IMG/VR virus record: IMGVR_UViG_3300023116_008583
Location: 26,192 to 90,191 of that record
Length of the DNA stretch: 64,000 bases
Source: a virus
Reading direction: 5' to 3' (one strand)
Every line of letters starts with the position of its first letter. Position 1 is the first letter of the stretch. Below the pieces are notes generated by a model that saw only the letters and a program-made list of their open reading frames with translations, made no database searches and was not told the origin of the DNA. A program made the position numbers and the translations under genes. This document shows positions 1 through 64,000 of this stretch, piece after piece.

Positions 1-2
1 CT

Positions 3-755
3 GTTAAGTTTGGTACGGGAGAAGAATCCTTATCAAGCACAGAAGAGTTTGACTACTCAGAATTTGATGATGTAGACCCAGGATCAACCAAGACAACTGA
101 AGTTTTTGAGATTCTGAAGAATGTTGTTGAGTGTGGAGTTACCGCGGCTGCGATTCTTACTGCCAGGGGTCCCGAGGCTAGGCAGGGTATTAAAGATTTC
201 CTCTCAAAACTAAACGTGAACTTACAAGTCATCGATACTGTAAACACTTCTTCTCCGGCGGCCAAAGCTGCTAAATTTAGAGGCTATGCAAAACAGTTCA
301 ATCCTTCGACAATGCACTTCTATGAAGATTCAGACCCTAACAGAGCAGCTGTTGAAAACATGGTTAGAAGCTCGAAAGATTTTGAAGGTATTGACGTATT
401 CATTCACAACGTCAAGAAAGGTGAGAAGCAAGACTCGGGTCATGTCTTGGCTACGTATGAAGCTCCTCCTGAACCGAAAAATCCAATGGTGAAGGAAGCA
501 AGAGAGAAAACAGTTAATCTCATGCTTGAAGCGCTCACAGACACAGACGTTCGTCGTATTGAGGGCATAGCAAGAAGAGAGATTAGAGACTTTTTAAGGC
601 AAAACCTCGAGAAAAAAGTAATGAGTTTTGTGCAAAAAGAACTCAAGGGAAGAGACAACGAAAAGATAATCAGAGATATCGCAGCTAAAGTAATTGTTGA
701 TCTCTATCGTGCGCTCTGGGTCAAACGATCTTTTTGGGAACAAGATCTAAAATAG
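3..755 (+). CDS. HAD-like phage protein (5' partial)
   Basis: The frame is open from base 3, so the true start lies upstream of the window; about 250 residues are visible. An ILTARG motif near residue 50 and FYEDSDPN about 50 residues later fit the HAD-like fold of many large-phage proteins, in which a TAR motif and a late acidic loop bracket the core. The catalytic DxD would lie before the window, so activity cannot be judged. The last ~90 residues form a separate charged helical region ending in LYRALWVKRSFW, a tail I recall from other large-phage proteins. Product and substrate are unknown. HAD-like fold is moderately sure; nucleotidase or RNA-repair role is only a guess. Confidence 0.6.
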   Translation, partial: VKFGTGEESLSSTEEFDYSEFDDVDPGSTKTTEVFEILKNVVECGVTAAAILTARGPEARQGIKDFLSKLNVNLQVIDTVNTSSPAAKAAKFRGYAKQFNPSTMHFYEDSDPNRAAVENMVRSSKDFEGIDVFIHNVKKGEKQDSGHVLATYEAPPEPKNPMVKEAREKTVNLMLEALTDTDVRRIEGIARREIRDFLRQNLEKKVMSFVQKELKGRDNEKIIRDIAAKVIVDLYRALWVKRSFWEQDLK

Positions 756-814
756 TTTGAACAATCTGATAACATGATGTAGTATTTCTTATGCTTTCAT
801 AGGAGATAAACAGC

Positions 815-1798
815 ATGCCTCAAAACCCCAATCTTGAACCTGTTACTTTGCCCATGCCTCTTCGGTTTGAAGAGAAGCCGGAAACTGAATTTGTTAACGA
901 TCTTGATGCACTGCGTGTTGAGCTTGTTGACAGTCCTACTGGCGAGCAAATCCGCAATGTCGCATACCGTTATGTAAAAGCTACCTGGGCTGATTCCCCC
1001 GAAGAAACTGACCCCTTGAATGCCACTCAGCGCGAGCTTTCTGAGACTCTTGAAGATGTCATGCAGTTTCGCGCTCTTCCTGCTGGAATGGAAGCAATGT
1101 CCTTCACATTCCTCATTGGTGGAATCGATCTCCAGACCGTTACTCACTTGATCCGACATCGAGCCGGCACTTTTGCTGCTCAATGCACCGGTGATCGCTG
1201 GCAATCACATAGTCGTGCTTTGGTCCCAGCTGCTGTTCAAAACAGTCCTGAAATCTATGATCGCTGGAAGGACCACGTTGAAGCAGGTAAGCAGCTTTAC
1301 GCAGATATGATCGATACCAGGGAGATTAGTATTATGGATGCCCGGACCATTCTGCCACGTGCCATCGAAACCTTTTACTATGCTCGATTTAATCTGAAAG
1401 ACCTGATCGGTTTCATTCGGCAGCGATGTGATAAGCAAATTCAGCCCGCAGCAGATAATCTGATGGCTGCTAAGATGGCACTTGAGGTTTGCAAGGTTAT
1501 CCCAGAGGCAGCAACTGTTATCGGAACTAAGACTCTGACAGGTCCCGCCATGCACTACGTGCGTAATCTTCGAGCCGGAACCGGAACGAACCTTTATTGG
1601 CCCGACGCTGATACTGACGCTAAGATTGAATACCATCCGAATGATACGATCTATCAGGCTGAAAGAGATGATGTTAACGGTACTAACCCGCCTGAAGATG
1701 AAACAGGTGAAAATAGCAAATTCCGCCAACATTGGAACTCACTGCTAGCACAGATCAATGACATTGAAGTGGAATATCGAGATCGAATGGGTCGATAA
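815..1798 (+). CDS. thyX: Flavin-dependent thymidylate synthase (ThyX family)
   Basis: ThyX methylates dUMP to dTMP using FAD, NADPH and methylenetetrahydrofolate. The signature begins with RHR at residues 114-116, but the rest is RHRAGTFAAQCTGDRW instead of the usual RHRxxSxNExSxRY, so this is a divergent member. Downstream LPRAIETFYYARFNLKDLIGF and an R-x(n)-Q block match the family C-terminal half. Length 327 aa is longer than most bacterial ThyX (about 220-300). A GGAG sits 12-16 nt before the ATG. It would supply dTMP together with the thymidine kinase (20608) and dCMP deaminase (22589). Whether the altered motif keeps normal activity is open. Confidence 0.85.
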   Translation: MPQNPNLEPVTLPMPLRFEEKPETEFVNDLDALRVELVDSPTGEQIRNVAYRYVKATWADSPEETDPLNATQRELSETLEDVMQFRALPAGMEAMSFTFLIGGIDLQTVTHLIRHRAGTFAAQCTGDRWQSHSRALVPAAVQNSPEIYDRWKDHVEAGKQLYADMIDTREISIMDARTILPRAIETFYYARFNLKDLIGFIRQRCDKQIQPAADNLMAAKMALEVCKVIPEAATVIGTKTLTGPAMHYVRNLRAGTGTNLYWPDADTDAKIEYHPNDTIYQAERDDVNGTNPPEDETGENSKFRQHWNSLLAQINDIEVEYRDRMGR

Positions 1799-1799
1799 A

Positions 1800-2072
1800 G
1801 TGCCGTTTTCAAATAAAAACACGTCAAGAAGGCGAGAGCTGATTTATAGTTCAATCGATCTACAGCTAAGCTTTTACCAAGCAAATGCAGTTCTGTTGTC
1901 AAACAAAGAAAAAGAAATGAGCGAACAAGAATTTCTTATTTGGGAACAGTACTTACACCCAATTGCAAAATCAGACGAGTTTTTATATCGCGATATAGTT
2001 GAATTCGGTGCTCAGCTACCTGATGTTGGACATGCTTTAAGAGAAAGACTTAAGAAAACATCTTTGTCGTAG
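1800..2072 (+). CDS. Hypothetical protein, 90 aa
   Basis: I do not recognise it. The frame runs back into thyX, but a GTG at 1800, two bases after the thyX stop, is the natural coupled start. The product is charged and mainly helical with no signal peptide or membrane segment. It sits between thyX and an Smr-domain gene. Confidence 0.6.
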   Translation: MPFSNKNTSRRRELIYSSIDLQLSFYQANAVLLSNKEKEMSEQEFLIWEQYLHPIAKSDEFLYRDIVEFGAQLPDVGHALRERLKKTSLS

Positions 2073-2082
2073 GAAATTAAAT

Positions 2083-2298
2083 TTGAGACTTCGAGAACTA
2101 GATCTTCACGGTTTTGATCATGACTGGGCTAGAAAAATGGTTATTTCTTGGTCGAATCAAAACTTTCCGCCCTACAAGATAATCACAGGAAACTCAGCAC
2201 AGATGCAAAAAATAGTGAGAGAAGTCCTCGGAAAAAAATACAATATTGAATATGAAAGCTATCATAATTTAGGAGCGCTCATTGTTACCCCCAGATAA
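2083..2298 (+). CDS. Small Smr-like domain protein
   Basis: A 71-aa protein starting at TTG with AGGA 8 nt upstream. It opens with LDLHGF and continues with KIITGNSAQMQKIVREVL, matching the Smr domain core (LDLHG then a TGxG-like loop and a helix). Smr domains bind or cut branched DNA or RNA. Here the loop is TGNS rather than TGxG, as in some phage versions, so nuclease activity is doubtful. Stand-alone Smr domain is the best call. Confidence 0.6.
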   Translation: MRLRELDLHGFDHDWARKMVISWSNQNFPPYKIITGNSAQMQKIVREVLGKKYNIEYESYHNLGALIVTPR

Positions 2299-2446
2299 TC
2301 TAAATCCAGAAATCTTAAGAGTTATGTTAATGGCTGCTATTATAGAGCTAGAGGAAACTAAAAGAAAGAATTCTTTATACTCTGTGCTTATACCCTTTAT
2401 GTTTACAGTAGGCCTAGGCGTAGGCTTCTACATTGGAATTTCATAA
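2282..2446 (+). CDS. Small single-pass membrane protein, 54 aa
   Basis: A short frame starting at TTG 2282 with an excellent AGGAG 6 nt upstream, overlapping the end of the Smr gene by 17 nt. An ATG at 2324 is an alternative start. The N-terminal half is charged; the C-terminal half, around IPFMFTVGLGVGFYIGIS, is one hydrophobic glycine-rich segment. Function is unknown. The SD and coupling argue that it is real. Confidence 0.55.
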   Translation: MLPPDNLNPEILRVMLMAAIIELEETKRKNSLYSVLIPFMFTVGLGVGFYIGIS

Positions 2447-2459
2447 TTTTGGAGAAAAA

Positions 2460-2897
2460 ATGAAAGTTTATATCGCATCACCTTTTTTCAATCCTAAGCA
2501 AGTTGATCAAGTCGAGTTTATGAAGAATGCTTTGACTGCAACTGGTCATGAGTATTTTAGTCCAAAGGATTTTTTCGTTCTCAAACCAAATGCAACTCAA
2601 GAAGATCGTCAACGCATCTTTGATGTGAACTGCGAAAAGATTCAGTGGGCTGATTTTGTTCTTTGCAATACTGAGGCAAAAGATCTCGGTACTATTTGGG
2701 AAGCAGGATATGCTTATGGCATCAATAAGCCTGTTGTTTTCTTTGCAGAAGGTCTCCCGGATGGAAAGTTCAATGTGATGCTTAGTGAAGCAGGACAATC
2801 TGTTAATACGACCAGAGATCAGCTTGTCGATTATCTAGACCGTGTAAATGAATCTGGAGAGCTTATAATTGAACAGTACACGGGGTTCACGCAGTAA
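2460..2897 (+). CDS. Nucleoside 2-deoxyribosyltransferase-like protein
   Basis: A 145-aa protein starting at ATG 2460 behind GGAG at 2451. It has the family layout: N-terminal strand VYIASPFF, then CEKIQWADFVLC, and the active-site block DLGTIWEAGYA with D75 and catalytic Glu81, followed by the KPVVFF strand. These enzymes swap bases on deoxyribose or hydrolyse deoxynucleoside monophosphates. In a phage this fits nucleotide salvage or removal of unwanted dNMPs. An earlier in-frame ATG at 2433 overlaps the membrane peptide and lacks an SD. Confidence 0.8.
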   Translation: MKVYIASPFFNPKQVDQVEFMKNALTATGHEYFSPKDFFVLKPNATQEDRQRIFDVNCEKIQWADFVLCNTEAKDLGTIWEAGYAYGINKPVVFFAEGLPDGKFNVMLSEAGQSVNTTRDQLVDYLDRVNESGELIIEQYTGFTQ

Positions 2898-2899
2898 GC

Positions 2900-3223
2900 A
2901 TGAAACACGACATCATTACTGAAGAAAATGCGGATAGATTTAAAGGACAGACTCAAATGCCTAATTTGATCCTGTACCCTATTAAGAAAATTGATGACAA
3001 TATTTTTGAAGTAGTGAAAAAGGAAACAATGGTTTTTTGGGGAAACAAAGAAGGCAATAGTATCAAGTCTTCTAATGTGTCTCTGAAATCCATTGGAAAG
3101 TTTGACGGCGAGTTGAGTGAGGCTTTACAAGTTTTAAAATCAACGCTTCCACCGTCTCAGGCCTTCCTAATACACGTGGAAGGAAATAATATTAGCAGGG
3201 CAATGATTCCCCTGAGAAAGTAA
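2900..3223 (+). CDS. Hypothetical protein, 107 aa
   Basis: Unrecognised, soluble, mixed alpha/beta composition. It starts two bases after the deoxyribosyltransferase stop and lies in the same run of genes. Confidence 0.55.
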   Translation: MKHDIITEENADRFKGQTQMPNLILYPIKKIDDNIFEVVKKETMVFWGNKEGNSIKSSNVSLKSIGKFDGELSEALQVLKSTLPPSQAFLIHVEGNNISRAMIPLRK

Positions 3224-3231
3224 GAAATTTT

Positions 3232-3585
3232 ATGAATGTCAGCGAAACAAAAAGCGCTTTAATTGAAGCACATGAACAACTTTGTTCGTTTGCGAAGTCT
3301 CTTCATGTCTTAGGTTTTAAAGATGATGATTATTTTGATTTCGAATTTGAGTGGATCCAGATGTGTGTAGGTTTGTGCGAAATCTATTCCACCAGCACAG
3401 ACGAGTTTGTAAAAAATCGAGCACTAAAGAAGATCAATTCGATCATCGGCAATGAAGATTCAGATAATCAACTTTCTTTTGATTTCGCTACATCTGCTAA
3501 GTCTAATCCGATTAAAGCAGTTCGTGCAACTAAAGAAAACACCATGCCTTTTGATTTTGAGAGCGTAAATTTCATTGACGACTAA
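3232..3585 (+). CDS. Hypothetical protein, 117 aa
   Basis: Unrecognised soluble protein with an acidic, aromatic stretch (DDDYFDFEFEW) near residue 33 and a disordered C-terminal third. Its 3' end overlaps the next gene by 11 nt. Confidence 0.55.
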   Translation: MNVSETKSALIEAHEQLCSFAKSLHVLGFKDDDYFDFEFEWIQMCVGLCEIYSTSTDEFVKNRALKKINSIIGNEDSDNQLSFDFATSAKSNPIKAVRATKENTMPFDFESVNFIDD

Positions 3586-3775
3586 CGAAAGAAAGCCTAT
3601 TTTGGAAGATGAGAGCATTCTTTGGCCCGGAACAAAGATCGTGGTTAAAGAAACCAAGGAGCAAGGAATAATCTTGCACTCTCTCAGATACGGTGAAACT
3701 TATTCCGTTCAAACACCCTCAGGTAACGTTTTAACTCTTAAGAAAACAGATATGGAGATCATGTCATGCGAGTAA
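3575..3775 (+). CDS. Small beta-barrel-like protein, 66 aa
   Basis: Starts at TTG inside the end of the previous gene. The pattern WPGTKIVVKE, then GIILHSLRYGETYSVQTPSG, resembles small SH3/KOW-like barrels. Similar GDLV-type miniproteins occur at 13470, 54312, 55514 and 55968. Function unknown. Confidence 0.5.
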   Translation: MTTNERKPILEDESILWPGTKIVVKETKEQGIILHSLRYGETYSVQTPSGNVLTLKKTDMEIMSCE

Positions 3776-4737
3776 TGATTACAGGTGAAGAAGGATTTAT
3801 CGCAAAGAATCTACCTGCCTCTTTTGATGCTCTTGGGCACGAGTTTGTTCCGTTTTTGAACAACAAGAATTTGGTGTGCCTTGATACGGGCGAACCTTGT
3901 GTGTATAGAAACACAGAAGATGACTGGGCTAGAGAGTTATCTGCCAACGAAATTGATTTAGTAGTGCACAATGCTGCGGTTGTGGGAACTGATGTTGTTG
4001 CCCTTAACAGTTCTGAGTCTACGCAATCTAATGTGACAGGAACATACAATATTTGTAGAGCTGCAAAAAAATTGAATATTCCAGTTTGCTATATCGGAAC
4101 TACAGTGATTTACGATACAGCTGCATATCAAAGAAACGTCATTCACGAAACGTCAGCGAGATTTCCAAGAACTCTTTATGGAATTCAAAAAAGAGCATCT
4201 GAAGATATCGTGATGTCAGTTTGCAAGGACTATAATATCGTGAGGCCTCTGTTTGCTTACGGAGGTGTCGGCGACATGAACAGCCTAATATCGAAGACTT
4301 TTTATGCTGCTACTAAGGGTGTAGAACAAATAGATATGTTTCTTGACCCAGCTAAAGTCAAGGATTACATGCATGTTGAAGATTTCTGCGATGGAGTTGC
4401 ACTAGCGTGTCACAACCAGGCATGGGGCACTAGTTTTAATATCGCTGCAGAAAACCCCTATGATACTCGAGAAATCGTAAGGGTGATGGAAAGAGTTTCA
4501 AAATTAGATTTGATGCATAAGATAAAATGGCATCCCGAAACTGACTATCTTGGGAATCACAGACTGTCTTCAGAAAAGTTTAAGTTAGCGTTTAACTGGA
4601 AACCTAAGTATACCCTCAAGTCAGGAATTCAAGCAGCTTGGAATTCAATCTCAGCTTCTGAAGATACAAGCTATGATCCTCTTAAATACCTGAACGAAGC
4701 AAAAGAAAAAGGTGTAGATCTAACTCAATTTTACTAG
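3766..4737 (+). CDS. NAD-dependent sugar-nucleotide epimerase/dehydratase (extended SDR)
   Basis: 323 aa. The Rossmann NAD-binding motif GEEGFI lies at residues 7-12, VVHNAAVVG follows at ~66-74, and the catalytic Tyr-x3-Lys is Y138 and K142 in LYGIQK. The overall form resembles GDP-fucose synthases and UDP-sugar epimerases. It overlaps the end of the upstream gene by 10 nt, with GGAG before the ATG. With the second epimerase (15024) and a phosphomannomutase (42116) it points to phage-directed sugar-nucleotide synthesis. The exact substrate cannot be read from sequence. Confidence 0.8.
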   Translation: MRVMITGEEGFIAKNLPASFDALGHEFVPFLNNKNLVCLDTGEPCVYRNTEDDWARELSANEIDLVVHNAAVVGTDVVALNSSESTQSNVTGTYNICRAAKKLNIPVCYIGTTVIYDTAAYQRNVIHETSARFPRTLYGIQKRASEDIVMSVCKDYNIVRPLFAYGGVGDMNSLISKTFYAATKGVEQIDMFLDPAKVKDYMHVEDFCDGVALACHNQAWGTSFNIAAENPYDTREIVRVMERVSKLDLMHKIKWHPETDYLGNHRLSSEKFKLAFNWKPKYTLKSGIQAAWNSISASEDTSYDPLKYLNEAKEKGVDLTQFY

Positions 4738-4749
4738 AGTAGAAATAAA

Positions 4750-5910
4750 TTGTCAAAAGAGCTTCCCGATAATGTAATTCCTTTTCCTTTGGAAAAAGTA
4801 AATCCTCCAAAAAAGGAAATGTTTTATCATGACATCATTAAGACAAAAACTGCGTCGGAAATGTCTGATGAAGAGCTAGTTTTTTGTCTTCTCAACACTC
4901 CAATTTCTTCTCTTGGCGACGCATACGATGAAAAATTTTGGTCTAGAAGAATTTCCTTGCTGATCAAAGTAGGTGTTTCGCTAGATCACCCAGATATCGT
5001 TGATGTTTTTGATAACGTAGAGCCTGAAGATGAAGTTCAAGCAGAAAAGCATCGCTTTGATATCTGTGTTTCTAGAGGGAATAAAATAGTAACGATCTGT
5101 GAGCTCAAATGTCTCTCAGAAATCTCTGAAAACCAGCTTGAAAAATATAGCAAAAAGCTTGAGACCAGGAAGTCCAGTTCAGCCCCTAGATATTTGATCT
5201 CTTTGTTTGACCCGAACTATGATCAAGTACCTAATCAATGGAAAGATATATCACTCTGTTATTTTGCAGAAGCGTTTAGAGAGATCTCGGAAGTCTTAGT
5301 TCGAAATCCTGCTATCGCGAATGACTTTTTAAACTGTCATGATTTTTTAATTCTTGTTGATGAGCTTGCATATAGATTTGACACAGACATGGATCCTTTT
5401 GACAACGACTCTGCAGATTTGACCAGAATGAAAGACATAGCGCTTAGGACTGACTTTTTTAAGCCCTTAGACAGGATCGTCCAGCAAGTATGCGCATCTG
5501 CAGCTTGCAAACTGCTTGATAAAAACAACCAAGATTTCTTTCTCCAAACAGGAAATACTCGGGGTAACAATTACTTCAATATCTTTACAAACGTGGAGGG
5601 AGTTGAAGTGGGAGTGCAGTTTCAAAATGGTGCATTAAAACTGTATAGAAACAGTCAAAAAGATACCCCAGAATTAAATGAAGTCCTGAGCAGAATTGCA
5701 AATTTCATATCGAAGTCAGAAAGATCATTCTCGTCAGATAAAGGTAAAGGTTTTAGATCTATCCGGCTAAACGATCTAAAGAACAAGTGTGATGCCTGGA
5801 CAGTCAATGGGAAAAAGCAGATAATAAAAACTTGCTTTGAAGGAATTGTTTTACTCAATTCTATCACATGTAAAAACAAGATCTTTAAGGTAGAATCATT
5901 ACATGATTAA
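4750..5910 (+). CDS. PD-(D/E)XK-like nuclease candidate
   Basis: 386 aa, TTG start. Residues 100-135 read as a restriction-nuclease core: RFDICV with D104, a turn, then IVTICELK with E118 and K120 (D...ExK), followed by a helix with QLEKYSKKL. The rest shows no known domain. It overlaps the Fe-S helicase gene by 8 nt, so the two are probably translated together and may act as a nuclease-helicase pair in repair, recombination or host DNA breakdown. The nuclease assignment rests on this short motif only. Confidence 0.5.
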   Translation: MSKELPDNVIPFPLEKVNPPKKEMFYHDIIKTKTASEMSDEELVFCLLNTPISSLGDAYDEKFWSRRISLLIKVGVSLDHPDIVDVFDNVEPEDEVQAEKHRFDICVSRGNKIVTICELKCLSEISENQLEKYSKKLETRKSSSAPRYLISLFDPNYDQVPNQWKDISLCYFAEAFREISEVLVRNPAIANDFLNCHDFLILVDELAYRFDTDMDPFDNDSADLTRMKDIALRTDFFKPLDRIVQQVCASAACKLLDKNNQDFFLQTGNTRGNNYFNIFTNVEGVEVGVQFQNGALKLYRNSQKDTPELNEVLSRIANFISKSERSFSSDKGKGFRSIRLNDLKNKCDAWTVNGKKQIIKTCFEGIVLLNSITCKNKIFKVESLHD

Positions 5911-7543
5911 AACAGAAGACTGGATCGATTACTTTCCTCACGAAAAACCCAGGCCTGTGCAAGAAGATGCCATCAACAGGATCTTGAATTCGTTTTTATC
6001 CTCTGATAAAAAGTTTTTCATAGCTGAAATGGGTACGGGCTGCGGAAAGTCGGCAATTGGCGTCACAGTTGCTAGATATCTTAACTATGTTGTCAACGAA
6101 GACATTGAAGGATTTGGAAGAGGAGCGTATTTTGTTACTACCCAAAAGATTCTCCAGGACCAGTACGTAAAAGATTTCGGGGGCTATGGCCCTATGAGAA
6201 GCATAAAATCTGCGTCAAATTACCAGTGCGTCTTTCACAAGAACAATAGTTGTGCAGAATCTCAGGCGATGCTAAGGTCTGTTGAGAAAGATACACCTTT
6301 CTTTAAGACCTGCTCAGGACACTGCACTTATAGGAAAAATAAAGATGACTTCTTGAAGTCCCCAGAGTCAGTCGTTAACTTTCCGTATTTTTTAACTGAA
6401 GCAACTTATAATGGAAAAATTACTCCTCGAAATTTTCTTGTACTTGATGAGTCTCATAATGCTGAGCAGGAGCTCTCAAGATTTATTGAGATTGCAATTT
6501 CTGAGAGATTTGTAAAAAGCACTCTAAAGATGAACTGGCTGGGAGAAAAGAGTCAGCTTAACTCTTTCTTGTGGGTTAGAGATAAATACTTTCCAAAAGT
6601 CAAAGATCGCTTAAGTCACGTTGAAGGAATACTTAAAAAGTTTGAAGGGCTTAAAGAGAAGCTTGAAGAATTTGCTGGTTTTGCCAGACAACATGATATG
6701 CTAAAATCTCATGTTGATAGACTGACTACTTTTATTAGACACTACGATAAAGAGAACTGGGTCTGTGAATATGACTCAGGGTATGGTCGAAAGCTAGCAA
6801 AGGTTGTGTTCAAGCCTGTAGATGTGTCAGATTTTGCCAAGGACTATTTGCTTAGGCTTGGGCACAGAACTCTTTTGATGTCTGCTACTATCGTCAATCA
6901 CAAGTCTTTTTGTAGGTCTTTGGGAATCTCCTTGAGTGAAACTGAGTTTATCTCAACTCCTTCTCCTTTTCCCAAAGAAGGCCGGCCAATAGTTGAGCTT
7001 CTCGTTGGCAAGATGAATGCTAAAGAGATAGACAATACCCTTCCGGTGCTAGCACAAACCGTAGAAGAGATCTTGAAAATGCATCCTGATGAAAAGGGTA
7101 TCATTCACTGCCACACTTTTAAGATTGCAAAATATCTTTGGGAAAATGTAGGTGAAGGAAATGATAGGCTCCTTTTGCACGATACAGACACGAGAGATGA
7201 AGTTCTTCAGCAGCACATGAGAGCAGAAGAACCCACAGTCCTACTCAGTCCTTCAATGCAGGAAGGTGTAGATCTTAGGGGTGATTATTCGAGATTCCAG
7301 ATTATTTGTAAAGTACCTTTTCCGTATCTCGGAGACAAGGTGGTAAAAAAGCGGATGTCCAAGTGGCCTGAGTGGTATTCGACTCAGACAGCAAAAACTG
7401 TGATACAGGCAGTGGGACGCAGTGTAAGATCTGAGGACGATCATGCAGTTACATATATCTTAGACGAAGGCTGGCGATACTTTTACAATCGTCACAAGGA
7501 ATACTTCCCGCAAGACTTCAGAGAGTGTTTGCAAAGGTACTAA
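5903..7543 (+). CDS. XPD/DinG-type superfamily 2 helicase with Fe-S cysteines
   Basis: 546 aa. Walker A is GTGCGKS at residues 44-50; four cysteines (109, 117, 137, 141) sit between motif Ia and motif II as in the 4Fe-4S domain of XPD, DinG and FancJ. Motif II is DESH (LDESHN); SATIV (motif III), LLSPSMQEGVDL (motif V) and QAVGRSVRS (motif VI) follow. It should be an ATP-driven 5'-3' DNA helicase. Members act in repair, R-loop removal or recombination. Overlap with the upstream nuclease candidate supports a joint role. Confidence 0.88.
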   Translation: MIKTEDWIDYFPHEKPRPVQEDAINRILNSFLSSDKKFFIAEMGTGCGKSAIGVTVARYLNYVVNEDIEGFGRGAYFVTTQKILQDQYVKDFGGYGPMRSIKSASNYQCVFHKNNSCAESQAMLRSVEKDTPFFKTCSGHCTYRKNKDDFLKSPESVVNFPYFLTEATYNGKITPRNFLVLDESHNAEQELSRFIEIAISERFVKSTLKMNWLGEKSQLNSFLWVRDKYFPKVKDRLSHVEGILKKFEGLKEKLEEFAGFARQHDMLKSHVDRLTTFIRHYDKENWVCEYDSGYGRKLAKVVFKPVDVSDFAKDYLLRLGHRTLLMSATIVNHKSFCRSLGISLSETEFISTPSPFPKEGRPIVELLVGKMNAKEIDNTLPVLAQTVEEILKMHPDEKGIIHCHTFKIAKYLWENVGEGNDRLLLHDTDTRDEVLQQHMRAEEPTVLLSPSMQEGVDLRGDYSRFQIICKVPFPYLGDKVVKKRMSKWPEWYSTQTAKTVIQAVGRSVRSEDDHAVTYILDEGWRYFYNRHKEYFPQDFRECLQRY

Positions 7544-7546
7544 TCA

Positions 7547-7864
7547 ATGGATCAGGCTGAATGCAATAGACAGAAACTAGTCAGCATAAGCCTCGGGGAT
7601 CTAATCAAGCTTGAACCTAAGAAAGTTAGAGTAGATAGAATATCAAAGCCCTGTCTTTGGAAGCCGATAAAGGTTGTTACCTGGAACGAAGATCTAAGCT
7701 TTTTTTATAGCGGCTTATACACAGAGATCACGTCAGGAATAGTAGTTAAGAAGCACATGTACACTATGTGGCACGGAAAGCTGTTCCAAGGCGTGGAGAT
7801 AATGACGTCTGAAGGATCTGCGATGCTTAACATCAATGATTTTAAAAACGTAAAAATTGTCTAA
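7547..7864 (+). CDS. Hypothetical protein, 105 aa
   Basis: Unrecognised beta-rich protein three bases after the helicase stop, probably in the same transcript. No signal peptide or clear motif. Confidence 0.5.
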   Translation: MDQAECNRQKLVSISLGDLIKLEPKKVRVDRISKPCLWKPIKVVTWNEDLSFFYSGLYTEITSGIVVKKHMYTMWHGKLFQGVEIMTSEGSAMLNINDFKNVKIV

Positions 7865-7896
7865 AAAGCTCGCTGTTTTTGGTAGGCTTTTTTATT
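7863..7896 (+). terminator. Possible weak rho-independent terminator
   Basis: AAAAAGC (7863-7869) can pair with GCTTTTT (7886-7892) around a 16-nt loop, followed by more T residues. The stem is AT-rich with only two G-C pairs, so it is weak. It falls just after the stop of the preceding gene and before a TATTTACA box. Confidence 0.3.
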
Positions 7897-7925
7897 TTAA
7901 AAAGAAGCCAATATTTACAATTGAT

Positions 7926-8210
7926 ATGCTTCCATCCTTTCCCTACTTCGATTTTGACGTGTTCAAAAAAACCTCCTATAGGGACTTGTATTTCGGCAAT
8001 ATTATCAAAAATGTTCAGAAAGAGAGTCTTAAAGATCCAGGATTCATGAACCCAAGAGTCAAGAATCTTTTGCAAGACATAGACGCAGTCAGCGCCGAAC
8101 TAGAATCCTACGCTTTGCAAAATCCACTTGCAGCACCACCGCCTGAGACCAAGAAGAAGGTAGATGAAATATACGCAACAGCAAAGCGCTTAAGAGTTTA
8201 TCCTGATTAA
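7926..8210 (+). CDS. Hypothetical protein, 94 aa
   Basis: The frame extends back to a TTG at 7857, but that stretch carries a terminator-like hairpin (7863-7892) and a TATTTACA box (7912-7919), so ATG 7926 is the better start. The product begins MLPSFPYFDFDVFKK and ends in a charged helix (ETKKKVDEIYATAKRL). Function unknown. Confidence 0.45.
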   Translation: MLPSFPYFDFDVFKKTSYRDLYFGNIIKNVQKESLKDPGFMNPRVKNLLQDIDAVSAELESYALQNPLAAPPPETKKKVDEIYATAKRLRVYPD

Positions 8211-8214
8211 GACA

Positions 8215-8222
8215 TACTTATT
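8215..8222 (+). promoter_or_regulatory. TACTTATT box (late-promoter-like)
   Basis: Lies 5 bp before the ATG at 8228. The same TACTTATT followed by ACGTATG occurs before the tRNA gene (49681). If it acts as a -10 element, the mRNA for the site-2 protease would be nearly leaderless, which fits the absence of an SD there. Confidence 0.35.
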
Positions 8223-8227
8223 CACGT

Positions 8228-9034
8228 ATGATTACTTTTATTTTAATACTTCTTGTACTTATTGGGATTCATGAGCTTGGCCATCTGGTTGCCGGGCATC
8301 TGCTTAAAGTGCAGCCTAAAGTTTTCTCTATCGGGTTCGGTCCTGCGCTTCTAAAATGGAAGTGGAAGGGCACGATTTGGAAACTCAGCCTGTTCCCCTT
8401 GGGCGGATACGTTAGGTTTAAAGGTGATCAAGATTTAGATTCAACAGACCCGACTACTTTTTGGGGATGTGCTCCGTGGCGCAGAGCTGCAATCGCTTTC
8501 GCAGGCCCAGCAGTCAATCTGATCTTTCCGTTCTTTCTGTACTTTTTCTACGCGTGGGGTCATGAGGTCCCTCGAGGTCCAAATGATATTCCTCCTCCGC
8601 CCGGAGCGCAAGTCGCAACGATAGATGCTCCTTGGGCTGCTAATATCTCGTGGAGAATCACGACAAACATGTACGGCGCAATGCACGAGGGTGTGAAAGA
8701 GATGGTAACAAAGGCACCCACACAAGACACCTTGGGTGGCCCAGTGATGATCTACGAGATGTCAAAGGCGGCAGAAGAAACGACTGTAAAACAAAAAGAT
8801 ATGGGACACGTGATCGATCTTTTAGCAATGCTTAGTATCAATCTCGGTTTCTTAAATTTACTTCCTATACCCGCGCTTGATGGAAGCCACATCGTGCTAT
8901 CTGGTGTAGAAACTGTGACCAGAAAAAAGATATCATATAAAACTCGCATGAGACTTACAATGGTGGGCGTTGTTATGCTGCTCTCAATCATGGCCTTCGC
9001 GATCTACTCAGATATCGCTAGATACTTTCTGTAG
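8228..9034 (+). CDS. Site-2 intramembrane metalloprotease (M50, RseP-like)
   Basis: 268 aa, several hydrophobic segments. The zinc site HELGH is at residues 15-19 inside the first membrane segment, and the second ligand motif LLPIPALDG is at 211-219 (Asp218). FPLGGYVRF (56-64), WRRAAIAFAGPAVNL (84-98) and GGPVMIYEMS (170-179) are also typical of RseP. Bacterial RseP is ~450 aa with two PDZ domains; this one lacks them and is much shorter. The family cuts membrane-embedded anti-sigma factors and leftover signal peptides. A phage copy could alter host envelope-stress signalling or process phage membrane proteins. No SD is visible. Confidence 0.88.
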   Translation: MITFILILLVLIGIHELGHLVAGHLLKVQPKVFSIGFGPALLKWKWKGTIWKLSLFPLGGYVRFKGDQDLDSTDPTTFWGCAPWRRAAIAFAGPAVNLIFPFFLYFFYAWGHEVPRGPNDIPPPPGAQVATIDAPWAANISWRITTNMYGAMHEGVKEMVTKAPTQDTLGGPVMIYEMSKAAEETTVKQKDMGHVIDLLAMLSINLGFLNLLPIPALDGSHIVLSGVETVTRKKISYKTRMRLTMVGVVMLLSIMAFAIYSDIARYFL

Positions 9035-9040
9035 ACTGTC

Positions 9041-9454
9041 GTGAGAAATCTTTTAATAATAGTAGCTTCTTTCGCCCTGATAAGCCTAGGTTGGTTTGCA
9101 CCGTCCAACCCTTCTGCTAAGCTTGTTGTTCAAGGGCATGATCACACTTGGGTTGGAAGCTACGCCAAGGTTAGTTTGAAAATTATACCTCCAAAAAGTC
9201 TCCAACTTAAGGAAGACGCGCCACTAAGATTAAAAATTGCTGTGACGCCTAATCTAACAACTTCTCCGGATATATTGCGCGCAAAACAAGAAAATTTTGT
9301 ACAGGGAGTCGCGATGTTCAACTTCCTTGTCAGAGGTGCAAAACCAGGTCTTGGCAAGGTAACAGTTGATGTCTCATACTTTCTGTGCTCAGACACAATC
9401 TGCAAGAGATACACTGACACAATCAGCCATCCGGTTTACGTCAAAAAAGACTAA
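9041..9454 (+). CDS. Exported protein with a C-terminal Cys pair
   Basis: 137 aa, GTG start, with a signal peptide (RNLLIIVASFALISLGWFA). The mature part is beta-rich, and the end VDVSYFLCSDTICKRYTDTI resembles the cysteine-containing edge of the periplasmic N-terminal domain of DsbD-like proteins. It follows the site-2 protease by 6 nt, so it may be a partner or substrate at the periplasmic face. The DsbD-like reading is tentative. Confidence 0.5.
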   Translation: MRNLLIIVASFALISLGWFAPSNPSAKLVVQGHDHTWVGSYAKVSLKIIPPKSLQLKEDAPLRLKIAVTPNLTTSPDILRAKQENFVQGVAMFNFLVRGAKPGLGKVTVDVSYFLCSDTICKRYTDTISHPVYVKKD

Positions 9455-9502
9455 TTTTTAAAATTTGGCTTCATGGAAACCCGTCCTTTGAGGCAGGCTT
9501 TC

Positions 9503-9533
9503 TTGTGTAAATCTCATTTCTTCTGCGTATAAT
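9503..9533 (+). promoter_or_regulatory. Sigma70-like promoter before the DNA polymerase gene
   Basis: TTGTGT at 9503-9508 and TATAAT at 9528-9533, 19 bp apart, with AGGAG about 10 nt after the -10 box. The same pair of boxes recurs at 31161 and 62135. Confidence 0.6.
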
Positions 9534-9550
9534 AACTGCAGGAGAAACAA

Positions 9551-12500
9551 GTGTCATTTAAGAATTTCAAAGTACCAAACCGATTCGTAGGCTTACACGG
9601 TCATTCAGGATTCTCAACATACGATGGTTTAGGTTATCCAGCCGATCATATTGATTTTGTTCTTGAGAATCAAATGGACGCCTGGGGTCTCACAGATCAC
9701 GGTCACGGATCAGGTTTGGCTCACGCTCATAAGCACTTTGAGAAGATGAAAAAATCAGGTAGAAAATATCGACAAGTTTATGGTGTCGAGTTTTATTTTG
9801 TCGAAGATTTAGACGAGTGGAAGCGCCAATACGAGAACCACAAAGCTCGCATTAAAGCAGAGCGAGATGCAAAAAAAATCGAAGCCCTTGCTACCACAGA
9901 CGTTAATGTTGACAATGAAGACGAACTTATGTCTGAAGGTCATACTATTGAGAACGAGGATGAGTCTAAGCAGGGTTCAAAGGGCAAGCCAGAATGGATG
10001 CGTCGATACCACTTGGTTGTAACAGCTCGAGACCCAAAAGGATTAGCTAATCTATTCACGCTCGTCAAGCGAGGATATAAGGACGGTTTCTATCGTTTTC
10101 CTCGCATCGACTTCAAGATGCTCAAGGAGTTTGGAGAAGGTCTCAACGTCTCTACGGCATGTGTAGGCGGAATATTCAGCGGCAGAACTTTTCAAGAGTT
10201 TCCTGACCTAACATTTGATGAGCTCGGCCCCGAATTGCTCGATGATCCAGTCAAGAAAGCACGCCTGATGAAAACACTTGGCAACCTTACTGACAGGTTT
10301 GTTGACGCTGTAGGTGAGGACAACTTCTTCTATGAGTTGCAATTCAACAAGCTTTCAGCTCAACATATGGTCAACAGAGCTTTGATCGAATTGCACGATC
10401 AGACTGGAATCAACCTTATTACAACTTGTGACTCTCACTATCCCACTCCTAACAAATGGGAAGCTAGAGAGCTTTATAAGAAGCTCGGATGGATGGGTAA
10501 GGAGATGACTCCTCTTCCTGAGTTTGATGACCTTAAGTGTGAGCTGTATCCCAAGAATGCCTCACAGGTCTGGGATGAGTTTGAGCTCGGCTGGAACAAG
10601 TATGATTTCTATAAAGGGCGTGAGGACATAGTCAAGGATAGTATCGAGAGGACCCACGACCAAGTCTGGGATCGCTATCAAGACATGTGGGTGGATTCAA
10701 AGGCTAAGCTGCCGAATTACGCTGTGCCTCAAAAGAGTCATCCCTGCTATCCTTCTGCTCCTGAAGAGACGCCCTTCCAGCAGTTGGCGCTCAAGGTAAA
10801 GAACGCAATGATCAGTACGGGTCTTGCTTCTAAGCCTGAGTATGTTGCTCGAGTCAAGGAAGAACTGGACGATATCAAGTTTCTTGGCTTTGAGAATTAC
10901 TTTTTGACTATGCATGACGTGTTCCACCTCGCAGCTGAAAAGACGCTGTTCGGCCCCGCTCGAGGTTCAGGTGGCGGATCCCTTGTCAATTACTTGTTAG
11001 GCATTACTCAGGTTGATCCCATTCCATACGGATTGCTCTGGTCTCGATTCCTCGGCCGCCATCGTACTTCTTGGCCTGATATTGACTCTGATGCTGGCGA
11101 CCGCGATGCGCTCATCGACGCAGCTAGAGAGCTTTTTGGTGAAGATGCAGTGATTCCTGTCTCTAACTTCAACACTCTTAAACTCAAGTCCATCGTTAAG
11201 GATGTTGCCAAGTTTTATGATGTTCCATTCCAAGAGGTGAATGCGCTTACAGGACCACTCCAATCTGAGGTTGAGCCTCATGCTCGAGATGCTAACACTG
11301 AGAAGTCTGTGTTCGTCCTCACCCATGAGGATTGCATGAAGTACTCCAAGAAGTACAAGGATTTCATGGAGAAGTACCCTGACGTTGAAAAGCACGTGAG
11401 TACACTATTCATGGAGCAGAGATCTATTGGTCGACACGCAGGTGGTGTCCTAATTGCCGATGAGCGTGAGCTTGAGCAGACAATGCCGTTAATCTCAGTG
11501 CGTGGTGACTTACAGACTCCTTGGACTGAAGGCATGAACTTCCGTAACCTGGAAGATAACGGCTTTATTAAGTTTGACTTTCTTGGATTGACGCTGATGA
11601 AGGATGTGGAAAACTGCATTCGCAGAATCTTGATCAAGAACGGCAATCCCTCACCAACCTTTTTACAGATCAGAGATTTCTTTGATGAGCATCTTAACTG
11701 TCGCTACATAGGGCAGGATGACCAAAAGGTTTGGGAAAACACATATCATAATGCATCATTTGCACCCGGCATCTTCCAATTTACTGCTCAAGGTGCCAGA
11801 AACTTCTGCCACCAAGCTAAGCCTCGAAACATTGAGGAGCTTGCTGCAATTACTGCTATTTACCGGCCTGGACCACTCAAGGCAAATGTTCACGTTAAAT
11901 ACGTGGAAGCCGGAAAAGATATCGAGAATATCCAGTATGCACATCCGATCATCGAGGAGGTCTTAGGGCCAACAAGAGGCTTCATTACTTTCCAAGAACA
12001 GTTTATGACGCTTGCTGTTAAGCTTGCCGGATTCTCTCCAGGTGAATCAGATAAGATGCGCAAGACTCTTGTGAAGAAGTCTTTGGATACGATCGGTAAA
12101 AAAGGCTCTGAGCGTGACCAGCTTCGCAAGCAGTTCGTTGAAGGTGCAGAAAGGCTCCACGGCCTAGATCCAAAGGATATGAACGATCTCTTTGACAAGA
12201 TCGAGTTCTTCTCTCTCTACGGATTTAATAAGTCACATGCTGTTGCTTACGCAATCGACAGCTACTACGCTGCGTGGCTATATACTTATCATCCCAGAGA
12301 GTGGATCGCTACTGTTCTCGAGTCTGAGAATAATTCGCCACAAGGGCTAGCAAAAGCTATTCGAGAATCCAAAGCGTTAGGCTATAAGTTTGCTCCAGCA
12401 GATGTAAACTATTCAGGAGACGAGTGGACCTATAATAAAGAGTTGCAAGCTCTCATGCCTCCCCTTTCATCAATTAAAGGGCTTGGCGATAAAGCGATGG

Positions 12501-13480
12501 ATGAAATACTTTCTGCTCGTCCATTTAAGAACTTGAATGATCTTTTCTATGACAGTGAAGGTGAGTGGCGGCATTCTAAAGTGAACAAGACTTGCTTTGA
12601 AGCGCTATGTCAGATTGAAGCGCTCTCTTCTCTCGAGGAGTTCAAGGAAGGAAAACTCGATAATCATAGACAGCTCCTTCACATCATCTCAGAAAACTAT
12701 GAAAAGATCAGGAAAGGTCGAACAGGAGAAGACAAGCTCCGTGAACGCCTAGTTCGAATCGGCGAGCAAATCAAAGATGAGTTCGACAAGATCTTGCGCG
12801 TTTACGAGAAGACTAAGATGTCCGATTTGCAAGAACAAGCGTATCAACATATCTTTAATTGCAGTATCGTTGACTGGTGCTACAGTGAGCATGCAGCAGA
12901 TTTAGTCAAAGACATAGGGCATCCGAACCATAAGCGACAAGCTCAACTCGATAAATGCTTCGAAAGGCTTGCAAACTACTATGCCAGAAGAGATAAACTC
13001 GCAGACAGAATAGAGTCACTATTCAATATTGACACTTCTATTCTAGGTGTCTCTCACATCAAGGATTGGTCAAGAGATGAAAAGATAGTCTTGTACCAAC
13101 AAATAACGTCAGCTATTAATAACGCGCTGGTCTTTCCTGTAGAAGTTATGCGTAGAATTGAGAAAGCTGATGTTAAGTCTATATGTGAAATGGTGGGCGG
13201 AGATAAAGGTGTTGCCTGGGGTTGTGCAACTGAGATCATTAAAAAGAAGACCAAAAACGGCAAGGAATTTTACCGAATCAGAATGATGGACGACCAGAAC
13301 AGGACAGCATGGCTTCGTGTTTGGGGCAAGTTCTTTGATTGGGGTGAAGAGCGAGGTCAAAAGATCTATTATGAACCGCAACCCTTTTCCTACTGGCTTG
13401 TGGAAACCGAAGTAGATCCAAACTGGGGTGCATCTTCAGCCGCCTGGAAAATGAGAAAGATACCGCTTTATGATGATTAA
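9551..13480 (+). CDS. dnaE: DNA polymerase III alpha subunit (C-family replicative polymerase)
   Basis: 1309 aa, GTG start behind a good SD. The N-terminal PHP domain is intact-looking: HGHSGFSTYDG (~15-25), GLTDHGHGSG (~46-55), GVEFYF and CDSHYPTPN (~293-301). The polymerase core has ARGSGGGSLVNYLLG, the catalytic PDIDSD near residue 508 and the third acidic residue in IKFDFLGL near 674. FNKSHAVAYAIDSYYAAW near 890 is the conserved alpha motif, and an OB-type region lies near the end. The PHP histidines suggest built-in proofreading, since no separate epsilon subunit is visible here. It should copy the phage genome. Full length suggests an active enzyme. Confidence 0.95.
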   Translation: MSFKNFKVPNRFVGLHGHSGFSTYDGLGYPADHIDFVLENQMDAWGLTDHGHGSGLAHAHKHFEKMKKSGRKYRQVYGVEFYFVEDLDEWKRQYENHKARIKAERDAKKIEALATTDVNVDNEDELMSEGHTIENEDESKQGSKGKPEWMRRYHLVVTARDPKGLANLFTLVKRGYKDGFYRFPRIDFKMLKEFGEGLNVSTACVGGIFSGRTFQEFPDLTFDELGPELLDDPVKKARLMKTLGNLTDRFVDAVGEDNFFYELQFNKLSAQHMVNRALIELHDQTGINLITTCDSHYPTPNKWEARELYKKLGWMGKEMTPLPEFDDLKCELYPKNASQVWDEFELGWNKYDFYKGREDIVKDSIERTHDQVWDRYQDMWVDSKAKLPNYAVPQKSHPCYPSAPEETPFQQLALKVKNAMISTGLASKPEYVARVKEELDDIKFLGFENYFLTMHDVFHLAAEKTLFGPARGSGGGSLVNYLLGITQVDPIPYGLLWSRFLGRHRTSWPDIDSDAGDRDALIDAARELFGEDAVIPVSNFNTLKLKSIVKDVAKFYDVPFQEVNALTGPLQSEVEPHARDANTEKSVFVLTHEDCMKYSKKYKDFMEKYPDVEKHVSTLFMEQRSIGRHAGGVLIADERELEQTMPLISVRGDLQTPWTEGMNFRNLEDNGFIKFDFLGLTLMKDVENCIRRILIKNGNPSPTFLQIRDFFDEHLNCRYIGQDDQKVWENTYHNASFAPGIFQFTAQGARNFCHQAKPRNIEELAAITAIYRPGPLKANVHVKYVEAGKDIENIQYAHPIIEEVLGPTRGFITFQEQFMTLAVKLAGFSPGESDKMRKTLVKKSLDTIGKKGSERDQLRKQFVEGAERLHGLDPKDMNDLFDKIEFFSLYGFNKSHAVAYAIDSYYAAWLYTYHPREWIATVLESENNSPQGLAKAIRESKALGYKFAPADVNYSGDEWTYNKELQALMPPLSSIKGLGDKAMDEILSARPFKNLNDLFYDSEGEWRHSKVNKTCFEALCQIEALSSLEEFKEGKLDNHRQLLHIISENYEKIRKGRTGEDKLRERLVRIGEQIKDEFDKILRVYEKTKMSDLQEQAYQHIFNCSIVDWCYSEHAADLVKDIGHPNHKRQAQLDKCFERLANYYARRDKLADRIESLFNIDTSILGVSHIKDWSRDEKIVLYQQITSAINNALVFPVEVMRRIEKADVKSICEMVGGDKGVAWGCATEIIKKKTKNGKEFYRIRMMDDQNRTAWLRVWGKFFDWGEERGQKIYYEPQPFSYWLVETEVDPNWGASSAAWKMRKIPLYDD

Positions 13481-13664
13481 GCCAGGTGAACTAGTTCGAA
13501 TAACAAAAACCGCTGTACAAGATAGTAGGTTTTTGAACAAGGTTGGAGTGTTAATACGTGACGACGGAGTGGATGATTGTGGAATTCCAGAAGTATTCAT
13601 TCTTGTTGAAAGTGATATAATATGCGTATATCCTGATGGATATGAGATTGTGGAGAAAAATTGA
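13470..13664 (+). CDS. Small GDLV-type beta-barrel-like protein, 64 aa
   Basis: Overlaps the polymerase gene by 11 nt (ATG 13470, or 13473). Pattern IKPGELVRI, then KVGVLIRD, then VFILVESDIICVYPDGYEIV, resembles the other SH3-like miniproteins of this window. Function unknown. Confidence 0.5.
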   Translation: MMIKPGELVRITKTAVQDSRFLNKVGVLIRDDGVDDCGIPEVFILVESDIICVYPDGYEIVEKN

Positions 13665-14572
13665 TAACCTTTCCCGTCAATAAAATCGTTTTAGAGGGTT
13701 GCGACCTCTCAGGAAAGACAACGCTTTACAACGAGATACACAAAAGGTCAGGGTTTAGGTGGAACATGGATGATAGATCCGGTGTTTCAATGTGTGTTTA
13801 CGCTAACCTTTATAATCGGGATGATTTTTATCACCGAAATAATCTCCATTTGGAGATGTCGAACTTAAACAACCAGTTTGTTCTTCTGTACCCAGACATT
13901 CATACCATTCATGAAAGATTTTTAAGCAGAGGTGATGAAGCACAAGATATCTCTTCTTTGAGCGACCTTCACGTTCTTTTTGGAAAAGAGCTTGAAAGAT
14001 ATTGCATGCTACCTAATTTTCATATTTTCCAGACCGGAAAACCAGAAGAACAAGCACAAGAAGTTGTAAGAAGATGTCGGAGGCTTGAAAATATCTCCAT
14101 AGACACAATCGGAAATTATGTCAGAGAGTTTGCCAAATTTCAGCCTAACAGAGAATCCACTACAGTTCAATTTCACTTTTATGATGACGGGACCTTTGGC
14201 ACAGTTAACGAAGCAATTCTTTCAACTCCTGGTGAAGAAGAATACTACCAAAAGATCAGGCAGAACTTCCTTCAAAAGATTGAAAATGAGCTTAAGGGAA
14301 ACAATCACTACGGTAGAAAAGAGACGCCTGAATCTAGGCGGTTTGTGTTTGCAGGCGAAGAATGCATATCGTTCATTCAGGCAGTATTTAGAGATGATCT
14401 ACTTGATGTGCACGCTGTGTTTAGATCTTCCGATACCGAGCACAAGACAGGAACAGACGTTCAGCTGATACACATGCTTGGAAGAGATGTATTTAGAATT
14501 CTTAATCTAGACCCGGCCCAACACAAGGCTAGATTTCGATTTAATGTTAATAGTGCACACGTGCTAATCTAG
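13661..14572 (+). CDS. Fusion: P-loop (d)NMP kinase + thymidylate synthase/dCMP hydroxymethylase-like domain
   Basis: 303 aa, TTG start overlapping the previous stop. Residues 8-140 form a nucleotide kinase with P-loop EGCDLSGKTTL. Residues ~145-303 look like a ThyA-superfamily domain: SRR near 225, Cys235 in EECISFIQ, R255 in RSSD, D266 and a late NSAHVL. Spacing Cys235 to Arg255 (20) and Arg255 to Asp266 (11) equals Cys146-Arg166-Asn177 of E. coli ThyA. Asp in place of Asn177 is the change known from dCMP hydroxymethylases. This suggests a dCMP hydroxymethylase fused to the kinase that phosphorylates the product. The N-terminal part of the fold is short, so activity is uncertain. Confidence 0.65.
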   Translation: MITFPVNKIVLEGCDLSGKTTLYNEIHKRSGFRWNMDDRSGVSMCVYANLYNRDDFYHRNNLHLEMSNLNNQFVLLYPDIHTIHERFLSRGDEAQDISSLSDLHVLFGKELERYCMLPNFHIFQTGKPEEQAQEVVRRCRRLENISIDTIGNYVREFAKFQPNRESTTVQFHFYDDGTFGTVNEAILSTPGEEEYYQKIRQNFLQKIENELKGNNHYGRKETPESRRFVFAGEECISFIQAVFRDDLLDVHAVFRSSDTEHKTGTDVQLIHMLGRDVFRILNLDPAQHKARFRFNVNSAHVLI

Positions 14573-14582
14573 GAAAAAAACA

Positions 14583-15023
14583 GTGTCAGACCCAAACCAC
14601 CGAAGCTCAAAATATCCTCTCAGCACAATGTCTGCGCCTATAAAACCTACAGATATCACAAGACACAAAGCTGAAACGCTTAAGGTTACAAATCACTATG
14701 TAAAAAAAGAATACGATCGCCTTTATGAGCAAGCTGAGGTTCTCATGAAGCAGTTTAATGATCTAGACCGACGCGTTAAAATAACGACTATGATCGAATC
14801 GGTTCGTAGAAAATTTAAACCCGTCCCTGGGAACACGTATTGGCTTTATATGAGAGACCGCGGAGATTTATTTTTAAGCCTAATAGGAAAAGATGATTGG
14901 GCAGCAGGAATACCGGGGCAGTACGTTGCGCAAGTCGAAAGACTGGGTGATAGTACTTGGGAAGTAATTGATACACATGAAGACTTTAAGTCATTTTGGG
15001 AAAAAATCAAGGGAGACGAGTAA
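14583..15023 (+). CDS. DUF2452 family protein
   Basis: 146 aa, GTG start. The central part ITRHKAETLKVTNHYVKKEY is helical; the end FKPVPGNTYWLYMRDRG followed by FLSLIGKDDW matches, by recall, the DUF2452 family (human C1orf50 has a similar GNIYYLYKR then YFSIISPKEW block). The biochemical role is not known. It lies between the kinase/hydroxymethylase fusion and a sugar epimerase with tight spacing. Confidence 0.65.
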   Translation: MSDPNHRSSKYPLSTMSAPIKPTDITRHKAETLKVTNHYVKKEYDRLYEQAEVLMKQFNDLDRRVKITTMIESVRRKFKPVPGNTYWLYMRDRGDLFLSLIGKDDWAAGIPGQYVAQVERLGDSTWEVIDTHEDFKSFWEKIKGDE

Positions 15024-15950
15024 ATGAGAAGAGCACTAGTTACAGGTGCAGCAGGATTTATAGGATCAAATCTGGTCAAAAGGCTCTTGGCAGAAGGCTG
15101 GGATGTTGTAGGCGTAGATGACCTTAGCTCGGGACACCTTGAGCTACTTGACGGTGTTAGAGGACTGCGGCTTGTTATAAACGATTTCGCCTGCAAATCG
15201 ATAATCGAATCCATTGAGTGTCAAGAATTTGATGTCGTCTTTCACTTGGCGGCAATTCCAAGAGTAAGTTTCTCAGTTGAGAATCCTGCGCTTACCACTG
15301 ACGTCAATGTCGCGAGAACAGTCTGTCTTATGGAGGCATGCCGCGGAAACGTAGAGAGGTTTGTGTATTCATCTTCTTCGTCGGTTTATGGAGGAGCGGA
15401 TACTCTTCCTACACCAGTGACATATCCCAGAGATCCTAAGTCTCCATACGCATGGCAGAAATCTTGCATAGAAGATCTTCTTAGAACTTTTGGAAACTTG
15501 TACGATTTTGACTCCGTGTGCCTAAGATATTTTAATGTCTTTGGTCCCAGTCAATATGGTGACTCTCCTTACTCGACTGCAATCTCTGCGTGGTGTCATG
15601 CTGTTAAAAACGGAACGCCTCTTCGCAAAGATGGATCAGGAGAGCAAAGTAGAGATATGTGTTATGTCGATAATGTTGTAGATGTAAACATTCGTGCAGC
15701 AAATCACGAAGGAACATTTAGAGGTGAAGCTTTCAATGTGGCATGCGGCGATCGAACAAGCAATAACGAAATCCTCGATGCCTTTAAAGAGAGGTTCGGA
15801 GATTTACAAATAGATGAGGCACCGTTTAGGCCTGGAGATGTTATGCACACTCAGGCAGACATTTCAGAAACTGAACGTGTATTTGGTTATAAACCACTTG
15901 TTCGTTTTTGGGAAGGCCTTGAGAAAACTTTTGACTGGTGGGACATTTAA
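15024..15950 (+). CDS. NAD-dependent UDP-sugar 4-epimerase-like protein (extended SDR)
   Basis: 308 aa, ATG immediately after the previous stop. TGAAGFIGSNL (7-17) binds NAD, DDLSSG is at 32-37, FHLAAIPRV at 73-81, and the catalytic Tyr-x3-Lys is Y142 and K146 in YAWQK, preceded by the YSSSSSVYG block. LRYFNVFGPSQ and SRDMCYVDNVVD match GalE/WbpP-type epimerases. It could make sugars for capsid, DNA or host surface decoration. Confidence 0.85.
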   Translation: MRRALVTGAAGFIGSNLVKRLLAEGWDVVGVDDLSSGHLELLDGVRGLRLVINDFACKSIIESIECQEFDVVFHLAAIPRVSFSVENPALTTDVNVARTVCLMEACRGNVERFVYSSSSSVYGGADTLPTPVTYPRDPKSPYAWQKSCIEDLLRTFGNLYDFDSVCLRYFNVFGPSQYGDSPYSTAISAWCHAVKNGTPLRKDGSGEQSRDMCYVDNVVDVNIRAANHEGTFRGEAFNVACGDRTSNNEILDAFKERFGDLQIDEAPFRPGDVMHTQADISETERVFGYKPLVRFWEGLEKTFDWWDI

Positions 15951-15973
15951 TAACGCAGGTGTAACAAGATACA

Positions 15974-15981
15974 TATTTACA
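15974..15981 (+). promoter_or_regulatory. TATTTACA box (late-promoter-like)
   Basis: Located 17 bp before the ATG at 15999 with GGAG 6 bp downstream. It has the same arrangement as the boxes at 23103, 27399, 38025, 45147 and 61129. Confidence 0.45.
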
Positions 15982-15998
15982 GCGTCTGGAGTAGTTTA

Positions 15999-17879
15999 AT
16001 GGGTGGTATTGCATTTAAAGATAGTCAAGGAAGCTCATTAGCAAGCGGAGTTGAAAGACAATATGTGAAAGACACACTCGATGATCTCTTCACAAACCAC
16101 TTAAAAGATGCAGGAATTTCAGGATACGAGCCGGTTGGCTCTACGGGAAAGAAATCTATCGCTGGGGATCTTGATATCGCAGTTCAACCTGAACAGGAAG
16201 ATGTCAAACTAGCAAAAACTCAGATCTATAGAAATCTTGTTGGTTCGTTAGGCGCTGATAGAGTAAAGGTGATCGGTCCCAACCTCACAGTTTTATATCC
16301 AATAAAAGGTGATCCAGAAGAGCGAGATGCTCAGGTCGACTTAATGATTGCGCCAGATCTTGAGAGCGCAGGGTGGTTGATGGCAGGTGTCGGGGACGAA
16401 GGCATCAAAGGCATTTTTAGAAACGTGATGCTTGGGCATATTGCTGCAGAGAGAAGCAAAGAGCTTGGAACTCATGAGAAGTTAACTGTCGCCACCCCCG
16501 GCGGACTAGGCAGACTTTCTCTTGATCCTGCTCTTGATCCTGAGTTACCAAAAAACAAGCGAAAGTTTAAGCTAGTAGGCCCGAGAATCACTAGCCCGCA
16601 AGCAATATTGGACGGTTTAGGCATTCCAAGCAATCCATCAGAGACTGCAAGTTTTGAAGGACTGGTAAATGTTATGACTAAAGATCCTGAGTTAAAACAA
16701 ATGCTTTCGACGTTTAAAGATTATTTATCACAAAGAGTGACTAATGCACAACACCCACAATTTCAAAGAGTGCTAAGTCACGTGGAGTCAGTTATGAGTG
16801 AAGCTATGATTAGAAGTGCAGTGAGAAAGATGCTAGAAATGAAGCAGAATCAACTGCAGGAAAAGATTGTAAAGATAGGTGAGGATGAGCTTTACGATCT
16901 CACAGATGATAACCTCGAAGCTCTGAGATCATTTATACGATCCGAGCTCGGTGTAAGCGAATACGATCCTGACGCATCACGTCAGTCTTACATTGATTCG
17001 ATTGACGCAGTGAGAGGTGACACTCAATTTTCTGATGCTATGGCAGGCTACCCTGATGAGTACAAAAAACTTGTTTTGGATTATCTCATGTCTGCTGAAG
17101 AAGGACCAGATGAGATTGGTCCAATGCTATTTTCTCTCTCTGCAGGCAATTCATCCCTAGTAGATATCCCAGATCAGCTTTTAGATATTCTTCACTATAA
17201 TGAAGGGCAAGGGCTTGGGCGAGGAGAGCTTTTAACTCCACTTCTTTACGACAAGTCTTCTTGGGTTGGCGGTGCATCCGCTACACACGACGTAGATATC
17301 GGAGATCAAGCCTGGGAAATTAAGCATCACAGGTCTTTCAACGAACCTTTCGTTTTCGGTGGCGGTGCAAAGTCTTTCTTTAGATCGCCTAATAATCTCG
17401 CTTCAGCAATTAAAGCTGCTGGGTACGATATAGACCAGTTGCAAACAATGGGTAGAGACGAAAGCTTAAAGGCGATTGAGGACATTGTCACTAACTACAA
17501 GCCAGAGATTGACGGTAAGGTTATAGACTCTTCTGCAAAGATGCTTCACTTGCTTGATCAAATTGCTAGAGAGCACGTTCTACCCAAGGGAGAGGCAGGC
17601 GTTCTTTTATATCAGTCTAAGTCCGCTGCTGGATCACCTGCAAAAACTAGATTTGTTGACAAGGATGATCTTTACTTCTACGCTTTCGGTGGAAGAAAGA
17701 CCGGTAGATATCTTCTATACGCACCTGAATCACCATCCCCCAGTCGAGAATCTATGGCACCTCCCGTTGTTGACGAAGAAGAACCAGCACAACCTGAAGA
17801 GGCTGAGCAGTCAGAAGAAAATCTGAATGAGTCAGCGCAAAATCGATGGCAGCTAATAGCGGGTATCAAAGATGTCTAA
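15999..17879 (+). CDS. Nucleotidyltransferase-fold protein, 626 aa
   Basis: The N-terminus has a pol-beta-type nucleotidyltransferase signature: VGSTGK at 46-51, DLDIAV with D57 and D59, and a third acidic residue D114 in QVDLMI. The middle and C-terminal parts are not recognised. They include an amphipathic stretch MIRSAVRKMLEM (~270) like the recurring motif of this genome, and an acidic tail ending in NLNESAQNRWQLIAGIKDV, which echoes the DRWNKMAGLLNES start of the protein at 61158. It may modify tRNA, a nucleotide or a protein, and may be packaged. It overlaps the next gene by 8 nt. Confidence 0.55.
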   Translation: MGGIAFKDSQGSSLASGVERQYVKDTLDDLFTNHLKDAGISGYEPVGSTGKKSIAGDLDIAVQPEQEDVKLAKTQIYRNLVGSLGADRVKVIGPNLTVLYPIKGDPEERDAQVDLMIAPDLESAGWLMAGVGDEGIKGIFRNVMLGHIAAERSKELGTHEKLTVATPGGLGRLSLDPALDPELPKNKRKFKLVGPRITSPQAILDGLGIPSNPSETASFEGLVNVMTKDPELKQMLSTFKDYLSQRVTNAQHPQFQRVLSHVESVMSEAMIRSAVRKMLEMKQNQLQEKIVKIGEDELYDLTDDNLEALRSFIRSELGVSEYDPDASRQSYIDSIDAVRGDTQFSDAMAGYPDEYKKLVLDYLMSAEEGPDEIGPMLFSLSAGNSSLVDIPDQLLDILHYNEGQGLGRGELLTPLLYDKSSWVGGASATHDVDIGDQAWEIKHHRSFNEPFVFGGGAKSFFRSPNNLASAIKAAGYDIDQLQTMGRDESLKAIEDIVTNYKPEIDGKVIDSSAKMLHLLDQIAREHVLPKGEAGVLLYQSKSAAGSPAKTRFVDKDDLYFYAFGGRKTGRYLLYAPESPSPSRESMAPPVVDEEEPAQPEEAEQSEENLNESAQNRWQLIAGIKDV

Positions 17880-18468
17880 TATGAAGGTCTTGATGGAAGG
17901 GTGGAGAACCTTTCTAAATGAGCAAGACGACGATCAGGGGCATTATTATCATTTATCACCTGTGAAATTTGAACAGTTCGCCCAGCAACTCAAACCTGCC
18001 CACATAGCGTCAGAGCCTGGATTTCACTTTGGAACCAAAAAGACTGCGCTAATAGTCGCAGACAAGCTCAAGAAAGAGGGCAGAGTAAAACCAGGTGACG
18101 TGGTTTATCTTTATAAAGTAAGCCTTAACATGACTAGCCCACTAAAGATGCTTGAGAATAGAATGGGATCTTGGGGTGTTGCATCTATTGTTAACGAGAT
18201 GTTTGAGGGAGAAACTTCATTTTCACCGTCTGATGAACAAATTGATGATTTCTATGAAGATGTAGTCACAACACCTTCAGGCGAGAACTTAAAAGATTTA
18301 ATGTTCGAACCCGCTATAGAAGTAAAAGAATTCATTAGCTGGTTTAACGATCAAGGCTATGATTCAATCGAATATGATAACACATTTGAAGGTGGAGGAA
18401 CATCTTACATTGTGTTTAAGCCTGAACAAATCTCCATCGTTGATGTTGAAGAGTACGAAGTTTCTTAA
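17872..18468 (+). CDS. ADP-ribosyltransferase-like protein with N-terminal targeting motif
   Basis: 198 aa. Residues 5-17 (KVLMEGWRTFLNE) form the short helix plus LNE ending that recurs in this genome. The rest resembles ART-like domains found in phage polyvalent and MuF-type proteins: YYHLSP (H27), GFHFGT (50-55), a VYLYKVSLNM strand (78-87), and GYDSIEYDN then GTSYIVFKPEQI (162-188) with a Glu at 167 or 173 as candidate catalytic residue. If correct, it would transfer ADP-ribose from NAD to a host protein. T4 Alt is a packaged, injected ADP-ribosyltransferase with a similar plan. Fold call is by pattern only. Confidence 0.5.
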   Translation: MSNMKVLMEGWRTFLNEQDDDQGHYYHLSPVKFEQFAQQLKPAHIASEPGFHFGTKKTALIVADKLKKEGRVKPGDVVYLYKVSLNMTSPLKMLENRMGSWGVASIVNEMFEGETSFSPSDEQIDDFYEDVVTTPSGENLKDLMFEPAIEVKEFISWFNDQGYDSIEYDNTFEGGGTSYIVFKPEQISIVDVEEYEVS

Positions 18469-18507
18469 TTTAAACATAATAAAAGAATAAAAAAACCTCG
18501 AATGTGT

Positions 18508-18513
18508 TATAAT
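18508..18513 (+). promoter_or_regulatory. TATAAT -10 box before the IMPDH/GMPR gene
   Basis: TGTGTTATAAT lies about 24 bp before the GTG start at 18537. The -35 side is AT-rich and unclear. CATTTATA at 18514-18521 directly downstream resembles the other promoter class. Confidence 0.4.
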
Positions 18514-18536
18514 CATTTATATCACATGGAGAAATA

Positions 18537-19565
18537 GTGAAGATCCTTGAAACTCTGTCTTACGACGACGTCCTGCTAGTTCCGCAATACAGCGATATTC
18601 GATCCCGAACAGAATGCGATACTTCAGTAAAGCTAGGCCCAGGAGTTGAACTATCGATTCCTGTTATCTCTTCTTGTATGGACACAGTAACAGAAGATGT
18701 GATGGCTGCTGCAATGAGCCTGATGGGCGGGTTAGGTGTTATTCACAGGTATAATTCACCTCAAGAACAGTCTGAGTTGGTCCAGATCGCTGTCAAATTA
18801 GTAGAGCATGCCGCCCCGATAGGCGCTGCAATTGGAGTCACGGATGATTTTATGGAAAGGGCTGAACTTTTGGTCCATGCTGGAGTCTCTGCTCTCTGTG
18901 TTGATGTAGCGCATGGTCATCATATTCTGGTTAAGGAAGCACTGGAAAATCTTAGAAGTAAATTTGGAAATAATCTGTGTATCATCGCAGGAAATGTTGC
19001 GACACTACAAGGAATAAACGACCTCGCAGACTGGGGTGCAAACGCTGTAAGGTGCAATATTGGGGGAGGATCAATTTGCAGTACAAGAATTCAGACTGGG
19101 CATGGTGTGCCAGGTCTCCAGACAATCTTTGACTGTGCCCAAACTGATCGAGACGTTAAAATTATCGCTGACGGCGGTATTAAGAACAGCGGTGATGCTA
19201 CAAAGGCACTAGCAGCAGGATCAGACTGTATTATGCTAGGTTCTATGCTTTCTGGGACTGATGAATCTCCCGGCGATATCATTTATAGCAACGGTCAAAA
19301 GAGGAAAGCTTATAGGGGCATGGCAAGCCCTGAAGCACAGTTTGACTGGAGGGGCAGAGCCAGCTCTCTAGAAGGTATTTCAACAACTGTTCCTTATAAA
19401 GGCAGCGTAAAAGATATAATTAATACGTTGATGCAGGGCATAAGAAGTGGCTTTTCCTATTCAGGAAGTCGAACTTTAAGTGAGCTGCATGCAAAAGCAA
19501 AGTTTGTGAAACAAACAGGAGCAGGAGCTGTAGAAAGTGGGACTCATATTCTCTCAAGTAACTAA
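18537..19565 (+). CDS. IMP dehydrogenase / GMP reductase family enzyme without CBS domains
   Basis: 342 aa, GTG start. TIM-barrel enzyme with the opening LSYDDVLLVPQYSDI, PVISSCMDTVTE, catalytic loop GGGSICSTR with Cys181, IIADGGIKNSGD and CIMLGSMLSGTDE. The CBS (Bateman) insert of normal IMPDH is absent and the length is that of GMP reductase (~347 aa). YRGMASPEAQ resembles both IMPDH (YRGMGS) and GMPR. It would interconvert IMP with XMP or GMP and tune purine supply during infection. Direction of reaction is unresolved. Confidence 0.85.
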   Translation: MKILETLSYDDVLLVPQYSDIRSRTECDTSVKLGPGVELSIPVISSCMDTVTEDVMAAAMSLMGGLGVIHRYNSPQEQSELVQIAVKLVEHAAPIGAAIGVTDDFMERAELLVHAGVSALCVDVAHGHHILVKEALENLRSKFGNNLCIIAGNVATLQGINDLADWGANAVRCNIGGGSICSTRIQTGHGVPGLQTIFDCAQTDRDVKIIADGGIKNSGDATKALAAGSDCIMLGSMLSGTDESPGDIIYSNGQKRKAYRGMASPEAQFDWRGRASSLEGISTTVPYKGSVKDIINTLMQGIRSGFSYSGSRTLSELHAKAKFVKQTGAGAVESGTHILSSN

Positions 19566-19644
19566 GATCTTACAGGGCTTAATAAACTCCTTTGTTTCGA
19601 ATGAAATGAAAAAGACTGCTTGTCAAATCAAGGAGGCAGAAGGT

Positions 19645-20235
19645 ATGCCATGTGAGAATAGATACATGTGGATTATTGATAATGGGCACGGAGAGTCTAC
19701 CCCTGGAAAAAGATCTCCTGAATTTAAAGATGGATCACAGTTAAGAGAATATCTTTTCAATAGAAGAGTTTCCGCTCACTTAATGGAGCTCCTTGATGAC
19801 GCCAGAATTTGCTATCGTAATCTTGTCCCAGAATTAGAAAATGATATCGCACTATCAGAAAGAGTTAAAAGAGCAAACGAGATTGAAACAGAATTACCAA
19901 AAATTTTAATTTCAATTCATGGAAATGCTTTTGGTTCTGATTGGACATCACCCTCAGGCATTGAGACGTACCACTTTACTGGAAGCAAAACAGGAAAAAC
20001 TCTCGCTCAAATATTTCAAGATAAACTAACGATGGAAACAGGATGGAAAGACAGAGGTGTAAAAAACTCTGGCTTTTATATTTTGCGCCATACAAGCATG
20101 CCTGCAATTTTGACTGAGAATGGTTTCTTTACAAACAAAGAAGAATGCAAAAAAATGATGTCGGATGAATGGTGTCAAAAAATTGCAAAAGCACATTTTA
20201 ATGCAATCCAGGAGATTGAAAGAGAGGGAATATGA
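19645..20235 (+). CDS. N-acetylmuramoyl-L-alanine amidase (Amidase_3 type)
   Basis: 196 aa from ATG 19645, chosen because AAGGAGG sits 8 nt upstream; an in-frame ATG at 19606 and an earlier start lack SDs. IIDNGHGES with H15 and E17, ISIHGNAF in the middle, and ILTENGFFTN near the end match the zinc site and catalytic Glu of AmiA/CwlM-type amidases. It should cut the amide bond between peptide and muramic acid in peptidoglycan. There is no signal peptide, so it may be an endolysin or a virion lysin. The next gene overlaps it by 4 nt. Confidence 0.82.
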   Translation: MPCENRYMWIIDNGHGESTPGKRSPEFKDGSQLREYLFNRRVSAHLMELLDDARICYRNLVPELENDIALSERVKRANEIETELPKILISIHGNAFGSDWTSPSGIETYHFTGSKTGKTLAQIFQDKLTMETGWKDRGVKNSGFYILRHTSMPAILTENGFFTNKEECKKMMSDEWCQKIAKAHFNAIQEIEREGI

Positions 20236-20435
20236 TAAAAACTGGTGATCTAAAAAAGTTTAAAAAGGCAATTGAGGAAGCAATCAGAGATTTGCCTAGC
20301 GACATTAATATGGGCTCTCATTCTGCCAGAAGCTACGCCAGAGACAAGATCTATGACAGACTGATGGATGAGTTTCAGGTTCGACCACCTCAGCCCAGTG
20401 ATATTCCCCCGCTTGAGATTGAAATGGAAATTTAA
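20232..20435 (+). CDS. Hypothetical protein, 67 aa
   Basis: Charged helical miniprotein overlapping the amidase stop by 4 nt (ATGA). Proline-rich end (RPPQPSDIPP). Function unknown. Confidence 0.5.
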   Translation: MIKTGDLKKFKKAIEEAIRDLPSDINMGSHSARSYARDKIYDRLMDEFQVRPPQPSDIPPLEIEMEI

Positions 20436-20621
20436 ATGAGCCGGCGTCATAGGCGCATCTTACTAAACAACGACATTTATAAGATTATAATGAAGGTGTT
20501 CAACCGAAAGGGTAGATTCTGGTTAGTGCGTGTCCCGTGTTTAAAAAGATTTTTAGCGCATGAGATTGCCAATGAAGTTTCTAAGAGAGTTGAAGAGGAA
20601 ATAGAGCGTGAGACATCCTGA
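20436..20621 (+). CDS. Hypothetical basic protein, 61 aa
   Basis: Starts directly after the previous stop. The N-terminal half is strongly basic (MSRRHRRILL), the end acidic (RVEEEIERE). It overlaps the thymidine kinase gene by 14 nt. Function unknown. Confidence 0.45.
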   Translation: MSRRHRRILLNNDIYKIIMKVFNRKGRFWLVRVPCLKRFLAHEIANEVSKRVEEEIERETS

Positions 20622-21180
20622 GTTCATCATATTTACGGGACCTATGTTTGGATCTAAGACTACTCGGCTCATGGCAGTAGTTGATAGATTTAAGTACCAG
20701 AATAGAAAGGTGCTTGCATTTAAGCCGAAAATGGATGACAGATATGATCAAGCTGATATCGTAACTCACAACGGAGGAAAGATAACAGCAAGCACGATAC
20801 ACGATGCCGCAGAGATATTCATGCACTTGGCAGAATCAGATGACAACTATGATGTTGTAGCCGTAGATGAAGCGTTTATGATCAGTGGTATTGCAGATGT
20901 TCTCATATGGCTTTACCAGCGAGGAATAACAGTTGTAGTTTCTTCTTTGGATATGTCAGCCACATGTAAGCCGTTTGATGAGCTGCAGAAGATGATGCCT
21001 TGGGCTACAAAAATCGAGAAGTGTCCAGCTGTTTGTCCCGTTTGTAGTAGAGATGCCTACTATACTTATAAAAAGAATAATGATGGCATTGAGATCGCTG
21101 TGGGTGGTGCTGAGCTTTACGAGCCGAGATGCTTTGATCACCACCCCCTTATGAATAAGAGAGAGTACAATGATACCTAA
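20608..21180 (+). CDS. tdk: Thymidine kinase (type II)
   Basis: 190 aa, GTG start. P-loop GPMFGSKTTRL (residues 11-21), VVAVDEAFMI as the Walker B/lid region, SSLDMSATCKPF, and a zinc pair CPVCSRDAYYTYK match type II thymidine kinases. The P-loop reads FGSKTT where host enzymes have FSGKS/T, a form I recall from other phages. It makes dTMP from thymidine in the cytosol and complements ThyX. It overlaps its upstream and downstream neighbours. Confidence 0.9.
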   Translation: MRHPEFIIFTGPMFGSKTTRLMAVVDRFKYQNRKVLAFKPKMDDRYDQADIVTHNGGKITASTIHDAAEIFMHLAESDDNYDVVAVDEAFMISGIADVLIWLYQRGITVVVSSLDMSATCKPFDELQKMMPWATKIEKCPAVCPVCSRDAYYTYKKNNDGIEIAVGGAELYEPRCFDHHPLMNKREYNDT

Positions 21181-22045
21181 CCCCAGGGACGTAGATCTTG
21201 TCATTTATCACAAGAACTGCACAGACGGTTTTGGAGCAGCATACTCTGCCTGGAGGCTTCTGGGCAATAGAGCTGAGTACGTTGCTTGTGCTCATGGAGA
21301 AGATCCGCCAGATGTAAAAGGAAAGAAAGTTGCCATTTGTGACTTTTCTTTTAAGAATTCTGTTACAAAGAAAATGATCGAAGATGCGGACGCGCTGGTT
21401 GTGCTCGATCATCACAAATCAGCAATGGTTGAACTGCATGATATTCCTGACGCAATTTTCAACATGGAAAAATCAGGTGCTGTGATCACTTGGGAATTCT
21501 TTCATCCCGGCAAAGATGTGCCAAAATTCATCCAGTATATCGAGGATAGAGATTTGTGGAAGTGGGATCTTCCTTATTCAAAGGAGTTCGCAGCCGCTTT
21601 TGATATGGTGCCTTTTGCATTTGAAGAGTTTGAGAAGTTTGAAGATGACTCTGTGTTTGACGACGCAGTTAAAAGAGGTAGTTACATTCTTGCCTACTCA
21701 AAAACAGTTGTTAAAAAGATTGCAGATAAAGCGATTCCAAGAAAACTTGCAGGACACGAAGCACTTGTTGTTAACGCCTCACACTGGATGTCGGAGATAG
21801 GAAACGCTCTCTCACCTCACTGTGACCTTGCTCTCATTTGGTTTCACGATCACGAAGACAAGAAAATTCGAGTAAGCTTAAGAGCATTCCATGACAACAT
21901 AGATGCGTCAGAGATCGCTAAGCAGTTCGGTGGAGGCGGTCATAAGTCTGCTGCAGGCTTTACATGGGAAAAGAATATTGAAGAGCTTTTTGACAAGCCA
22001 AAGAGAAGAACAAAAAAGTCAGCACAAAAAAGCAAAGATGATTGA
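21170..22045 (+). CDS. DHH/DHHA1 family phosphoesterase
   Basis: 291 aa. YHKNCTDGFGAAY (residues 13-25), ICDFSF and LDHHKS give the DHH metal site; FGGGGHKSAAGF near residue 256 is the DHHA1 substrate-binding motif. The C-terminus is a basic tail (PKRRTKKSAQKSK). Relatives include RecJ, NrnA nano-RNases and cyclic di-nucleotide phosphodiesterases. Size and the two domains fit an oligonucleotide or cyclic-dinucleotide phosphodiesterase, which could recycle nucleotides or blunt nucleotide-signal defences. Confidence 0.85.
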   Translation: MIPNPRDVDLVIYHKNCTDGFGAAYSAWRLLGNRAEYVACAHGEDPPDVKGKKVAICDFSFKNSVTKKMIEDADALVVLDHHKSAMVELHDIPDAIFNMEKSGAVITWEFFHPGKDVPKFIQYIEDRDLWKWDLPYSKEFAAAFDMVPFAFEEFEKFEDDSVFDDAVKRGSYILAYSKTVVKKIADKAIPRKLAGHEALVVNASHWMSEIGNALSPHCDLALIWFHDHEDKKIRVSLRAFHDNIDASEIAKQFGGGGHKSAAGFTWEKNIEELFDKPKRRTKKSAQKSKDD

Positions 22046-22056
22046 AAGGAATCTCT

Positions 22057-22587
22057 ATGAAGTACTTATTGATGCTTAGTCTAATGTTATTGCCTGCTGT
22101 ATCGCAGGCCGAAGAGCAACGAATCGGTTTCGTTGCAGGTTCAACTTATGGTGTAGGGTTAGGCTACAGTAAGCAACATAAGGATGGCACTGGGTGGCAA
22201 GTCTCAGCCCTACCTATTGTTGAGGACGACTTTGACGCCACAGTCTTTCTTGGTGGAACTTACTTCAAGACGCTCAACGCCACATCTTGGGGTCGAGCTT
22301 ACTGGTCATTCGGCGCCGCTGCGTTCTACAGCCGGAACACCGATGAACGGTTTGAGTGGATTTGTGACGATGCTCGTGAAAACTGTCGAGATGTTAGCCT
22401 GGGATCAACACTGGACGAAGGTGTTGTACTTTCTTTCGGTCCGGGTGTAGGCTTGGAGCGCCGCTGGAAGCAGTTTGCGCTGTCTCTGGAGCTTCCTCTT
22501 GCCATTCAGGTTGGTTATGCTGCGCACAAGCCACGCTTCTTCGGCGTGCATCCCATTCCTAACTTTTCCCTGATGTATTTCTGGTAA
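22057..22587 (+). CDS. Exported beta-barrel-like outer-membrane protein
   Basis: 176 aa from ATG 22057, chosen because AAAGGA sits just upstream and the protein then opens with a clean signal peptide (KYLLMLSLMLLPAVSQA). The mature part alternates polar and aromatic/glycine residues like membrane beta strands and ends in an aromatic residue (LMYFW), a common end of outer-membrane barrels. In a phage it might change host surface properties or block other phages. It lies among nucleotide-metabolism genes. Confidence 0.6.
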   Translation: MKYLLMLSLMLLPAVSQAEEQRIGFVAGSTYGVGLGYSKQHKDGTGWQVSALPIVEDDFDATVFLGGTYFKTLNATSWGRAYWSFGAAAFYSRNTDERFEWICDDARENCRDVSLGSTLDEGVVLSFGPGVGLERRWKQFALSLELPLAIQVGYAAHKPRFFGVHPIPNFSLMYFW

Positions 22588-22588
22588 G

Positions 22589-23080
22589 ATGCCAAAGTTT
22601 CCTGATGATCCAAATTGCTATGACTGCGGGTGCGATAGTAAGCCAGCGTGTCCGGGCTATCAGGAAGATGGGCGTCCTGAATGGGATAATGTGTGGATGA
22701 AAGTTACTCACAATGTAGCTGAACGCTCTTATGACCCTAGGCATAAAGTAGGTACCATTATCGTTACTGAGGATAACACGCAGTTGCTTTCCTTGGGATA
22801 TAACGGTAACTATAAAGGCGGCCCAAACAGAGCTGAATCAGATCAACCTGGTGAATCTGGATTTATACACGCAGAGCAGAATGCACTTATTAAACTAGAT
22901 TTTAACAACCCAAAAGTAAAAAAGATGTACATTACGCTAAGTCCTTGTTCACATTGTGCCAAAATGATTGTTAACTCGAACATTGACGAAGTGATATACG
23001 ATCAAGAGTATAGAGACTCTCGAGGACTAGGCATTCTTCGAGAAGCAGGAGTTAAGGTAAGACAGTACAGTGCTTCGTAA
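22589..23080 (+). CDS. dCMP deaminase
   Basis: 163 aa. Zinc and catalytic motif HAEQNA (H94, E96) with PCSHCAK (C120, C123); YNGNYKGGPNRAE is the dCMP-binding loop. A cysteine-rich N-terminus (CYDCGCDSKPAC, residues 10-21) may bind another zinc. The enzyme deaminates dCMP to dUMP, the ThyX substrate. If the 13661 domain uses dCMP, the two would compete for one pool. Confidence 0.9.
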   Translation: MPKFPDDPNCYDCGCDSKPACPGYQEDGRPEWDNVWMKVTHNVAERSYDPRHKVGTIIVTEDNTQLLSLGYNGNYKGGPNRAESDQPGESGFIHAEQNALIKLDFNNPKVKKMYITLSPCSHCAKMIVNSNIDEVIYDQEYRDSRGLGILREAGVKVRQYSAS

Positions 23081-23102
23081 TGTAAATGCTGGTTTTGCTG
23101 AA

Positions 23103-23110
23103 TATTTATA
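23103..23110 (+). promoter_or_regulatory. TATTTATA box (late-promoter-like)
   Basis: Located 19 bp before the GTG at 23130, with GGAG 8 bp downstream. Inside the end of a longer open frame, but the layout matches the other boxes of this class. Confidence 0.4.
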
Positions 23111-23129
23111 TCCGGATTGGAGCGTTAAT

Positions 23130-23435
23130 GTGAATAATCTGCTTACCAAAGAAAGACTTTTCCAGATCGTTGAAGAAGAGCGAGCTAAGCTAGCACACGA
23201 AGATGAATGCAAAGCTAATAAAATGCCACTAACCATCGATCTAAATTCAGTGTCCCCAGGATTAAAAGTATGTGATAAGAAGTCCGGTTTGGTGTACACG
23301 GTCAGCGCAGTAAATGCTGACGATGTTTCTGAGGCAGACAACGCGGTTGAAAAAGGTGTATCTTTGAAGACGCCAACAGGACAAATATTTCACGTTAGCG
23401 AAAAAGAATTTAAGAAGAATTATAAGGTAGAGTAG
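23130..23435 (+). CDS. Hypothetical protein, 101 aa, N-terminal helix motif
   Basis: GTG 23130 is preferred over an upstream GTG at 23070 because GGAG lies 7 nt before it and a TATTTATA box precedes that. The product opens NNLLTKERLFQIVEEER, a version of the recurring N-terminal amphipathic helix. The remainder is beta-rich. Possibly a virion protein. Confidence 0.5.
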   Translation: MNNLLTKERLFQIVEEERAKLAHEDECKANKMPLTIDLNSVSPGLKVCDKKSGLVYTVSAVNADDVSEADNAVEKGVSLKTPTGQIFHVSEKEFKKNYKVE

Positions 23436-23439
23436 TGAT

Positions 23440-24132
23440 ATGAAAAAGAATGAAGTCGCCGAACTTATTAAAAACACGCTTGAGATTGAATCTACTGAAG
23501 AAAATGAGTCTTTAAATGAGGCACTAGTTGCTCAAACCAAGACTTATTCGATTCCAACAGAGGCTCTTTCGCAGGCAAATAAAAAGAATCATTACGAGCT
23601 TTATGAGCAATATGTTAAAGATTTCAATAGAATTAGCGCCGAGCTCGATGCGGTTTCTCGTACAAACGCAAGCGGAAATCACTCGCTTTTCAGATCACTA
23701 AAGATTGACGAAGTTTATAACTTGAACGCTGTTTACTTGCACGAGCTTTACTTTGCTAACATTGGTGATCTTCAAAGTGAGATTACAATGAACACGCTTG
23801 TTTACATGCGACTTGAGAGAGACTTCGGGTCTTTTGATGATTGGCAAAGAGATTTCCTCGCCTGCGCTTCAGCATCTCGATGTGGTTGGGTCGTGACAGG
23901 TTACAACATATTCACCCAAACATATATGAACTATGTCGTAGACCTTCATAGTTTGAATGTTCCAGTCGGTGTGATTCCTGTCGTCGTGATGGATGTTTGG
24001 CAGCACGCTTATTACAAAGATTATCTCAAGGATGTTTCTGAATACACGCAGAACATGATGAGAGAATTGAATTGGAATGTTATTGAAAGCCGATTTGAAC
24101 GTGCTGAAAAAGCTGCACAGGCTCTCAAGTAA
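23440..24132 (+). CDS. Fe/Mn superoxide dismutase-like protein
   Basis: 230 aa. The metal-site motif DVWQHAYYKDY (D185, H189) matches DVWEHAYY of Fe/Mn-SOD; H101 in YLHELYFANI fits the second His ligand and H51 in HYELYEQYV may be the first. FGSFDDWQRDF (129-139) is also family-like. About 40 extra N-terminal residues start KKNEVAELIKNTLEIES, like the helix motif of other proteins here. It may detoxify superoxide or be a structural relative carried in the particle. Conserved ligands favour metal binding. Confidence 0.72.
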   Translation: MKKNEVAELIKNTLEIESTEENESLNEALVAQTKTYSIPTEALSQANKKNHYELYEQYVKDFNRISAELDAVSRTNASGNHSLFRSLKIDEVYNLNAVYLHELYFANIGDLQSEITMNTLVYMRLERDFGSFDDWQRDFLACASASRCGWVVTGYNIFTQTYMNYVVDLHSLNVPVGVIPVVVMDVWQHAYYKDYLKDVSEYTQNMMRELNWNVIESRFERAEKAAQALK

Positions 24133-24140
24133 GGAGACTA

Positions 24141-24740
24141 ATGATGGAAGAAACAATTAGAAAGATTATTCTTGAGATGGCACAGACAATCAATGAGCAA
24201 GATGAGAATGATGAGAAAGATATGCCCGATTCTCTTGATGCTCAAATCGACGCTCTCTTGATCAAATACGATACTGTTGCGGCTGATAGTGCAGATCAAG
24301 GCGATCTGAGCGAAAATAGTTTTCCACAATCTCTTTCTTATTTGCTCGAGCAGCTCGGTGAGCCTGAGGCAGAACCAGAACCTGATCAAGTCCTGGACCA
24401 GGAGGATGAGCCTGAAGCCGAAGAAGCACCAGAAGAAGCCGCAGAAGAAGATCTTCCTGAAGCTAAGCCCTCTCTGGATGTTCAAATGTTCACAGAGAGA
24501 GTTGCTAGATTAGCTTCGATGCCAGATAGAATCTTAGATATCGTGACCGTAATTCTTGTGCGTGCTGAAAACTACGTTAGAGAAAATTATGATGATGCGA
24601 CTGCAGATGAAATGAAAGAACTTCTCTACACTGAGCATAGACTTGAATTACCTGAAGATGCAGTTGAGAGAGTTCTTGACACAGATGTTCCACCCCCGCC
24701 CGCAAAAGGTGCAGGACCCGGTGGAGGATCGGCGGCCTGA
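24141..24740 (+). CDS. Acidic protein with N-terminal helix motif, 199 aa
   Basis: Opens MMEETIRKIILEMAQTINEQ (the recurring helix), then has a Glu/Pro-rich acidic linker around residues 74-112, a folded helical region and a Gly-rich end. GGAG sits 6-10 nt upstream. No known family. Composition and position suggest a virion or scaffold-type protein. Confidence 0.5.
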   Translation: MMEETIRKIILEMAQTINEQDENDEKDMPDSLDAQIDALLIKYDTVAADSADQGDLSENSFPQSLSYLLEQLGEPEAEPEPDQVLDQEDEPEAEEAPEEAAEEDLPEAKPSLDVQMFTERVARLASMPDRILDIVTVILVRAENYVRENYDDATADEMKELLYTEHRLELPEDAVERVLDTDVPPPPAKGAGPGGGSAA

Positions 24741-25028
24741 TTGAGCAAATATAAAGATTTCGATCATAGAAAATCTATACACGTCAAGCTTCTAACTGAG
24801 ACTCACGCAGCGTTCAGAATTGAACTTATCAAAAAGAAACTGTCGATGCAGGAAGTTTTTGAAGACTTCGCCCAAAGAGTCGTTAGGGGAGATGGTTTTG
24901 CGCACAGAGTGCTAGACACCATAGCTAGAAAGAAACGTGAGCGTCACATCGAAAGACTTTCAGAGACAGACGCTGAGTCAATATTCGATGCTATCGAGGA
25001 CCAATCACTCGATCCGGATGATATCTAA
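24741..25028 (+). CDS. Possible ribbon-helix-helix-type protein, 95 aa
   Basis: TTG start right after the previous stop. SIHVKLLTETHAAFRIELIKK then LSMQEVFEDFAQRVV reads as strand-helix-helix, as in small RHH regulators. The end is acidic. Could be a DNA-binding regulator; weak evidence. Confidence 0.4.
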   Translation: MSKYKDFDHRKSIHVKLLTETHAAFRIELIKKKLSMQEVFEDFAQRVVRGDGFAHRVLDTIARKKRERHIERLSETDAESIFDAIEDQSLDPDDI

Positions 25029-25301
25029 ATGTTTTGGAGAAAAAACAGCACACAAAAGCTAAAAATTGAAGAGCTGCAGCAAAAAGTTGATACTCTTGAA
25101 CAGACAGTTGTATCAATTCTTGGTACTATCGAGATAATTAATAATCGACTAGACAAGCACGTGGAGTTCATTTCATCAATAAGTAAAACTAATAGCACAG
25201 TCTTAAGAATGTTGGATTTTCAAAATTCTCCTGAAGGCAAAAACAATGATGATGTGAAATTTCTCGGTTTTGTTTATGACGAAGATGAGGAGGAAGAATG
25301 A
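25029..25301 (+). CDS. Coiled-coil protein, 90 aa
   Basis: Residues 8-50 show heptad repeats (KIEELQQKVDTLEQTVVSIL). The end is acidic (YDEDEEEE). Overlaps the next gene by 4 nt, at the head of a possible lysis group. Confidence 0.45.
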   Translation: MFWRKNSTQKLKIEELQQKVDTLEQTVVSILGTIEIINNRLDKHVEFISSISKTNSTVLRMLDFQNSPEGKNNDDVKFLGFVYDEDEEEE

Positions 25302-25483
25302 TGCCAGCATTTGTTGACAAGCACGTTTCCAAGTTTATATCAAGAAAGTTTTTAGTATGGCTTTGCTCGTGTGGTTTTCTTTATGGAGAGCTTCTTACAG
25401 GGGAGCAATGGACATTCCTGTCAGTTGTTTATATCGGCGGCCAGGCTGCTATTGATGCGTTTTTGAAGTGGAAAGGCAAATGA
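25298..25483 (+). CDS. Small membrane protein, holin candidate
   Basis: 61 aa. FLVWLCSCGFLYGELL and a second segment FLSVVYIGGQAAIDAFL could span the membrane twice, with a charged N-terminus and a lysine end. This topology suits small holins, and the next gene encodes an anchored coiled coil like an inner-membrane spanin. The assignment rests on topology and context only. Confidence 0.45.
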   Translation: MMPAFVDKHVSKFISRKFLVWLCSCGFLYGELLTGEQWTFLSVVYIGGQAAIDAFLKWKGK

Positions 25484-25878
25484 CTTCTCTGCTTAAATCA
25501 ATAAAGAAGCTTTGGGTTTCTTCAAAAGCTACTGTTTTAATCTTCGGCGCTTTTATGATCGGCCTCGGTCTTTTATTTTTACTTAGAGGCAAAGATGTTG
25601 ATCCTTGGGAGATCTTAAGCGAGCAAAAGAAAGCTCGTGATAAAGAACTTGAAGCTATTGAAGATGCGCATCAAGAGTTAGCTAAGCAAAACGCTGAGAT
25701 CGATGAGAATCTAAAAAAGATTCTAAAAGAGATTGATGAAAAGTACGCAGAAGAAAACAAAAAGCTTGATCGAAAAACAAAGAAAGAAATAGAAAAGATT
25801 GTTAAAGACACAAATCTCAGCCCAGAAGAATTAGCTAAAAAACTAGCTGAAGCAACGGGTTTATCTTTAGACGAGTAA
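25480..25878 (+). CDS. Membrane-anchored coiled-coil protein, spanin candidate
   Basis: 132 aa from ATG 25480, which overlaps the previous stop (ATGA) and follows GGAAAGG. One N-terminal membrane segment (TVLIFGAFMIGLGLLFLL) is followed by a long charged coiled coil (residues ~45-115). This is the plan of Rz-type inner-membrane spanins. No obvious outer-membrane partner lies directly next to it; the exported coiled-coil protein at 26936 is a possibility. Confidence 0.45.
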   Translation: MTSLLKSIKKLWVSSKATVLIFGAFMIGLGLLFLLRGKDVDPWEILSEQKKARDKELEAIEDAHQELAKQNAEIDENLKKILKEIDEKYAEENKKLDRKTKKEIEKIVKDTNLSPEELAKKLAEATGLSLDE

Positions 25879-25882
25879 GAGT

Positions 25883-25888
25883 TATAAT
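25883..25888 (+). promoter_or_regulatory. TATAAT -10 box before the FtsZ-like gene
   Basis: GTTATAATAG lies 28 bp before the ATG at 25917, followed by GGAG. A -35 is not clear. Confidence 0.4.
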
Positions 25889-25916
25889 AGAAAAGTAAAT
25901 TGGACGGAGTATACCA

Positions 25917-26948
25917 ATGAGTGAATTTGATTTTGTTGACCATTACGAAGACCAGGAGGAGTCTGCAAATCTTCTTCCTGAAAATGAAGCTGAGTCTGCA
26001 ATTAATTGTGCTTTTGTAGGAGTTGGCGGCGGCGGCTGTAAGATTGCCAAAGCGTTCCTAGACTTGGGTTTTACAAAGACACTTTTGATCAACACTACGG
26101 ATAAGGATTTCCAATCAGGAATCGATAAGGATCATCTGCTGGCACTTCCGGGTGCAGATGGTGTTGCAAAGAATATTGAACTTGGTCGCAAGGTTCTCAA
26201 TGAAAACAGTGCATTGGTTGAAGATGCTCTGCGCACCAGGCTTGGCAAGGTCGACTGGCTTTTCGTTTGCGCCGGCGGCGGAGGTGGAACTGGTTCTTCT
26301 GCAGCAATCTTGGATCCTGTTTTTAAGAGATTCCTTGAGATTAATGAAGCATCTGGCAAGGTTGTTTATGTTGTCACATCACCTACATCTCAAGAGAAGC
26401 TAAACGCAACGATCAAGAGCAATGCTAAGTCTTTGGAATCAGATGTCACAGATAATCCTCACATCGTACTTGACAACGAACGTCAGCTGAACTCTTTCAG
26501 AGGTAAAGTTGGTGTCCTCGGTTTGTATCCGGCAGCGAACAAGGCGTTTGCTAAGATGTTCTGGCAGCTTTTGCGCCTTGCGTGCGAGCAATCTCCAATC
26601 CAAGCTTTTGACGGCAAGGATCTTGAGAGGTTCCTTAGTGCAACCGGCAGGATTGTTCTGGGGTCTGCAATCGTCCAGCCAAGTACAAATCTTGGTGTCG
26701 AACTTTATCAGAGTTGCATTAATAACTCTCCATGCCCAAAACCAACAGGCCATGCTGAGACAGGTGTTCTTTTGCAGGTGATCACCGAAGATCACGCTAA
26801 TGATGTTGATATTAGTGGGCACTTGGAAGCTGCTACTGCATATGTTGGCGGAAGAACAAATACACTGTTCTCAGGGATCTATGTTCGTGACGCACTACCA
26901 GGACTTGTAAGTGTTATGGCTCTTGCAGGATTGCCGTGCAACGATTAA
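25917..26948 (+). CDS. FtsZ/tubulin-family GTPase
   Basis: 343 aa. FVGVGGGGCKIAKAF (33-47) is the N-terminal nucleotide loop and GGGGGTGSSAA (120-130) the tubulin signature, followed by a strand and INEASGKVVYVVTSP. The C-terminal half is divergent from FtsZ, and the C-terminal tail for FtsA/ZipA binding is absent. Phage tubulins such as PhuZ centre the phage nucleus or move capsids. Here it could build filaments that organise replication or interfere with host division. Its end overlaps the next gene by 13 nt. Confidence 0.85.
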   Translation: MSEFDFVDHYEDQEESANLLPENEAESAINCAFVGVGGGGCKIAKAFLDLGFTKTLLINTTDKDFQSGIDKDHLLALPGADGVAKNIELGRKVLNENSALVEDALRTRLGKVDWLFVCAGGGGGTGSSAAILDPVFKRFLEINEASGKVVYVVTSPTSQEKLNATIKSNAKSLESDVTDNPHIVLDNERQLNSFRGKVGVLGLYPAANKAFAKMFWQLLRLACEQSPIQAFDGKDLERFLSATGRIVLGSAIVQPSTNLGVELYQSCINNSPCPKPTGHAETGVLLQVITEDHANDVDISGHLEAATAYVGGRTNTLFSGIYVRDALPGLVSVMALAGLPCND

Positions 26949-27376
26949 TTTCTTTTATCTGTTTGGTATCTTTGCTCTCACCTGGTATTGCACAGGCTGA
27001 GTGTGCTCAGATCACTCCGATAAAAAAAGATGAAGTTGCCGCATGCGACGGAGTCTTGATTAGGTCTGATGCAGTTCCAAGCGTTATAGTTAACTTGACT
27101 TCTGCTGAAGAAAAATGCAAACTTAGGCTAAAAGAACAGCAGGAAAAATCAGATGCATGGTGCACTGCAGAAAAAGATAAGCTAAAAGCTCAAATCGAAG
27201 TGCAAAAAGAACTATCTGATAAAAGATTAAAGATAAGACAAGAACAGATTGACTTTCTGACAGAAGAGATTAAAAGATTAAAGCAGCCTCGAACAGGAAT
27301 GTGGTTAACTATAGGCGTCGTTTCAGGGGTTGCGATAACAATGGCAGCAGCTTGGTCACTTAATCAAGTTAAGTAG
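26936..27376 (+). CDS. Exported coiled-coil protein with C-terminal membrane segment
   Basis: 146 aa, GTG start. Signal peptide LISFICLVSLLSPGIAQA, cysteines at C23 and in AACDGVLI, a long charged coiled coil (~58-118) and a C-terminal hydrophobic segment (WLTIGVVSGVAITMAAAW). An ACDGVL motif plus coil and tail anchor recalls phage spanin-like proteins. Might bridge inner and outer membranes at lysis. Confidence 0.45.
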   Translation: MQRLISFICLVSLLSPGIAQAECAQITPIKKDEVAACDGVLIRSDAVPSVIVNLTSAEEKCKLRLKEQQEKSDAWCTAEKDKLKAQIEVQKELSDKRLKIRQEQIDFLTEEIKRLKQPRTGMWLTIGVVSGVAITMAAAWSLNQVK

Positions 27377-27398
27377 CTATTATTTCTGCCAGAAACGA

Positions 27399-27406
27399 TA
27401 TTTATA
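27399..27406 (+). promoter_or_regulatory. TATTTATA box (late-promoter-like)
   Basis: Lies 24 bp before the ATG at 27431, with CCGGAG 12 bp downstream of the box. Same class as 23103 and 45147. Confidence 0.5.
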
Positions 27407-27430
27407 ACTGGATTGTCTCCGGAGATTTAA

Positions 27431-29017
27431 ATGTCTATTAAGGTAACAGAAAGAGCCGTTCGAGAGCTTGTTAAGAGTTTGCTCGAGCAAGATGTAAGCG
27501 CACCAGTCATTGATGGAGATGCTACTGCGCACCTCCCAATTGAAGCAGATCCTGTTGTAGGTCAGGAAGACTTGGGTCCGCCCGTCCAGGATGTGAATTA
27601 TGAACCCACAGATCACGATGAGCTAATGGTAGCATCAGAGAAGCTACTTGCTGACGTTCCTGATGATCTAATTCCCGCTGTTTTTAAAGCAATTAGAAAA
27701 CTAGTAGATAAAGCTCTTAGAATAGCGAAAGAGCGTGCCGAGATGAATCCGCAAGATATCGTTTCTGAGCAGACAAATATCTTGCCTCTTCTTGAAGCCA
27801 TAGTTGAGCAGATGATGCCTTATACGGTTGATATCGACGCTGCAAAAGGCGTGGGATATGAAGACCCAGATCTTGAGAAAATCAAGATGAGAGGTGAAGA
27901 AGAGGACGAAGAGGAAGAAGAGGAAGTTGACGAGCCTGTACAAAAACAAGCACCTCAGCCTCCCGGTAGAAAAATTTACGCTGTTGTCCCTCCCAAAGAT
28001 AAAGTGACCGCATACACTGGTCAAGTCGAGGACGAGGAAGAAGAAGAGGAACCTGAAGCTGATCTTGCTGCTATGCTTGGAGATCAACCTAGAGTTTCAA
28101 AGGCACAAAGAGAAAAGCAGCGCAAGGAAAGAGAAGCTCAAGCTAAGCACAGTGCTGAGCAGTCCCGAGTTGCAGTTGAGTTAACTACCAAGTCAGATGA
28201 AGAAAAAGTTAAGATCGCTAAAAAGATGTTTTCAGATGATAAAGAGTTAGTTGCTAAGATTGACGCTCTTGAAGATGATCGCATGCTTGATACTCTTCTT
28301 ACTCCAGATCAAGTAATCGATGTTGAAGAAGAGTTTATAAAGTCGGACCTCGGGCAAGAGCTTGAATCTCTGCCGACTATGACTTACAAAGATATGCCTG
28401 AGGCACTTAGAGGCAAATACGCGCCGATCATGCTTGATGTAGGAAAATCAATCTCCAATAGCGCGTTTAGAAATATTCGAGATGCAGGATTTATGAAATT
28501 CTTGGCAGGCTTGGCAATGGGCCCAGATAAATTCCAAGAAGAACTGATATCAATAACTCAAGACGCACCAGAAGACGCAAAGCCGATTCAAAAATTCTTG
28601 CTTGCCTCTCTCCCGTGGTCTGCAGAATTTAAGAAAGAAGTAAAGAAGGCTGGTAAGATGCCTGAGCTTGATCCTGATGCTGCAGCAGACGTTTTAAATT
28701 ATTTGCGGCAAAGCGAAGAAGGTGCGAAAGAAGGCGGAAACCTGCTTGATGATTACACGTCGCTCGTTCATTATTACCTTGCAGTTAGAGACAATTTTCC
28801 AGGTGCTGAAAAGAGTATGAGGAAATTCCATTTCAATAAAGATAATGGCAAGGCTGCTTTAGAACTAGCTGTAAAAGGTCTTTCTGATCGCGGAGACAAG
28901 GAAGGCTACGATGAACTAGTCAGGATCCTAGGTGGCGACGCGAACAGAAAAGAAGTTGCAAAGCAGCTTGGCAAGGATTTTGTAGTACCTAAATATCAAG
29001 AGCCTCAGGAGGGTTAA
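27431..29017 (+). CDS. Large acidic virion-type protein, 528 aa
   Basis: Opens SIKVTERAVRELVKSLLEQ, the clearest example of the recurring N-terminal helix ending in LLE. Two Glu-rich runs (near residues 156-168 and 200-210) flank a Pro-rich linker. The C-terminal half is helical and ends KYQEPQEG. No known family. The leader motif, late-type promoter box and acidity suggest a capsid-core or packaged protein. Confidence 0.5.
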   Translation: MSIKVTERAVRELVKSLLEQDVSAPVIDGDATAHLPIEADPVVGQEDLGPPVQDVNYEPTDHDELMVASEKLLADVPDDLIPAVFKAIRKLVDKALRIAKERAEMNPQDIVSEQTNILPLLEAIVEQMMPYTVDIDAAKGVGYEDPDLEKIKMRGEEEDEEEEEEVDEPVQKQAPQPPGRKIYAVVPPKDKVTAYTGQVEDEEEEEEPEADLAAMLGDQPRVSKAQREKQRKEREAQAKHSAEQSRVAVELTTKSDEEKVKIAKKMFSDDKELVAKIDALEDDRMLDTLLTPDQVIDVEEEFIKSDLGQELESLPTMTYKDMPEALRGKYAPIMLDVGKSISNSAFRNIRDAGFMKFLAGLAMGPDKFQEELISITQDAPEDAKPIQKFLLASLPWSAEFKKEVKKAGKMPELDPDAAADVLNYLRQSEEGAKEGGNLLDDYTSLVHYYLAVRDNFPGAEKSMRKFHFNKDNGKAALELAVKGLSDRGDKEGYDELVRILGGDANRKEVAKQLGKDFVVPKYQEPQEG

Positions 29018-29019
29018 CC

Positions 29020-29403
29020 TTGAAACGTTCTCTTCTCAAAGAGATTAGCGATAATTTAAGGTCTTCTGCGCCTGAGAGGAAGGTCCCTGATTTTTTACAG
29101 GGTATGACAACAATGCCACAGACATTGCCAGTACACGCAATTCCCGGTCGAGTAGATTGGGAAATTGTTGAATCGCCACGTCGTTTGATGAAAACGTATA
29201 GTTTTATGACTCCTGAACATAGAAAAGCTTTCTTGATAGAGTTTATGGAGGAGCAAGATCAAATGCAGCATCATGCTAGAATGACTATCGATGAGAATGA
29301 GATTCACGTTGAGATCTACACTCGAGATCTTAATTCTATCACAGAAGTCGATCACCATTTGGCGCGCCTCGCAGACCTAATTTTTAGAGATACAGCTAGG
29401 TGA
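29020..29403 (+). CDS. Pterin-4a-carbinolamine dehydratase-like protein
   Basis: 127 aa, TTG start. WEIVESPRRLMKTYSFMTPEH, then RKAFLIEFMEEQDQMQHHARM and a strand HVEIYTRDLNSITEVDHHLARLAD (shown here in parts) follow the PCD/DCoH layout, in which HH(P/A) and a strand leading to a final helix form the active site. Canonical HHP is HHA here. PCD recycles oxidised pterins; DCoH-like folds can also bind proteins. Starts MKRSLLKEISDNL, a short helix like other proteins here. Confidence 0.55.
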   Translation: MKRSLLKEISDNLRSSAPERKVPDFLQGMTTMPQTLPVHAIPGRVDWEIVESPRRLMKTYSFMTPEHRKAFLIEFMEEQDQMQHHARMTIDENEIHVEIYTRDLNSITEVDHHLARLADLIFRDTAR

Positions 29404-29407
29404 TCTT

Positions 29408-29791
29408 GTGGAAATGCTAAACGAAGATAGACTCTTTATCTCAAAGAGCTTGCAGGGAAAAATAGGGCCTGAGCAACTGGCCGATCCCGTTGCTGATGAT
29501 AATGGCAATCTTGTTGTTGAGCTAGCGGGATCTAAAATCTATGTGAAGTCTCTTGAAGAGACGTCAGAAGTGATTAGCATAGAAGGATCATGCTTCTCAC
29601 AAGACATAGCCGGGATATTCTCTGATGAAAAACCTGATGTATTAAGCATTATGGCAGGTGAAAACACTGTTCTAGAAAAAAATGTTAAGGGTGGACAGTG
29701 GTCTTGCAAGGCAAACACTTTTTCAGAAGATAATTATGATGTGTCTATCTTGATAACAAAGGCCCAAAAAAGGAATAAGAAAAATGACTAA
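29408..29791 (+). CDS. Hypothetical protein, 127 aa
   Basis: GTG start, acidic, beta-rich, with a basic end (KAQKRNKKND). Overlaps the next gene by 8 nt. Function unknown. Confidence 0.5.
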   Translation: MEMLNEDRLFISKSLQGKIGPEQLADPVADDNGNLVVELAGSKIYVKSLEETSEVISIEGSCFSQDIAGIFSDEKPDVLSIMAGENTVLEKNVKGGQWSCKANTFSEDNYDVSILITKAQKRNKKND

Positions 29792-29990
29792 AGACAACAA
29801 AACTCCTGAGCCTCCCAAGACTCAAAAAACTCAATTTGACAAATTCATTGATGATCAAATTCGCCGCCAAGAAGAAATCAAGAAGAGAAAGCAGGAAATC
29901 GTCGGGACAGGAAAAGATACACCACAGCAAACTTATAACAAGCTTTATAGAGAGCGCCCTCAAAATCGCACTGTGTGGAGAAAGAAATGA
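29784..29990 (+). CDS. Hypothetical basic helical protein, 68 aa
   Basis: Proline-rich start and a basic helix (DDQIRRQEEIKKRKQEI). Overlaps the next start by 4 nt. Function unknown. Confidence 0.45.
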   Translation: MTKDNKTPEPPKTQKTQFDKFIDDQIRRQEEIKKRKQEIVGTGKDTPQQTYNKLYRERPQNRTVWRKK

Positions 29991-30613
29991 AACAAGTATT
30001 GAAGACAGGGGCTGAGCTCCGATCTTTCTTGGAAAGAATAGTTGAAACAAGCGTTCAGAGCGCACAAGACGTTGTTGCAGAAGAAGAGCGTCAGCGACAA
30101 CTAGAACTCTACAAGAAGATGCAAGAGCAAGAAGAAGAGGAAGAAGTAGAGGAAGAACCCGCTGATGAAAAACCCAAAGCTGCAGCAAAGCCCGAAGAGG
30201 ATGCAGAAAAAGATCCCATGCAAAGACCTTCTGCTGCCGATCGTGCACCTGAAAAGCCCAAGACGCCAGACGATGTCGACTTGAAGAACATTCTTTACTC
30301 TATCAACCAGATTAGAAGCGGAAGATCTTTAAAAGACAGAGATGTGAGAGATAATCTTGATGATTATTTTAACAAGCTTTCACCCGTTGAACGCTTGGCA
30401 CTTTCTGAGTTTTTGGAAGGTCTTTCTGACGTGATCGTTGACGGAGTTCCTGCAGCCGATGCAGAATCTCCCGATGAAGAGATTGTGATGCAGGCATCTG
30501 ATAAGACTGCAAAGGCTGTTGCTAGCAAAGAAAAGAAAGCAGAGCCACAGCAAAAAGCTAAGCCATCATCTTCCCCCGAAGAAATCGCGCCACCGATTAA
30601 AGTGGCACAGTAA
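29987..30613 (+). CDS. Acidic protein with N-terminal helix motif, 208 aa
   Basis: Start ATG 29987 follows GGAG and overlaps the previous stop. Opens KQVLKTGAELRSFLERIVE, the recurring helix. A Glu-rich region (~38-62), a folded middle (NILYSINQIRSGRSLKDRD and following) and a Lys/Pro-rich end follow. Probably virion-related; no known family. Confidence 0.5.
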   Translation: MKQVLKTGAELRSFLERIVETSVQSAQDVVAEEERQRQLELYKKMQEQEEEEEVEEEPADEKPKAAAKPEEDAEKDPMQRPSAADRAPEKPKTPDDVDLKNILYSINQIRSGRSLKDRDVRDNLDDYFNKLSPVERLALSEFLEGLSDVIVDGVPAADAESPDEEIVMQASDKTAKAVASKEKKAEPQQKAKPSSSPEEIAPPIKVAQ

Positions 30614-30624
30614 GAGAGGTAAAC

Positions 30625-30822
30625 TTGGAAAAGACTACAATTTATCTGCCGAATGGCGGAACTTTAGAGGTCGAACATACGCAGCAATTTATTAATAGAG
30701 TTTGCGAGCGGTACAACAAGCAAGAAAGCGAAGTACAGTTAGCTGATATTAAGAATTATATTTACGAGTCATTTAAGATAGCACTTGATAACGGAACGTT
30801 AGAGAAAGTAGAAGAAGCATAG
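30625..30822 (+). CDS. Hypothetical protein, 65 aa
   Basis: TTG start with AGAGAGG upstream. Acidic miniprotein with VERYNKQESEVQ-like helix and an NYIYESFKIAL segment. Function unknown. Confidence 0.5.
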   Translation: MEKTTIYLPNGGTLEVEHTQQFINRVCERYNKQESEVQLADIKNYIYESFKIALDNGTLEKVEEA

Positions 30823-30833
30823 CGAGAGGTACA

Positions 30834-31157
30834 ATGTCTGATTCGATTGATAATCTAAGAGAGATCATTCGTCAAGAGGCGAAATCACTTGTCGAGACAA
30901 AACTTAGAAAAACACGCGAAGGAAACAAAGTAGAGTTCGCGTCGGAAGAATATATCGAAGAAGTCGAGAAAGACCTCGAGGAGCTTGTCTCAATTCGAGA
31001 TCGCCGTGGAATGAGAGAGCGCGAAAGATATGTTCTTTCTCAAGCTGTGAGACACCTCAGAGCCAGCCTTAAGCGTGCTAGAAAAACTCGTGACAGATTA
31101 GAAAAAGAAAAAGCTGCCCAAGAAGAAAAGCAAAAAGTAATAATCTCAGAAGAATAG
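30834..31157 (+). CDS. Charged helical protein with N-terminal helix motif, 107 aa
   Basis: Opens SDSIDNLREIIRQEAKSLVE, again the recurring helix, then a long highly charged helical region (RERERYVLSQAVRHLRASL). GAGAGG precedes the ATG. Function unknown. Confidence 0.5.
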   Translation: MSDSIDNLREIIRQEAKSLVETKLRKTREGNKVEFASEEYIEEVEKDLEELVSIRDRRGMRERERYVLSQAVRHLRASLKRARKTRDRLEKEKAAQEEKQKVIISEE

Positions 31158-31160
31158 TTT

Positions 31161-31190
31161 TTGTGTAAATCAAATCTCCTAGTGTATAAT
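31161..31190 (+). promoter_or_regulatory. Sigma70-like promoter (TTGTGT ... TATAAT)
   Basis: TTGTGT at 31161-31166 and TATAAT at 31185-31190, 18 bp apart, 21 bp before the ATG at 31211 with AAGGAG between. Near-identical to the promoter at 9503, including the AAAT after the -35 box. Confidence 0.6.
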
Positions 31191-31210
31191 AGCACCAAAG
31201 GAGATACAAC

Positions 31211-32407
31211 ATGGGCGCAGTTCACGGTCATCTGATGCATCCTTATGATAACCTCGACTTGAGGTTTAGGGATCTAAAAGCAATGTTTGCTCGAATTGCA
31301 AACGGTGAGATTGATTCTGCTTGCGAGAAGTTTGACGGACAAAATATCTTTCTCCATGTTGATTCAAGCGGAACACCTTGGTTTGCTCGCAACTTGTCTG
31401 ATATCAAAGACGGTAAGGTTTCCGCCAAAGATATTGATGATCGTTTTGCAGGAAGAGGTCCAGTTCACATCGCTTTTCGTGATGCTGCGCTCGTGGCTAC
31501 TGAGCTGTTTTCCAGATGGCCCGCTGATAAAATTGATCGAGTCTTTGGCGACAATACCTGGTATTCTGCAGAGATCATTCACACTGCGAATCCTAATGTG
31601 ATCAAATATGACACTTGTGCACTAATCTTTCACTGGGATGGTACTGGTTCTCGAGATTCTGTGACTGGGCATGCTATCTCAACAAAAGCGCATGAGCAGG
31701 CATTTAAAGTCTTGACAGACTCACTTCCAAGAGCTGTTGATGTCCAAGGTTTGACCTGGAAGATCGGAACTTCTTTTAGCGCGAATGTGAATAAATTGTC
31801 GTATGCACAGTTCACATCAGCGGTGACTGTTTTGGATGAGGCTTGTGTATCTTCTGGTCTGCATCACAATGCATCCCTCAAGGATTTTGTTGCAAAAAAG
31901 ATCGATGAAGATCTTTTGGCTCATCTTAATCTGGGCAATGATTACACACAACTTGTAATGGAAAGAATGTTTGATGAGGAAGGAGCTCTTGCAGCACCCT
32001 CTATTACGAAAGGCATGAATACTGCTCTCAAGGCAACGCTGCGCGATATCATGAAACGCAGAAAAGAAATCAGAGAAGATTATTTGTCACCTATCGTTAG
32101 GGTGGTTCGCAAAGTTGCTTTTCATGCACTGGATAATACTGCATCAAATCTGGTTTCCGATCATAATTCGGAAGTCAAGAGGTTGCAAAGAGAATACGAG
32201 AAAGCTCTTCTTGTGGCAACTAATCGAGGCACAGATCGGGATGTTAAGATCTTGCAAAAGTGCGCAGATCAATTAACTAAAAGCTCACAAATCACGTCAT
32301 CTCAGGAAGGCATAGTTTTTAAGTTTAACGGCGAGTCATACAAGCTTACAGGAATTTTCGCACCGCTAAATCAAGTTTTAGGGTTAAACAAAGATTGGAG
32401 CAAGTAA
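31211..32407 (+). CDS. Ligase-fold covalent nucleotidyltransferase candidate
   Basis: 398 aa. CEKFDGQNIF (Lys40) is a KxDG motif of ATP-dependent RNA/DNA ligases, followed by FARNLSDIK, WYSAEIIHTANPNVIKYD as a motif III-like block, and EGIVFKFNGESYKLTG near residue 366 as motifs IV and V. The middle is long and helical. It could join or cap nucleic acid or adenylylate another molecule. The next gene, overlapping by 1 nt, encodes an HxGH-type nucleotidyltransferase, so a two-step pathway is possible. Confidence 0.6.
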   Translation: MGAVHGHLMHPYDNLDLRFRDLKAMFARIANGEIDSACEKFDGQNIFLHVDSSGTPWFARNLSDIKDGKVSAKDIDDRFAGRGPVHIAFRDAALVATELFSRWPADKIDRVFGDNTWYSAEIIHTANPNVIKYDTCALIFHWDGTGSRDSVTGHAISTKAHEQAFKVLTDSLPRAVDVQGLTWKIGTSFSANVNKLSYAQFTSAVTVLDEACVSSGLHHNASLKDFVAKKIDEDLLAHLNLGNDYTQLVMERMFDEEGALAAPSITKGMNTALKATLRDIMKRRKEIREDYLSPIVRVVRKVAFHALDNTASNLVSDHNSEVKRLQREYEKALLVATNRGTDRDVKILQKCADQLTKSSQITSSQEGIVFKFNGESYKLTGIFAPLNQVLGLNKDWSK

Positions 32408-32988
32408 TGAGAGTTGGAATCGTAGCAGGCGCATTTAAGCCTTATCACAAGGGTCATCACCGAATGGTAGAGATCGCTTGCAAGGAAAATGATGTTGTTC
32501 ACGTGATAGTTTCTCTTACAGATCGAAAGAGGTCGAAACAAGTACCCGTTTCCGGCGTTCAGATGGAAAAGGTCTGGAATGATCACTTGGTTCATATTTT
32601 ACCGGAAAATGCCAAAGATAACCTAGAACTGTTACCTTCAGGCTACGCTCCAGTTAGAAAGGTTTACGAGATGCTGGAGAATGCTGCAGAATGCAATTCC
32701 TCGGATGTGTTTAATATCTACTCGGATCCTAAAGACATCGAACGCTACAATGAAAAATCCTTATCCAAGGCTTTGCCCGATAGCTTTGTCGACACCAACG
32801 TCTTTAGAAGACCAGTCAATATGAGCGAAACTGCTAACGTTAGAGGTGAAGACATGCGTAAGTGGATGGGAAGCAGAGATAAAGAGAGTTTCATCACTGG
32901 TCTTCCCGATGGACTACCCCATGAGTCTAAGGAGAGTATCTGGTTTACTCTTGTTGGCCCCGATGTAGTTTCGTTTGGTGGATGTTAA
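32407..32988 (+). CDS. HxGH-type nucleotidyltransferase (NMN adenylyl/cytidylyltransferase-like)
   Basis: 193 aa from ATG 32407 (TAATG overlap, GGAG upstream). VGIVAGAFKPYHKGHHRMVE gives the GxFxPxHxGH signature of this superfamily, followed by a NEKSLSKALPD stretch and a late RGEDMRKWM resembling the second ISSTxIR-type motif. Relatives make NAD, CoA or CDP-lipids. Phages often carry NMN adenylyltransferases for NAD repair. Substrate not determined. Confidence 0.75.
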   Translation: MRVGIVAGAFKPYHKGHHRMVEIACKENDVVHVIVSLTDRKRSKQVPVSGVQMEKVWNDHLVHILPENAKDNLELLPSGYAPVRKVYEMLENAAECNSSDVFNIYSDPKDIERYNEKSLSKALPDSFVDTNVFRRPVNMSETANVRGEDMRKWMGSRDKESFITGLPDGLPHESKESIWFTLVGPDVVSFGGC

Positions 32989-33007
32989 CCATTCTTAAAT
33001 TTGTGCG

Positions 33008-33013
33008 TATAAT
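33008..33013 (+). promoter_or_regulatory. TATAAT -10 box
   Basis: GTGCGTATAATG about 40 bp before the ATG at 33054. The GCGTATAAT context equals that of the promoter at 9528. GAGGAG precedes the start. Confidence 0.4.
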
Positions 33014-33053
33014 GTTTTCATAATTGACATTTAACTTTATGAGGAGATCTAAA

Positions 33054-33404
33054 ATGTCTAACAAGAGAAATAACTGGGTGCCAGAGATCATGTATGAGGA
33101 ATCTGCAGAAGGAGTTGCCAGCAACTTTCCTTTTATTCAAGTTCCCAAAGATGAGACGATGCCATCCCTTCTTTACATCTTTGAATCCCAAGATACGGGA
33201 GAAGTTGAACCGGGTGCCGATGGTGAAGAACTCCCTGTTTTTGAGTGGGACATGCACCAGTACGCAGACATGGCTGTTCTTAAGTCCAATCTTCGCCCAG
33301 AGCTTTACGATGAAGTTCGAGTTTCCCTAGGTTTGCAACCCATGGCAGAGGCCATCGCAGCAGGCCAGCAAATTACCCAGAACGTAAAAACTAACTTGGA
33401 GTAA
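33054..33404 (+). CDS. Hypothetical conserved-type phage protein, 116 aa
   Basis: ATG 33054 behind GAGGAG. NNWVPEIMYEE, then FPFIQVPKDETMPSLLYIFE and HQYADMAVLK look like a small phage protein family I recall from T4-like phages, function unknown. Confidence 0.55.
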   Translation: MSNKRNNWVPEIMYEESAEGVASNFPFIQVPKDETMPSLLYIFESQDTGEVEPGADGEELPVFEWDMHQYADMAVLKSNLRPELYDEVRVSLGLQPMAEAIAAGQQITQNVKTNLE

Positions 33405-33407
33405 ACC

Positions 33408-34166
33408 TTGTACATCACCAGAGACGACATTAAAAAGACGCTTACCTCTATGGTCAATTTTTACGGAGACTTAAAGGGAAGCTTTGATAAGTTTGGTATG
33501 GATCTTGAGTCTAACTTAGGCAGAAGAAACATCTTCATGTCGATGGCTCAAGAGGAGTTTCTTGCGAGGACATTGCAAGAGAAGTACGTTAATGTCGTTT
33601 CAGACGGTGCTCCTGGAATGCCCGATGTTTATATTGGTGACATTGACAAGGAGATCGAGTGCAAGCTGACAACAGTAAACAAGTCAGGAGCAATCAGCTT
33701 TCAGTCGGATTATGAGACTCTTTTGCAAAAGGAATCTCTCGACTATTTGTACTTTATTGCTTCTCCCAGTTTTGATAAGTTCACTGTTCTGCTTTTCGAG
33801 GGATTGACAGTTGATGACTTCAGGCCCCTTTCCCCGGGGTCCCGCGGAAAGGTTGCCATGAAGAAACATGAAGGCATGAAGAAGTGCACGGTTCTCTGGG
33901 GCGGGGTGATCAACAAGAACGAGCTCGAGATTCAAAAGATCGACAGTCTCACACAAGCCGCCCGAGACAAGTTCGACACGATCACGGAAGAAGTCACAAC
34001 CAGGGCCAAGACCACCACTGCCCCGGCTCAACTTGATAAACTTAACAAACGGATCGAACAGGAGCACGGGATCTTACGTCGAAAGCTGGACCGCCTCTTG
34101 AAGAGGAAGCAGTACTGGCTCACCGACCCAGGAAAGTACTCGTTCGATCTGCACAGCGTGGTATAA
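33408..34166 (+). CDS. Restriction-type PD-(D/E)XK nuclease candidate
   Basis: 252 aa, TTG start. The catalytic layout is clear: GMPDVYIGDIDKEIECKLTT with P72-D73 and E84-x-K86, then SFQSDYETL. The last 70 residues are basic and helical (KLDRLLKRKQYW), perhaps for DNA binding. It resembles type II restriction enzymes. No adjacent methyltransferase is seen, so it more likely cuts host or competitor DNA, or the phage DNA is protected by base modification. Confidence 0.6.
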   Translation: MYITRDDIKKTLTSMVNFYGDLKGSFDKFGMDLESNLGRRNIFMSMAQEEFLARTLQEKYVNVVSDGAPGMPDVYIGDIDKEIECKLTTVNKSGAISFQSDYETLLQKESLDYLYFIASPSFDKFTVLLFEGLTVDDFRPLSPGSRGKVAMKKHEGMKKCTVLWGGVINKNELEIQKIDSLTQAARDKFDTITEEVTTRAKTTTAPAQLDKLNKRIEQEHGILRRKLDRLLKRKQYWLTDPGKYSFDLHSVV

Positions 34167-34182
34167 ATCATTTGCTGTGTCA

Positions 34183-34190
34183 TACTTAAT
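34183..34190 (+). promoter_or_regulatory. TACTTAAT box (late-promoter-like)
   Basis: 44 bp before the ATG at 34235. TATAAATC at 34162-34169 is a second candidate. ACACATCTTTTGTGT just downstream is a small inverted repeat before the AAGGAG. Confidence 0.35.
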
Positions 34191-34234
34191 AACGTTTGAC
34201 AACACATCTTTTGTGTACACAAGGAGATTTTAAG

Positions 34235-34738
34235 ATGGATTTTAGCGCAAACAGATTAGCAGCTCTCGCTGGATTGGCTTCCTCCGAAGTTCGTCACGAG
34301 ATCGTCCGTGAGCAAGCAGAGGCACTCAATGAGTCCGCTCAAGCTCGCCAAGCAGACCAGAACGAGTCCGAGGTTCGCCAGGCAGTTCGTCGCACCATTC
34401 GCAAGATGATCGCAGAAGGTGCTTTGGACCTGGATGAGTTCACAGGTGGTTCCGTTCGTCTGATGGAAGAAGAAGAAGACATGGACGAGGGTGCAGACAC
34501 CCACATGTCCTCACCGCTTCCTGAAGAAGAAGAGCAGCCAGGTGATGTTCTCGAAGAAGAGGACATGGAAGAATCTAGCTGCGGGACAATGGAAGAAGAA
34601 GAGATGATGGAAGAGGGCGACTACGACATGGAAGAAGGCATGCACGGCGACATGGAAGAGGGAACTCTCTATGAGATGGACGGCGAGCTTCACATGAAGA
34701 TGGGTGACAAGACCTTTAAGCTTGTTCCTGCTGAGTAA
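34235..34738 (+). CDS. Met/Glu-rich acidic protein with targeting-like motifs, 167 aa
   Basis: ATG 34235 is chosen for AAGGAG upstream. Opens DFSANRLAALAGLASSEV, then AEALNES and VRQAVRRTIRKMIAEGAL (two copies of the recurring signal). From residue ~75 the chain is repeats of Glu, Met and Asp, then a small folded end (YEMDGELHMKMGDKTFKLV). Such acidic proteins occur as scaffold-core or packaged proteins of large phages. No known family. Confidence 0.55.
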   Translation: MDFSANRLAALAGLASSEVRHEIVREQAEALNESAQARQADQNESEVRQAVRRTIRKMIAEGALDLDEFTGGSVRLMEEEEDMDEGADTHMSSPLPEEEEQPGDVLEEEDMEESSCGTMEEEEMMEEGDYDMEEGMHGDMEEGTLYEMDGELHMKMGDKTFKLVPAE

Positions 34739-34784
34739 ACATCTGATTCTTTACTGATTATAGTATTGGGTAAGGAGTCGCCAA

Positions 34785-34976
34785 ATGCGTCTACACCCAA
34801 CTACTGTAAAAAGACTGCTAAAAATCTACGAAACCTACGGAGGTCATCGCGAGGAGACCAAGCTCTTGGAGGAGCTCTCCCGCCTTGATCTTTCCGTGTA
34901 TCAGCAGACTCAAGGTCGCCAGGACAACGTCCTGGTGTGCACTGATGAGCTGAACGAGGCGCTTCGTGGAAGGTAG
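34785..34976 (+). CDS. Hypothetical protein, 63 aa
   Basis: Basic-acidic helical miniprotein with AAGGAG upstream, overlapping the next start by 11 nt. Function unknown. Confidence 0.5.
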   Translation: MRLHPTTVKRLLKIYETYGGHREETKLLEELSRLDLSVYQQTQGRQDNVLVCTDELNEALRGR

Positions 34977-35385
34977 AAGATACGAGGTCGGCCAAGCCCT
35001 TTACGTGGTGATGGTCGATAAACTCAAGATCGTTCCTGTTCTCGTTGCCGAAGAAGTCGTGAGAAAGACTTTGCAAGGCGAGGAAGTGACTTATCTTGTG
35101 TGCCACAAGGAAGCCTCTGATCCGATCGATCTGAGGCGCCTGAAAGGTGACGTCTACGAGGATCTCGAAGAAGTGAAAACACTTCTGGTGGACAACGTGA
35201 CACGAAACATCACGAACATGTGTGATCAAGTTGACTCTCGCTCGAAGGAACTGAAACAGAACCTGTTCGGCGGCTCCCTCGATCGAGTTGTCACTCGAGA
35301 CGTTTCCGTCGATCAACCTGAAGTGATCGAAGAAGATAACGTGTTCGTCTTGGAAGATGGCACTCGCGCTCGAGTAAAATTTTAA
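34966..35385 (+). CDS. Hypothetical protein, 139 aa
   Basis: GTG start inside the previous gene. The N-terminal half YEVGQALYVVMVDKLKIVPV suggests a small beta-barrel; the rest is charged. Function unknown. Confidence 0.5.
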   Translation: MEGRRYEVGQALYVVMVDKLKIVPVLVAEEVVRKTLQGEEVTYLVCHKEASDPIDLRRLKGDVYEDLEEVKTLLVDNVTRNITNMCDQVDSRSKELKQNLFGGSLDRVVTRDVSVDQPEVIEEDNVFVLEDGTRARVKF

Positions 35386-35421
35386 TTCGTACCATACGTA
35401 GTCATGTAATCGGAGATTTAC

Positions 35422-38019
35422 ATGCTCATTGAAGATTTTACTGATCTTGCCGCATCAGCTTTGCAAGCTGCTTCGAAGTTATCGAAAAAATTAGATCATC
35501 CACAGCCCTATCCGGAGCACCTGCTAGTCTGCATGCTCCAGCAGGAAGACAGTCCAGTCAGGTCTATTCTCGCAAAGCTATCAATCGATCGGGAAGACCT
35601 AAGAAGAAAACTTAATGAACATCTGACAAAGATGAAGAAGATGCCTAGCCAAAATGCGCATGAGGACACTCTCACAGTTTCTCCCCGCTTGCTTCGTGTT
35701 CTCGATCGAGCTCAACTCGAAGCGAAGGCGAAGGGCGATGCGTTCGCTAGCTCCTCCATCTTGTTTCTCCAGATGTTCTCTGAGCCCGCAGATTCTCAGC
35801 CTGCTCACAGGTACTTGCTTGAAGCCGGTGTCACGAAGGAAGCAGTTGAGAAAGAGATAGAGATCCAGCGCCAAGGCAAGAAAGTTGAGAATCGCCGAGA
35901 AGGAAGATCTTTAAAGCTTCTCTTTCAGTCAGGTAGAGAGCTGGTCTCTGAAGTTGCTTTGGGCAAGATCCCGCCTGTCATCGGGCGCGAAGATGAGATT
36001 AGAAGTGTTATTCGAATCTTATGCCGCCGAACGAAGAACAATCCTGTCATCATCGGCAAGCCTGGTGTTGGTAAGACAGCCATCGCTCACCTCTTAGCGC
36101 ACAGGATTCATCGTGGTGACGTTCCTTCCCATCTTGAAGGGGCTAAGTTACTGCAACTGGACGTGTCATCACTCCTGTCAGGAGCATCTCATCGAGGTGA
36201 TCTGGAAGAGAAGATGGCTTCTATCTTAGATCAAGTTGAGGAAGCTGCGATTCCCATCATCTTGTTTATAGATGAAATTCACATGATCTGCCCCTCTGAT
36301 AACTCAAGCTCTTCGATCGCTTCCGTGCTTAGACCCTACTTGGATCGAGGCGGTGTTAGAGTGTTAGGAGCAACAACAGAAGATGAGTTTAGAAACTCCA
36401 TTGAGAAAGACACAGCTCTCGAACGCCGATTCCAGACAGTCTATGTTGAGCCTCCCACAACACGTCAAACAATGGCAGTTCTCAGAGGACTTAGAGATTC
36501 TTATGAGGCGTATCACGGCTTACAAATCAGAGACGCAGCTCTAATCTCTGCTGTAGAACTAAGCGAGAGGTACGTTCCATCCAGAAACTTGCCTGACAAA
36601 GCGATTGACCTTGTCGATGAAGCGACAGCAAAAGTTCGTGCAGACAATACATCAGCACCGCCTGAGCTGGAATCTCTAAATCAAAAAGTAATGATCTTAG
36701 AGGTTGAGATCGAAAGCTTAGAGAAAGAAGTAGGTGTAGATCAGCAATTATCTGAGATGAGAAAAGAGCTTGCGGGAGCCAGAGAAAAAAGAAACGCCTT
36801 GCAAGGACAGTTCGATGCTGAAAAGGCTGCAATGGATAAATTCAAGGATGCGAAATCTAAGCTGATTGATATCGAAGCCAAGATCCAAGATGCACAAGCT
36901 GTCGGAGATGCTGTGGGCCTACAGAGATTGACAACAGTCGACAAGGTGCTAGCAACTTCAGCATTGTCTACTGCTGAGTTTGCCGTGAAATCAGCAAGGC
37001 AAAACTCTCAGATGATGAAAGATGAGATCACTCCGATGGAGATCGCTGAAGTTGTCGCCGCTTGGACTGGTATTCCTGCAGCAGATTTGAGCATGTCTGA
37101 GAAAGAGAAGCTTGCTGGCCTTGAAGGTCATCTGAATGGCACAGTGCTAGGACAGGAAAGAGCAGTCAAGGCTGTTGCTGATGCGATCGTTAGATCTCGA
37201 GCCGGCCTATCGGATGAGACCAAGCCAATCGGATCATTCTTATTCTTAGGCCCGTCAGGTGTAGGTAAGACGTGGTTGGCAAAATGCTTGGCAAAGATTA
37301 TGTTTGATGACTACGATCACGTGGTTCGAGTTGATATGTCTGAGTACGGTGATAAGCATACAGTTTCTCGAATGGTCGGTGCTCCTCCAGGATATGTCGG
37401 TTATGAGCAAGGTGGTCAGCTCACAGAAGCAGTTCGACGCAGACCTTACTCGATTGTTCTTCTAGATGAGATTGAGAAAGCACACACAGAAGTCTTTGAT
37501 GTTCTACTCCAACTCTTGGATGACGGCCGTCTTACCGACGGTCAAGGTCGTCTAATTGATTTTAAGAACACTGTCGTGATTATGACATCAAATATCGGTT
37601 CTCACATGCTTCTCGAGGCTCTTGAGAGAGACGGTGATATCACAGAAGAGACACGTGAAAAAGTTATGGATCTTCTCAAGTCCAAATACCGACCTGAGCT
37701 TCTAAACAGAATTGATGACATTGCTGTTTTTAATCCTCTGGCAGAAAACAACCTGTCAGGAATCGCGAAGAACGTTCTTGATGACATCGCCCGCCGCCTT
37801 AAGAAGAAAGGTATCGATGTTGAGTTTGATCCTCAGATGTACGACAAGGTTGCCAAAGAGACATACGACCCAACAGTTGGTGCTAGAGCGATTAGAAGGT
37901 GGACTCAAAAACACGTAGAAGGCGCCCTCGCCAATGCTATTATTACGGCAGGTGAAGATGCCGGTAAGTTCACAATTTCTTTAGGTGATTCGGGCGTAGA
38001 GATAAAAAATACCCAGTAG
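35422..38019 (+). CDS. clpB: ClpB-type AAA+ disaggregase
   Basis: 865 aa, matching bacterial ClpB (~857). A Clp N-terminal repeat domain (1-145) is followed by AAA1 with Walker [10 protein letters not shown] (~212) and Walker B LFIDEIH (~280), a coiled-coil middle domain of ~120 residues, and AAA2 with GPSGVGKTW (~611) and [10 protein letters not shown] (~679) plus ELLNRIDD. No ClpP-docking IGF/L loop is seen, which fits a disaggregase rather than a protease unfoldase. It normally works with DnaK/DnaJ. A DnaJ is encoded at 45631 but no DnaK here, so it may use host DnaK. Confidence 0.92.
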
Positions 38020-38024
38020 CAGAA

Positions 38025-38032
38025 TATTTAAT
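38025..38032 (+). promoter_or_regulatory. TATTTAAT box (late-promoter-like)
   Basis: 14 bp before the ATG at 38047, with CGGAG 2 bp after the box. The shortest spacing in this class. Confidence 0.4.
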
Positions 38033-38046
38033 ATCGGAGCGTCCAA

Positions 38047-38394
38047 ATGAAAGACCTAGTTAGAAACATTGTAAGACATGAGATTAATGAGCAGGCTTCT
38101 CGTAGAACTGTTATTAATCCACCGTCTAAAACTTATATTCTGGTCTATGATAACTCCTATCTTCTAAACAACCTCCTTACTCGCATTCGTGTGATGGAAG
38201 GGGTATCGACTGTGTATCAGAGAGATGCTATTAAGAAGGTCGGTAATCGATCAAAGGTACCAGTTGAGATATCTTACTTGCCTGTTGAGGGTTCTGGTGG
38301 AGACGCAGCTTTTGTTGAGGAGCTCTTGAAAAAAGTGAGAAATCTTAAGGGTGTTGTTCGCCTAGAGAAGCCTGTTTCCGCACCTCAAAACTAA
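38047..38394 (+). CDS. Hypothetical protein with N-terminal helix motif, 115 aa
   Basis: Opens KDLVRNIVRHEINEQ, a close match to the recurring helix plus NE ending. The remainder (TYILVYDNSYLLNNLLTRIR, PVEISYLPVEG) has a beta-alpha-beta pattern like ferredoxin-like folds. Possibly packaged; function unknown. Confidence 0.5.
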   Translation: MKDLVRNIVRHEINEQASRRTVINPPSKTYILVYDNSYLLNNLLTRIRVMEGVSTVYQRDAIKKVGNRSKVPVEISYLPVEGSGGDAAFVEELLKKVRNLKGVVRLEKPVSAPQN

Positions 38395-38418
38395 AATGTA
38401 ATTTGCGCCTTTTGTGAG

Positions 38419-38424
38419 TATAAT
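38419..38424 (+). promoter_or_regulatory. TATAAT -10 box before the exonuclease gene
   Basis: GTGAGTATAATATTACC lies 18 bp before the ATG at 38443, with AGGAGG next to the start. Confidence 0.45.
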
Positions 38425-38442
38425 ATTACCACAGGAGGTAGG

Positions 38443-39282
38443 ATGAAAGTACTCATTCTCGATGGTCATAATCTCATTCACCGTGCACGAGCGGGCTACA
38501 ACCGCGGTGCACATTCAATCACGTACATGTTCTTCAGGTCTCTCCGACCGCTGATTGAAAAGATGTCGCCTGACAAGGTGTATTTTGTGCTCGAAGGTAG
38601 CCCAAAGAAAAGAATCCAGCTAGACGGCGACTATAAAGCAAATCGAAAGATCGATGAGTCTGATCCAAAGTGGGAAACCATGCAGGACTTTTTCAGGCAA
38701 AAAGATGAGTGCGTAGAGTTGCTCTATCAGGCGTTTCCTTTTACTATTGTCCGCCATCCCGATTTTGAAGCAGACGACATCATTGCTCACTACGCAAGGT
38801 TGCACAAGGAAGATGACGTCGTGATCGCCTCAGGTGATTCTGATTTCATTCAGCTGCTAACAGATGAGAACCCACAGATCAAGCTTTATCATCCAATTAA
38901 AAAAGATTTTGTTACACCTCCTGACTATGACTACTTAGAGTGGAAGGCTATTCGTGGCGATGCTACAGACAATGTGCCTGGCATTCCTCGACATGGCGAT
39001 AAGACTGCGGAAAAGATTGTGAGAGATCCTGAACTCTTTGAGAAAAAGCTTGAGGATCCTGAGTGGGAAGCACAGTTTTTGAGAAACTTAAGCTTAATTA
39101 GAATTGATGCACTTACTCAAACCGAAATCGACGGTATTCAAGTCGTTGAACCTGACCTCAACACTCAAGTTATTAAAGAAGCGTTTGAAGGTTGGGAGTT
39201 TGGTTCTGTTTTAAAAGAAAAACCCTGGAATAAGTTTATCAAGACTTTCGAGGATATCTTAGAAGGAGAAAGCTTTGCCTGA
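38443..39282 (+). CDS. 5'-3' exonuclease (FEN/RNase H-type)
   Basis: 279 aa. ILDGHNLIHRA (4-14), KANRK, FEADDIIAHY (~107), IASGDSDFIQLL (~126) and WKAIRGDATDNVPGIPRHG (~165) followed by KTAEKI are the metal-binding and helix-hairpin-helix motifs of PolA N-terminal exonucleases and T4 RNase H. It should remove RNA primers and 5' flaps at the phage fork, which the C-family polymerase cannot do itself. It overlaps the glycosylase gene by 8 nt. Confidence 0.9.
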   Translation: MKVLILDGHNLIHRARAGYNRGAHSITYMFFRSLRPLIEKMSPDKVYFVLEGSPKKRIQLDGDYKANRKIDESDPKWETMQDFFRQKDECVELLYQAFPFTIVRHPDFEADDIIAHYARLHKEDDVVIASGDSDFIQLLTDENPQIKLYHPIKKDFVTPPDYDYLEWKAIRGDATDNVPGIPRHGDKTAEKIVRDPELFEKKLEDPEWEAQFLRNLSLIRIDALTQTEIDGIQVVEPDLNTQVIKEAFEGWEFGSVLKEKPWNKFIKTFEDILEGESFA

Positions 39283-40078
39283 AGGACCAGAATGTAGAAG
39301 AATGGCATTGCAGCTTGCTGAGCAAGTTTCTAACAAGACAATAAAGTCAATAGAAATACTCACAGGCAGGTATACGAAAAAACCGATAGAGAATATTGAG
39401 AAGTTTGAAGACGACTTTCCCATAAAGATCCAAGGTGCCGGAGTCCACGGAAAGTTCATCTTTTTCCTGCTCGATAATCAGTGGAGCATCTGGAATACTC
39501 TAGGTATGACTGGATCTTGGTCTGCTGAGCAGAAAAAGCACAGCAGAGTAAAGCTTTGTTTGAATGAAGGCGATTTATATTTTAACGACCAGCGTAATTT
39601 TGGAACTCTAAAGATCGTTCAAGGCAAAGATCCTCTCGTTGAGAAGCTTAACTCGTTAGGTCCAGATCTATTAGCTGAGGAGTGCCCGAACAGGTTGTTC
39701 GCCGAGCGCCTGGCAAAAAAGCACAATAAAACTATCGCTGAAGCAATAATGGATCAATCCGTCCTGTCTGGGGTTGGAAATTACGTCAAGGCTGAAGCTC
39801 TTTATCTTGCAAAGATCAGCCCAAACAGAGTCGTCAGCGATCTAACTTCAGATGAGATAGTGCTTTTGAATAAGACTACCAGATCAGTGCTGGTGAATTC
39901 CTTTGAGTCTGGTGGTGCAACTATTAAATCTTATGCCGATTTTTACGGTGATGTCGGCACTGCCACTGATAGATTTTTGGTCTACGGTAAAAAGTTTGAT
40001 CCTAACGGAAATCCTGTCGTAAGAGAAAAAACTGCTGACGGTCGCACGACACACTGGGTTCCAAAAGTTCAAAATTAG
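39275..40078 (+). CDS. Fpg/Nei-family DNA glycosylase, zinc-less
   Basis: 267 aa, TTG start. The N-terminal catalytic PEGPE (P2, E3) is exact, VHGKF carries the conserved lysine, and LSGVGNYVKAEALY is the helix-two-turn-helix. The C-terminal zinc finger is replaced: LVYGKKFDPNGNPVVREKT then TTHWVPKVQ retains the hairpin but has none of the four cysteines, as in NEIL1-type and some viral enzymes. It excises oxidised bases and nicks the strand. Confidence 0.88.
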   Translation: MPEGPECRRMALQLAEQVSNKTIKSIEILTGRYTKKPIENIEKFEDDFPIKIQGAGVHGKFIFFLLDNQWSIWNTLGMTGSWSAEQKKHSRVKLCLNEGDLYFNDQRNFGTLKIVQGKDPLVEKLNSLGPDLLAEECPNRLFAERLAKKHNKTIAEAIMDQSVLSGVGNYVKAEALYLAKISPNRVVSDLTSDEIVLLNKTTRSVLVNSFESGGATIKSYADFYGDVGTATDRFLVYGKKFDPNGNPVVREKTADGRTTHWVPKVQN

Positions 40079-40113
40079 CATTTACTATTTGTGCTTTTTT
40101 TCATAGAATAATA

Positions 40114-40337
40114 GTGAATGTTATACCAATGCAAGAAATTTATACAGGCAGCATACTTTCATATAGGATCTTAGTTGAGGACGGTAATAAAGTCCTTAAA
40201 ATGGGAACTATAGATGCTGAAAATAAAATGTCTGATGAGACGCATGAGTTGTATGCAAAGCTTTTAGCTACAAGATATAACGTAAACTACAATAAAATTT
40301 GGATTATACCCAACAGAATATTTGAAAGAAGTATGTG

Positions 40338-40338
<1 letters not shown>
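40114..40338 (+). CDS. Hypothetical protein, 74 aa
   Basis: GTG start. Beta-rich N-terminal half (ILSYRILVEDGNKVLKMG). No SD is clear. Overlaps the next ATG by 1 nt. Function unknown. Confidence 0.45.
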
Positions 40339-42871
<2,533 letters not shown>

Positions 42872-42873
42872 TT

Positions 42874-42899
42874 ACTTCTAGGCATTCCGCCCTAGGAGT
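42874..42899 (+). promoter_or_regulatory. RNA hairpin covering the ribosome-binding site of the next gene
   Basis: ACTTCTAGG (42874-42882) pairs with CCTAGGAGT (42891-42899) around an 8-nt loop, with one G-T pair. The 3' arm contains the AGGAG that serves ATG 42901, so folding would hide it. It may be a translational switch or a mild terminator after the PMM gene; no T-run follows. Confidence 0.5.
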
Positions 42900-42900
42900 T

Positions 42901-43095
42901 ATGACAGTGAATGGATTTCTTTTGTTTTATCAAGTTGCATTAGTTTTTTTTGCATTGATGTTTGTTTTGGATATAGCTCTTATCGGAGTTTCTCCTGCAA
43001 CATATGCGTGGCCAGTTTGTTTTGCGTATTACTACATGAGATATCAAGTGGCTAAGAAGTTCTACAATTTGTCGAAAGAAAAAGAAGATGATTGA
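42901..43095 (+). CDS. Small membrane protein, 64 aa
   Basis: Two hydrophobic segments (FLLFYQVALVFFALMFVLDI and ATYAWPVCFAYYYM) and a charged C-terminal tail (KEKEDD). Its SD lies in the hairpin at 42874-42899. Function unknown. Confidence 0.55.
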   Translation: MTVNGFLLFYQVALVFFALMFVLDIALIGVSPATYAWPVCFAYYYMRYQVAKKFYNLSKEKEDD

Positions 43096-43534
43096 AGGTG
43101 TTTGGAAAACTCTTTCTGGCACTGAGGTTGATATCTCAGAAAAAATTGAAAAGTTTAGAGTTGACAAATATAACGTACATGTAGGAAGCGACTCATGCTT
43201 GTGCGGTGAGAAGTTCAGACTAATCACCACAATATGCTTCAGGGAGCCCGGCAAAGGTGTTATAGTTTTTTGGCGTGTAAAGAAGCCAAATTCACCAGAA
43301 TCACTTTATAAAAGATTGCAGATGGAAGTACTTGATTCAATTGATATTGCTTCAAAAGTTCAAGAATTATCTGGAAGAGATATAACAGTACATGTTGACA
43401 TTAATCCAGATGAGAAGTACGATTCAAATAGATTTTACGATGAAATGGTTGGTATGGTAAAAGGTTGTGGATTTAAATGCATTACTAAACCCGATGCATT
43501 TGCTTCTGCGATTGCAGACATGTACACGAGGTAA
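43088..43534 (+). CDS. RNase H-like YkuK/DUF458 family protein
   Basis: 148 aa. NVHVGSDSCLCG (29-40) gives the first acidic strand, TTICFREPGKG follows, HVDINPD the second, and the end CGFKCITKPDAFASAIADMY carries the final acidic residue. This pattern matches the YkuK family with a ribonuclease H-like fold. Role unknown; possibly RNA degradation. Confidence 0.7.
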   Translation: MIEGVWKTLSGTEVDISEKIEKFRVDKYNVHVGSDSCLCGEKFRLITTICFREPGKGVIVFWRVKKPNSPESLYKRLQMEVLDSIDIASKVQELSGRDITVHVDINPDEKYDSNRFYDEMVGMVKGCGFKCITKPDAFASAIADMYTR

Positions 43535-43537
43535 GAT

Positions 43538-44095
43538 ATGAATGAGAAAGTTAAAGAGAAGATCGAGGGTTTTGCCAAAACTTTTGACGATGCTAAATCA
43601 ATTGTAGAAGAAAGCTTTGAAAAATCAGAAGGTGTAATTCAATCTGCTATTGACTCTAATAAATTAGCAGCCGAAACTAGAACTATTGTTGATGCTTCTA
43701 CTGAGTGGATGATTCTTGTCAAGAATGACGCATACGAAAAGGGGCGACAAGAAGGATACGCTTCTGCTTCTGAACATGTCCTTCCGGTTTTGCAGCAAAA
43801 GAAGGAGATGATAAAACAGCTTGATTCTCTGCTTAAAAAGTTTTTAGATGCTATGGGCAATGAGCTTACTGTTGCAATTGATGCGCTTGAGATGAATAGG
43901 ACTCGAATCCACGATAAGGATAAGCAAATTCAGGATCAAAAAGAGCTTCTGAATACAAGAGCCAAAGCGATTTCTTCCCTTAGGGAAGAAGTAGAAAGCC
44001 TTAAAAGAGAAAACGAAGCTCTTCAAAAGAAAGCTGAAGAAAAGCCAAAGCGTGGGCGCCCAAGAAAGAAGAAGGAAGAAGACCCTTTGGACTAA
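43538..44095 (+). CDS. Coiled-coil protein with AT-hook-like tail
   Basis: 185 aa. Residues ~80-165 are a long coiled coil (QKELLNTRAKAISSLREEV). The tail PKRGRPRKKKEE contains the GRP core of AT-hooks, which bind the minor groove of AT-rich DNA. It may bridge DNA or act in genome packaging. No known family. Confidence 0.55.
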   Translation: MNEKVKEKIEGFAKTFDDAKSIVEESFEKSEGVIQSAIDSNKLAAETRTIVDASTEWMILVKNDAYEKGRQEGYASASEHVLPVLQQKKEMIKQLDSLLKKFLDAMGNELTVAIDALEMNRTRIHDKDKQIQDQKELLNTRAKAISSLREEVESLKRENEALQKKAEEKPKRGRPRKKKEEDPLD

Positions 44096-44096
44096 A

Positions 44097-44118
44097 GGGA
44101 GAGGAGAAAACCTCTCCC
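44097..44118 (+). terminator. Strong hairpin, possible terminator
   Basis: GGGAGAGG (44097-44104) and CCTCTCCC (44111-44118) form an 8-bp GC-rich stem with loop AGAAAA, directly after the coiled-coil gene stop. No T-run follows, so it may instead stabilise or separate the transcripts of the two neighbouring genes. Confidence 0.45.
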
Positions 44119-44162
44119 GAAAGCACTTGGACAAAAATAAAAAACAAGATCTGGAACTTATA

Positions 44163-45146
44163 ATGAGAGAACTTAGCCCAGAAATAGAAGAGAAGCTAGC
44201 TAGGATTGAGTCTATGGTGGGTAATACTCCACTCTTAAAGCTAGATTTTGTCTTTCATAACAAACCAGTCAGCATCTTTGCCAAATACGAAGCTGTAAAT
44301 TTTTCAGGTAGCATCAAAGATCGAATGGCAATTAAGATCTTAAGACATGCATACACTACAGGCATTTTAAACCCAGGAGATTTGATAGTAGAGGCAACGT
44401 CTGGAAATACTGGAATTGCCTTTTCAGCAATGGGTGCATTCCTCGACCATCCTGTTAAGATCTACATGCCTGAGTGGATGAGCGAGGAGAGAAAAGCTCT
44501 CATGCGTCTTTATGGTGCTGAAGTTGTTGAAGTTACTCAAGAACAGGGTGGATTCCTAGGATCAATGGAAATGGCAGCCGCTGATGCCGAAAAAGAGGGT
44601 GTGTTCTGCCCGTCTCAATTTTCAAATTGGCAAAACGTTGAGGCACATAGAGAGACAACAGGCCCAGAAATAGCAAAGGCTTTTGCAGATCTTGGTCTTC
44701 GCCCGGATGCTTTTGTTGCTGGTGCTGGAACTGGCGGTACGATCATGGGTGTGTCTTCCATCCTTAAGATGGAAAACATAAACCTTAAATCTCATCCAGT
44801 TTTTCCATTAAATCACGAGGAAAACGGCGGCACGCATAGAATAGAAGGGATCGGAGATTCTTTTGTCCCAAAGATTCTAAAGCTAAATGCTCTACATTCA
44901 GAAATAAGAGTAGATGATGAAGATGCAATTGTTGTCGCCCAAATGCTAAATCAGAAAGGGCTTTCAGCAGGAATCTCCTCAGGAGCAAATGTCTGGGCAG
45001 CTCTTTCTATTGCATCAAAAGGTGGCAAAAACGTCGCAACGGTTTTGTGTGATTCTGCAATGAAATATTTAACTACTGATCTTTGCAAGCCTGCAAAAAA
45101 AGCTATGGGCGATTTAAAGTTTGTAGGATTTGATCGAGTTGACTGA
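44163..45146 (+). CDS. PLP-dependent cysteine synthase family protein
   Basis: 327 aa from ATG 44163. IESMVGNTPLLKLD, NFSGSIKDRMA with the PLP lysine, EATSGNTGIAFSA (phosphate/substrate loop), AGAGTGGTIMGVSSIL and SAGISSGANVWAA match CysK/CysM. It makes cysteine from O-acetylserine (or a related serine ester) and sulfide. In a phage it may support Cys-rich or Fe-S proteins, or redox balance. The frame is open further upstream through the hairpin, but no good start lies there. Confidence 0.88.
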   Translation: MRELSPEIEEKLARIESMVGNTPLLKLDFVFHNKPVSIFAKYEAVNFSGSIKDRMAIKILRHAYTTGILNPGDLIVEATSGNTGIAFSAMGAFLDHPVKIYMPEWMSEERKALMRLYGAEVVEVTQEQGGFLGSMEMAAADAEKEGVFCPSQFSNWQNVEAHRETTGPEIAKAFADLGLRPDAFVAGAGTGGTIMGVSSILKMENINLKSHPVFPLNHEENGGTHRIEGIGDSFVPKILKLNALHSEIRVDDEDAIVVAQMLNQKGLSAGISSGANVWAALSIASKGGKNVATVLCDSAMKYLTTDLCKPAKKAMGDLKFVGFDRVD

Positions 45147-45154
45147 TATTTATA
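45147..45154 (+). promoter_or_regulatory. TATTTATA box (late-promoter-like)
   Basis: 17 bp before the ATG at 45172 with GCGGAG 5 bp after the box. It lies immediately after the cysteine synthase stop. Confidence 0.45.
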
Positions 45155-45171
45155 ATTTGCGGAGATATCAA

Positions 45172-45585
45172 ATGAATTACTCACCAGCTGCAGGCGTCGT
45201 TATTATTAAGCATCAAGAAGGGGAGCACGATGTTGTGTGCCTCTTAACACATACTGGCAAGATTGATCTAACGAAGGGAGTTATAGATCCCGGTGAAAAA
45301 CCTTTTGATACAGCCTTAAGAGAAGCTGAAGAAGAAGCTTCAATCACAGAGCTAGATTTTAAGTATGGTGAAGAACCCTTGGTACATGATGCAACGACAA
45401 TGTATGTTGCTGAGACAGCGCAAGAACCAGAAATTCAAAGAAATCCTCATACAGGTTTGTTCGAGCACAAAGCAGTGATTATGGTACCACTGAGAAAGCT
45501 CGTAAATGACCCCAGGCTTCTCGAATATCTTAGGCCTGCTGTGGACTATGCTTACGAACTCGTTTATAACGAACCCCCAATGTGA
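45172..45585 (+). CDS. Nudix hydrolase
   Basis: 137 aa, ATG 45172 behind GGAG. The Nudix box is GVIDPGEKPFDTALREAEEEASI (quoted in part: GVIDPGEKPF then REAEEEASI), with Gly to Ala near its end. Such enzymes split nucleoside diphosphates linked to another group: oxidised dNTPs, ADP-ribose, NADH or capped RNA. Substrate not clear. Confidence 0.85.
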   Translation: MNYSPAAGVVIIKHQEGEHDVVCLLTHTGKIDLTKGVIDPGEKPFDTALREAEEEASITELDFKYGEEPLVHDATTMYVAETAQEPEIQRNPHTGLFEHKAVIMVPLRKLVNDPRLLEYLRPAVDYAYELVYNEPPM

Positions 45586-45604
45586 ACATTTAGACCCACT
45601 AAAG

Positions 45605-45610
45605 TATAAT
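45605..45610 (+). promoter_or_regulatory. TATAAT -10 box before dnaJ
   Basis: AAAGTATAATCAATAG, 20 bp before the GTG at 45631. The same AAGTATAATCAATA occurs before the UV endonuclease gene at 48374. Confidence 0.45.
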
Positions 45611-45630
45611 CAATAGTCTGTGAGGTGCAT

Positions 45631-46659
45631 GTGAACAACTTGTACGAAGTACTTGGTATAGATAAAACCGCCTCAGATAAAGACATTAAAAAAGCTTACA
45701 GAAATCTTGCGAAGAAGCTGCATCCAGATACATCAGATGATCCTAATGCCGAAGAAAAATTCAAGGAAATAAGCGCTGCTTACTCTGTTCTTAGCGATCC
45801 TCAAAAGAGAAATAATTACGACAAGTACGGCACAGCTGACCCACCTACTACAGGATTCAATCAAGGCCCAATGCCTAACATTGATGACTTTTTTGGTGGG
45901 TTCGGAGGTAATTTTGAAGACTTGTTTGGCAGGAATTCTAAAAGAAGCTCTGGGCCTCAAAGAGGCACAGACATTAAAGCCCAGGTCGTCATTACACTAG
46001 AACAGGCATCAAATGGCGGAGAAGTTACGATCAACTATGACAAGATAGCTAAGTGCGGTACTTGCAATGGGAAAGGATCTGAGACGGGTGATGTTAAGGT
46101 ATGCGGAGCTTGCAATGGTGCAGGAAGCACAACGCACCAGCAAGGATTCTTTACTTTTACCTCTTCTTGTCAAAAGTGTGACGGCCAAGGAAAAGCTGTA
46201 ATAGATCCGTGCATATCCTGCAACGGTAAAGGCGTCTCAAGAAAACATAAGAACGTAAGCGTAAAAATTCCCGCAGGAATCTCAGATGGAGCAGTCGTCA
46301 GATTAAAAGGAATGGGTAATGAAACCAAGTATGGTTATCCAGGAAATTTGCTCCTCGTAGTTCATGTTGCCAAAAATGAAAACTTTGAAAGAATTGGAAA
46401 TGATGTTCATGCTGAGTTGTGGCTAAGCGTAAGCCAAGCTATGTTAGGTGATATCGTAAAAATAAAAACACTATCAGGCGAAACTAAAAACTTAAATGTT
46501 CCTGCAGGAACACAGCATGAAGACAAGTTAAAAATCAAAGGCGCCGGAATCAAAGACGGAGATCATGTCGCCATCGCCAAAATTAAAATACCGCAATACT
46601 TGACACCCAAGGAGAAGGACTTAATTGAAGAGTTCCAAAAAATTAGAAAAGATCAATGA
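45631..46659 (+). CDS. dnaJ: DnaJ co-chaperone
   Basis: 342 aa from GTG 45631 (GAGG 5 nt upstream; GTG 45625 is the alternative). J domain with HPD at 31-33, a Gly/Phe linker ([14 protein letters not shown]), four zinc repeats ([32 protein letters not shown]) and the peptide-binding C-terminal domains: a complete type I DnaJ. It would steer host DnaK to phage proteins or to host replication targets, and feed ClpB. No DnaK or GrpE in the window. Confidence 0.93.
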
Positions 46660-47077
46660 CTGGCATCCTCCAAAATCTCCCTATGGTTTGATTCAAGAAG
46701 AATTATATGAAGATCCGTGGAAGATACTCGTTGCGTGTGTTTTTTGTAATTTGACAAGGAGGTTTACAGCTGAGCCCATCATGCGAGAGTTCTTTGATCT
46801 GTATCCTACACCAAATGATGCGATGAATGCGAACTCTTCGCGCTTGGAAGAGATGCTCAAGCCTATCGGGCTTAGCGCCAGAAGAGCAAAGACACTAATC
46901 AGAATGTCTAAAGAATACTTGGAAAAAGACTGGAAAGAGCCTATAGAGCTTTACGGTATTGGCAAGTATGGAAATGATGCGTGGAAGATATTTTGTACAC
47001 CTGACTGGAAAAATGTACAGCCAAAGGATCACGCTTTAAATTGGTATCACGATTGGCTAATTGCCAATTATGCATAA
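46625..47077 (+). CDS. MBD4-like HhH-GPD DNA glycosylase
   Basis: 150 aa, TTG start within the end of dna[28 protein letters not shown]-like [35 protein letters not shown] and [14 protein letters not shown] match the catalytic domain of vertebrate MBD4 almost block for block, with hairpin GIGKYGND (111-118) and catalytic Asp135. MBD4 removes T or U mispaired with G after deamination of (methyl)cytosine. In this phage it may guard modified cytosine. Endonuclease III Fe-S cysteines are absent, as in MBD4. Confidence 0.85.
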
Positions 47078-47078
47078 T

Positions 47079-47084
47079 TATAAT
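47079..47084 (+). promoter_or_regulatory. TATAAT -10 box
   Basis: AATTATAATAGAAG, 28 bp before ATG 47113 with GAGAGG between. No clear -35. Confidence 0.35.
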
Positions 47085-47112
47085 AGAAGAGAAATCTTCA
47101 GAGAGGAATAAA

Positions 47113-47304
47113 ATGAAGCAAGACGATTTACAACAGATTGTTGAAGTAAGGCAACACTTGGTTGAATTCTACGGTGCGCTTGGGCAGAAACGTTCACCTG
47201 GCGCAGATATCGGAATTCTTAAACAGAGTGATGTTGCTCATGAACTTGAACAGCTAATCAGAAAAGTTGATACTGTTCTCGCACCTTATGTCAATTTCGA
47301 GTAA
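47113..47304 (+). CDS. Hypothetical protein, 63 aa
   Basis: ATG 47113 behind GAGAGG. Helical, acidic miniprotein (QQIVEVRQHLVEFYGALGQ). Function unknown. Confidence 0.5.
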   Translation: MKQDDLQQIVEVRQHLVEFYGALGQKRSPGADIGILKQSDVAHELEQLIRKVDTVLAPYVNFE

Positions 47305-47306
47305 AC

Positions 47307-47522
47307 ATGTACGAGATCATCACACCCCCATACGAGGTCGTGGAGATCTATGTCGAATGGATAAATGAGTGTGCTGATATGTCTGACCATTTCCGAATTA
47401 TAGGAGACTTAAAGTCTGCAAAGGAGTGGGAAGCTTCCATGATAGAAGCCCAAGAGGCAATGTCAGAATATTTAACAACTCTTCAATCACAAGTAATATT
47501 CAATAAATACGGAAAGGGGTAA
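47307..47522 (+). CDS. Hypothetical protein, 71 aa
   Basis: Starts two bases after the previous stop. Acidic helical protein (YVEWINECADMSDHFRIIGD). Function unknown. Confidence 0.5.
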   Translation: MYEIITPPYEVVEIYVEWINECADMSDHFRIIGDLKSAKEWEASMIEAQEAMSEYLTTLQSQVIFNKYGKG

Positions 47523-47526
47523 AAAA

Positions 47527-47871
47527 ATGCCATCTTCATCTAGAACAAGTTTGAGCGCTCTGGAACTTGAACACCCATCAAACGCGCCTACTAACCAAAT
47601 AACTAAAGCCGAAACAGGCAATACAAGTGAGAGCACAGAAGATGTGCTTGAGACTGTGGGTTTGATCAATCAGAAAGTTAATGATGCAACTGAGCCTGCA
47701 CAAGCAATCATCAATTCTCTCGCTGTTGAGCCTGATGTAGAAAGTGCAACAAAGACTAGAAAGCGTCGCGCTAAAAAGTCGACAAGCACAAGAACAGATA
47801 CGACTAAGTCTAAGACGACTGCTCGCTCTAGAAAAACTACGAAGTCATCAAGAAAAACAAAGACAACCTAA
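47527..47871 (+). CDS. Protein with histone-H1-like basic tail, 114 aa
   Basis: The first 75 residues are polar and probably disordered. From residue ~78 to the end the chain is Lys, Arg, Ser and Thr only apart from a few Ala (TRKRRAKKSTSTRTD and similar), like the tails of histone H1 and bacterial H1-type proteins. It probably binds DNA, perhaps for packaging or condensation. Confidence 0.55.
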   Translation: MPSSSRTSLSALELEHPSNAPTNQITKAETGNTSESTEDVLETVGLINQKVNDATEPAQAIINSLAVEPDVESATKTRKRRAKKSTSTRTDTTKSKTTARSRKTTKSSRKTKTT

Positions 47872-47879
47872 GGGGTTAA

Positions 47880-48380
47880 ATGAACTCGATCTGGGTGGGC
47901 TTTTATTCACCTCCTTTGCGCAATTGGCGCCATAAGATCGTTGCATGGTGGACTAAGAGTCCTCTTGTTCATTCTGAGCTCATACTTCCTGGCGGAATCA
48001 CCGCCGGAATTTGTCCAGAAGGTGAAGGTGTTGTGAGGATGGTCCAAGAGGACCGATCTGAACACGAGTACTGGAAAAAGGTTGAGCTTAAAGTTGATGA
48101 TCACCAGCTAAAAAATATATTCAGATTCTATGAGCAAACAGCCGGACAGCGATATGACTGGATCGGGATGTTAATATCACAATTCGTGCCGTACATGATC
48201 AAGCATGATCGGAAGTGGTACTGCTCTCAATGGATCGCACATGCTCTTATCACAGCAGGCATTTTCCCGGTGACATACGAAAAGATCTCTCCTGGTCGCC
48301 TCTATGAGATGGTTTTGAATGTAGCAGCGCAACAGTCACTTGATGAAGATTTGTGTAGCTCTGAGAGCAGCCAAGTATAA
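47880..48380 (+). CDS. Permuted papain-fold (NlpC/P60, YiiX-like) cysteine hydrolase candidate
   Basis: 166 aa. SPLVHSELIL (His31, Glu33) early and RKWYCSQWIAHAL (Cys115) late give the His-before-Cys order of circularly permuted NlpC/P60 proteins; QRYDWIGML between them is typical. Relatives cut peptide or acyl amide bonds, in cell wall or lipids. No signal peptide. Possible virion or lysis role. Confidence 0.6.
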   Translation: MNSIWVGFYSPPLRNWRHKIVAWWTKSPLVHSELILPGGITAGICPEGEGVVRMVQEDRSEHEYWKKVELKVDDHQLKNIFRFYEQTAGQRYDWIGMLISQFVPYMIKHDRKWYCSQWIAHALITAGIFPVTYEKISPGRLYEMVLNVAAQQSLDEDLCSSESSQV

Positions 48381-48381
48381 T
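48376..48381 (+). promoter_or_regulatory. TATAAT -10 box before the UV endonuclease gene
   Basis: AAGTATAATCAATAC, 21 bp before ATG 48403, overlapping the end of the previous gene. AGGAGG follows. Confidence 0.45.
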
Positions 48382-48402
48382 CAATACAAATCAGGAGGAA
48401 TT

Positions 48403-49350
48403 ATGCGTTACGGCTATGCTTGCATCAACATGACTTTGCAAAAGAATCATAAGATCACTACCAATCGGTCTATGATCAAGCGTACTTTTGCTGCCAAAGG
48501 AATAGATTATGCCTCAGAGCTGGCTGTAAAAAACACTGAGGATCTTGTAAAAGTTATTCAATGGAACAATCGCAACGGATTTAAGCTGTTTCGGATGTCT
48601 TCCAAGCTATTCCCTTGGGCTTCTGAGTATCGCCTAGAAGACTTGCCTGACTTTGCCGAGATCAGGTCTAATCTTGAGGCGGCAGGCAAAGAAGCTATGG
48701 ATAACGGACAGCGTCTTTCTTTTCACCCGGGCCCATTCAATATTCTCACGTCTCCTCACGAGCGGGTTGTCCAGTCTTCTTACACAGACTTACGAATCCA
48801 CGGTGAAATAATGGATTTGATGGGAATGCCCAGAAATCACTGGGCCAAGATCAACATTCATATTGGTGCTTCATATGGAGATCACCAGTCAGCAACTGAT
48901 CGATGGTGCAAAAACTTTGAAGGCTTACCTGATTCTGTCAAGTCAAGACTGACAGTAGAAAATGATGACAAAGAATCGCTGTATGGTGTGTCTCACTTAC
49001 ACGAGCTGGTTTATGCTCGAACAGGTGTGCCGATCGTATTTGATTACCATCACCATCGTTTTGTCGACGGTGGACTTTCTGAAAGAGATGCACTTCATCT
49101 TGCTGTGTCCACGTGGCCTGATGGTATCAAGCCCACTACACACTATTCAGACTCAAGATCTATTGAAATGAACAATGACAAGATTAAACCGCAGGCTCAC
49201 TCTAACTACATCTTTAACTTTGTCGACACCCATGATCTAGATATTGACATTATGTTCGAGGCGAAAGCAAAAGAATTGGCGGTCATAAACTATACGGAAA
49301 ATCTATGCCAAGATGACGACGTTAAATTCTGTTATACTTTAGACAAATAG
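48403..49350 (+). CDS. uvsE: UV damage endonuclease (UvdE/UvsE)
   Basis: 315 aa from ATG 48403 with AGGAGG 4 nt upstream. RYGYACINMTL at the start, FRMSSKLFPWASEY, LSFHPGPFNIL, INIHIGASYGDH, RLTVENDD and VFDYHHHRF are the metal and damage-binding blocks of the UvdE TIM barrel. It nicks 5' of UV photoproducts and some other lesions. Confidence 0.93.
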   Translation: MRYGYACINMTLQKNHKITTNRSMIKRTFAAKGIDYASELAVKNTEDLVKVIQWNNRNGFKLFRMSSKLFPWASEYRLEDLPDFAEIRSNLEAAGKEAMDNGQRLSFHPGPFNILTSPHERVVQSSYTDLRIHGEIMDLMGMPRNHWAKINIHIGASYGDHQSATDRWCKNFEGLPDSVKSRLTVENDDKESLYGVSHLHELVYARTGVPIVFDYHHHRFVDGGLSERDALHLAVSTWPDGIKPTTHYSDSRSIEMNNDKIKPQAHSNYIFNFVDTHDLDIDIMFEAKAKELAVINYTENLCQDDDVKFCYTLDK

Positions 49351-49354
49351 TGAA

Positions 49355-49360
49355 TATAAT
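49355..49360 (+). promoter_or_regulatory. TATAAT -10 box
   Basis: GTGAATATAATCATATC, 20 bp before the ATG at 49381, with AGAGG near the start. Confidence 0.35.
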
Positions 49361-49380
49361 CATATCAATTAGAGGATTAA

Positions 49381-49677
49381 ATGGCACAGAATAAAAAGAG
49401 ATTTAAGCGACCTATTGGCAAAGCGAAGAAAACAGGTGTTACTGAAGCGTGGCCCTGGGAAAGAAAGTCCGGATTCTGCCAATCTGACTCACATCCCTGG
49501 CATGTTTGCTTGGCATTCGATGGACAGAAAGAAGGCGCAATACATACTATGTTTACTTATATCGATCGTCAAGACGCATATAATAAGTCTAAAGCTTTAA
49601 ATAAGATTTACAAAAACTCAAATAGATTTATCACGTATATAAGAAACTGGAAAACGGGTGAAGAGATAGAAACTTGA
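49381..49677 (+). CDS. Hypothetical basic protein, 98 aa
   Basis: Lys/Arg-rich start (NKKRFKRPIGKAKKTG) and a compact aromatic middle (SHPWHVCLAFDGQ). Could bind nucleic acid. Function unknown. Confidence 0.5.
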   Translation: MAQNKKRFKRPIGKAKKTGVTEAWPWERKSGFCQSDSHPWHVCLAFDGQKEGAIHTMFTYIDRQDAYNKSKALNKIYKNSNRFITYIRNWKTGEEIET

Positions 49678-49680
49678 TGA

Positions 49681-49688
49681 TACTTATT
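49681..49688 (+). promoter_or_regulatory. TACTTATT box before the tRNA gene
   Basis: Lies 8 bp before the tRNA 5' end and shares TACTTATT plus a following ACGTATG with the box at 8215. Used as a -10 element it would start transcription at or very near the mature tRNA 5' end. Confidence 0.35.
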
Positions 49689-49696
49689 TGACGTAT

Positions 49697-49784
49697 GGAG
49701 AGTTGACCGAGAGGCCGATGGTGGTCGCCTGGAACGCGGCTGTGGGGCAACCCACCGAGGGTTCGAATCCCTCACTCTCCTCCA
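49697..49784 (+). tRNA. tRNA-Ser (anticodon GGA)
   Basis: Full cloverleaf: acceptor GGAGAGT with ACTCTCC, D stem ACC/GGT, anticodon stem GTCGC/GCGGC with loop CTGGAAC (anticodon GGA at 49731-49733), long variable arm GTGGG-GCAA-CCCAC, and T arm GAGGG-TTCGAAT-CCCTC. CCA is encoded at 49782-49784. It reads UCC and UCU. The discriminator base before CCA is T instead of the G usual for bacterial tRNA-Ser. It sits at the left edge of the exported-protein island. Confidence 0.95.
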
Positions 49785-49802
49785 AAACTTAAAGGGGCAC
49801 TC

Positions 49803-50588
49803 ATGCAGAAAATTTTATCTCTCTCTCTCGTTTTCCTGTTTCTAACATCTTGTAGTTCACATAATCAAGAAGCAGCTACTTGTGACAACGCTGAGCAGGT
49901 TCAAGAATCTGCTTTTGCTGATGCTGCCGCTCCTGCAGCTCCTGTTGACACGCTAAATCCTTACGAGCTTAGAGCAAGATATGCAACTGTCAAGGTGTTT
50001 ACACCGGGCAGCGGCAGAGGCTCCGGAACGTATGTTCTCCACAAGGGAAGATATCTGGTCATTACAGCAGCTCATGTTATCGACGATTCGGAAAGATCTT
50101 TTGTGTGGGTTGTGACTCCCGAAGGAGAGAGAAAGAAGGCGTGGATAGTTTACTTTGATCTCGCAGAAGATCTCGCTGTTCTTGCGCTTAAGAAGCTCGA
50201 TTCAATTTTAGCGATGCCTCTTAGGGTTAACAGATCCCTCCCAGAAATCGGTGAGACGATCGTGTACTCAGGATACCCGGGACATCATGATCTTCTAACT
50301 CTTAGAGGTCAAGTAGCAGGAATAGAAAAGATTTCTGAAGGAAGAACAAAGATAACAGTCCACACCTACGGTTGGATGGGCGCATCAGGATCTGGATTCT
50401 TTGATCAAAAAGGTAATATGGTAGGAGTTCTGGTTGCCCTTCCCATAGGAAGGGGTTACGTTCCCCAGCTTTTAGAAGCCATAGTTTTTGCTACGCCAAT
50501 ATCACTGCTTGATTTCGATAAGCTTGATGAGAATCTATGCGCTGAGCAAGGTTGGATGAAGCCTGAATGGTGCCCAACTGATAAGTGA
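49803..50588 (+). CDS. Trypsin-like serine protease, lipoprotein
   Basis: 261 aa. Lipobox LTSC with Cys17 after a signal peptide, an Ala/Pro linker, then a chymotrypsin-fold domain with H91 (ITAAHVID), D123 (EDLAVLAL) and S195 (GASGSG). Related to DegP-type proteases but without a PDZ domain. It should sit on a membrane and cut extracytoplasmic proteins. A second such lipoprotein lies at 52618, on the other side of the minus-strand operon. Confidence 0.82.
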   Translation: MQKILSLSLVFLFLTSCSSHNQEAATCDNAEQVQESAFADAAAPAAPVDTLNPYELRARYATVKVFTPGSGRGSGTYVLHKGRYLVITAAHVIDDSERSFVWVVTPEGERKKAWIVYFDLAEDLAVLALKKLDSILAMPLRVNRSLPEIGETIVYSGYPGHHDLLTLRGQVAGIEKISEGRTKITVHTYGWMGASGSGFFDQKGNMVGVLVALPIGRGYVPQLLEAIVFATPISLLDFDKLDENLCAEQGWMKPEWCPTDK

Positions 50589-50589
50589 G

Positions 50590-51834
50590 CTACCTACAAA
50601 TCTCATCAAACATTGTTTGCAGTTGAGTGAAAACTGTATTGGGATCAGACGCAGCTGAGTGTAAATCACTTAAATTATTTACCAGCTGATCAAAAGTATT
50701 AAAGTGTTCTCTCAAAGAGAAAATATAGATCCCAAAACCACTATCTCTAATCGCATCAGCTGCATCAACCTCTGTGTTTGTTGGGTTGGCGTAGGATTGC
50801 CCAGCTTCATCAGTCATTAGAACAATAATCTTTTGAGAGCTTTCTGAGAAGTTAAATGAGATATCACCATTGCAAATACCGATCACCGCGTCGTAAGAAG
50901 GCTCCAATCCACCAGAGTTCGGCATATGAACAGTTTCTATTGTTTGTAGGTGACGCAAGAATTCATCTCTTGGGACAAGATCTGTGACTTTTAGCAAGTG
51001 TTTGTAGTTGCTGCCAGGATCACGTTCTGGCTCTCTCATTCCAATCACTACAAGCCCAAATTTAAAACCACTTGTGATGGGATCTGATAAGAGAGGTGTG
51101 ATTCCGCCGATCATTGATCTAATCTCATCGCTGAATGACCCTGACACATCCACAACAAAAACTATTTCCGCCGGCTTTTCTTCAAATCCTTCATCAATTT
51201 GTCCGTCGCAGTTATTGTCAATTCCGTCACATCTTTCTTCTTCTGGAAGAACTTGGCCTTCACAGTGAGACATAACAGCGTCTGTGCAGTATGAGATACC
51301 AGCTCTGCAGATTCCAACTCTCATTGTGCCAGGAGGTCCATCATAGCAAACTACTGCTGTTTGATTAACAATGTGCTCATCAATTTCTCCGCTACAGTTG
51401 TTATCAATACCATCGCACACTTCTTCTGCAGGCCCAACGTGTCCCTCGCAAGATAGCACCCCTTCATTACACTCATAAACTCCGGGCTGACAAATTCCTT
51501 CGCTATAATTCACACCCTCAACAAATCCACAAAGCTGGTTTTTCTCTGGGTAGTTGTCATCAACTATGCCATTGCAATCGTTGTCGATTCCATCACAAAC
51601 TTCTTCTTCTGGTCCTTGCGCTCCAATGCATTCACCCCAGCCATTAAAAGTGCAGTGTTGCTGCCCGTATGAGCAAATACCATTTCTTACTAGGCTAGAT
51701 AGATTCTCAATAATTTGACCATTCTCATCGCAGACTCTTACTTCGCCCGGAGAGCATTCCAGTGAAACAAGCGTGTCGTCATCAGGACATCCAGCAAGTA
51801 TTAACACTGATAATCCAAGAAGGTACCTGCTCAT
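50590..51834 (-). CDS. Lipoprotein with CDGIDN (MopE-type) repeats and a von Willebrand A domain
   Basis: 414 aa. Lipobox LAGC (Cys16). Three repeats of the form EE-CDGIDN-C-G-ID (near residues 76, 138 and 198) match the metal-binding motif of MopE and of many myxobacterial surface proteins. The C-terminal VWA domain has the MIDAS motif DVSGSFS near 228 and a later TDEAG. Probably a surface adhesin-like or scaffold protein. Last gene of a three-gene minus-strand operon (4-nt overlap with the upstream gene). It looks host-derived. Confidence 0.8.
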   Translation of the reverse strand: MSRYLLGLSVLILAGCPDDDTLVSLECSPGEVRVCDENGQIIENLSSLVRNGICSYGQQHCTFNGWGECIGAQGPEEEVCDGIDNDCNGIVDDNYPEKNQLCGFVEGVNYSEGICQPGVYECNEGVLSCEGHVGPAEEVCDGIDNNCSGEIDEHIVNQTAVVCYDGPPGTMRVGICRAGISYCTDAVMSHCEGQVLPEEERCDGIDNNCDGQIDEGFEEKPAEIVFVVDVSGSFSDEIRSMIGGITPLLSDPITSGFKFGLVVIGMREPERDPGSNYKHLLKVTDLVPRDEFLRHLQTIETVHMPNSGGLEPSYDAVIGICNGDISFNFSESSQKIIVLMTDEAGQSYANPTNTEVDAADAIRDSGFGIYIFSLREHFNTFDQLVNNLSDLHSAASDPNTVFTQLQTMFDEICR

Positions 51835-52292
51835 TTTGAGTACCTCTCAATACAAGTTTTCTGATCTTTGAAAATCAAAACAGTTAGAACGCTGCTGCTA
51901 AAAAGCTTAAATCTAATAGATTCAAATTGTCTATCAATGTCGTCATGACTAGCAGTAAGAACAACAGGTGCAGCTTTTCCTGTGCTGCCAGGAAAAGAAA
52001 AAGCAAGCAAGAGATCATTCTCAGTTGATTCTACTATGCCCTTTATGGAGCCCCTATTTTCTCGGTCAGGTAAACCAATGTGAATATTAGAAAAAGATCC
52101 ACGTTTTAGATAGACATCGTTTTCGAAATATACGTTCCATGCGCAGTTCTTATTTTGTCCTGGCATGTAGTATGTCTGCCCCCCGACGAAAACAGGGGTT
52201 TGTGATGCTGTTATAAGATAGTACGTTGCGCCCGCTGCAATAAGCAGCAAGAATAATATTGAAAATCTAGTTTTTTCTCCAGCTGTTGCCAT
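51831..52292 (-). CDS. Membrane-anchored extracytoplasmic protein, 153 aa
   Basis: One N-terminal membrane segment (FSILFLLLIAAGATYYLI) followed by a beta-rich domain with two cysteines (NKNCAW and KTCIER) that could pair outside the cytoplasm. Middle gene of the minus-strand operon: overlaps the upstream gene by 26 nt and the downstream gene by 4 nt. Function unknown. Confidence 0.6.
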   Translation of the reverse strand: MATAGEKTRFSILFLLLIAAGATYYLITASQTPVFVGGQTYYMPGQNKNCAWNVYFENDVYLKRGSFSNIHIGLPDRENRGSIKGIVESTENDLLLAFSFPGSTGKAAPVVLTASHDDIDRQFESIRFKLFSSSVLTVLIFKDQKTCIERYSK

Positions 52293-52548
52293 CTAGATTT
52301 CTTTGCCCTTCTATGGTGACAAAAGGCATCTTCATCACATTATTAAATATTTGGTCATTCTCATTAATAGAAGCATTTTCTATAATGTGGATCTGCTTTT
52401 TTTCTTTGGACTTCTCGCCTGTGTACTGCCAAGTAGCTCCATTTTTGGTCCATACTTGTGTCTCTGAGATGTTTTCTTCTTTGTTCAAAATCATTAGAGA
52501 GATAGAGATAGCGACCACTGCCACTACAGAATTCTTAAAGAGTTTCAT
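52267..52548 (-). CDS. Small membrane-anchored protein, 93 aa
   Basis: ATG at 52548 is chosen because GGAG lies just before it on the minus strand; the frame runs further upstream into the divergent gene without an SD. A single N-terminal hydrophobic segment (NSVVAVVAISISLMIL) is followed by a polar domain. First gene of the minus-strand operon. Function unknown. Confidence 0.6.
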   Translation of the reverse strand: MKLFKNSVVAVVAISISLMILNKEENISETQVWTKNGATWQYTGEKSKEKKQIHIIENASINENDQIFNNVMKMPFVTIEGQRNLDGNSWRKN

Positions 52549-52590
52549 TGAAATTACTCCGCACAAAGCTCGTCTAATATTTTTGGTCGA

Positions 52591-52620
52591 TACGAGCGAT
52601 CGTACATATTTAGTAATATG
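52591..52620. promoter_or_regulatory. Two inverted repeats in the divergent promoter region
   Basis: TACGA-GCGA-TCGTA (52591-52604) and CATATT-TAGT-AATATG (52605-52620) are perfect adjacent inverted repeats in the 69-bp gap between the minus-strand operon and the + strand protease gene. The second includes the ATG at 52618. They may be operators for one regulator controlling both directions. Confidence 0.45.
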
Positions 52621-53421
52621 CAAAAAAGCAATAAAAAAATGTGGTTTATTTTTCTTCTTCCTCTGCTGCTGGGTACTGCAAGCTGCAATGTAAGCCCGTA
52701 TAGAATTGATATGCCTACGGAAGCATTTGGGATGCTGCGTCACCACATGATGCTGTCTATTTGCAGTAGTAAAAAGAAAGGCTGCTCAGGAAAGATAACG
52801 ACTTCTTCGTCCTCCGGCGCATTCTTTGCAAAAAGCAAAAAAGATCCTGACTATAGCTTTTATCTTACAGCAGGACACTCTTGCGCTGAACCAACATTTC
52901 CTAAGTTTTCTGACGGATCTTACATCAAATATATGGGATCTAATCTTGAAGTTGTAAATGAAAAGCTTGAGAGAATGCCAGCAACAATTGTAAAGATAGA
53001 TAAGCCAAATGATCTTTGCGTTTTAAAAGTAAGAACGTCACACGTTAAACACATCAGCTACTTGGACATCGCATCTGATCCATCTAAGCGGGGCGAAAGA
53101 GTTTATAATATGGCAGCTCCTTACGGATACTTTGGCAGAGATACGATTCTTTTATACGAAGGTTTTTACGTCGGCCGCCCAAGTCAGCATGAGTCTGTTT
53201 TTACGATACCTACACGTCCAGGATCATCAGGATCTCCAATACTAAACGCTTCTATGGAGATTGTCGGAGTTGTTTACGCAGGTGTTGAGAAACTTGAAGC
53301 AATGTCGATTGCTTCTCCGCTTGATGCAATACAAGAAATAGTTGGATCCGTAATCGGAGAAGATAGAGATGTTGCTAAATTCTGCCTTTTGGGTTACTGC
53401 TTTTCGGCGTATATGCGATGA
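52618..53421 (+). CDS. Second trypsin-like serine protease, lipoprotein
   Basis: 267 aa. Signal peptide and lipobox GTASC (Cys23). Triad H87 (LTAGHSC), D132 (NDLCVLKV) and S204 (PGSSGSP). A Cys pair may stabilise the fold. There is no SD; the ATG lies inside an inverted repeat, 3 nt after a TATTTAGT box, so the message may be leaderless. It pairs with the protease at 49803. Confidence 0.8.
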   Translation: MQKSNKKMWFIFLLPLLLGTASCNVSPYRIDMPTEAFGMLRHHMMLSICSSKKKGCSGKITTSSSSGAFFAKSKKDPDYSFYLTAGHSCAEPTFPKFSDGSYIKYMGSNLEVVNEKLERMPATIVKIDKPNDLCVLKVRTSHVKHISYLDIASDPSKRGERVYNMAAPYGYFGRDTILLYEGFYVGRPSQHESVFTIPTRPGSSGSPILNASMEIVGVVYAGVEKLEAMSIASPLDAIQEIVGSVIGEDRDVAKFCLLGYCFSAYMR

Positions 53422-53729
53422 GTATCTTTGGCAGGTTAAAACATAAAATTGATGCTTGGAGATGGGATCACCTCAAGACCCTTTGGTCTCGATACGGAAT
53501 TCCTTTTCTTGTCATATTCATAGCATGGGAAATTATTGAGGACGTTGTGTTTCCTGTAATTTTTTATCTGCTAGGTACACATGTAAATGAAGCATTCTAT
53601 CTAGGTATTCCCGTAGCCTGGATCTTGTGTTTGCATCCGATTGCTGTTCCCATAATATGGGCAATTTATTGTTTCGCAATTAGGAAAAAGCACGTTAAAA
53701 TAGATTTAGATGAGGACGACTGCTGTTGA
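53418..53729 (+). CDS. Integral membrane protein, 103 aa
   Basis: Overlaps the protease stop by 4 nt. Two to three membrane segments (IPFLVIFIAWEIIEDVVFPV, AWILCLHPIAVPIIWAIYCF) and a charged ends-in-Cys tail (DEDDCC). Function unknown; a holin role is possible because a lytic transglycosylase follows. Confidence 0.55.
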   Translation: MSIFGRLKHKIDAWRWDHLKTLWSRYGIPFLVIFIAWEIIEDVVFPVIFYLLGTHVNEAFYLGIPVAWILCLHPIAVPIIWAIYCFAIRKKHVKIDLDEDDCC

Positions 53730-54334
53730 GAAAGTACGTTTTTTTACTCGCGCTTTTGAGTTCATGTAACGCTGCGCATCAAATAGAAGATGCGGACAGT
53801 GAAGCTGTTTTTACTGAGGAGCTTATAACCTACTCACATCCAAGCGAAGAAGATGTAGAGATACTTCACTTTCACGCTTCTTCAGTTTTGGGTCACTTGA
53901 ATTCTGAGCAATTAACAAACGTAAGCATTATTTTAGAAGTGGCTGAGCAGCAAAAATTTGATAAGCGCTTGATGTTAACTGTCGCCTTTAAGGAATCTTC
54001 TTTTTACGCAAACCTGACTTCAAATACAGGTGATTACGGATTGTTTCAAATTAATGCTAGATGGTGGTATAAGTTTTTAGGGTACGCAACAAAGAAAGAT
54101 TTCGTAAAGCATAATATGGATCCTAGAGTTAGCGCTGAAAACGCTGTTAAAGTTATAAAAGAGCTAACACGCTACAAGACGTGCAAGGGAGATGATATCT
54201 TCGCATGTTATAACGGTGGTCCGGGTTGGCGTAAATCCAAAAACAGGGCAGTCATAGAAAGATATAAGCGATCATCTCTCAGAATTAGACGTCTCGTTAC
54301 TGAGAAGTACGATGAATGGATATCTCGAAAGTGA
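53726..54334 (+). CDS. Lytic transglycosylase (SLT-type), lipoprotein
   Basis: 202 aa, TTG start overlapping the previous gene by 4 nt. Lipobox LSSC (Cys14). AFKESSFYANLTSNTGDYGLFQIN (Glu of KESSF catalytic; quoted from 20 residues on as YGLFQIN) and IFACYNGGPGW match the SLT fold. It cuts the glycan strands of peptidoglycan from the periplasmic side. Ends are basic. Overlaps the next gene by 23 nt. Confidence 0.82.
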   Translation: MRKYVFLLALLSSCNAAHQIEDADSEAVFTEELITYSHPSEEDVEILHFHASSVLGHLNSEQLTNVSIILEVAEQQKFDKRLMLTVAFKESSFYANLTSNTGDYGLFQINARWWYKFLGYATKKDFVKHNMDPRVSAENAVKVIKELTRYKTCKGDDIFACYNGGPGWRKSKNRAVIERYKRSSLRIRRLVTEKYDEWISRK

Positions 54335-54578
54335 TCCAAAGTTTAATATCGGTGACTTAGTTGTCATCGACAAGAAACTCTACAAGTCTCTCACATCTAA
54401 AAATTTTCCAGCGGGCGTTCCAGTTTTTGCACTTGTGATTGCTCGCAGAGCTCACGTCGACGTCCAATCTCACGTCGTACCCGCATCAGGTAATCGATTC
54501 TTTGACTATAAGATCTTACTAAGTGGAGAAGTTTACTGGGTGTATGAAGATGAAATCAGTGAGATCGGCTTCTTGTAA
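54312..54578 (+). CDS. GDLV-type small beta-barrel-like protein, 88 aa
   Basis: FNIGDLVVIDKKLYKSL, then FALVIARRAH and YKILLSGEVYWVYEDEI: the same pattern as at 55968 and 13470. It starts inside the transglycosylase gene. Function unknown. Confidence 0.5.
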   Translation: MNGYLESDPKFNIGDLVVIDKKLYKSLTSKNFPAGVPVFALVIARRAHVDVQSHVVPASGNRFFDYKILLSGEVYWVYEDEISEIGFL

Positions 54579-54598
54579 TACAAATCTTGATTTTAGTG

Positions 54599-54606
54599 TA
54601 TAAATA
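54599..54606 (+). promoter_or_regulatory. TATAAATA, T4-type late promoter sequence
   Basis: Exact TATAAATA 26 bp before ATG 54633. This octamer is the T4 late promoter. The other boxes of this genome mostly read TATTTATA, its reverse complement. Confidence 0.45.
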
Positions 54607-54632
54607 ACCTGTCACAAAATGATAGGATATGC

Positions 54633-54794
54633 ATGTCTCCTCAAACTACTAACAATCTCCGACTGCTTGGCATCGGAATTATTTTATGTTCTTTTGTTGT
54701 TCCCGGCCCTCAAATAGATAGTCTTGCCAACATAGCAATGATCGGTCTTCTTGCTGATTGGGCTTATAGAATTATGACCGATACTAATAGATAA
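54633..54794 (+). CDS. Small membrane protein, 53 aa
   Basis: ATG 54633 with AGGA upstream. One long hydrophobic stretch (LRLLGIGIILCSFVVPGPQI) then a second weaker one (NIAMIGLLADWAYRI). It fills the gap between two annotated genes and has a late-type promoter. Function unknown. Confidence 0.55.
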   Translation: MSPQTTNNLRLLGIGIILCSFVVPGPQIDSLANIAMIGLLADWAYRIMTDTNR

Positions 54795-54847
54795 ACAAAT
54801 TACTAGGCGCATATTATATAGAATGCTGTATAACGCTTAGGAGTCAA

Positions 54848-55147
54848 ATGAAAAACAAGAGCAAGTGGAAGAAATTTAAAGACGTTATTATGTTTGGTGA
54901 TCAAGAGATGACCGTCACAAAGTATCGATGCTTAAACGGGTGCGGGATGTTAACTACAAAAGAGCCTGACAGGACCAAGACTTGCCCATGCTGCGATGTT
55001 AATAACAGTAGGCGTAGAGAAGCTGAAGAAGCAACCTCAGCACGAGTCAAGGGCGGACTTCCAAAACGAAAAGGTGGAGATTTCAAAGAAGTTGACACTG
55101 AAGGAGGAACTCCTTATAATCCTCCCAGGGAAATGAAGAAAATGTGA
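54848..55147 (+). CDS. Zinc-ribbon-like protein, 99 aa
   Basis: ATG behind AGGAG. CLNGCGM and CPCCDVN give a C-x3-C ... C-x2-C zinc site (residues ~27-50), followed by a basic disordered tail (RRREAEEATSARVKGGLPKR). May bind nucleic acid. Confidence 0.55.
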   Translation: MKNKSKWKKFKDVIMFGDQEMTVTKYRCLNGCGMLTTKEPDRTKTCPCCDVNNSRRREAEEATSARVKGGLPKRKGGDFKEVDTEGGTPYNPPREMKKM

Positions 55148-55154
55148 GGTGTAA

Positions 55155-55517
55155 ATGGGCTTCAGAGTAATTAAAGAGTCAGGCAAGGAAGACAAGGTCA
55201 AGACTAACCAACTTAAACGTCAATTACGCAAATCATGTGATAAGATCGCGAAGACAATCACGGAAGAAGTAAAAAAGTTTCAGGAGATGGCCAAGAAGGA
55301 AAACCTGGAAGAATACTTTTGGATGCACGCAGCACATCGAGCCATGCTCTACATCGACTCCAAGAGCGAGGATAGCTTTCTAGCTGCAGAGATCGGTGAC
55401 CTGTTTGCCAAGAGCGACTTTGAAGGCATGGATAGGTACAACACGCACATCGACATCGATCGCTTAGATAAGGCGAAAGAGAAAGAATATCTTAGACAGT
55501 TAAAGAAGGATAAATGA
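55155..55517 (+). CDS. Charged helical protein, 120 aa
   Basis: Lys/Glu-rich (EDKVKTNQLKRQLRKSCDKI), no membrane segments. Overlaps the next gene by 4 nt. Function unknown. Confidence 0.5.
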   Translation: MGFRVIKESGKEDKVKTNQLKRQLRKSCDKIAKTITEEVKKFQEMAKKENLEEYFWMHAAHRAMLYIDSKSEDSFLAAEIGDLFAKSDFEGMDRYNTHIDIDRLDKAKEKEYLRQLKKDK

Positions 55518-55729
55518 AAACCAAGAAGCCTCCAGTTTCGGGTGACCTAGTAGAAGTGTTGATCTCTGATAGAAATCTTGTCACGGGTGAGCTTGAGCAT
55601 ACCTGGAAGTCAGGGGTTCTTCTTGAAGTTTCTACAGCTATTGAATTTAATTCTCTGCTCTGGGTTGAAGTACTTGTTGGCGGAGAAAAAATAATAACAA
55701 CACCTGATAAAATCGAACTAGTTTCATGA
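55514..55729 (+). CDS. GDLV-type small beta-barrel-like protein, 71 aa
   Basis: VSGDLVEVLISD, then WKSGVLLEV and LLWVEVLVGGEKIITTPDKI: the same small-barrel plan as at 55968. ATGA overlap with the previous stop. Function unknown. Confidence 0.5.
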   Translation: MKTKKPPVSGDLVEVLISDRNLVTGELEHTWKSGVLLEVSTAIEFNSLLWVEVLVGGEKIITTPDKIELVS

Positions 55730-55740
55730 AAGGAATAGAA

Positions 55741-55968
55741 ATGGAAAATCAGTTTGAAGATGCAGTAAAAGAGTTTATGACTCGCTTGACCACAATTGAG
55801 TCCGAGATGGACACCCTCCGAGAAGACCGCAAGGAACTAATCGATGAGTTTAAGACAAGGCTTGACACTAAGGCTTTCAAGGCAGCTCTGAGCATCTACA
55901 AGATTCGTTTGAAAAATGTTGATTCTACAAATACGATCGAGCAGATGCTTGATATATTAGAGGCGTGA
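55741..55968 (+). CDS. GapR/DUF2312-like DNA-binding protein
   Basis: 75 aa from ATG 55741 with AAAGGA upstream. FMTRLTTIESEMDTLREDRK then ELIDEFKTRLDTKAFKAALS follows the GapR pattern of a two-helix coil ending in a basic residue cluster. GapR binds overtwisted DNA ahead of forks and polymerases. Homology is by pattern only. Confidence 0.5.
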   Translation: MENQFEDAVKEFMTRLTTIESEMDTLREDRKELIDEFKTRLDTKAFKAALSIYKIRLKNVDSTNTIEQMLDILEA

Positions 55969-56174
55969 TGCTAAAGCCTGGTGATCTGGCGTGGATCCAA
56001 GACGAGGAACTGCCGAAGGATTACGGGTTTATAGGTGTGGTGCTGGAGATGCCTAGGTGGCGAGAGGATGACTATGAGCACATGTGCTATAAGCTTCTCT
56101 CAGATGGCGAGATTTACTATGTTGAACCGGAGTTAGTAACCCCTTATGAAGAAGTACGACAAGCTAGTTCGTGA
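55968..56174 (+). CDS. GDLV-type small beta-barrel-like protein, 68 aa
   Basis: LKPGDLAWIQDEELPK, YGFIGVVLEMPRW and YKLLSDGEIYYVEPELV: the clearest member of this group. ATG 55968 overlaps the previous stop. Function unknown. Confidence 0.5.
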   Translation: MLKPGDLAWIQDEELPKDYGFIGVVLEMPRWREDDYEHMCYKLLSDGEIYYVEPELVTPYEEVRQASS

Positions 56175-56457
56175 TAAGATTCCAACGATCATCAGAGAGT
56201 CTGGTAGCTCTTGCAAGACTAGGACTATCAAGTCTGACGAAATTGAGACTTATTATCGCAGAAAAATTCAGGAAGAGCTAGACGAGCTTTTTGAGAATCC
56301 TTGCGCAGAAGAAATGGCTGACTTGATGGAGGTTGTTGACTCCCTGCGGAATGTGCTTGACCTAAGGATCGAGAAAGTGATTGACGTCAAGTGTGCCAAG
56401 AGAAATGAGCGAGGCACCTTCAAGAACGGCACTATCTTAATTCACGTAGAAGAGTAA
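56146..56457 (+). CDS. MazG-like nucleotide pyrophosphohydrolase
   Basis: 103 aa. KYDKLVRDKIPTIIRESG is the family opening; IQEELDELFENP and AEEMADLMEVVDSL give the ExxE...ExxD metal motif of all-alpha NTP-PPases. It may remove odd or damaged NTPs, or lower ppGpp-type signals. Starts inside the previous gene. Confidence 0.75.
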   Translation: MKKYDKLVRDKIPTIIRESGSSCKTRTIKSDEIETYYRRKIQEELDELFENPCAEEMADLMEVVDSLRNVLDLRIEKVIDVKCAKRNERGTFKNGTILIHVEE

Positions 56458-56473
56458 TATCTCTTCCTGGGCG

Positions 56474-56481
56474 CATAAATA
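56474..56481 (+). promoter_or_regulatory. CATAAATA box (T4-late-like)
   Basis: 25 bp before ATG 56506, with AGGAG between. Differs from TATAAATA by one base. Confidence 0.4.
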
Positions 56482-56505
56482 TATTGTAGGCCTAGGAGCT
56501 TTATA

Positions 56506-57936
56506 ATGAGATTGCATCTCGACGGTGATCTACCTAAAATCGAAGAAAAGAAAGATCTGGTCGAAATATTCGTCAACCACTGTTGTGAAAAACTGGGTAT
56601 TGACAACGGCTATGATGTGCACATCGTAGATGATAGAGATGCGCACGACATAAGAACAACAGCGTATTATGATCCGAATAATGAGATCATAAAAGTCTAC
56701 GGTAAAAATAGAGCCCTTCCCGATGTGCTCAGATCCATCGCTCATGAGCTCGTTCATGCCAAGCAGCACGTCAAGGGTGAGTTTGATGAGCATCCGATGC
56801 AGGATGTTGGCGGTTACTTGGAAGATGATGCAAATGCTCGTGCAGGCTCTCTGCTTAAAGGCTTCTCTCTAAACAGGGAGAAAGACGATGTGTATGAAGT
56901 CCGTCGCTTATTTGAGAATTTGATCATCGAGTCTGTGATGCTTGAAGTCGCAGACGGTCAAAAATCTTTAAGCGAAATCAAAGAGCTTACACGTCAGGCA
57001 GTTAATGAAGCACTCACTGCAGGTGCTATTAGAGCCATCGAAAGTCTTAAGCTTGCCAATTTCGGTAAAGTATCTCAGGCAGATATAGAAAAAGGCGTTG
57101 CAGTTCACATGCCAGTAATTGGCGCTCTTCAGCAAGGTTTAAAGGACATGGGATTTAACCCAGGAAGAGTTGATGGCATCTTTGATGCGTCAACTGAAGC
57201 TGCGCTGAAAGAATTCCAGAAAAAGAAGAACGTACATCAGACAGGCACCACGACCCAAGAAACTTGGGAAGCATTTTTAAAGGCGAATGAGCAGGGTGAA
57301 ATTAAATCATCTGTCGCTGCTAAGCCTCTGAAGAGCCCTAAAAAGAAATCAGGTGTCGCAAGAGGGACTGTAAATCAAGATGCTGCCAAGCGTGCCCAAG
57401 ATCTCTCAAAAGAGACAGGTATTCCGGCTGAAGTTATTTACGCGATTGAGATGAGAGAGTCCTTCGGTAATCCAAACTCTTTCGCTTACAATGCGCACAT
57501 CTCTCGAAATCCTAAGTACAGTGCGATATCTGGGCACACGCTTTCATCTTCTGCTCGCCGCAAGCTTCCTTCTGGCAGGTCTTACTATGGCAGTGATGCG
57601 AAGAAGCAGTTTAACAGAGCTTACAAAGTTGATCCAGTCGCGGCGATCGCAGGAGGCGCGTGGGGTTTGTACCAGGTGCTTGGAGCTTTCTCACTCTTGG
57701 ATTACGACGGCGACCCAAAGAAATTCTTGGCTGTTTGGAATTCAAATCCAGAAGAACACTCTAAAACAGCGTTTAAGCGCTGGGTCGCTAGAAATCCTGA
57801 CGCAGTCGAAGAAATGAAATCTGGCAACACCGCGAAGTGGGTTAAGAGATACTACGGCGCTGCAAGTTCAGATTACATTAATCACGTCACAAAGAACATG
57901 GAAAGATACAACAGGGCGTATCGAGCAACATCATGA
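56506..57936 (+). CDS. Three-domain lysin: HExxH metallopeptidase, peptidoglycan-binding, muramidase-like
   Basis: 476 aa. Residues 75-110: IAHELVHAKQH gives HExxH (H80, E81, H84) with E106 in LEDDANARA as a possible third ligand. Residues ~204-258 are a PG_binding_1 domain (GALQQGLKDMGFNPGRVDG). Residues ~290-476 resemble the DUF3380-type muramidase: EMRESFGNPNSF, GGAWGLYQVLG, KRYYGAASSDYINHV. Between the first two lies SLSEIKELTRQAVNEAL, a recurring-helix variant, so the protease part might be cleaved off. Likely a virion-associated wall-piercing enzyme. Confidence 0.7.
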   Translation: MRLHLDGDLPKIEEKKDLVEIFVNHCCEKLGIDNGYDVHIVDDRDAHDIRTTAYYDPNNEIIKVYGKNRALPDVLRSIAHELVHAKQHVKGEFDEHPMQDVGGYLEDDANARAGSLLKGFSLNREKDDVYEVRRLFENLIIESVMLEVADGQKSLSEIKELTRQAVNEALTAGAIRAIESLKLANFGKVSQADIEKGVAVHMPVIGALQQGLKDMGFNPGRVDGIFDASTEAALKEFQKKKNVHQTGTTTQETWEAFLKANEQGEIKSSVAAKPLKSPKKKSGVARGTVNQDAAKRAQDLSKETGIPAEVIYAIEMRESFGNPNSFAYNAHISRNPKYSAISGHTLSSSARRKLPSGRSYYGSDAKKQFNRAYKVDPVAAIAGGAWGLYQVLGAFSLLDYDGDPKKFLAVWNSNPEEHSKTAFKRWVARNPDAVEEMKSGNTAKWVKRYYGAASSDYINHVTKNMERYNRAYRATS

Positions 57937-58397
57937 ACATCGAGCAAGAGAACAAGCTCCGCGAACTGATAAGAGAAACGCTGTCTATCTACGGGACTCG
58001 TCGATTTGCGAATACACTCGGCGGATTTGGAAGGATGTTCAAACTTGGTGTAGATTATAAGAACGCCAATACAAATATCCCACAAGTCCGCGTGGGATCT
58101 GTGGCAAGGTATCCTGAGATACCTGTTAAGGTTCTGATCATGTCCAACTGGGACGGTCAAGAGCTTTATAATGAGCTGTTTAAAACAGGCTTTTTCAGCG
58201 ATCGAGTTAACGTACAGCCAGATAGATACATTGCCAAGAACGGCGACTTGCTTGTGTACGGTCACGCTGTGTCAGGTGATGGAGTCAAGGTTGAGGTTCC
58301 TTACTTGGTTAAGACTGAAGTTGAGAAAGCAGTGTCACGCCTCGCAAGTAAAAATCCCGATGCTGAGTATAAAGTAAGAGCGGAGTTAGTGAATTGA
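57933..58397 (+). CDS. Hypothetical protein with N-terminal helix motif, 154 aa
   Basis: Opens NIEQENKLRELIRETLSIYG, the recurring helix. The rest is beta-rich. It overlaps the lysin gene by 4 nt and the next gene by 4 nt. Possibly virion-associated. Confidence 0.5.
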   Translation: MNIEQENKLRELIRETLSIYGTRRFANTLGGFGRMFKLGVDYKNANTNIPQVRVGSVARYPEIPVKVLIMSNWDGQELYNELFKTGFFSDRVNVQPDRYIAKNGDLLVYGHAVSGDGVKVEVPYLVKTEVEKAVSRLASKNPDAEYKVRAELVN

Positions 58398-58684
58398 TCA
58401 ACACAATTCTCACTTGCTTCTACATCTGTGCTCAAGCTCTAGCGATCTTGCTTTTTATCCATCAAGTCAGAGCCGTCGCTAAATCTGTGACAGCAGATGC
58501 GATCTCTGTTCCTGCTTATTGCGTTTTCACAATGAGTGCTTTTGCATCAGTCCTGTACACGCTCATCGTCGTTCATGATCTCGTGCTAACAGCAGTTGTC
58601 ACATCTTATTTTATCGGCAACATGATCATCTTGTATCTTGCCTACTTTAAGCAGAAAAAAATCCAGAGGCAAGAAAATGATTAA
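58394..58684 (+). CDS. Three-pass membrane protein, SemiSWEET/PQ-loop-like
   Basis: 96 aa, three hydrophobic segments. FIHQVRAVAKSVTADAISV resembles the PQ-loop and following S-x-S block of SemiSWEET sugar transporters, and spacing of the three segments fits. PQ is replaced by HQ. Function in a phage unknown. Confidence 0.45.
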   Translation: MINTILTCFYICAQALAILLFIHQVRAVAKSVTADAISVPAYCVFTMSAFASVLYTLIVVHDLVLTAVVTSYFIGNMIILYLAYFKQKKIQRQEND

Positions 58685-58760
58685 TCATGAAGACATAACA
58701 CTTTACTTCATTTCGGCAGCCTTAACTTTCATGCTTGTTTCGATTGTTTATTGCGGGTAA
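58677..58760 (+). CDS. Membrane peptide, 27 aa
   Basis: Overlaps the previous stop by 8 nt. One hydrophobic segment (YFISAALTFMLVSIVYCG). Very short, but tight spacing to both neighbours supports it. Function unknown. Confidence 0.4.
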   Translation: MINHEDITLYFISAALTFMLVSIVYCG

Positions 58761-58763
58761 AAA

Positions 58764-58925
58764 ATGAAGAAATTTATCACACCTGAGATTGAACACATGA
58801 TTCGTTTAGAAGTAGAATCAAAACTGCGCAAACTATTACCTCCAATAGTCAGACCGCTTGTTAGGAAAATTCTAAATGAAAAAGAATCCCTTGATTTCGA
58901 GGATGTCAATTTTTACGACGATTAG
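58764..58925 (+). CDS. Small helical protein, 53 aa
   Basis: Starts three bases after the peptide. Helical, with RPLVRKILNEKESLDFEDV near the end, again the helix plus NE signal. Its 3' end overlaps the next gene by 50 nt. Function unknown. Confidence 0.45.
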   Translation: MKKFITPEIEHMIRLEVESKLRKLLPPIVRPLVRKILNEKESLDFEDVNFYDD

Positions 58926-61116
58926 CTTAGGCTTAATCGCTCTTGCTTTTATCACATCTTGTCCAGAGCAACCCGTACCCACTGAGTATGACGCAGGCAC
59001 GATAGTTCGTCTAAATCCTACACCTTCTACACCTCACGATGCTGGCCCGACTTACACACCTGCGCCTTATGATGCAGGTCCGGCGGTAACCTTAGATTCA
59101 GTCACTCCTCCAACAGGTCCGGTGCAGGGAGGTGTAAGAGTTAGACTGAGAGGACAAGGATTCGCGCCTGACTCTGTCGTGATCGTTAACGGAACAGATG
59201 CAACAGATATCTTCGTCACAAACAATCGAATCATCACATTCAGGCTGCCGCCAGGACAAGCAGGCCAGGCAGAGATAGTAGTACATAACAGTCTAGGCAC
59301 AGCCGCTACCACAGACTTTGAGTATATCGATGAACACGCACCTCAAGTCCACCCTAGTCGAGGATCTATCTCAGGAGGAACTTACGTAACAATATTCAAA
59401 GAAGGCGTTGGAGATGAGAATGCCACGGTTCTTTTTGCAGGGATGATGGCAACAGTTGTCGATGCGCCTGATGACAACACGCTAAATGTGTACACTCCGC
59501 AAGGTATGCGCGGATTCGCAGATATCAGCATCGACGCTAACGGAAATCAGTCAACCATCTCAGGTGGGTTTGAGTACTACGATCCTACGTTTATCACAGG
59601 CGGAGTGCATGGAGGTGTTGTAGACGGAGCTTTCAACGTTAAAGTCTTGACCATAATTCAGGGAGAGAGAGTGCCGATTCCTGAGGCAGTTGTTTGGCTT
59701 GGGCTAGAACCGAACCCAGAACGTGTTATGCTTACTGATGTCAATGGCTTAGCAACGCTGTCAGGAGCAGATGTCTATGGTGCTCAAACGGTAACGATCG
59801 CAGCGAACTACTGTGATACTGAGACTTACATTGAGGTGCCAGCAGAAGATCTCACAGTTTACTTGCTGTGTAACTTTCCGTCACCCCCATCTTCAGGAAG
59901 CCCACCACCACGACCACCGGTAATCTTTCCACGAATCATGGGCACGGTAACAGGATTCTCAAAGGCACTCTTTGATCCGTACACGCTGGGCCCGAATGAG
60001 AGAGCGTTCGGTTTCATCGATCTTACGCAGCGCAACATCTTTAGCAGAAAGACACCGAAGGCAACAGCGTGGGAGCAACCTGTTCCGGAAGGAGGCCGTC
60101 CTTGCACGTGGTTCTCGACTGGTAACTGCATCACAGTATTTGGCAATGACACCATCTTCCAGGACAATGCAACATTTGACTTCATCACGGTTCCAGGCAG
60201 GTACGCTCTGGTCGCTTTCACAGGCGTTATCAATATCCGGACGCAAGAAATTAGAGATGTTAGACAGATGGGCATCACTCGAGGTATTAACGCAGTGTTC
60301 GGTGAGACAGTGTCAGATGTTGTCATCAACCTAGAGTATGACTTGCAGAGATCTACGCTAATCACACTGCCAAACGCTCCGTTTCGACCGGATGGCCGAG
60401 AAGGACCCACTCATACCAAAGTCTCGTCTTTCCTAGATTTCGGAGGAGAAGGTGTGTATCATCTAAGCACGCAGACAAATGATAGACCTCACTTGCTGGT
60501 TGAGAGTCTGCCTTCCATCTCAGGCCAGCAGATCACCTTCTACGCAGGAACATTCACGAGAGAGTGGGATCCGAACTACGACAACTTGGTGCCTTGCCGC
60601 ATGCACCCAGATTGCCAGCCTGGGCAAACTTGCGTCGAGGGAGAAAGAGGATTGTCTTGTCACGGTAACTACGCTTACAATGAACCCTACAGCGCGATCA
60701 TCAGGTCAGCGCAGGGTGAGCTTCGATCAGGAGCAGAGATGGGTGAGATGGTGCAGTTTCCTGATATGGTGAGTCCACGACCCGGTGAGTACTTGTCAAA
60801 CAGAATGTTTAGGTGGCGTACCAGCCCGATCACGGTGCCACCGTCTATCTACATGATCACGATGGCTGAGGTCTCCACCGGAAATCAGTGGAGAGTTTAC
60901 GTGCCGGGGCACTTGACCAAGTTTAGACTGCCTCACTTTCCTCCGGGAGGTTTTGGCGGAGCAGTTGAGACGCCTAGTTCTGGCGTCTTCATGTTCAGGA
61001 TGGTCACTGCCCTGATTCCGGGATTCAACTACGGACAGTGGGATTTGAACGAGGTTGCATCTCACAACCGACGTGCCTGGACCCAAGAGATCTCAGTATT
61101 TACCCTTGACAATTAA
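58876..61116 (+). CDS. Large TIG-domain surface lipoprotein, 746 aa
   Basis: Signal peptide with lipobox ITSC (Cys29). An Asp-Ala-Gly-Pro linker (EYDAGTIV, PHDAGPTY, PYDAGPAV) precedes two IPT/TIG-like domains (VTPPTGPVQGGVRVRLRGQ and HPSRGSISGGTYVTI starts), a carboxypeptidase-regulatory-like fold around residues 250-330, a Pro-rich linker (SPPSSGSPPPRPP) and a long C-terminal part. CRMHPDCQPGQTC is an EGF-like/Cys-rich element. Such proteins occur on the surface of Myxococcota and Bradymonadota. Probably acquired from a host; may alter the host surface or act in the particle. Confidence 0.7.
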   Translation: MKKNPLISRMSIFTTISLGLIALAFITSCPEQPVPTEYDAGTIVRLNPTPSTPHDAGPTYTPAPYDAGPAVTLDSVTPPTGPVQGGVRVRLRGQGFAPDSVVIVNGTDATDIFVTNNRIITFRLPPGQAGQAEIVVHNSLGTAATTDFEYIDEHAPQVHPSRGSISGGTYVTIFKEGVGDENATVLFAGMMATVVDAPDDNTLNVYTPQGMRGFADISIDANGNQSTISGGFEYYDPTFITGGVHGGVVDGAFNVKVLTIIQGERVPIPEAVVWLGLEPNPERVMLTDVNGLATLSGADVYGAQTVTIAANYCDTETYIEVPAEDLTVYLLCNFPSPPSSGSPPPRPPVIFPRIMGTVTGFSKALFDPYTLGPNERAFGFIDLTQRNIFSRKTPKATAWEQPVPEGGRPCTWFSTGNCITVFGNDTIFQDNATFDFITVPGRYALVAFTGVINIRTQEIRDVRQMGITRGINAVFGETVSDVVINLEYDLQRSTLITLPNAPFRPDGREGPTHTKVSSFLDFGGEGVYHLSTQTNDRPHLLVESLPSISGQQITFYAGTFTREWDPNYDNLVPCRMHPDCQPGQTCVEGERGLSCHGNYAYNEPYSAIIRSAQGELRSGAEMGEMVQFPDMVSPRPGEYLSNRMFRWRTSPITVPPSIYMITMAEVSTGNQWRVYVPGHLTKFRLPHFPPGGFGGAVETPSSGVFMFRMVTALIPGFNYGQWDLNEVASHNRRAWTQEISVFTLDN

Positions 61117-61128
61117 TGTGTTAAGAAA

Positions 61129-61136
61129 TACTTATA
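61129..61136 (+). promoter_or_regulatory. TACTTATA box (late-promoter-like)
   Basis: 21 bp before ATG 61158 with AAGGAG 8 bp downstream. Same class as 27399 and 23103. Confidence 0.45.
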
Positions 61137-61157
61137 GTCAGCATAAGGAGTGCAACT

Positions 61158-62114
61158 ATGTCTACATTTGACCGCTGGAATAAGATGGCAGGACTTCTCA
61201 ATGAGTCTGCTGAACCACAACAAACTGTTGAAGCTGAGGAAACACAGACTTCTACGATGAACGAGTCTGATCTCCGCGGGATGATCGCAGAACTCGCGAA
61301 GGGGATGCTGAGCGAAGGAATGCTTGACTTCATCAAGAAGGGCGACAGCATGGGTGCTGTATTCGACCCTGCAGCGCTCTGGTCTCCTGTTAAGCAAATG
61401 CAGTGGGGACTCGGTCTCCTGGGGTACCTTGATGCTGATAGCTTTAGAGACATTGACGGCAAGTTTGGCCCAAAGACAAAAAAGGCGGTTGAAAGATTCC
61501 AGAAGCAGATGGGGCTGAAACCTGACGGTGTTTGGGGCCCTAAAACAAACGCAGCTTTCGTGAAAGCTGTGAAAGGTCAAATCGATGCCGGGATGGATAA
61601 TCCACGATTCGGTACAATTACGGATCCTTCTCCGGGGCCTTCAAACTTGGGTACAGTAAATGCTACAAAACAGTGGCTTGAATCATGGTTGGAACACAGC
61701 GACCTTGACGGAAAAGTTCTTCGCATGGGTCGCACGAGAAACAAAAGAGCTCCTGCTGCACCCAAAGCTCCTGAAGCTCCAGCATCTGATATGACAGTTG
61801 CTGCAGCAGACGAAGATGACTTCTTTGATTTCTTGAAAGATCTCCCAGAAGATCCTTCTTTTGAAGAGATTGCTGCAGCTCGAGGTGCGGCCGCAGCAAA
61901 AGCACTTATTGGTGAGCCAGCACCTGGTGATGAGCCAGAAGATTCAGATGTAACTCTTCCAGGTATGCCAGACGTTTTCGCTCGTGGACTTAAGTTTACC
62001 AATGTTTACGGTGAAAAAGTTTTGGATATTTCAAGAGATGATTACGAAAAAGCAGGCATCTCCAAGGCCGATCTGGCAAGAGCGAATAACGTAGACAAGG
62101 TGATGATCTCTTAA
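61158..62114 (+). CDS. Peptidoglycan-binding protein with two targeting-like motifs, 318 aa
   Basis: Opens STFDRWNKMAGLLNESAE, then SDLRGMIAELAKGMLSEG at 38-54 (two copies of the recurring signal). A PG_binding_1 domain spans ~77-138 (VDIDGKFGPKTKKAVERF-like block). The rest is Ala/Pro-rich and acidic, ending in a small folded domain. Probably a virion protein used at entry, with the leader removed by the head protease. Confidence 0.6.
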   Translation: MSTFDRWNKMAGLLNESAEPQQTVEAEETQTSTMNESDLRGMIAELAKGMLSEGMLDFIKKGDSMGAVFDPAALWSPVKQMQWGLGLLGYLDADSFRDIDGKFGPKTKKAVERFQKQMGLKPDGVWGPKTNAAFVKAVKGQIDAGMDNPRFGTITDPSPGPSNLGTVNATKQWLESWLEHSDLDGKVLRMGRTRNKRAPAAPKAPEAPASDMTVAAADEDDFFDFLKDLPEDPSFEEIAAARGAAAAKALIGEPAPGDEPEDSDVTLPGMPDVFARGLKFTNVYGEKVLDISRDDYEKAGISKADLARANNVDKVMIS

Positions 62115-62134
62115 AAAAGATTTTCTCTTAAAAT

Positions 62135-62165
62135 CTGTGTAAATTATACATTGCTATAGTATAAT
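62135..62165 (+). promoter_or_regulatory. Sigma70-like promoter (CTGTGT ... TATAAT)
   Basis: CTGTGT at 62135-62140 and TATAAT at 62160-62165, 19 bp apart, before the M23 peptidase gene. Matches the promoters at 9503 and 31161, including AAAT after the -35 box. Confidence 0.55.
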
Positions 62166-62183
62166 AGTGGCGAGGAGGAACAA

Positions 62184-62714
62184 ATGGTTCTCGCTACTTT
62201 TCTAATTCTGTCGTCGCCTACGGGCACTGTTTCAATGCAAGCAGTCACCATCAAGTCCGAGAAAGACTTTGACTGCAAGACCCCGATCGACTACCGATTC
62301 GGAAGGATTACTTCTCACATCGGAGTCCGGGACAATCCGTGGGGCCCGGGCAAGAAGTTTCATCACGGCATCGACATCGGAGCAGATGAAGGTGTCAAGA
62401 TCAGAGCAGTTGCTGACGGTTACGTTTACTTCGCTCGGATGTCTAAGCGAGGAGGCGGACTGCAAGTTAATGTCCGTGCACCTAACAACCTGAAGTTCAA
62501 GTACTCTCACATGTCAGAGATTCTTGTGAAAGAGGGTACGCGGGTCGTAGCAGGTCAAGTCATCGGACGTGTTGGTAGCACGGGAAGATCGATGGGTCCG
62601 CACCTTCACCTGGAGATCTACTGGAACAAGGGAAGAAACACGAGTGACTTCCTCGATCCCAGGCAGTTTGTTTGCAAGTACCGCGAAAACATTTGGAAGA
62701 AGCACTCGCACTGA
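62184..62714 (+). CDS. M23 family metallopeptidase (exported)
   Basis: 176 aa with a hydrophobic N-terminus. HHGIDIGA (H60, D64) and the later PHLHLEI (H140, H142) form the zinc site of LytM-type endopeptidases that cut peptidoglycan cross-links. Its stop overlaps the ligase ATG (TGATG). Either a lysis or a wall-remodelling enzyme. Confidence 0.88.
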   Translation: MVLATFLILSSPTGTVSMQAVTIKSEKDFDCKTPIDYRFGRITSHIGVRDNPWGPGKKFHHGIDIGADEGVKIRAVADGYVYFARMSKRGGGLQVNVRAPNNLKFKYSHMSEILVKEGTRVVAGQVIGRVGSTGRSMGPHLHLEIYWNKGRNTSDFLDPRQFVCKYRENIWKKHSH

Positions 62715-64000
62715 TGAATACACTCTCACGTTTTATCGAAGACATGGCAGCAACCTCTTCAGTACTAGATAAAGTTGCACTACTAGAATCCTCAGACGAG
62801 CTCACACGAAAAGCGCTTTACTACACTTACAATCCTTACTTGCAGTATCACATCGGTGTGAAGAACCTGCAGAAGAGATCTGATCTTTGCGACGACACGT
62901 GTGACTACCAAGATGTGTTTGACCTGCTTGACGCATTGAATGCACGAGAGATCACAGGTCACAAAGCACTCTCACAGACCAACGCATTCTTGCAGGAAAA
63001 CCCGGAGTGGAAAGACATTTTAAATCTCATCCTCGATCGCAACCTGAAGATCCGAGCATCTGAGAAGCTTATTAACAGAGCGTGTGACAATCTCATTCCC
63101 ACGTTCGACGTAGCATTGGCAAACTCGTATGATGAGAAGACTGCTAAGAAAGTTGATTTCGAAAATCAAGTCTGGGTGGTGTCCCGAAAACTTGACGGAG
63201 TTAGATGTCTCGTTATGGTAGATGAGAACGGTCACGCCACTTCATGGGCACGTTCCGGCAAGCAGTTCCAGACTTTGCGGAAGGTGGAAGAGGAGATCGA
63301 AGCACTCGGTGTGACCAACGTTGTCTATGACGGCGAGATGTGTTTAGTCGATGAGCACGGCAACGAGGACTTCCAGAGCATGATGAAGCAGATCCGACGC
63401 AAGGATCACACGGTCGAGAACGGCCTGTTTCAGATCTTCGACATGATCGACCTGCCTGATTTCCAAGCAGGCGTGTCCGAGGACGGGTTCCTCACGAGGT
63501 TGGGTAGATTAGCTGACACCCTCCGAGGAGCTGATCACAAGCACTTGGCAATACTGGGCCAGCAGCGCCTCACGGATCACGAGGACTTCCAGAAGTGGCG
63601 CCAGGAAGCCCAGGATGCTGGCTGGGAAGGTTTAATGCTGCGACTTGATACCACATATAAAGGTAAGCGGTCGAAGGACATTCTGAAGGTTAAGACAATG
63701 CACGACGCCGAGTATCGAGTTGAAGGTACGGCATTTGGTCCGTTTCGATACGTGAAGGACGGCAAGGAAGTAGAAGAGCAAATGCTGTCAGCTGTCTTTG
63801 TCAAGCACAAGGGTAACACGGTCCGAGTGGGCAGTGGGTTCACGATTGAGCAGCGGCAACATTTTATGAATCATCCTGAAGATATCATGAACAAAGTGAT
63901 CACCGTGCAGTATTTTGAAGAGAGCCAAAACCAAGACGGCGAATATAGCCTGCGGTTTCCGGTCATGAAAGTGATTCACGGTGATGAACGGACTTGTTAA
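62714..64000 (+). CDS. ATP-dependent DNA ligase
   Basis: 428 aa from ATG 62714; the stop is at the last bases of the window. Motif I RKLDGVR near residue 157 supplies the adenylated lysine; YDGEM, EGLMLR (motif IV) and KVKTMHDAEY (motif V) follow, with an OB-fold domain after that. The N-terminal ~145 residues form a helical domain. It should seal nicks left after primer removal by the exonuclease at 38443. Confidence 0.9.
   Translation: MNTLSRFIEDMAATSSVLDKVALLESSDELTRKALYYTYNPYLQYHIGVKNLQKRSDLCDDTCDYQDVFDLLDALNAREITGHKALSQTNAFLQENPEWKDILNLILDRNLKIRASEKLINRACDNLIPTFDVALANSYDEKTAKKVDFENQVWVVSRKLDGVRCLVMVDENGHATSWARSGKQFQTLRKVEEEIEALGVTNVVYDGEMCLVDEHGNEDFQSMMKQIRRKDHTVENGLFQIFDMIDLPDFQAGVSEDGFLTRLGRLADTLRGADHKHLAILGQQRLTDHEDFQKWRQEAQDAGWEGLMLRLDTTYKGKRSKDILKVKTMHDAEYRVEGTAFGPFRYVKDGKEVEEQMLSAVFVKHKGNTVRVGSGFTIEQRQHFMNHPEDIMNKVITVQYFEESQNQDGEYSLRFPVMKVIHGDERTC

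Follow-up and report, generated by a model that had tools for sequence, protein, structure and literature searches.

Results and Discussion

The fusion gene and its neighbourhood

The window, that is, the whole stretch of DNA that was analysed, comprises the last 64 kb of a virus record of 90,191 bases. It carries a gene for a 303-residue protein that joins a dNMP kinase-like domain to a reduced thymidylate synthase-fold (ThyA-fold) domain (Table 1). Relatives of this protein were collected from IMG/VR over several search rounds, and the family alignment used below (A8) holds 16 representative sequences (15 of them IMG/VR relatives) that share 34-99% identity with the window copy. Every full-length copy is built from these two domains in the same way. 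In one relative, L009/L048 (L009:8001-8910), a frame break interrupts the kinase half, possibly a sequencing error, and the C-terminal half is intact; its contig, L009, is also the source of L016/L048/L071. A search of GTDB genomes gave zero relatives of the fusion, and the C-terminal half had no match among INPHARED phages. Some of the related records are >130-235 kb long.

Comparison of the neighbourhoods of 16 fusion loci revealed an almost invariant order of DnaE-like polymerase, fusion gene and NAD-epimerase. The same cassette includes a DHH protein in 14 loci and a superoxide dismutase-like protein in 10. No DNA glycosyltransferase was recognised among annotated and unannotated neighbours.

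Table 1. Features of the fusion gene and its surroundings; positions are those of the window unless a record is named
Feature	Position	Strand	Evidence or remark
dUTPase_2/NTP-pyrophosphohydrolase-like + HAD/polynucleotide-kinase-like fusion	L019:4693-5697 = G000:24693-25697		just upstream of the window
Divergent ThyX (Thy1) family protein, 327 aa	815..1798	+	PF02511 6.9e-19; sole other thymidylate synthase-type gene found in the record
Nucleoside 2-deoxyribosyltransferase	2433-2897	+	PHROG_7995, 1.6e-27
DnaE-like DNA polymerase III alpha, upstream	9551..13480	+	family in 15/16 loci; tblastn to annotated DnaE-like polymerases
Fusion gene, 303 aa: dNMP kinase-like + reduced thymidylate synthase-fold domain	13661..14572	+	open ORF, TTG start
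N-terminal kinase domain, residues 1-143, YorR/phage thymidylate kinase-like	13661..14089	+	PHROG_761, YorR profile, Foldseek
C-terminal reduced ThyA-fold domain, residues 145-303, nearest AfhB	14093..14569	+	hhalign, shuffles, Foldseek, class profiles, tree
S225-R226-R227, phosphate-binding SRR (R126/R127) of ThyA	14333..14341	+	invariant 16/16
C235, catalytic Cys position (ThyA C146, gp42 C148)	14363..14365	+	invariant 16/16; hhalign
R255-S-S-D258, RSxD motif (ThyA R166-D169)	14423..14434	+	alignment
D266, Asn177 position; Asp as in gp42 (D179) and AfhB	14456..14458	+	invariant 16/16
S298-A299-H300, H207 region	14552..14560	+	SAH common to AfhB and relatives; GSLHVY in gp42
NAD-dependent sugar-nucleotide epimerase, WbgU/GalE-like, downstream	15024..15950	+	family in every locus compared; nearest solved WbgU/GalE
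Thymidine kinase, TK1 type	20608..21180	+	PF00265 1.9e-38; 14 loci
dCMP/cytidine-deaminase family protein	22589..23080	+	PF00383 8e-20; 12 loci

The N-terminal half resembles phage thymidylate kinases

The kinase half contains a P-loop (EGCDLSGKTT, residues 12-21), a DRS motif (38-40) and a lid sequence RFLSRGD (86-92). The corresponding class signature, GxxxxGK[TS] with a DR motif and the lid RxxxRGD, is present in the fusion. When single sequences were searched with HMMER (Pfam, PHROG and PDB), the fusion protein gave only weak kinase or P-loop matches and no ThyA match. At the level of the family the signal was stronger: PHROG_761 ('thymidylate kinase') was matched by 15 of the 16 members (best 1.5e-12) and the profile of the kinase half matched YorR (2axp) at 7.9e-6. 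Foldseek aligned the kinase half of the predicted structure with YorR (3kb2) at a TMt of 0.68, the Foldseek TM-scores being moderate because each target spans one of the two domains. The likeness to YorR and the PHROG_761 kinases resides in the P-loop, the DR[S] motif and the RGD[DE] lid; those enzymes are stand-alone proteins, whereas the kinase described here is the N-terminal half of a fusion.

The C-terminal half belongs to the ThyA superfamily

AlphaFold2 run with alignment A8 returned a model of the whole fusion with a pLDDT of 89.7 and a pTM of 0.86; a model obtained from four near-identical sequences (pLDDT 42) was set aside. The best solved Foldseek match in the PDB was AfhB, a dCMP 5-hydroxylase of phages, with dCMP (9iqu, E 2.0e-6). 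A second AfhB-type structure, 9iqc, was matched at 3.1e-5 and bears the title 'monooxygenase dependent on riboflavin with dCMP and FAD'; the titles of 9iqc/9iqu name flavin and dCMP. Further matches of the C-terminal half included many thymidylate synthases, T4 dCMP hydroxymethylase (1b5d, 3.1e-4) and MilA (5b6e). The first-pass annotation had described a kinase fused to a ThyA-fold domain and had called for structure prediction and a search against ThyA and T4 gp42; the model bears out this description in both halves, and gp42 is among the structures found.

Profile-profile comparison led to the same result. With hhalign, the family profile of the C-terminal half matched a ThyA/gp42 profile with a probability of 95.3% (P 2.3e-8, score 57.4) and paired C235, R255, D266 and H300 with C148, R168, D179 and H216 of T4 gp42. 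The highest score among 100 column shuffles was 22.3, and the reversed profile scored 9.9. Since both controls fell far below the real score, we rejected a chance resemblance to ThyA. PHROG_160 ('thymidylate synthase') was matched by 8 of the 16 members (best 2.3e-4), and Pfam PF00303 by none of the family members. We read the latter miss as a limit of sensitivity because the predicted fold and the profile-profile comparison both identified ThyA. The set of residues typical of the superfamily (SRR, catalytic Cys, RSxD and the His of the H207 strand) occurs in order in the fusion. As judged from profiles and model, the C-terminal half is a member of the ThyA superfamily, which confirms the original observation.

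Active-site residues

SRR225-227, C235, R255, S256, D266 and S298-A299-H300 are invariant in 16/16 sequences. The gp42 counterparts of SRR, C235, R255, S256, D266 and H300 are R123/R124, C148, R168, S169, D179 and H216. Position 258 is Asp in most members and Asn in L055/L057, as in AfhB. C235, R255 and D266, with spacings of 20 and 11 residues, had been picked out in the window copy at the outset, and they lie where they were placed. Three residues and their spacing mean little alone; they gain significance because they are invariant across 16 members at 34-99% identity. Conservation is also higher in the ThyA half than in the kinase half, a pattern that fits poorly with a domain in decay.

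Published work on gp42 names C148 as the nucleophile and D179 as the residue that selects cytosine (PMC6400193). The invariant Asp266 at the Asn177 position fits a cytosine-nucleotide substrate, and the dCMP-type residue noted in the single sequence is thus a property of the family. E192, a possible counterpart of the catalytic Glu58/60, is invariant as well; the sequence alignment puts it near Y96 and not at E60.

AfhB is the nearest class

We compared the C-terminal half with the known classes of the superfamily. In hhalign comparisons against class profiles, AfhB-like sequences scored 52.0, other phage ThyA-family proteins (mostly Asp-type) 45.5, gp42-like proteins 34.6 and ThyA 29.1, so that the margin of the AfhB-like class over the mixed phage set is modest. 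Against single sequences, all four AfhB-like proteins scored 40-43, T4 31 and Escherichia coli ThyA 33. When the family was resampled 40 times, the AfhB-like class came top in 39 cases, and it did so as well in each half of the family. In a tree of 65 core columns, the fusion joined AfhB-like and Rhizobium-phage sequences with a support of 0.84, on a long branch. The gp42, ThyA and other phage sequences in the comparison keep Gly175 and Tyr218, and neither residue is present in the fusion family or the AfhB-like proteins; in the fusion family the two positions are K/V/I/L and L/I/V, respectively. By profiles, tree and model, the C-terminal half is, among phage ThyA-fold classes, nearest AfhB and not T4 gp42.

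One sequence in the comparison (L033, from a Mosigvirus) is nearly identical to 9iqc. The Mosigvirus enzyme is a 5-hydroxy-dCMP synthase of the ThyA superfamily; the phage DNA contains arabinosylated 5-hydroxycytosine derived from 5-hydroxy-dCMP, and the sugar-gene cluster includes an epimerase (PMC13390438). Sugar genes including an epimerase are thus common to both systems, and AfhB (9iqu, 9iqc) further resembles the domain studied here in its ThyA fold, SRR, Cys, RSx[D/N], Asp at 177, SAH[VI] without Tyr and lack of Gly175. AfhB has 238 residues, compared to ~150 here; the fusion has a shorter C-terminus, a shorter SRR-Cys loop and an added kinase. Because AfhB is nearest in profile, tree and residues, and because of the Mosigvirus 5-hydroxy-dCMP, we rank 5-hydroxylation ahead of hydroxymethylation.

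The first-pass annotation had proposed the latter, namely gp42 and gp1 in one chain making 5-hydroxymethyl-dCMP from methylenetetrahydrofolate and then phosphorylating it. T4 gp42 (1b5d, 6a9a) does share the fold, the catalytic Cys and the equivalent of Asp179 with the fusion, the Arg and His are conserved in addition, T4 dCH is among the Foldseek matches, and Asp258 of RSxD is kept in most members. However, the gp42 profile score is far below that of AfhB. The signature published for hydroxymethylases is D145, an Asp that precedes the catalytic Cys by three residues (PMC6400193); the family has Gly, Asn or Asp there. The family lacks Gly175, Arg177, Tyr218, Arg220 and a C-terminal segment, the chain ending 2-3 residues past the His without the C-terminus that closes over folate in ThyA, and neither Glu60 nor the Trp80 segment has a clear equivalent. 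In T4 the kinase is a separate protein (gp1). We consider a folate-dependent hydroxymethylase unlikely; of the earlier proposal, the fusion and the dCMP-type Asp stand, and the chemistry in its stated form is not supported.

Two-gene arrangements of a similar kind occur in HTVC119P (gp15-gp16) and Gordonia phage Forza, where a kinase gene lies directly upstream of, and overlaps, a gene for an Asp-type ThyA-family protein. These are two genes with full-length ThyA-family proteins, whereas here one chain contains a reduced domain; by analogy, the gene pairs plausibly represent the state before fusion.

Nucleotide metabolism of the phage

No canonical ThyA gene (PF00303) was found elsewhere in the phage's own record and 13 related records. 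A ThyX-family gene is present in 14/14 related records. The RHR motif of the window copy is only partly canonical, and two relatives (G013 and G014) have both a canonical and a divergent ThyX copy, which suggests that the function of the divergent copy may differ from dTMP synthesis. The ThyX-type protein likely makes the dTMP of this phage. Together with the dUTPase_2/NTP-pyrophosphohydrolase-like fusion ahead of the window (Table 1), the presence of PF08761 in 14 of the 15 records would be in keeping with a clearance of dCTP or dUTP.

These genes bear on the reading of the fusion as a compact thymidylate synthase-thymidylate kinase that converts dUMP via dTMP to dTDP. In its favour are the likeness of the kinase half to thymidylate kinases, a search of eight records that revealed no PF02223-type kinase outside the fusion, and the neighbouring genes for a dCMP deaminase and a thymidine kinase. 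The general presence of a ThyX-type gene, the replacement of Asn177 by Asp in every family member and the absence of the folate-site residues and C-terminal tail make this reading very improbable.

Proposed function

We propose that the fusion is a bifunctional enzyme that would convert dCMP to a C5-modified dCMP, most likely 5-hydroxy-dCMP, and then to the diphosphate. From sequence, model and the analogy with AfhB, we put the probability of this proposal at roughly 50%. The ThyA-fold domain, acting as the expected dimer, would bind dCMP and hold its phosphate through SRR. Cys235 would attack C6, with Asp266 reading the N3/amino face of cytosine and protonating N3. A substituent, most likely a hydroxyl, would then be added at C5 in a hydroxylation that resembles the AfhB reaction and may depend on flavin. 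The modified dCMP would be handed to the N-terminal P-loop kinase, and the diphosphate would pass to the dNTP pool, from which the phage's own polymerase would incorporate the modified nucleotide into phage DNA. The neighbouring epimerase may serve a later decoration of the 5-hydroxyl with sugar. Modified cytosine in the virion DNA, as the first-pass annotation also predicted, is plausible.

The shortness of the domain relative to AfhB and its long branch speak against a hydroxylase; the reduced domain may have moved to another chemistry. The modest margin over the mixed phage set and the failure to recognise a DNA glycosyltransferase also count against the proposal. Fpg-type glycosylases excise 5-hydroxycytosine. 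The window encodes a Fpg/Nei-type DNA glycosylase (39275-40078, + strand) that has kept the N-terminal PE residues and in which the C-terminal zinc finger was not seen. Such an intact-looking enzyme sits badly with unprotected 5-hydroxycytosine in the phage's own DNA.

Extreme shortening, the long branch and the loss of parts of the folate and possibly the flavin pocket would also be expected of a domain that binds dCMP or modified dCMP and performs other C5 chemistry or none, serving to hold the substrate for the kinase or to regulate it. Against this, Cys235, SRR, RS, Asp and His do not vary even in relatives of 34% identity; together with the higher conservation of the ThyA half this points to catalysis through the Cys. 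We rate this reading as rather unlikely. A further possibility, less likely than not, is a miniature folate-free ThyA-fold enzyme, peculiar to a single lineage of large uncultivated phages, that would place a C5 substituent on dCMP and pass the product to its own kinase to yield modified dCDP, by a chemistry perhaps unlike both hydroxymethylation and the hydroxylation by AfhB.

The fusion of a kinase with a ThyA-fold domain appears to be new, both activities being relatives of known ones. If the bifunctional reading is true, a single polypeptide both makes and activates a non-canonical DNA precursor. Such an arrangement is absent from the phage systems in the literature examined; a preprint on glycosylated 5-hydroxycytosine could mention such fusions. 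It would also mean that phage DNA modification by way of 5-hydroxycytosine, a branch recognised only recently, reaches a distant lineage, would show how small a ThyA-fold catalyst can get, and would predict that cytosine is modified in phages known from metagenomes, the virions of which have never been analysed.

Other genes in the window

An HhH-GPD protein is encoded at 46625-47077 (+ strand), and its C-terminal part is one that we take to read like MBD4. A glycosylase for mismatched or deaminated bases would suit a phage with an easily deaminated modified cytosine. The product of 33408-34166 (+ strand) had no match in Pfam and PHROG searches; by eye it contains a PD...ECK motif (GMPDVYIGDIDKEIECK) of the PD-(D/E)xK, restriction endonuclease-like type. 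The first-pass annotation connected modified cytosine with this nuclease and the MBD4-like enzyme, a link that we regard as speculative.

The frame at 25917-26948 (+ strand) gave a weak match to the tubulin/FtsZ family, below the Pfam cut-off. The phage also has cpn60 (40525), a ClpB-like protein (35422) and DnaJ (45625). Further phage genes encode a superoxide dismutase-like protein (23440), IMPDH (18537), UvdE (48340), a phosphomannomutase (42089) and an M50 peptidase (8228).
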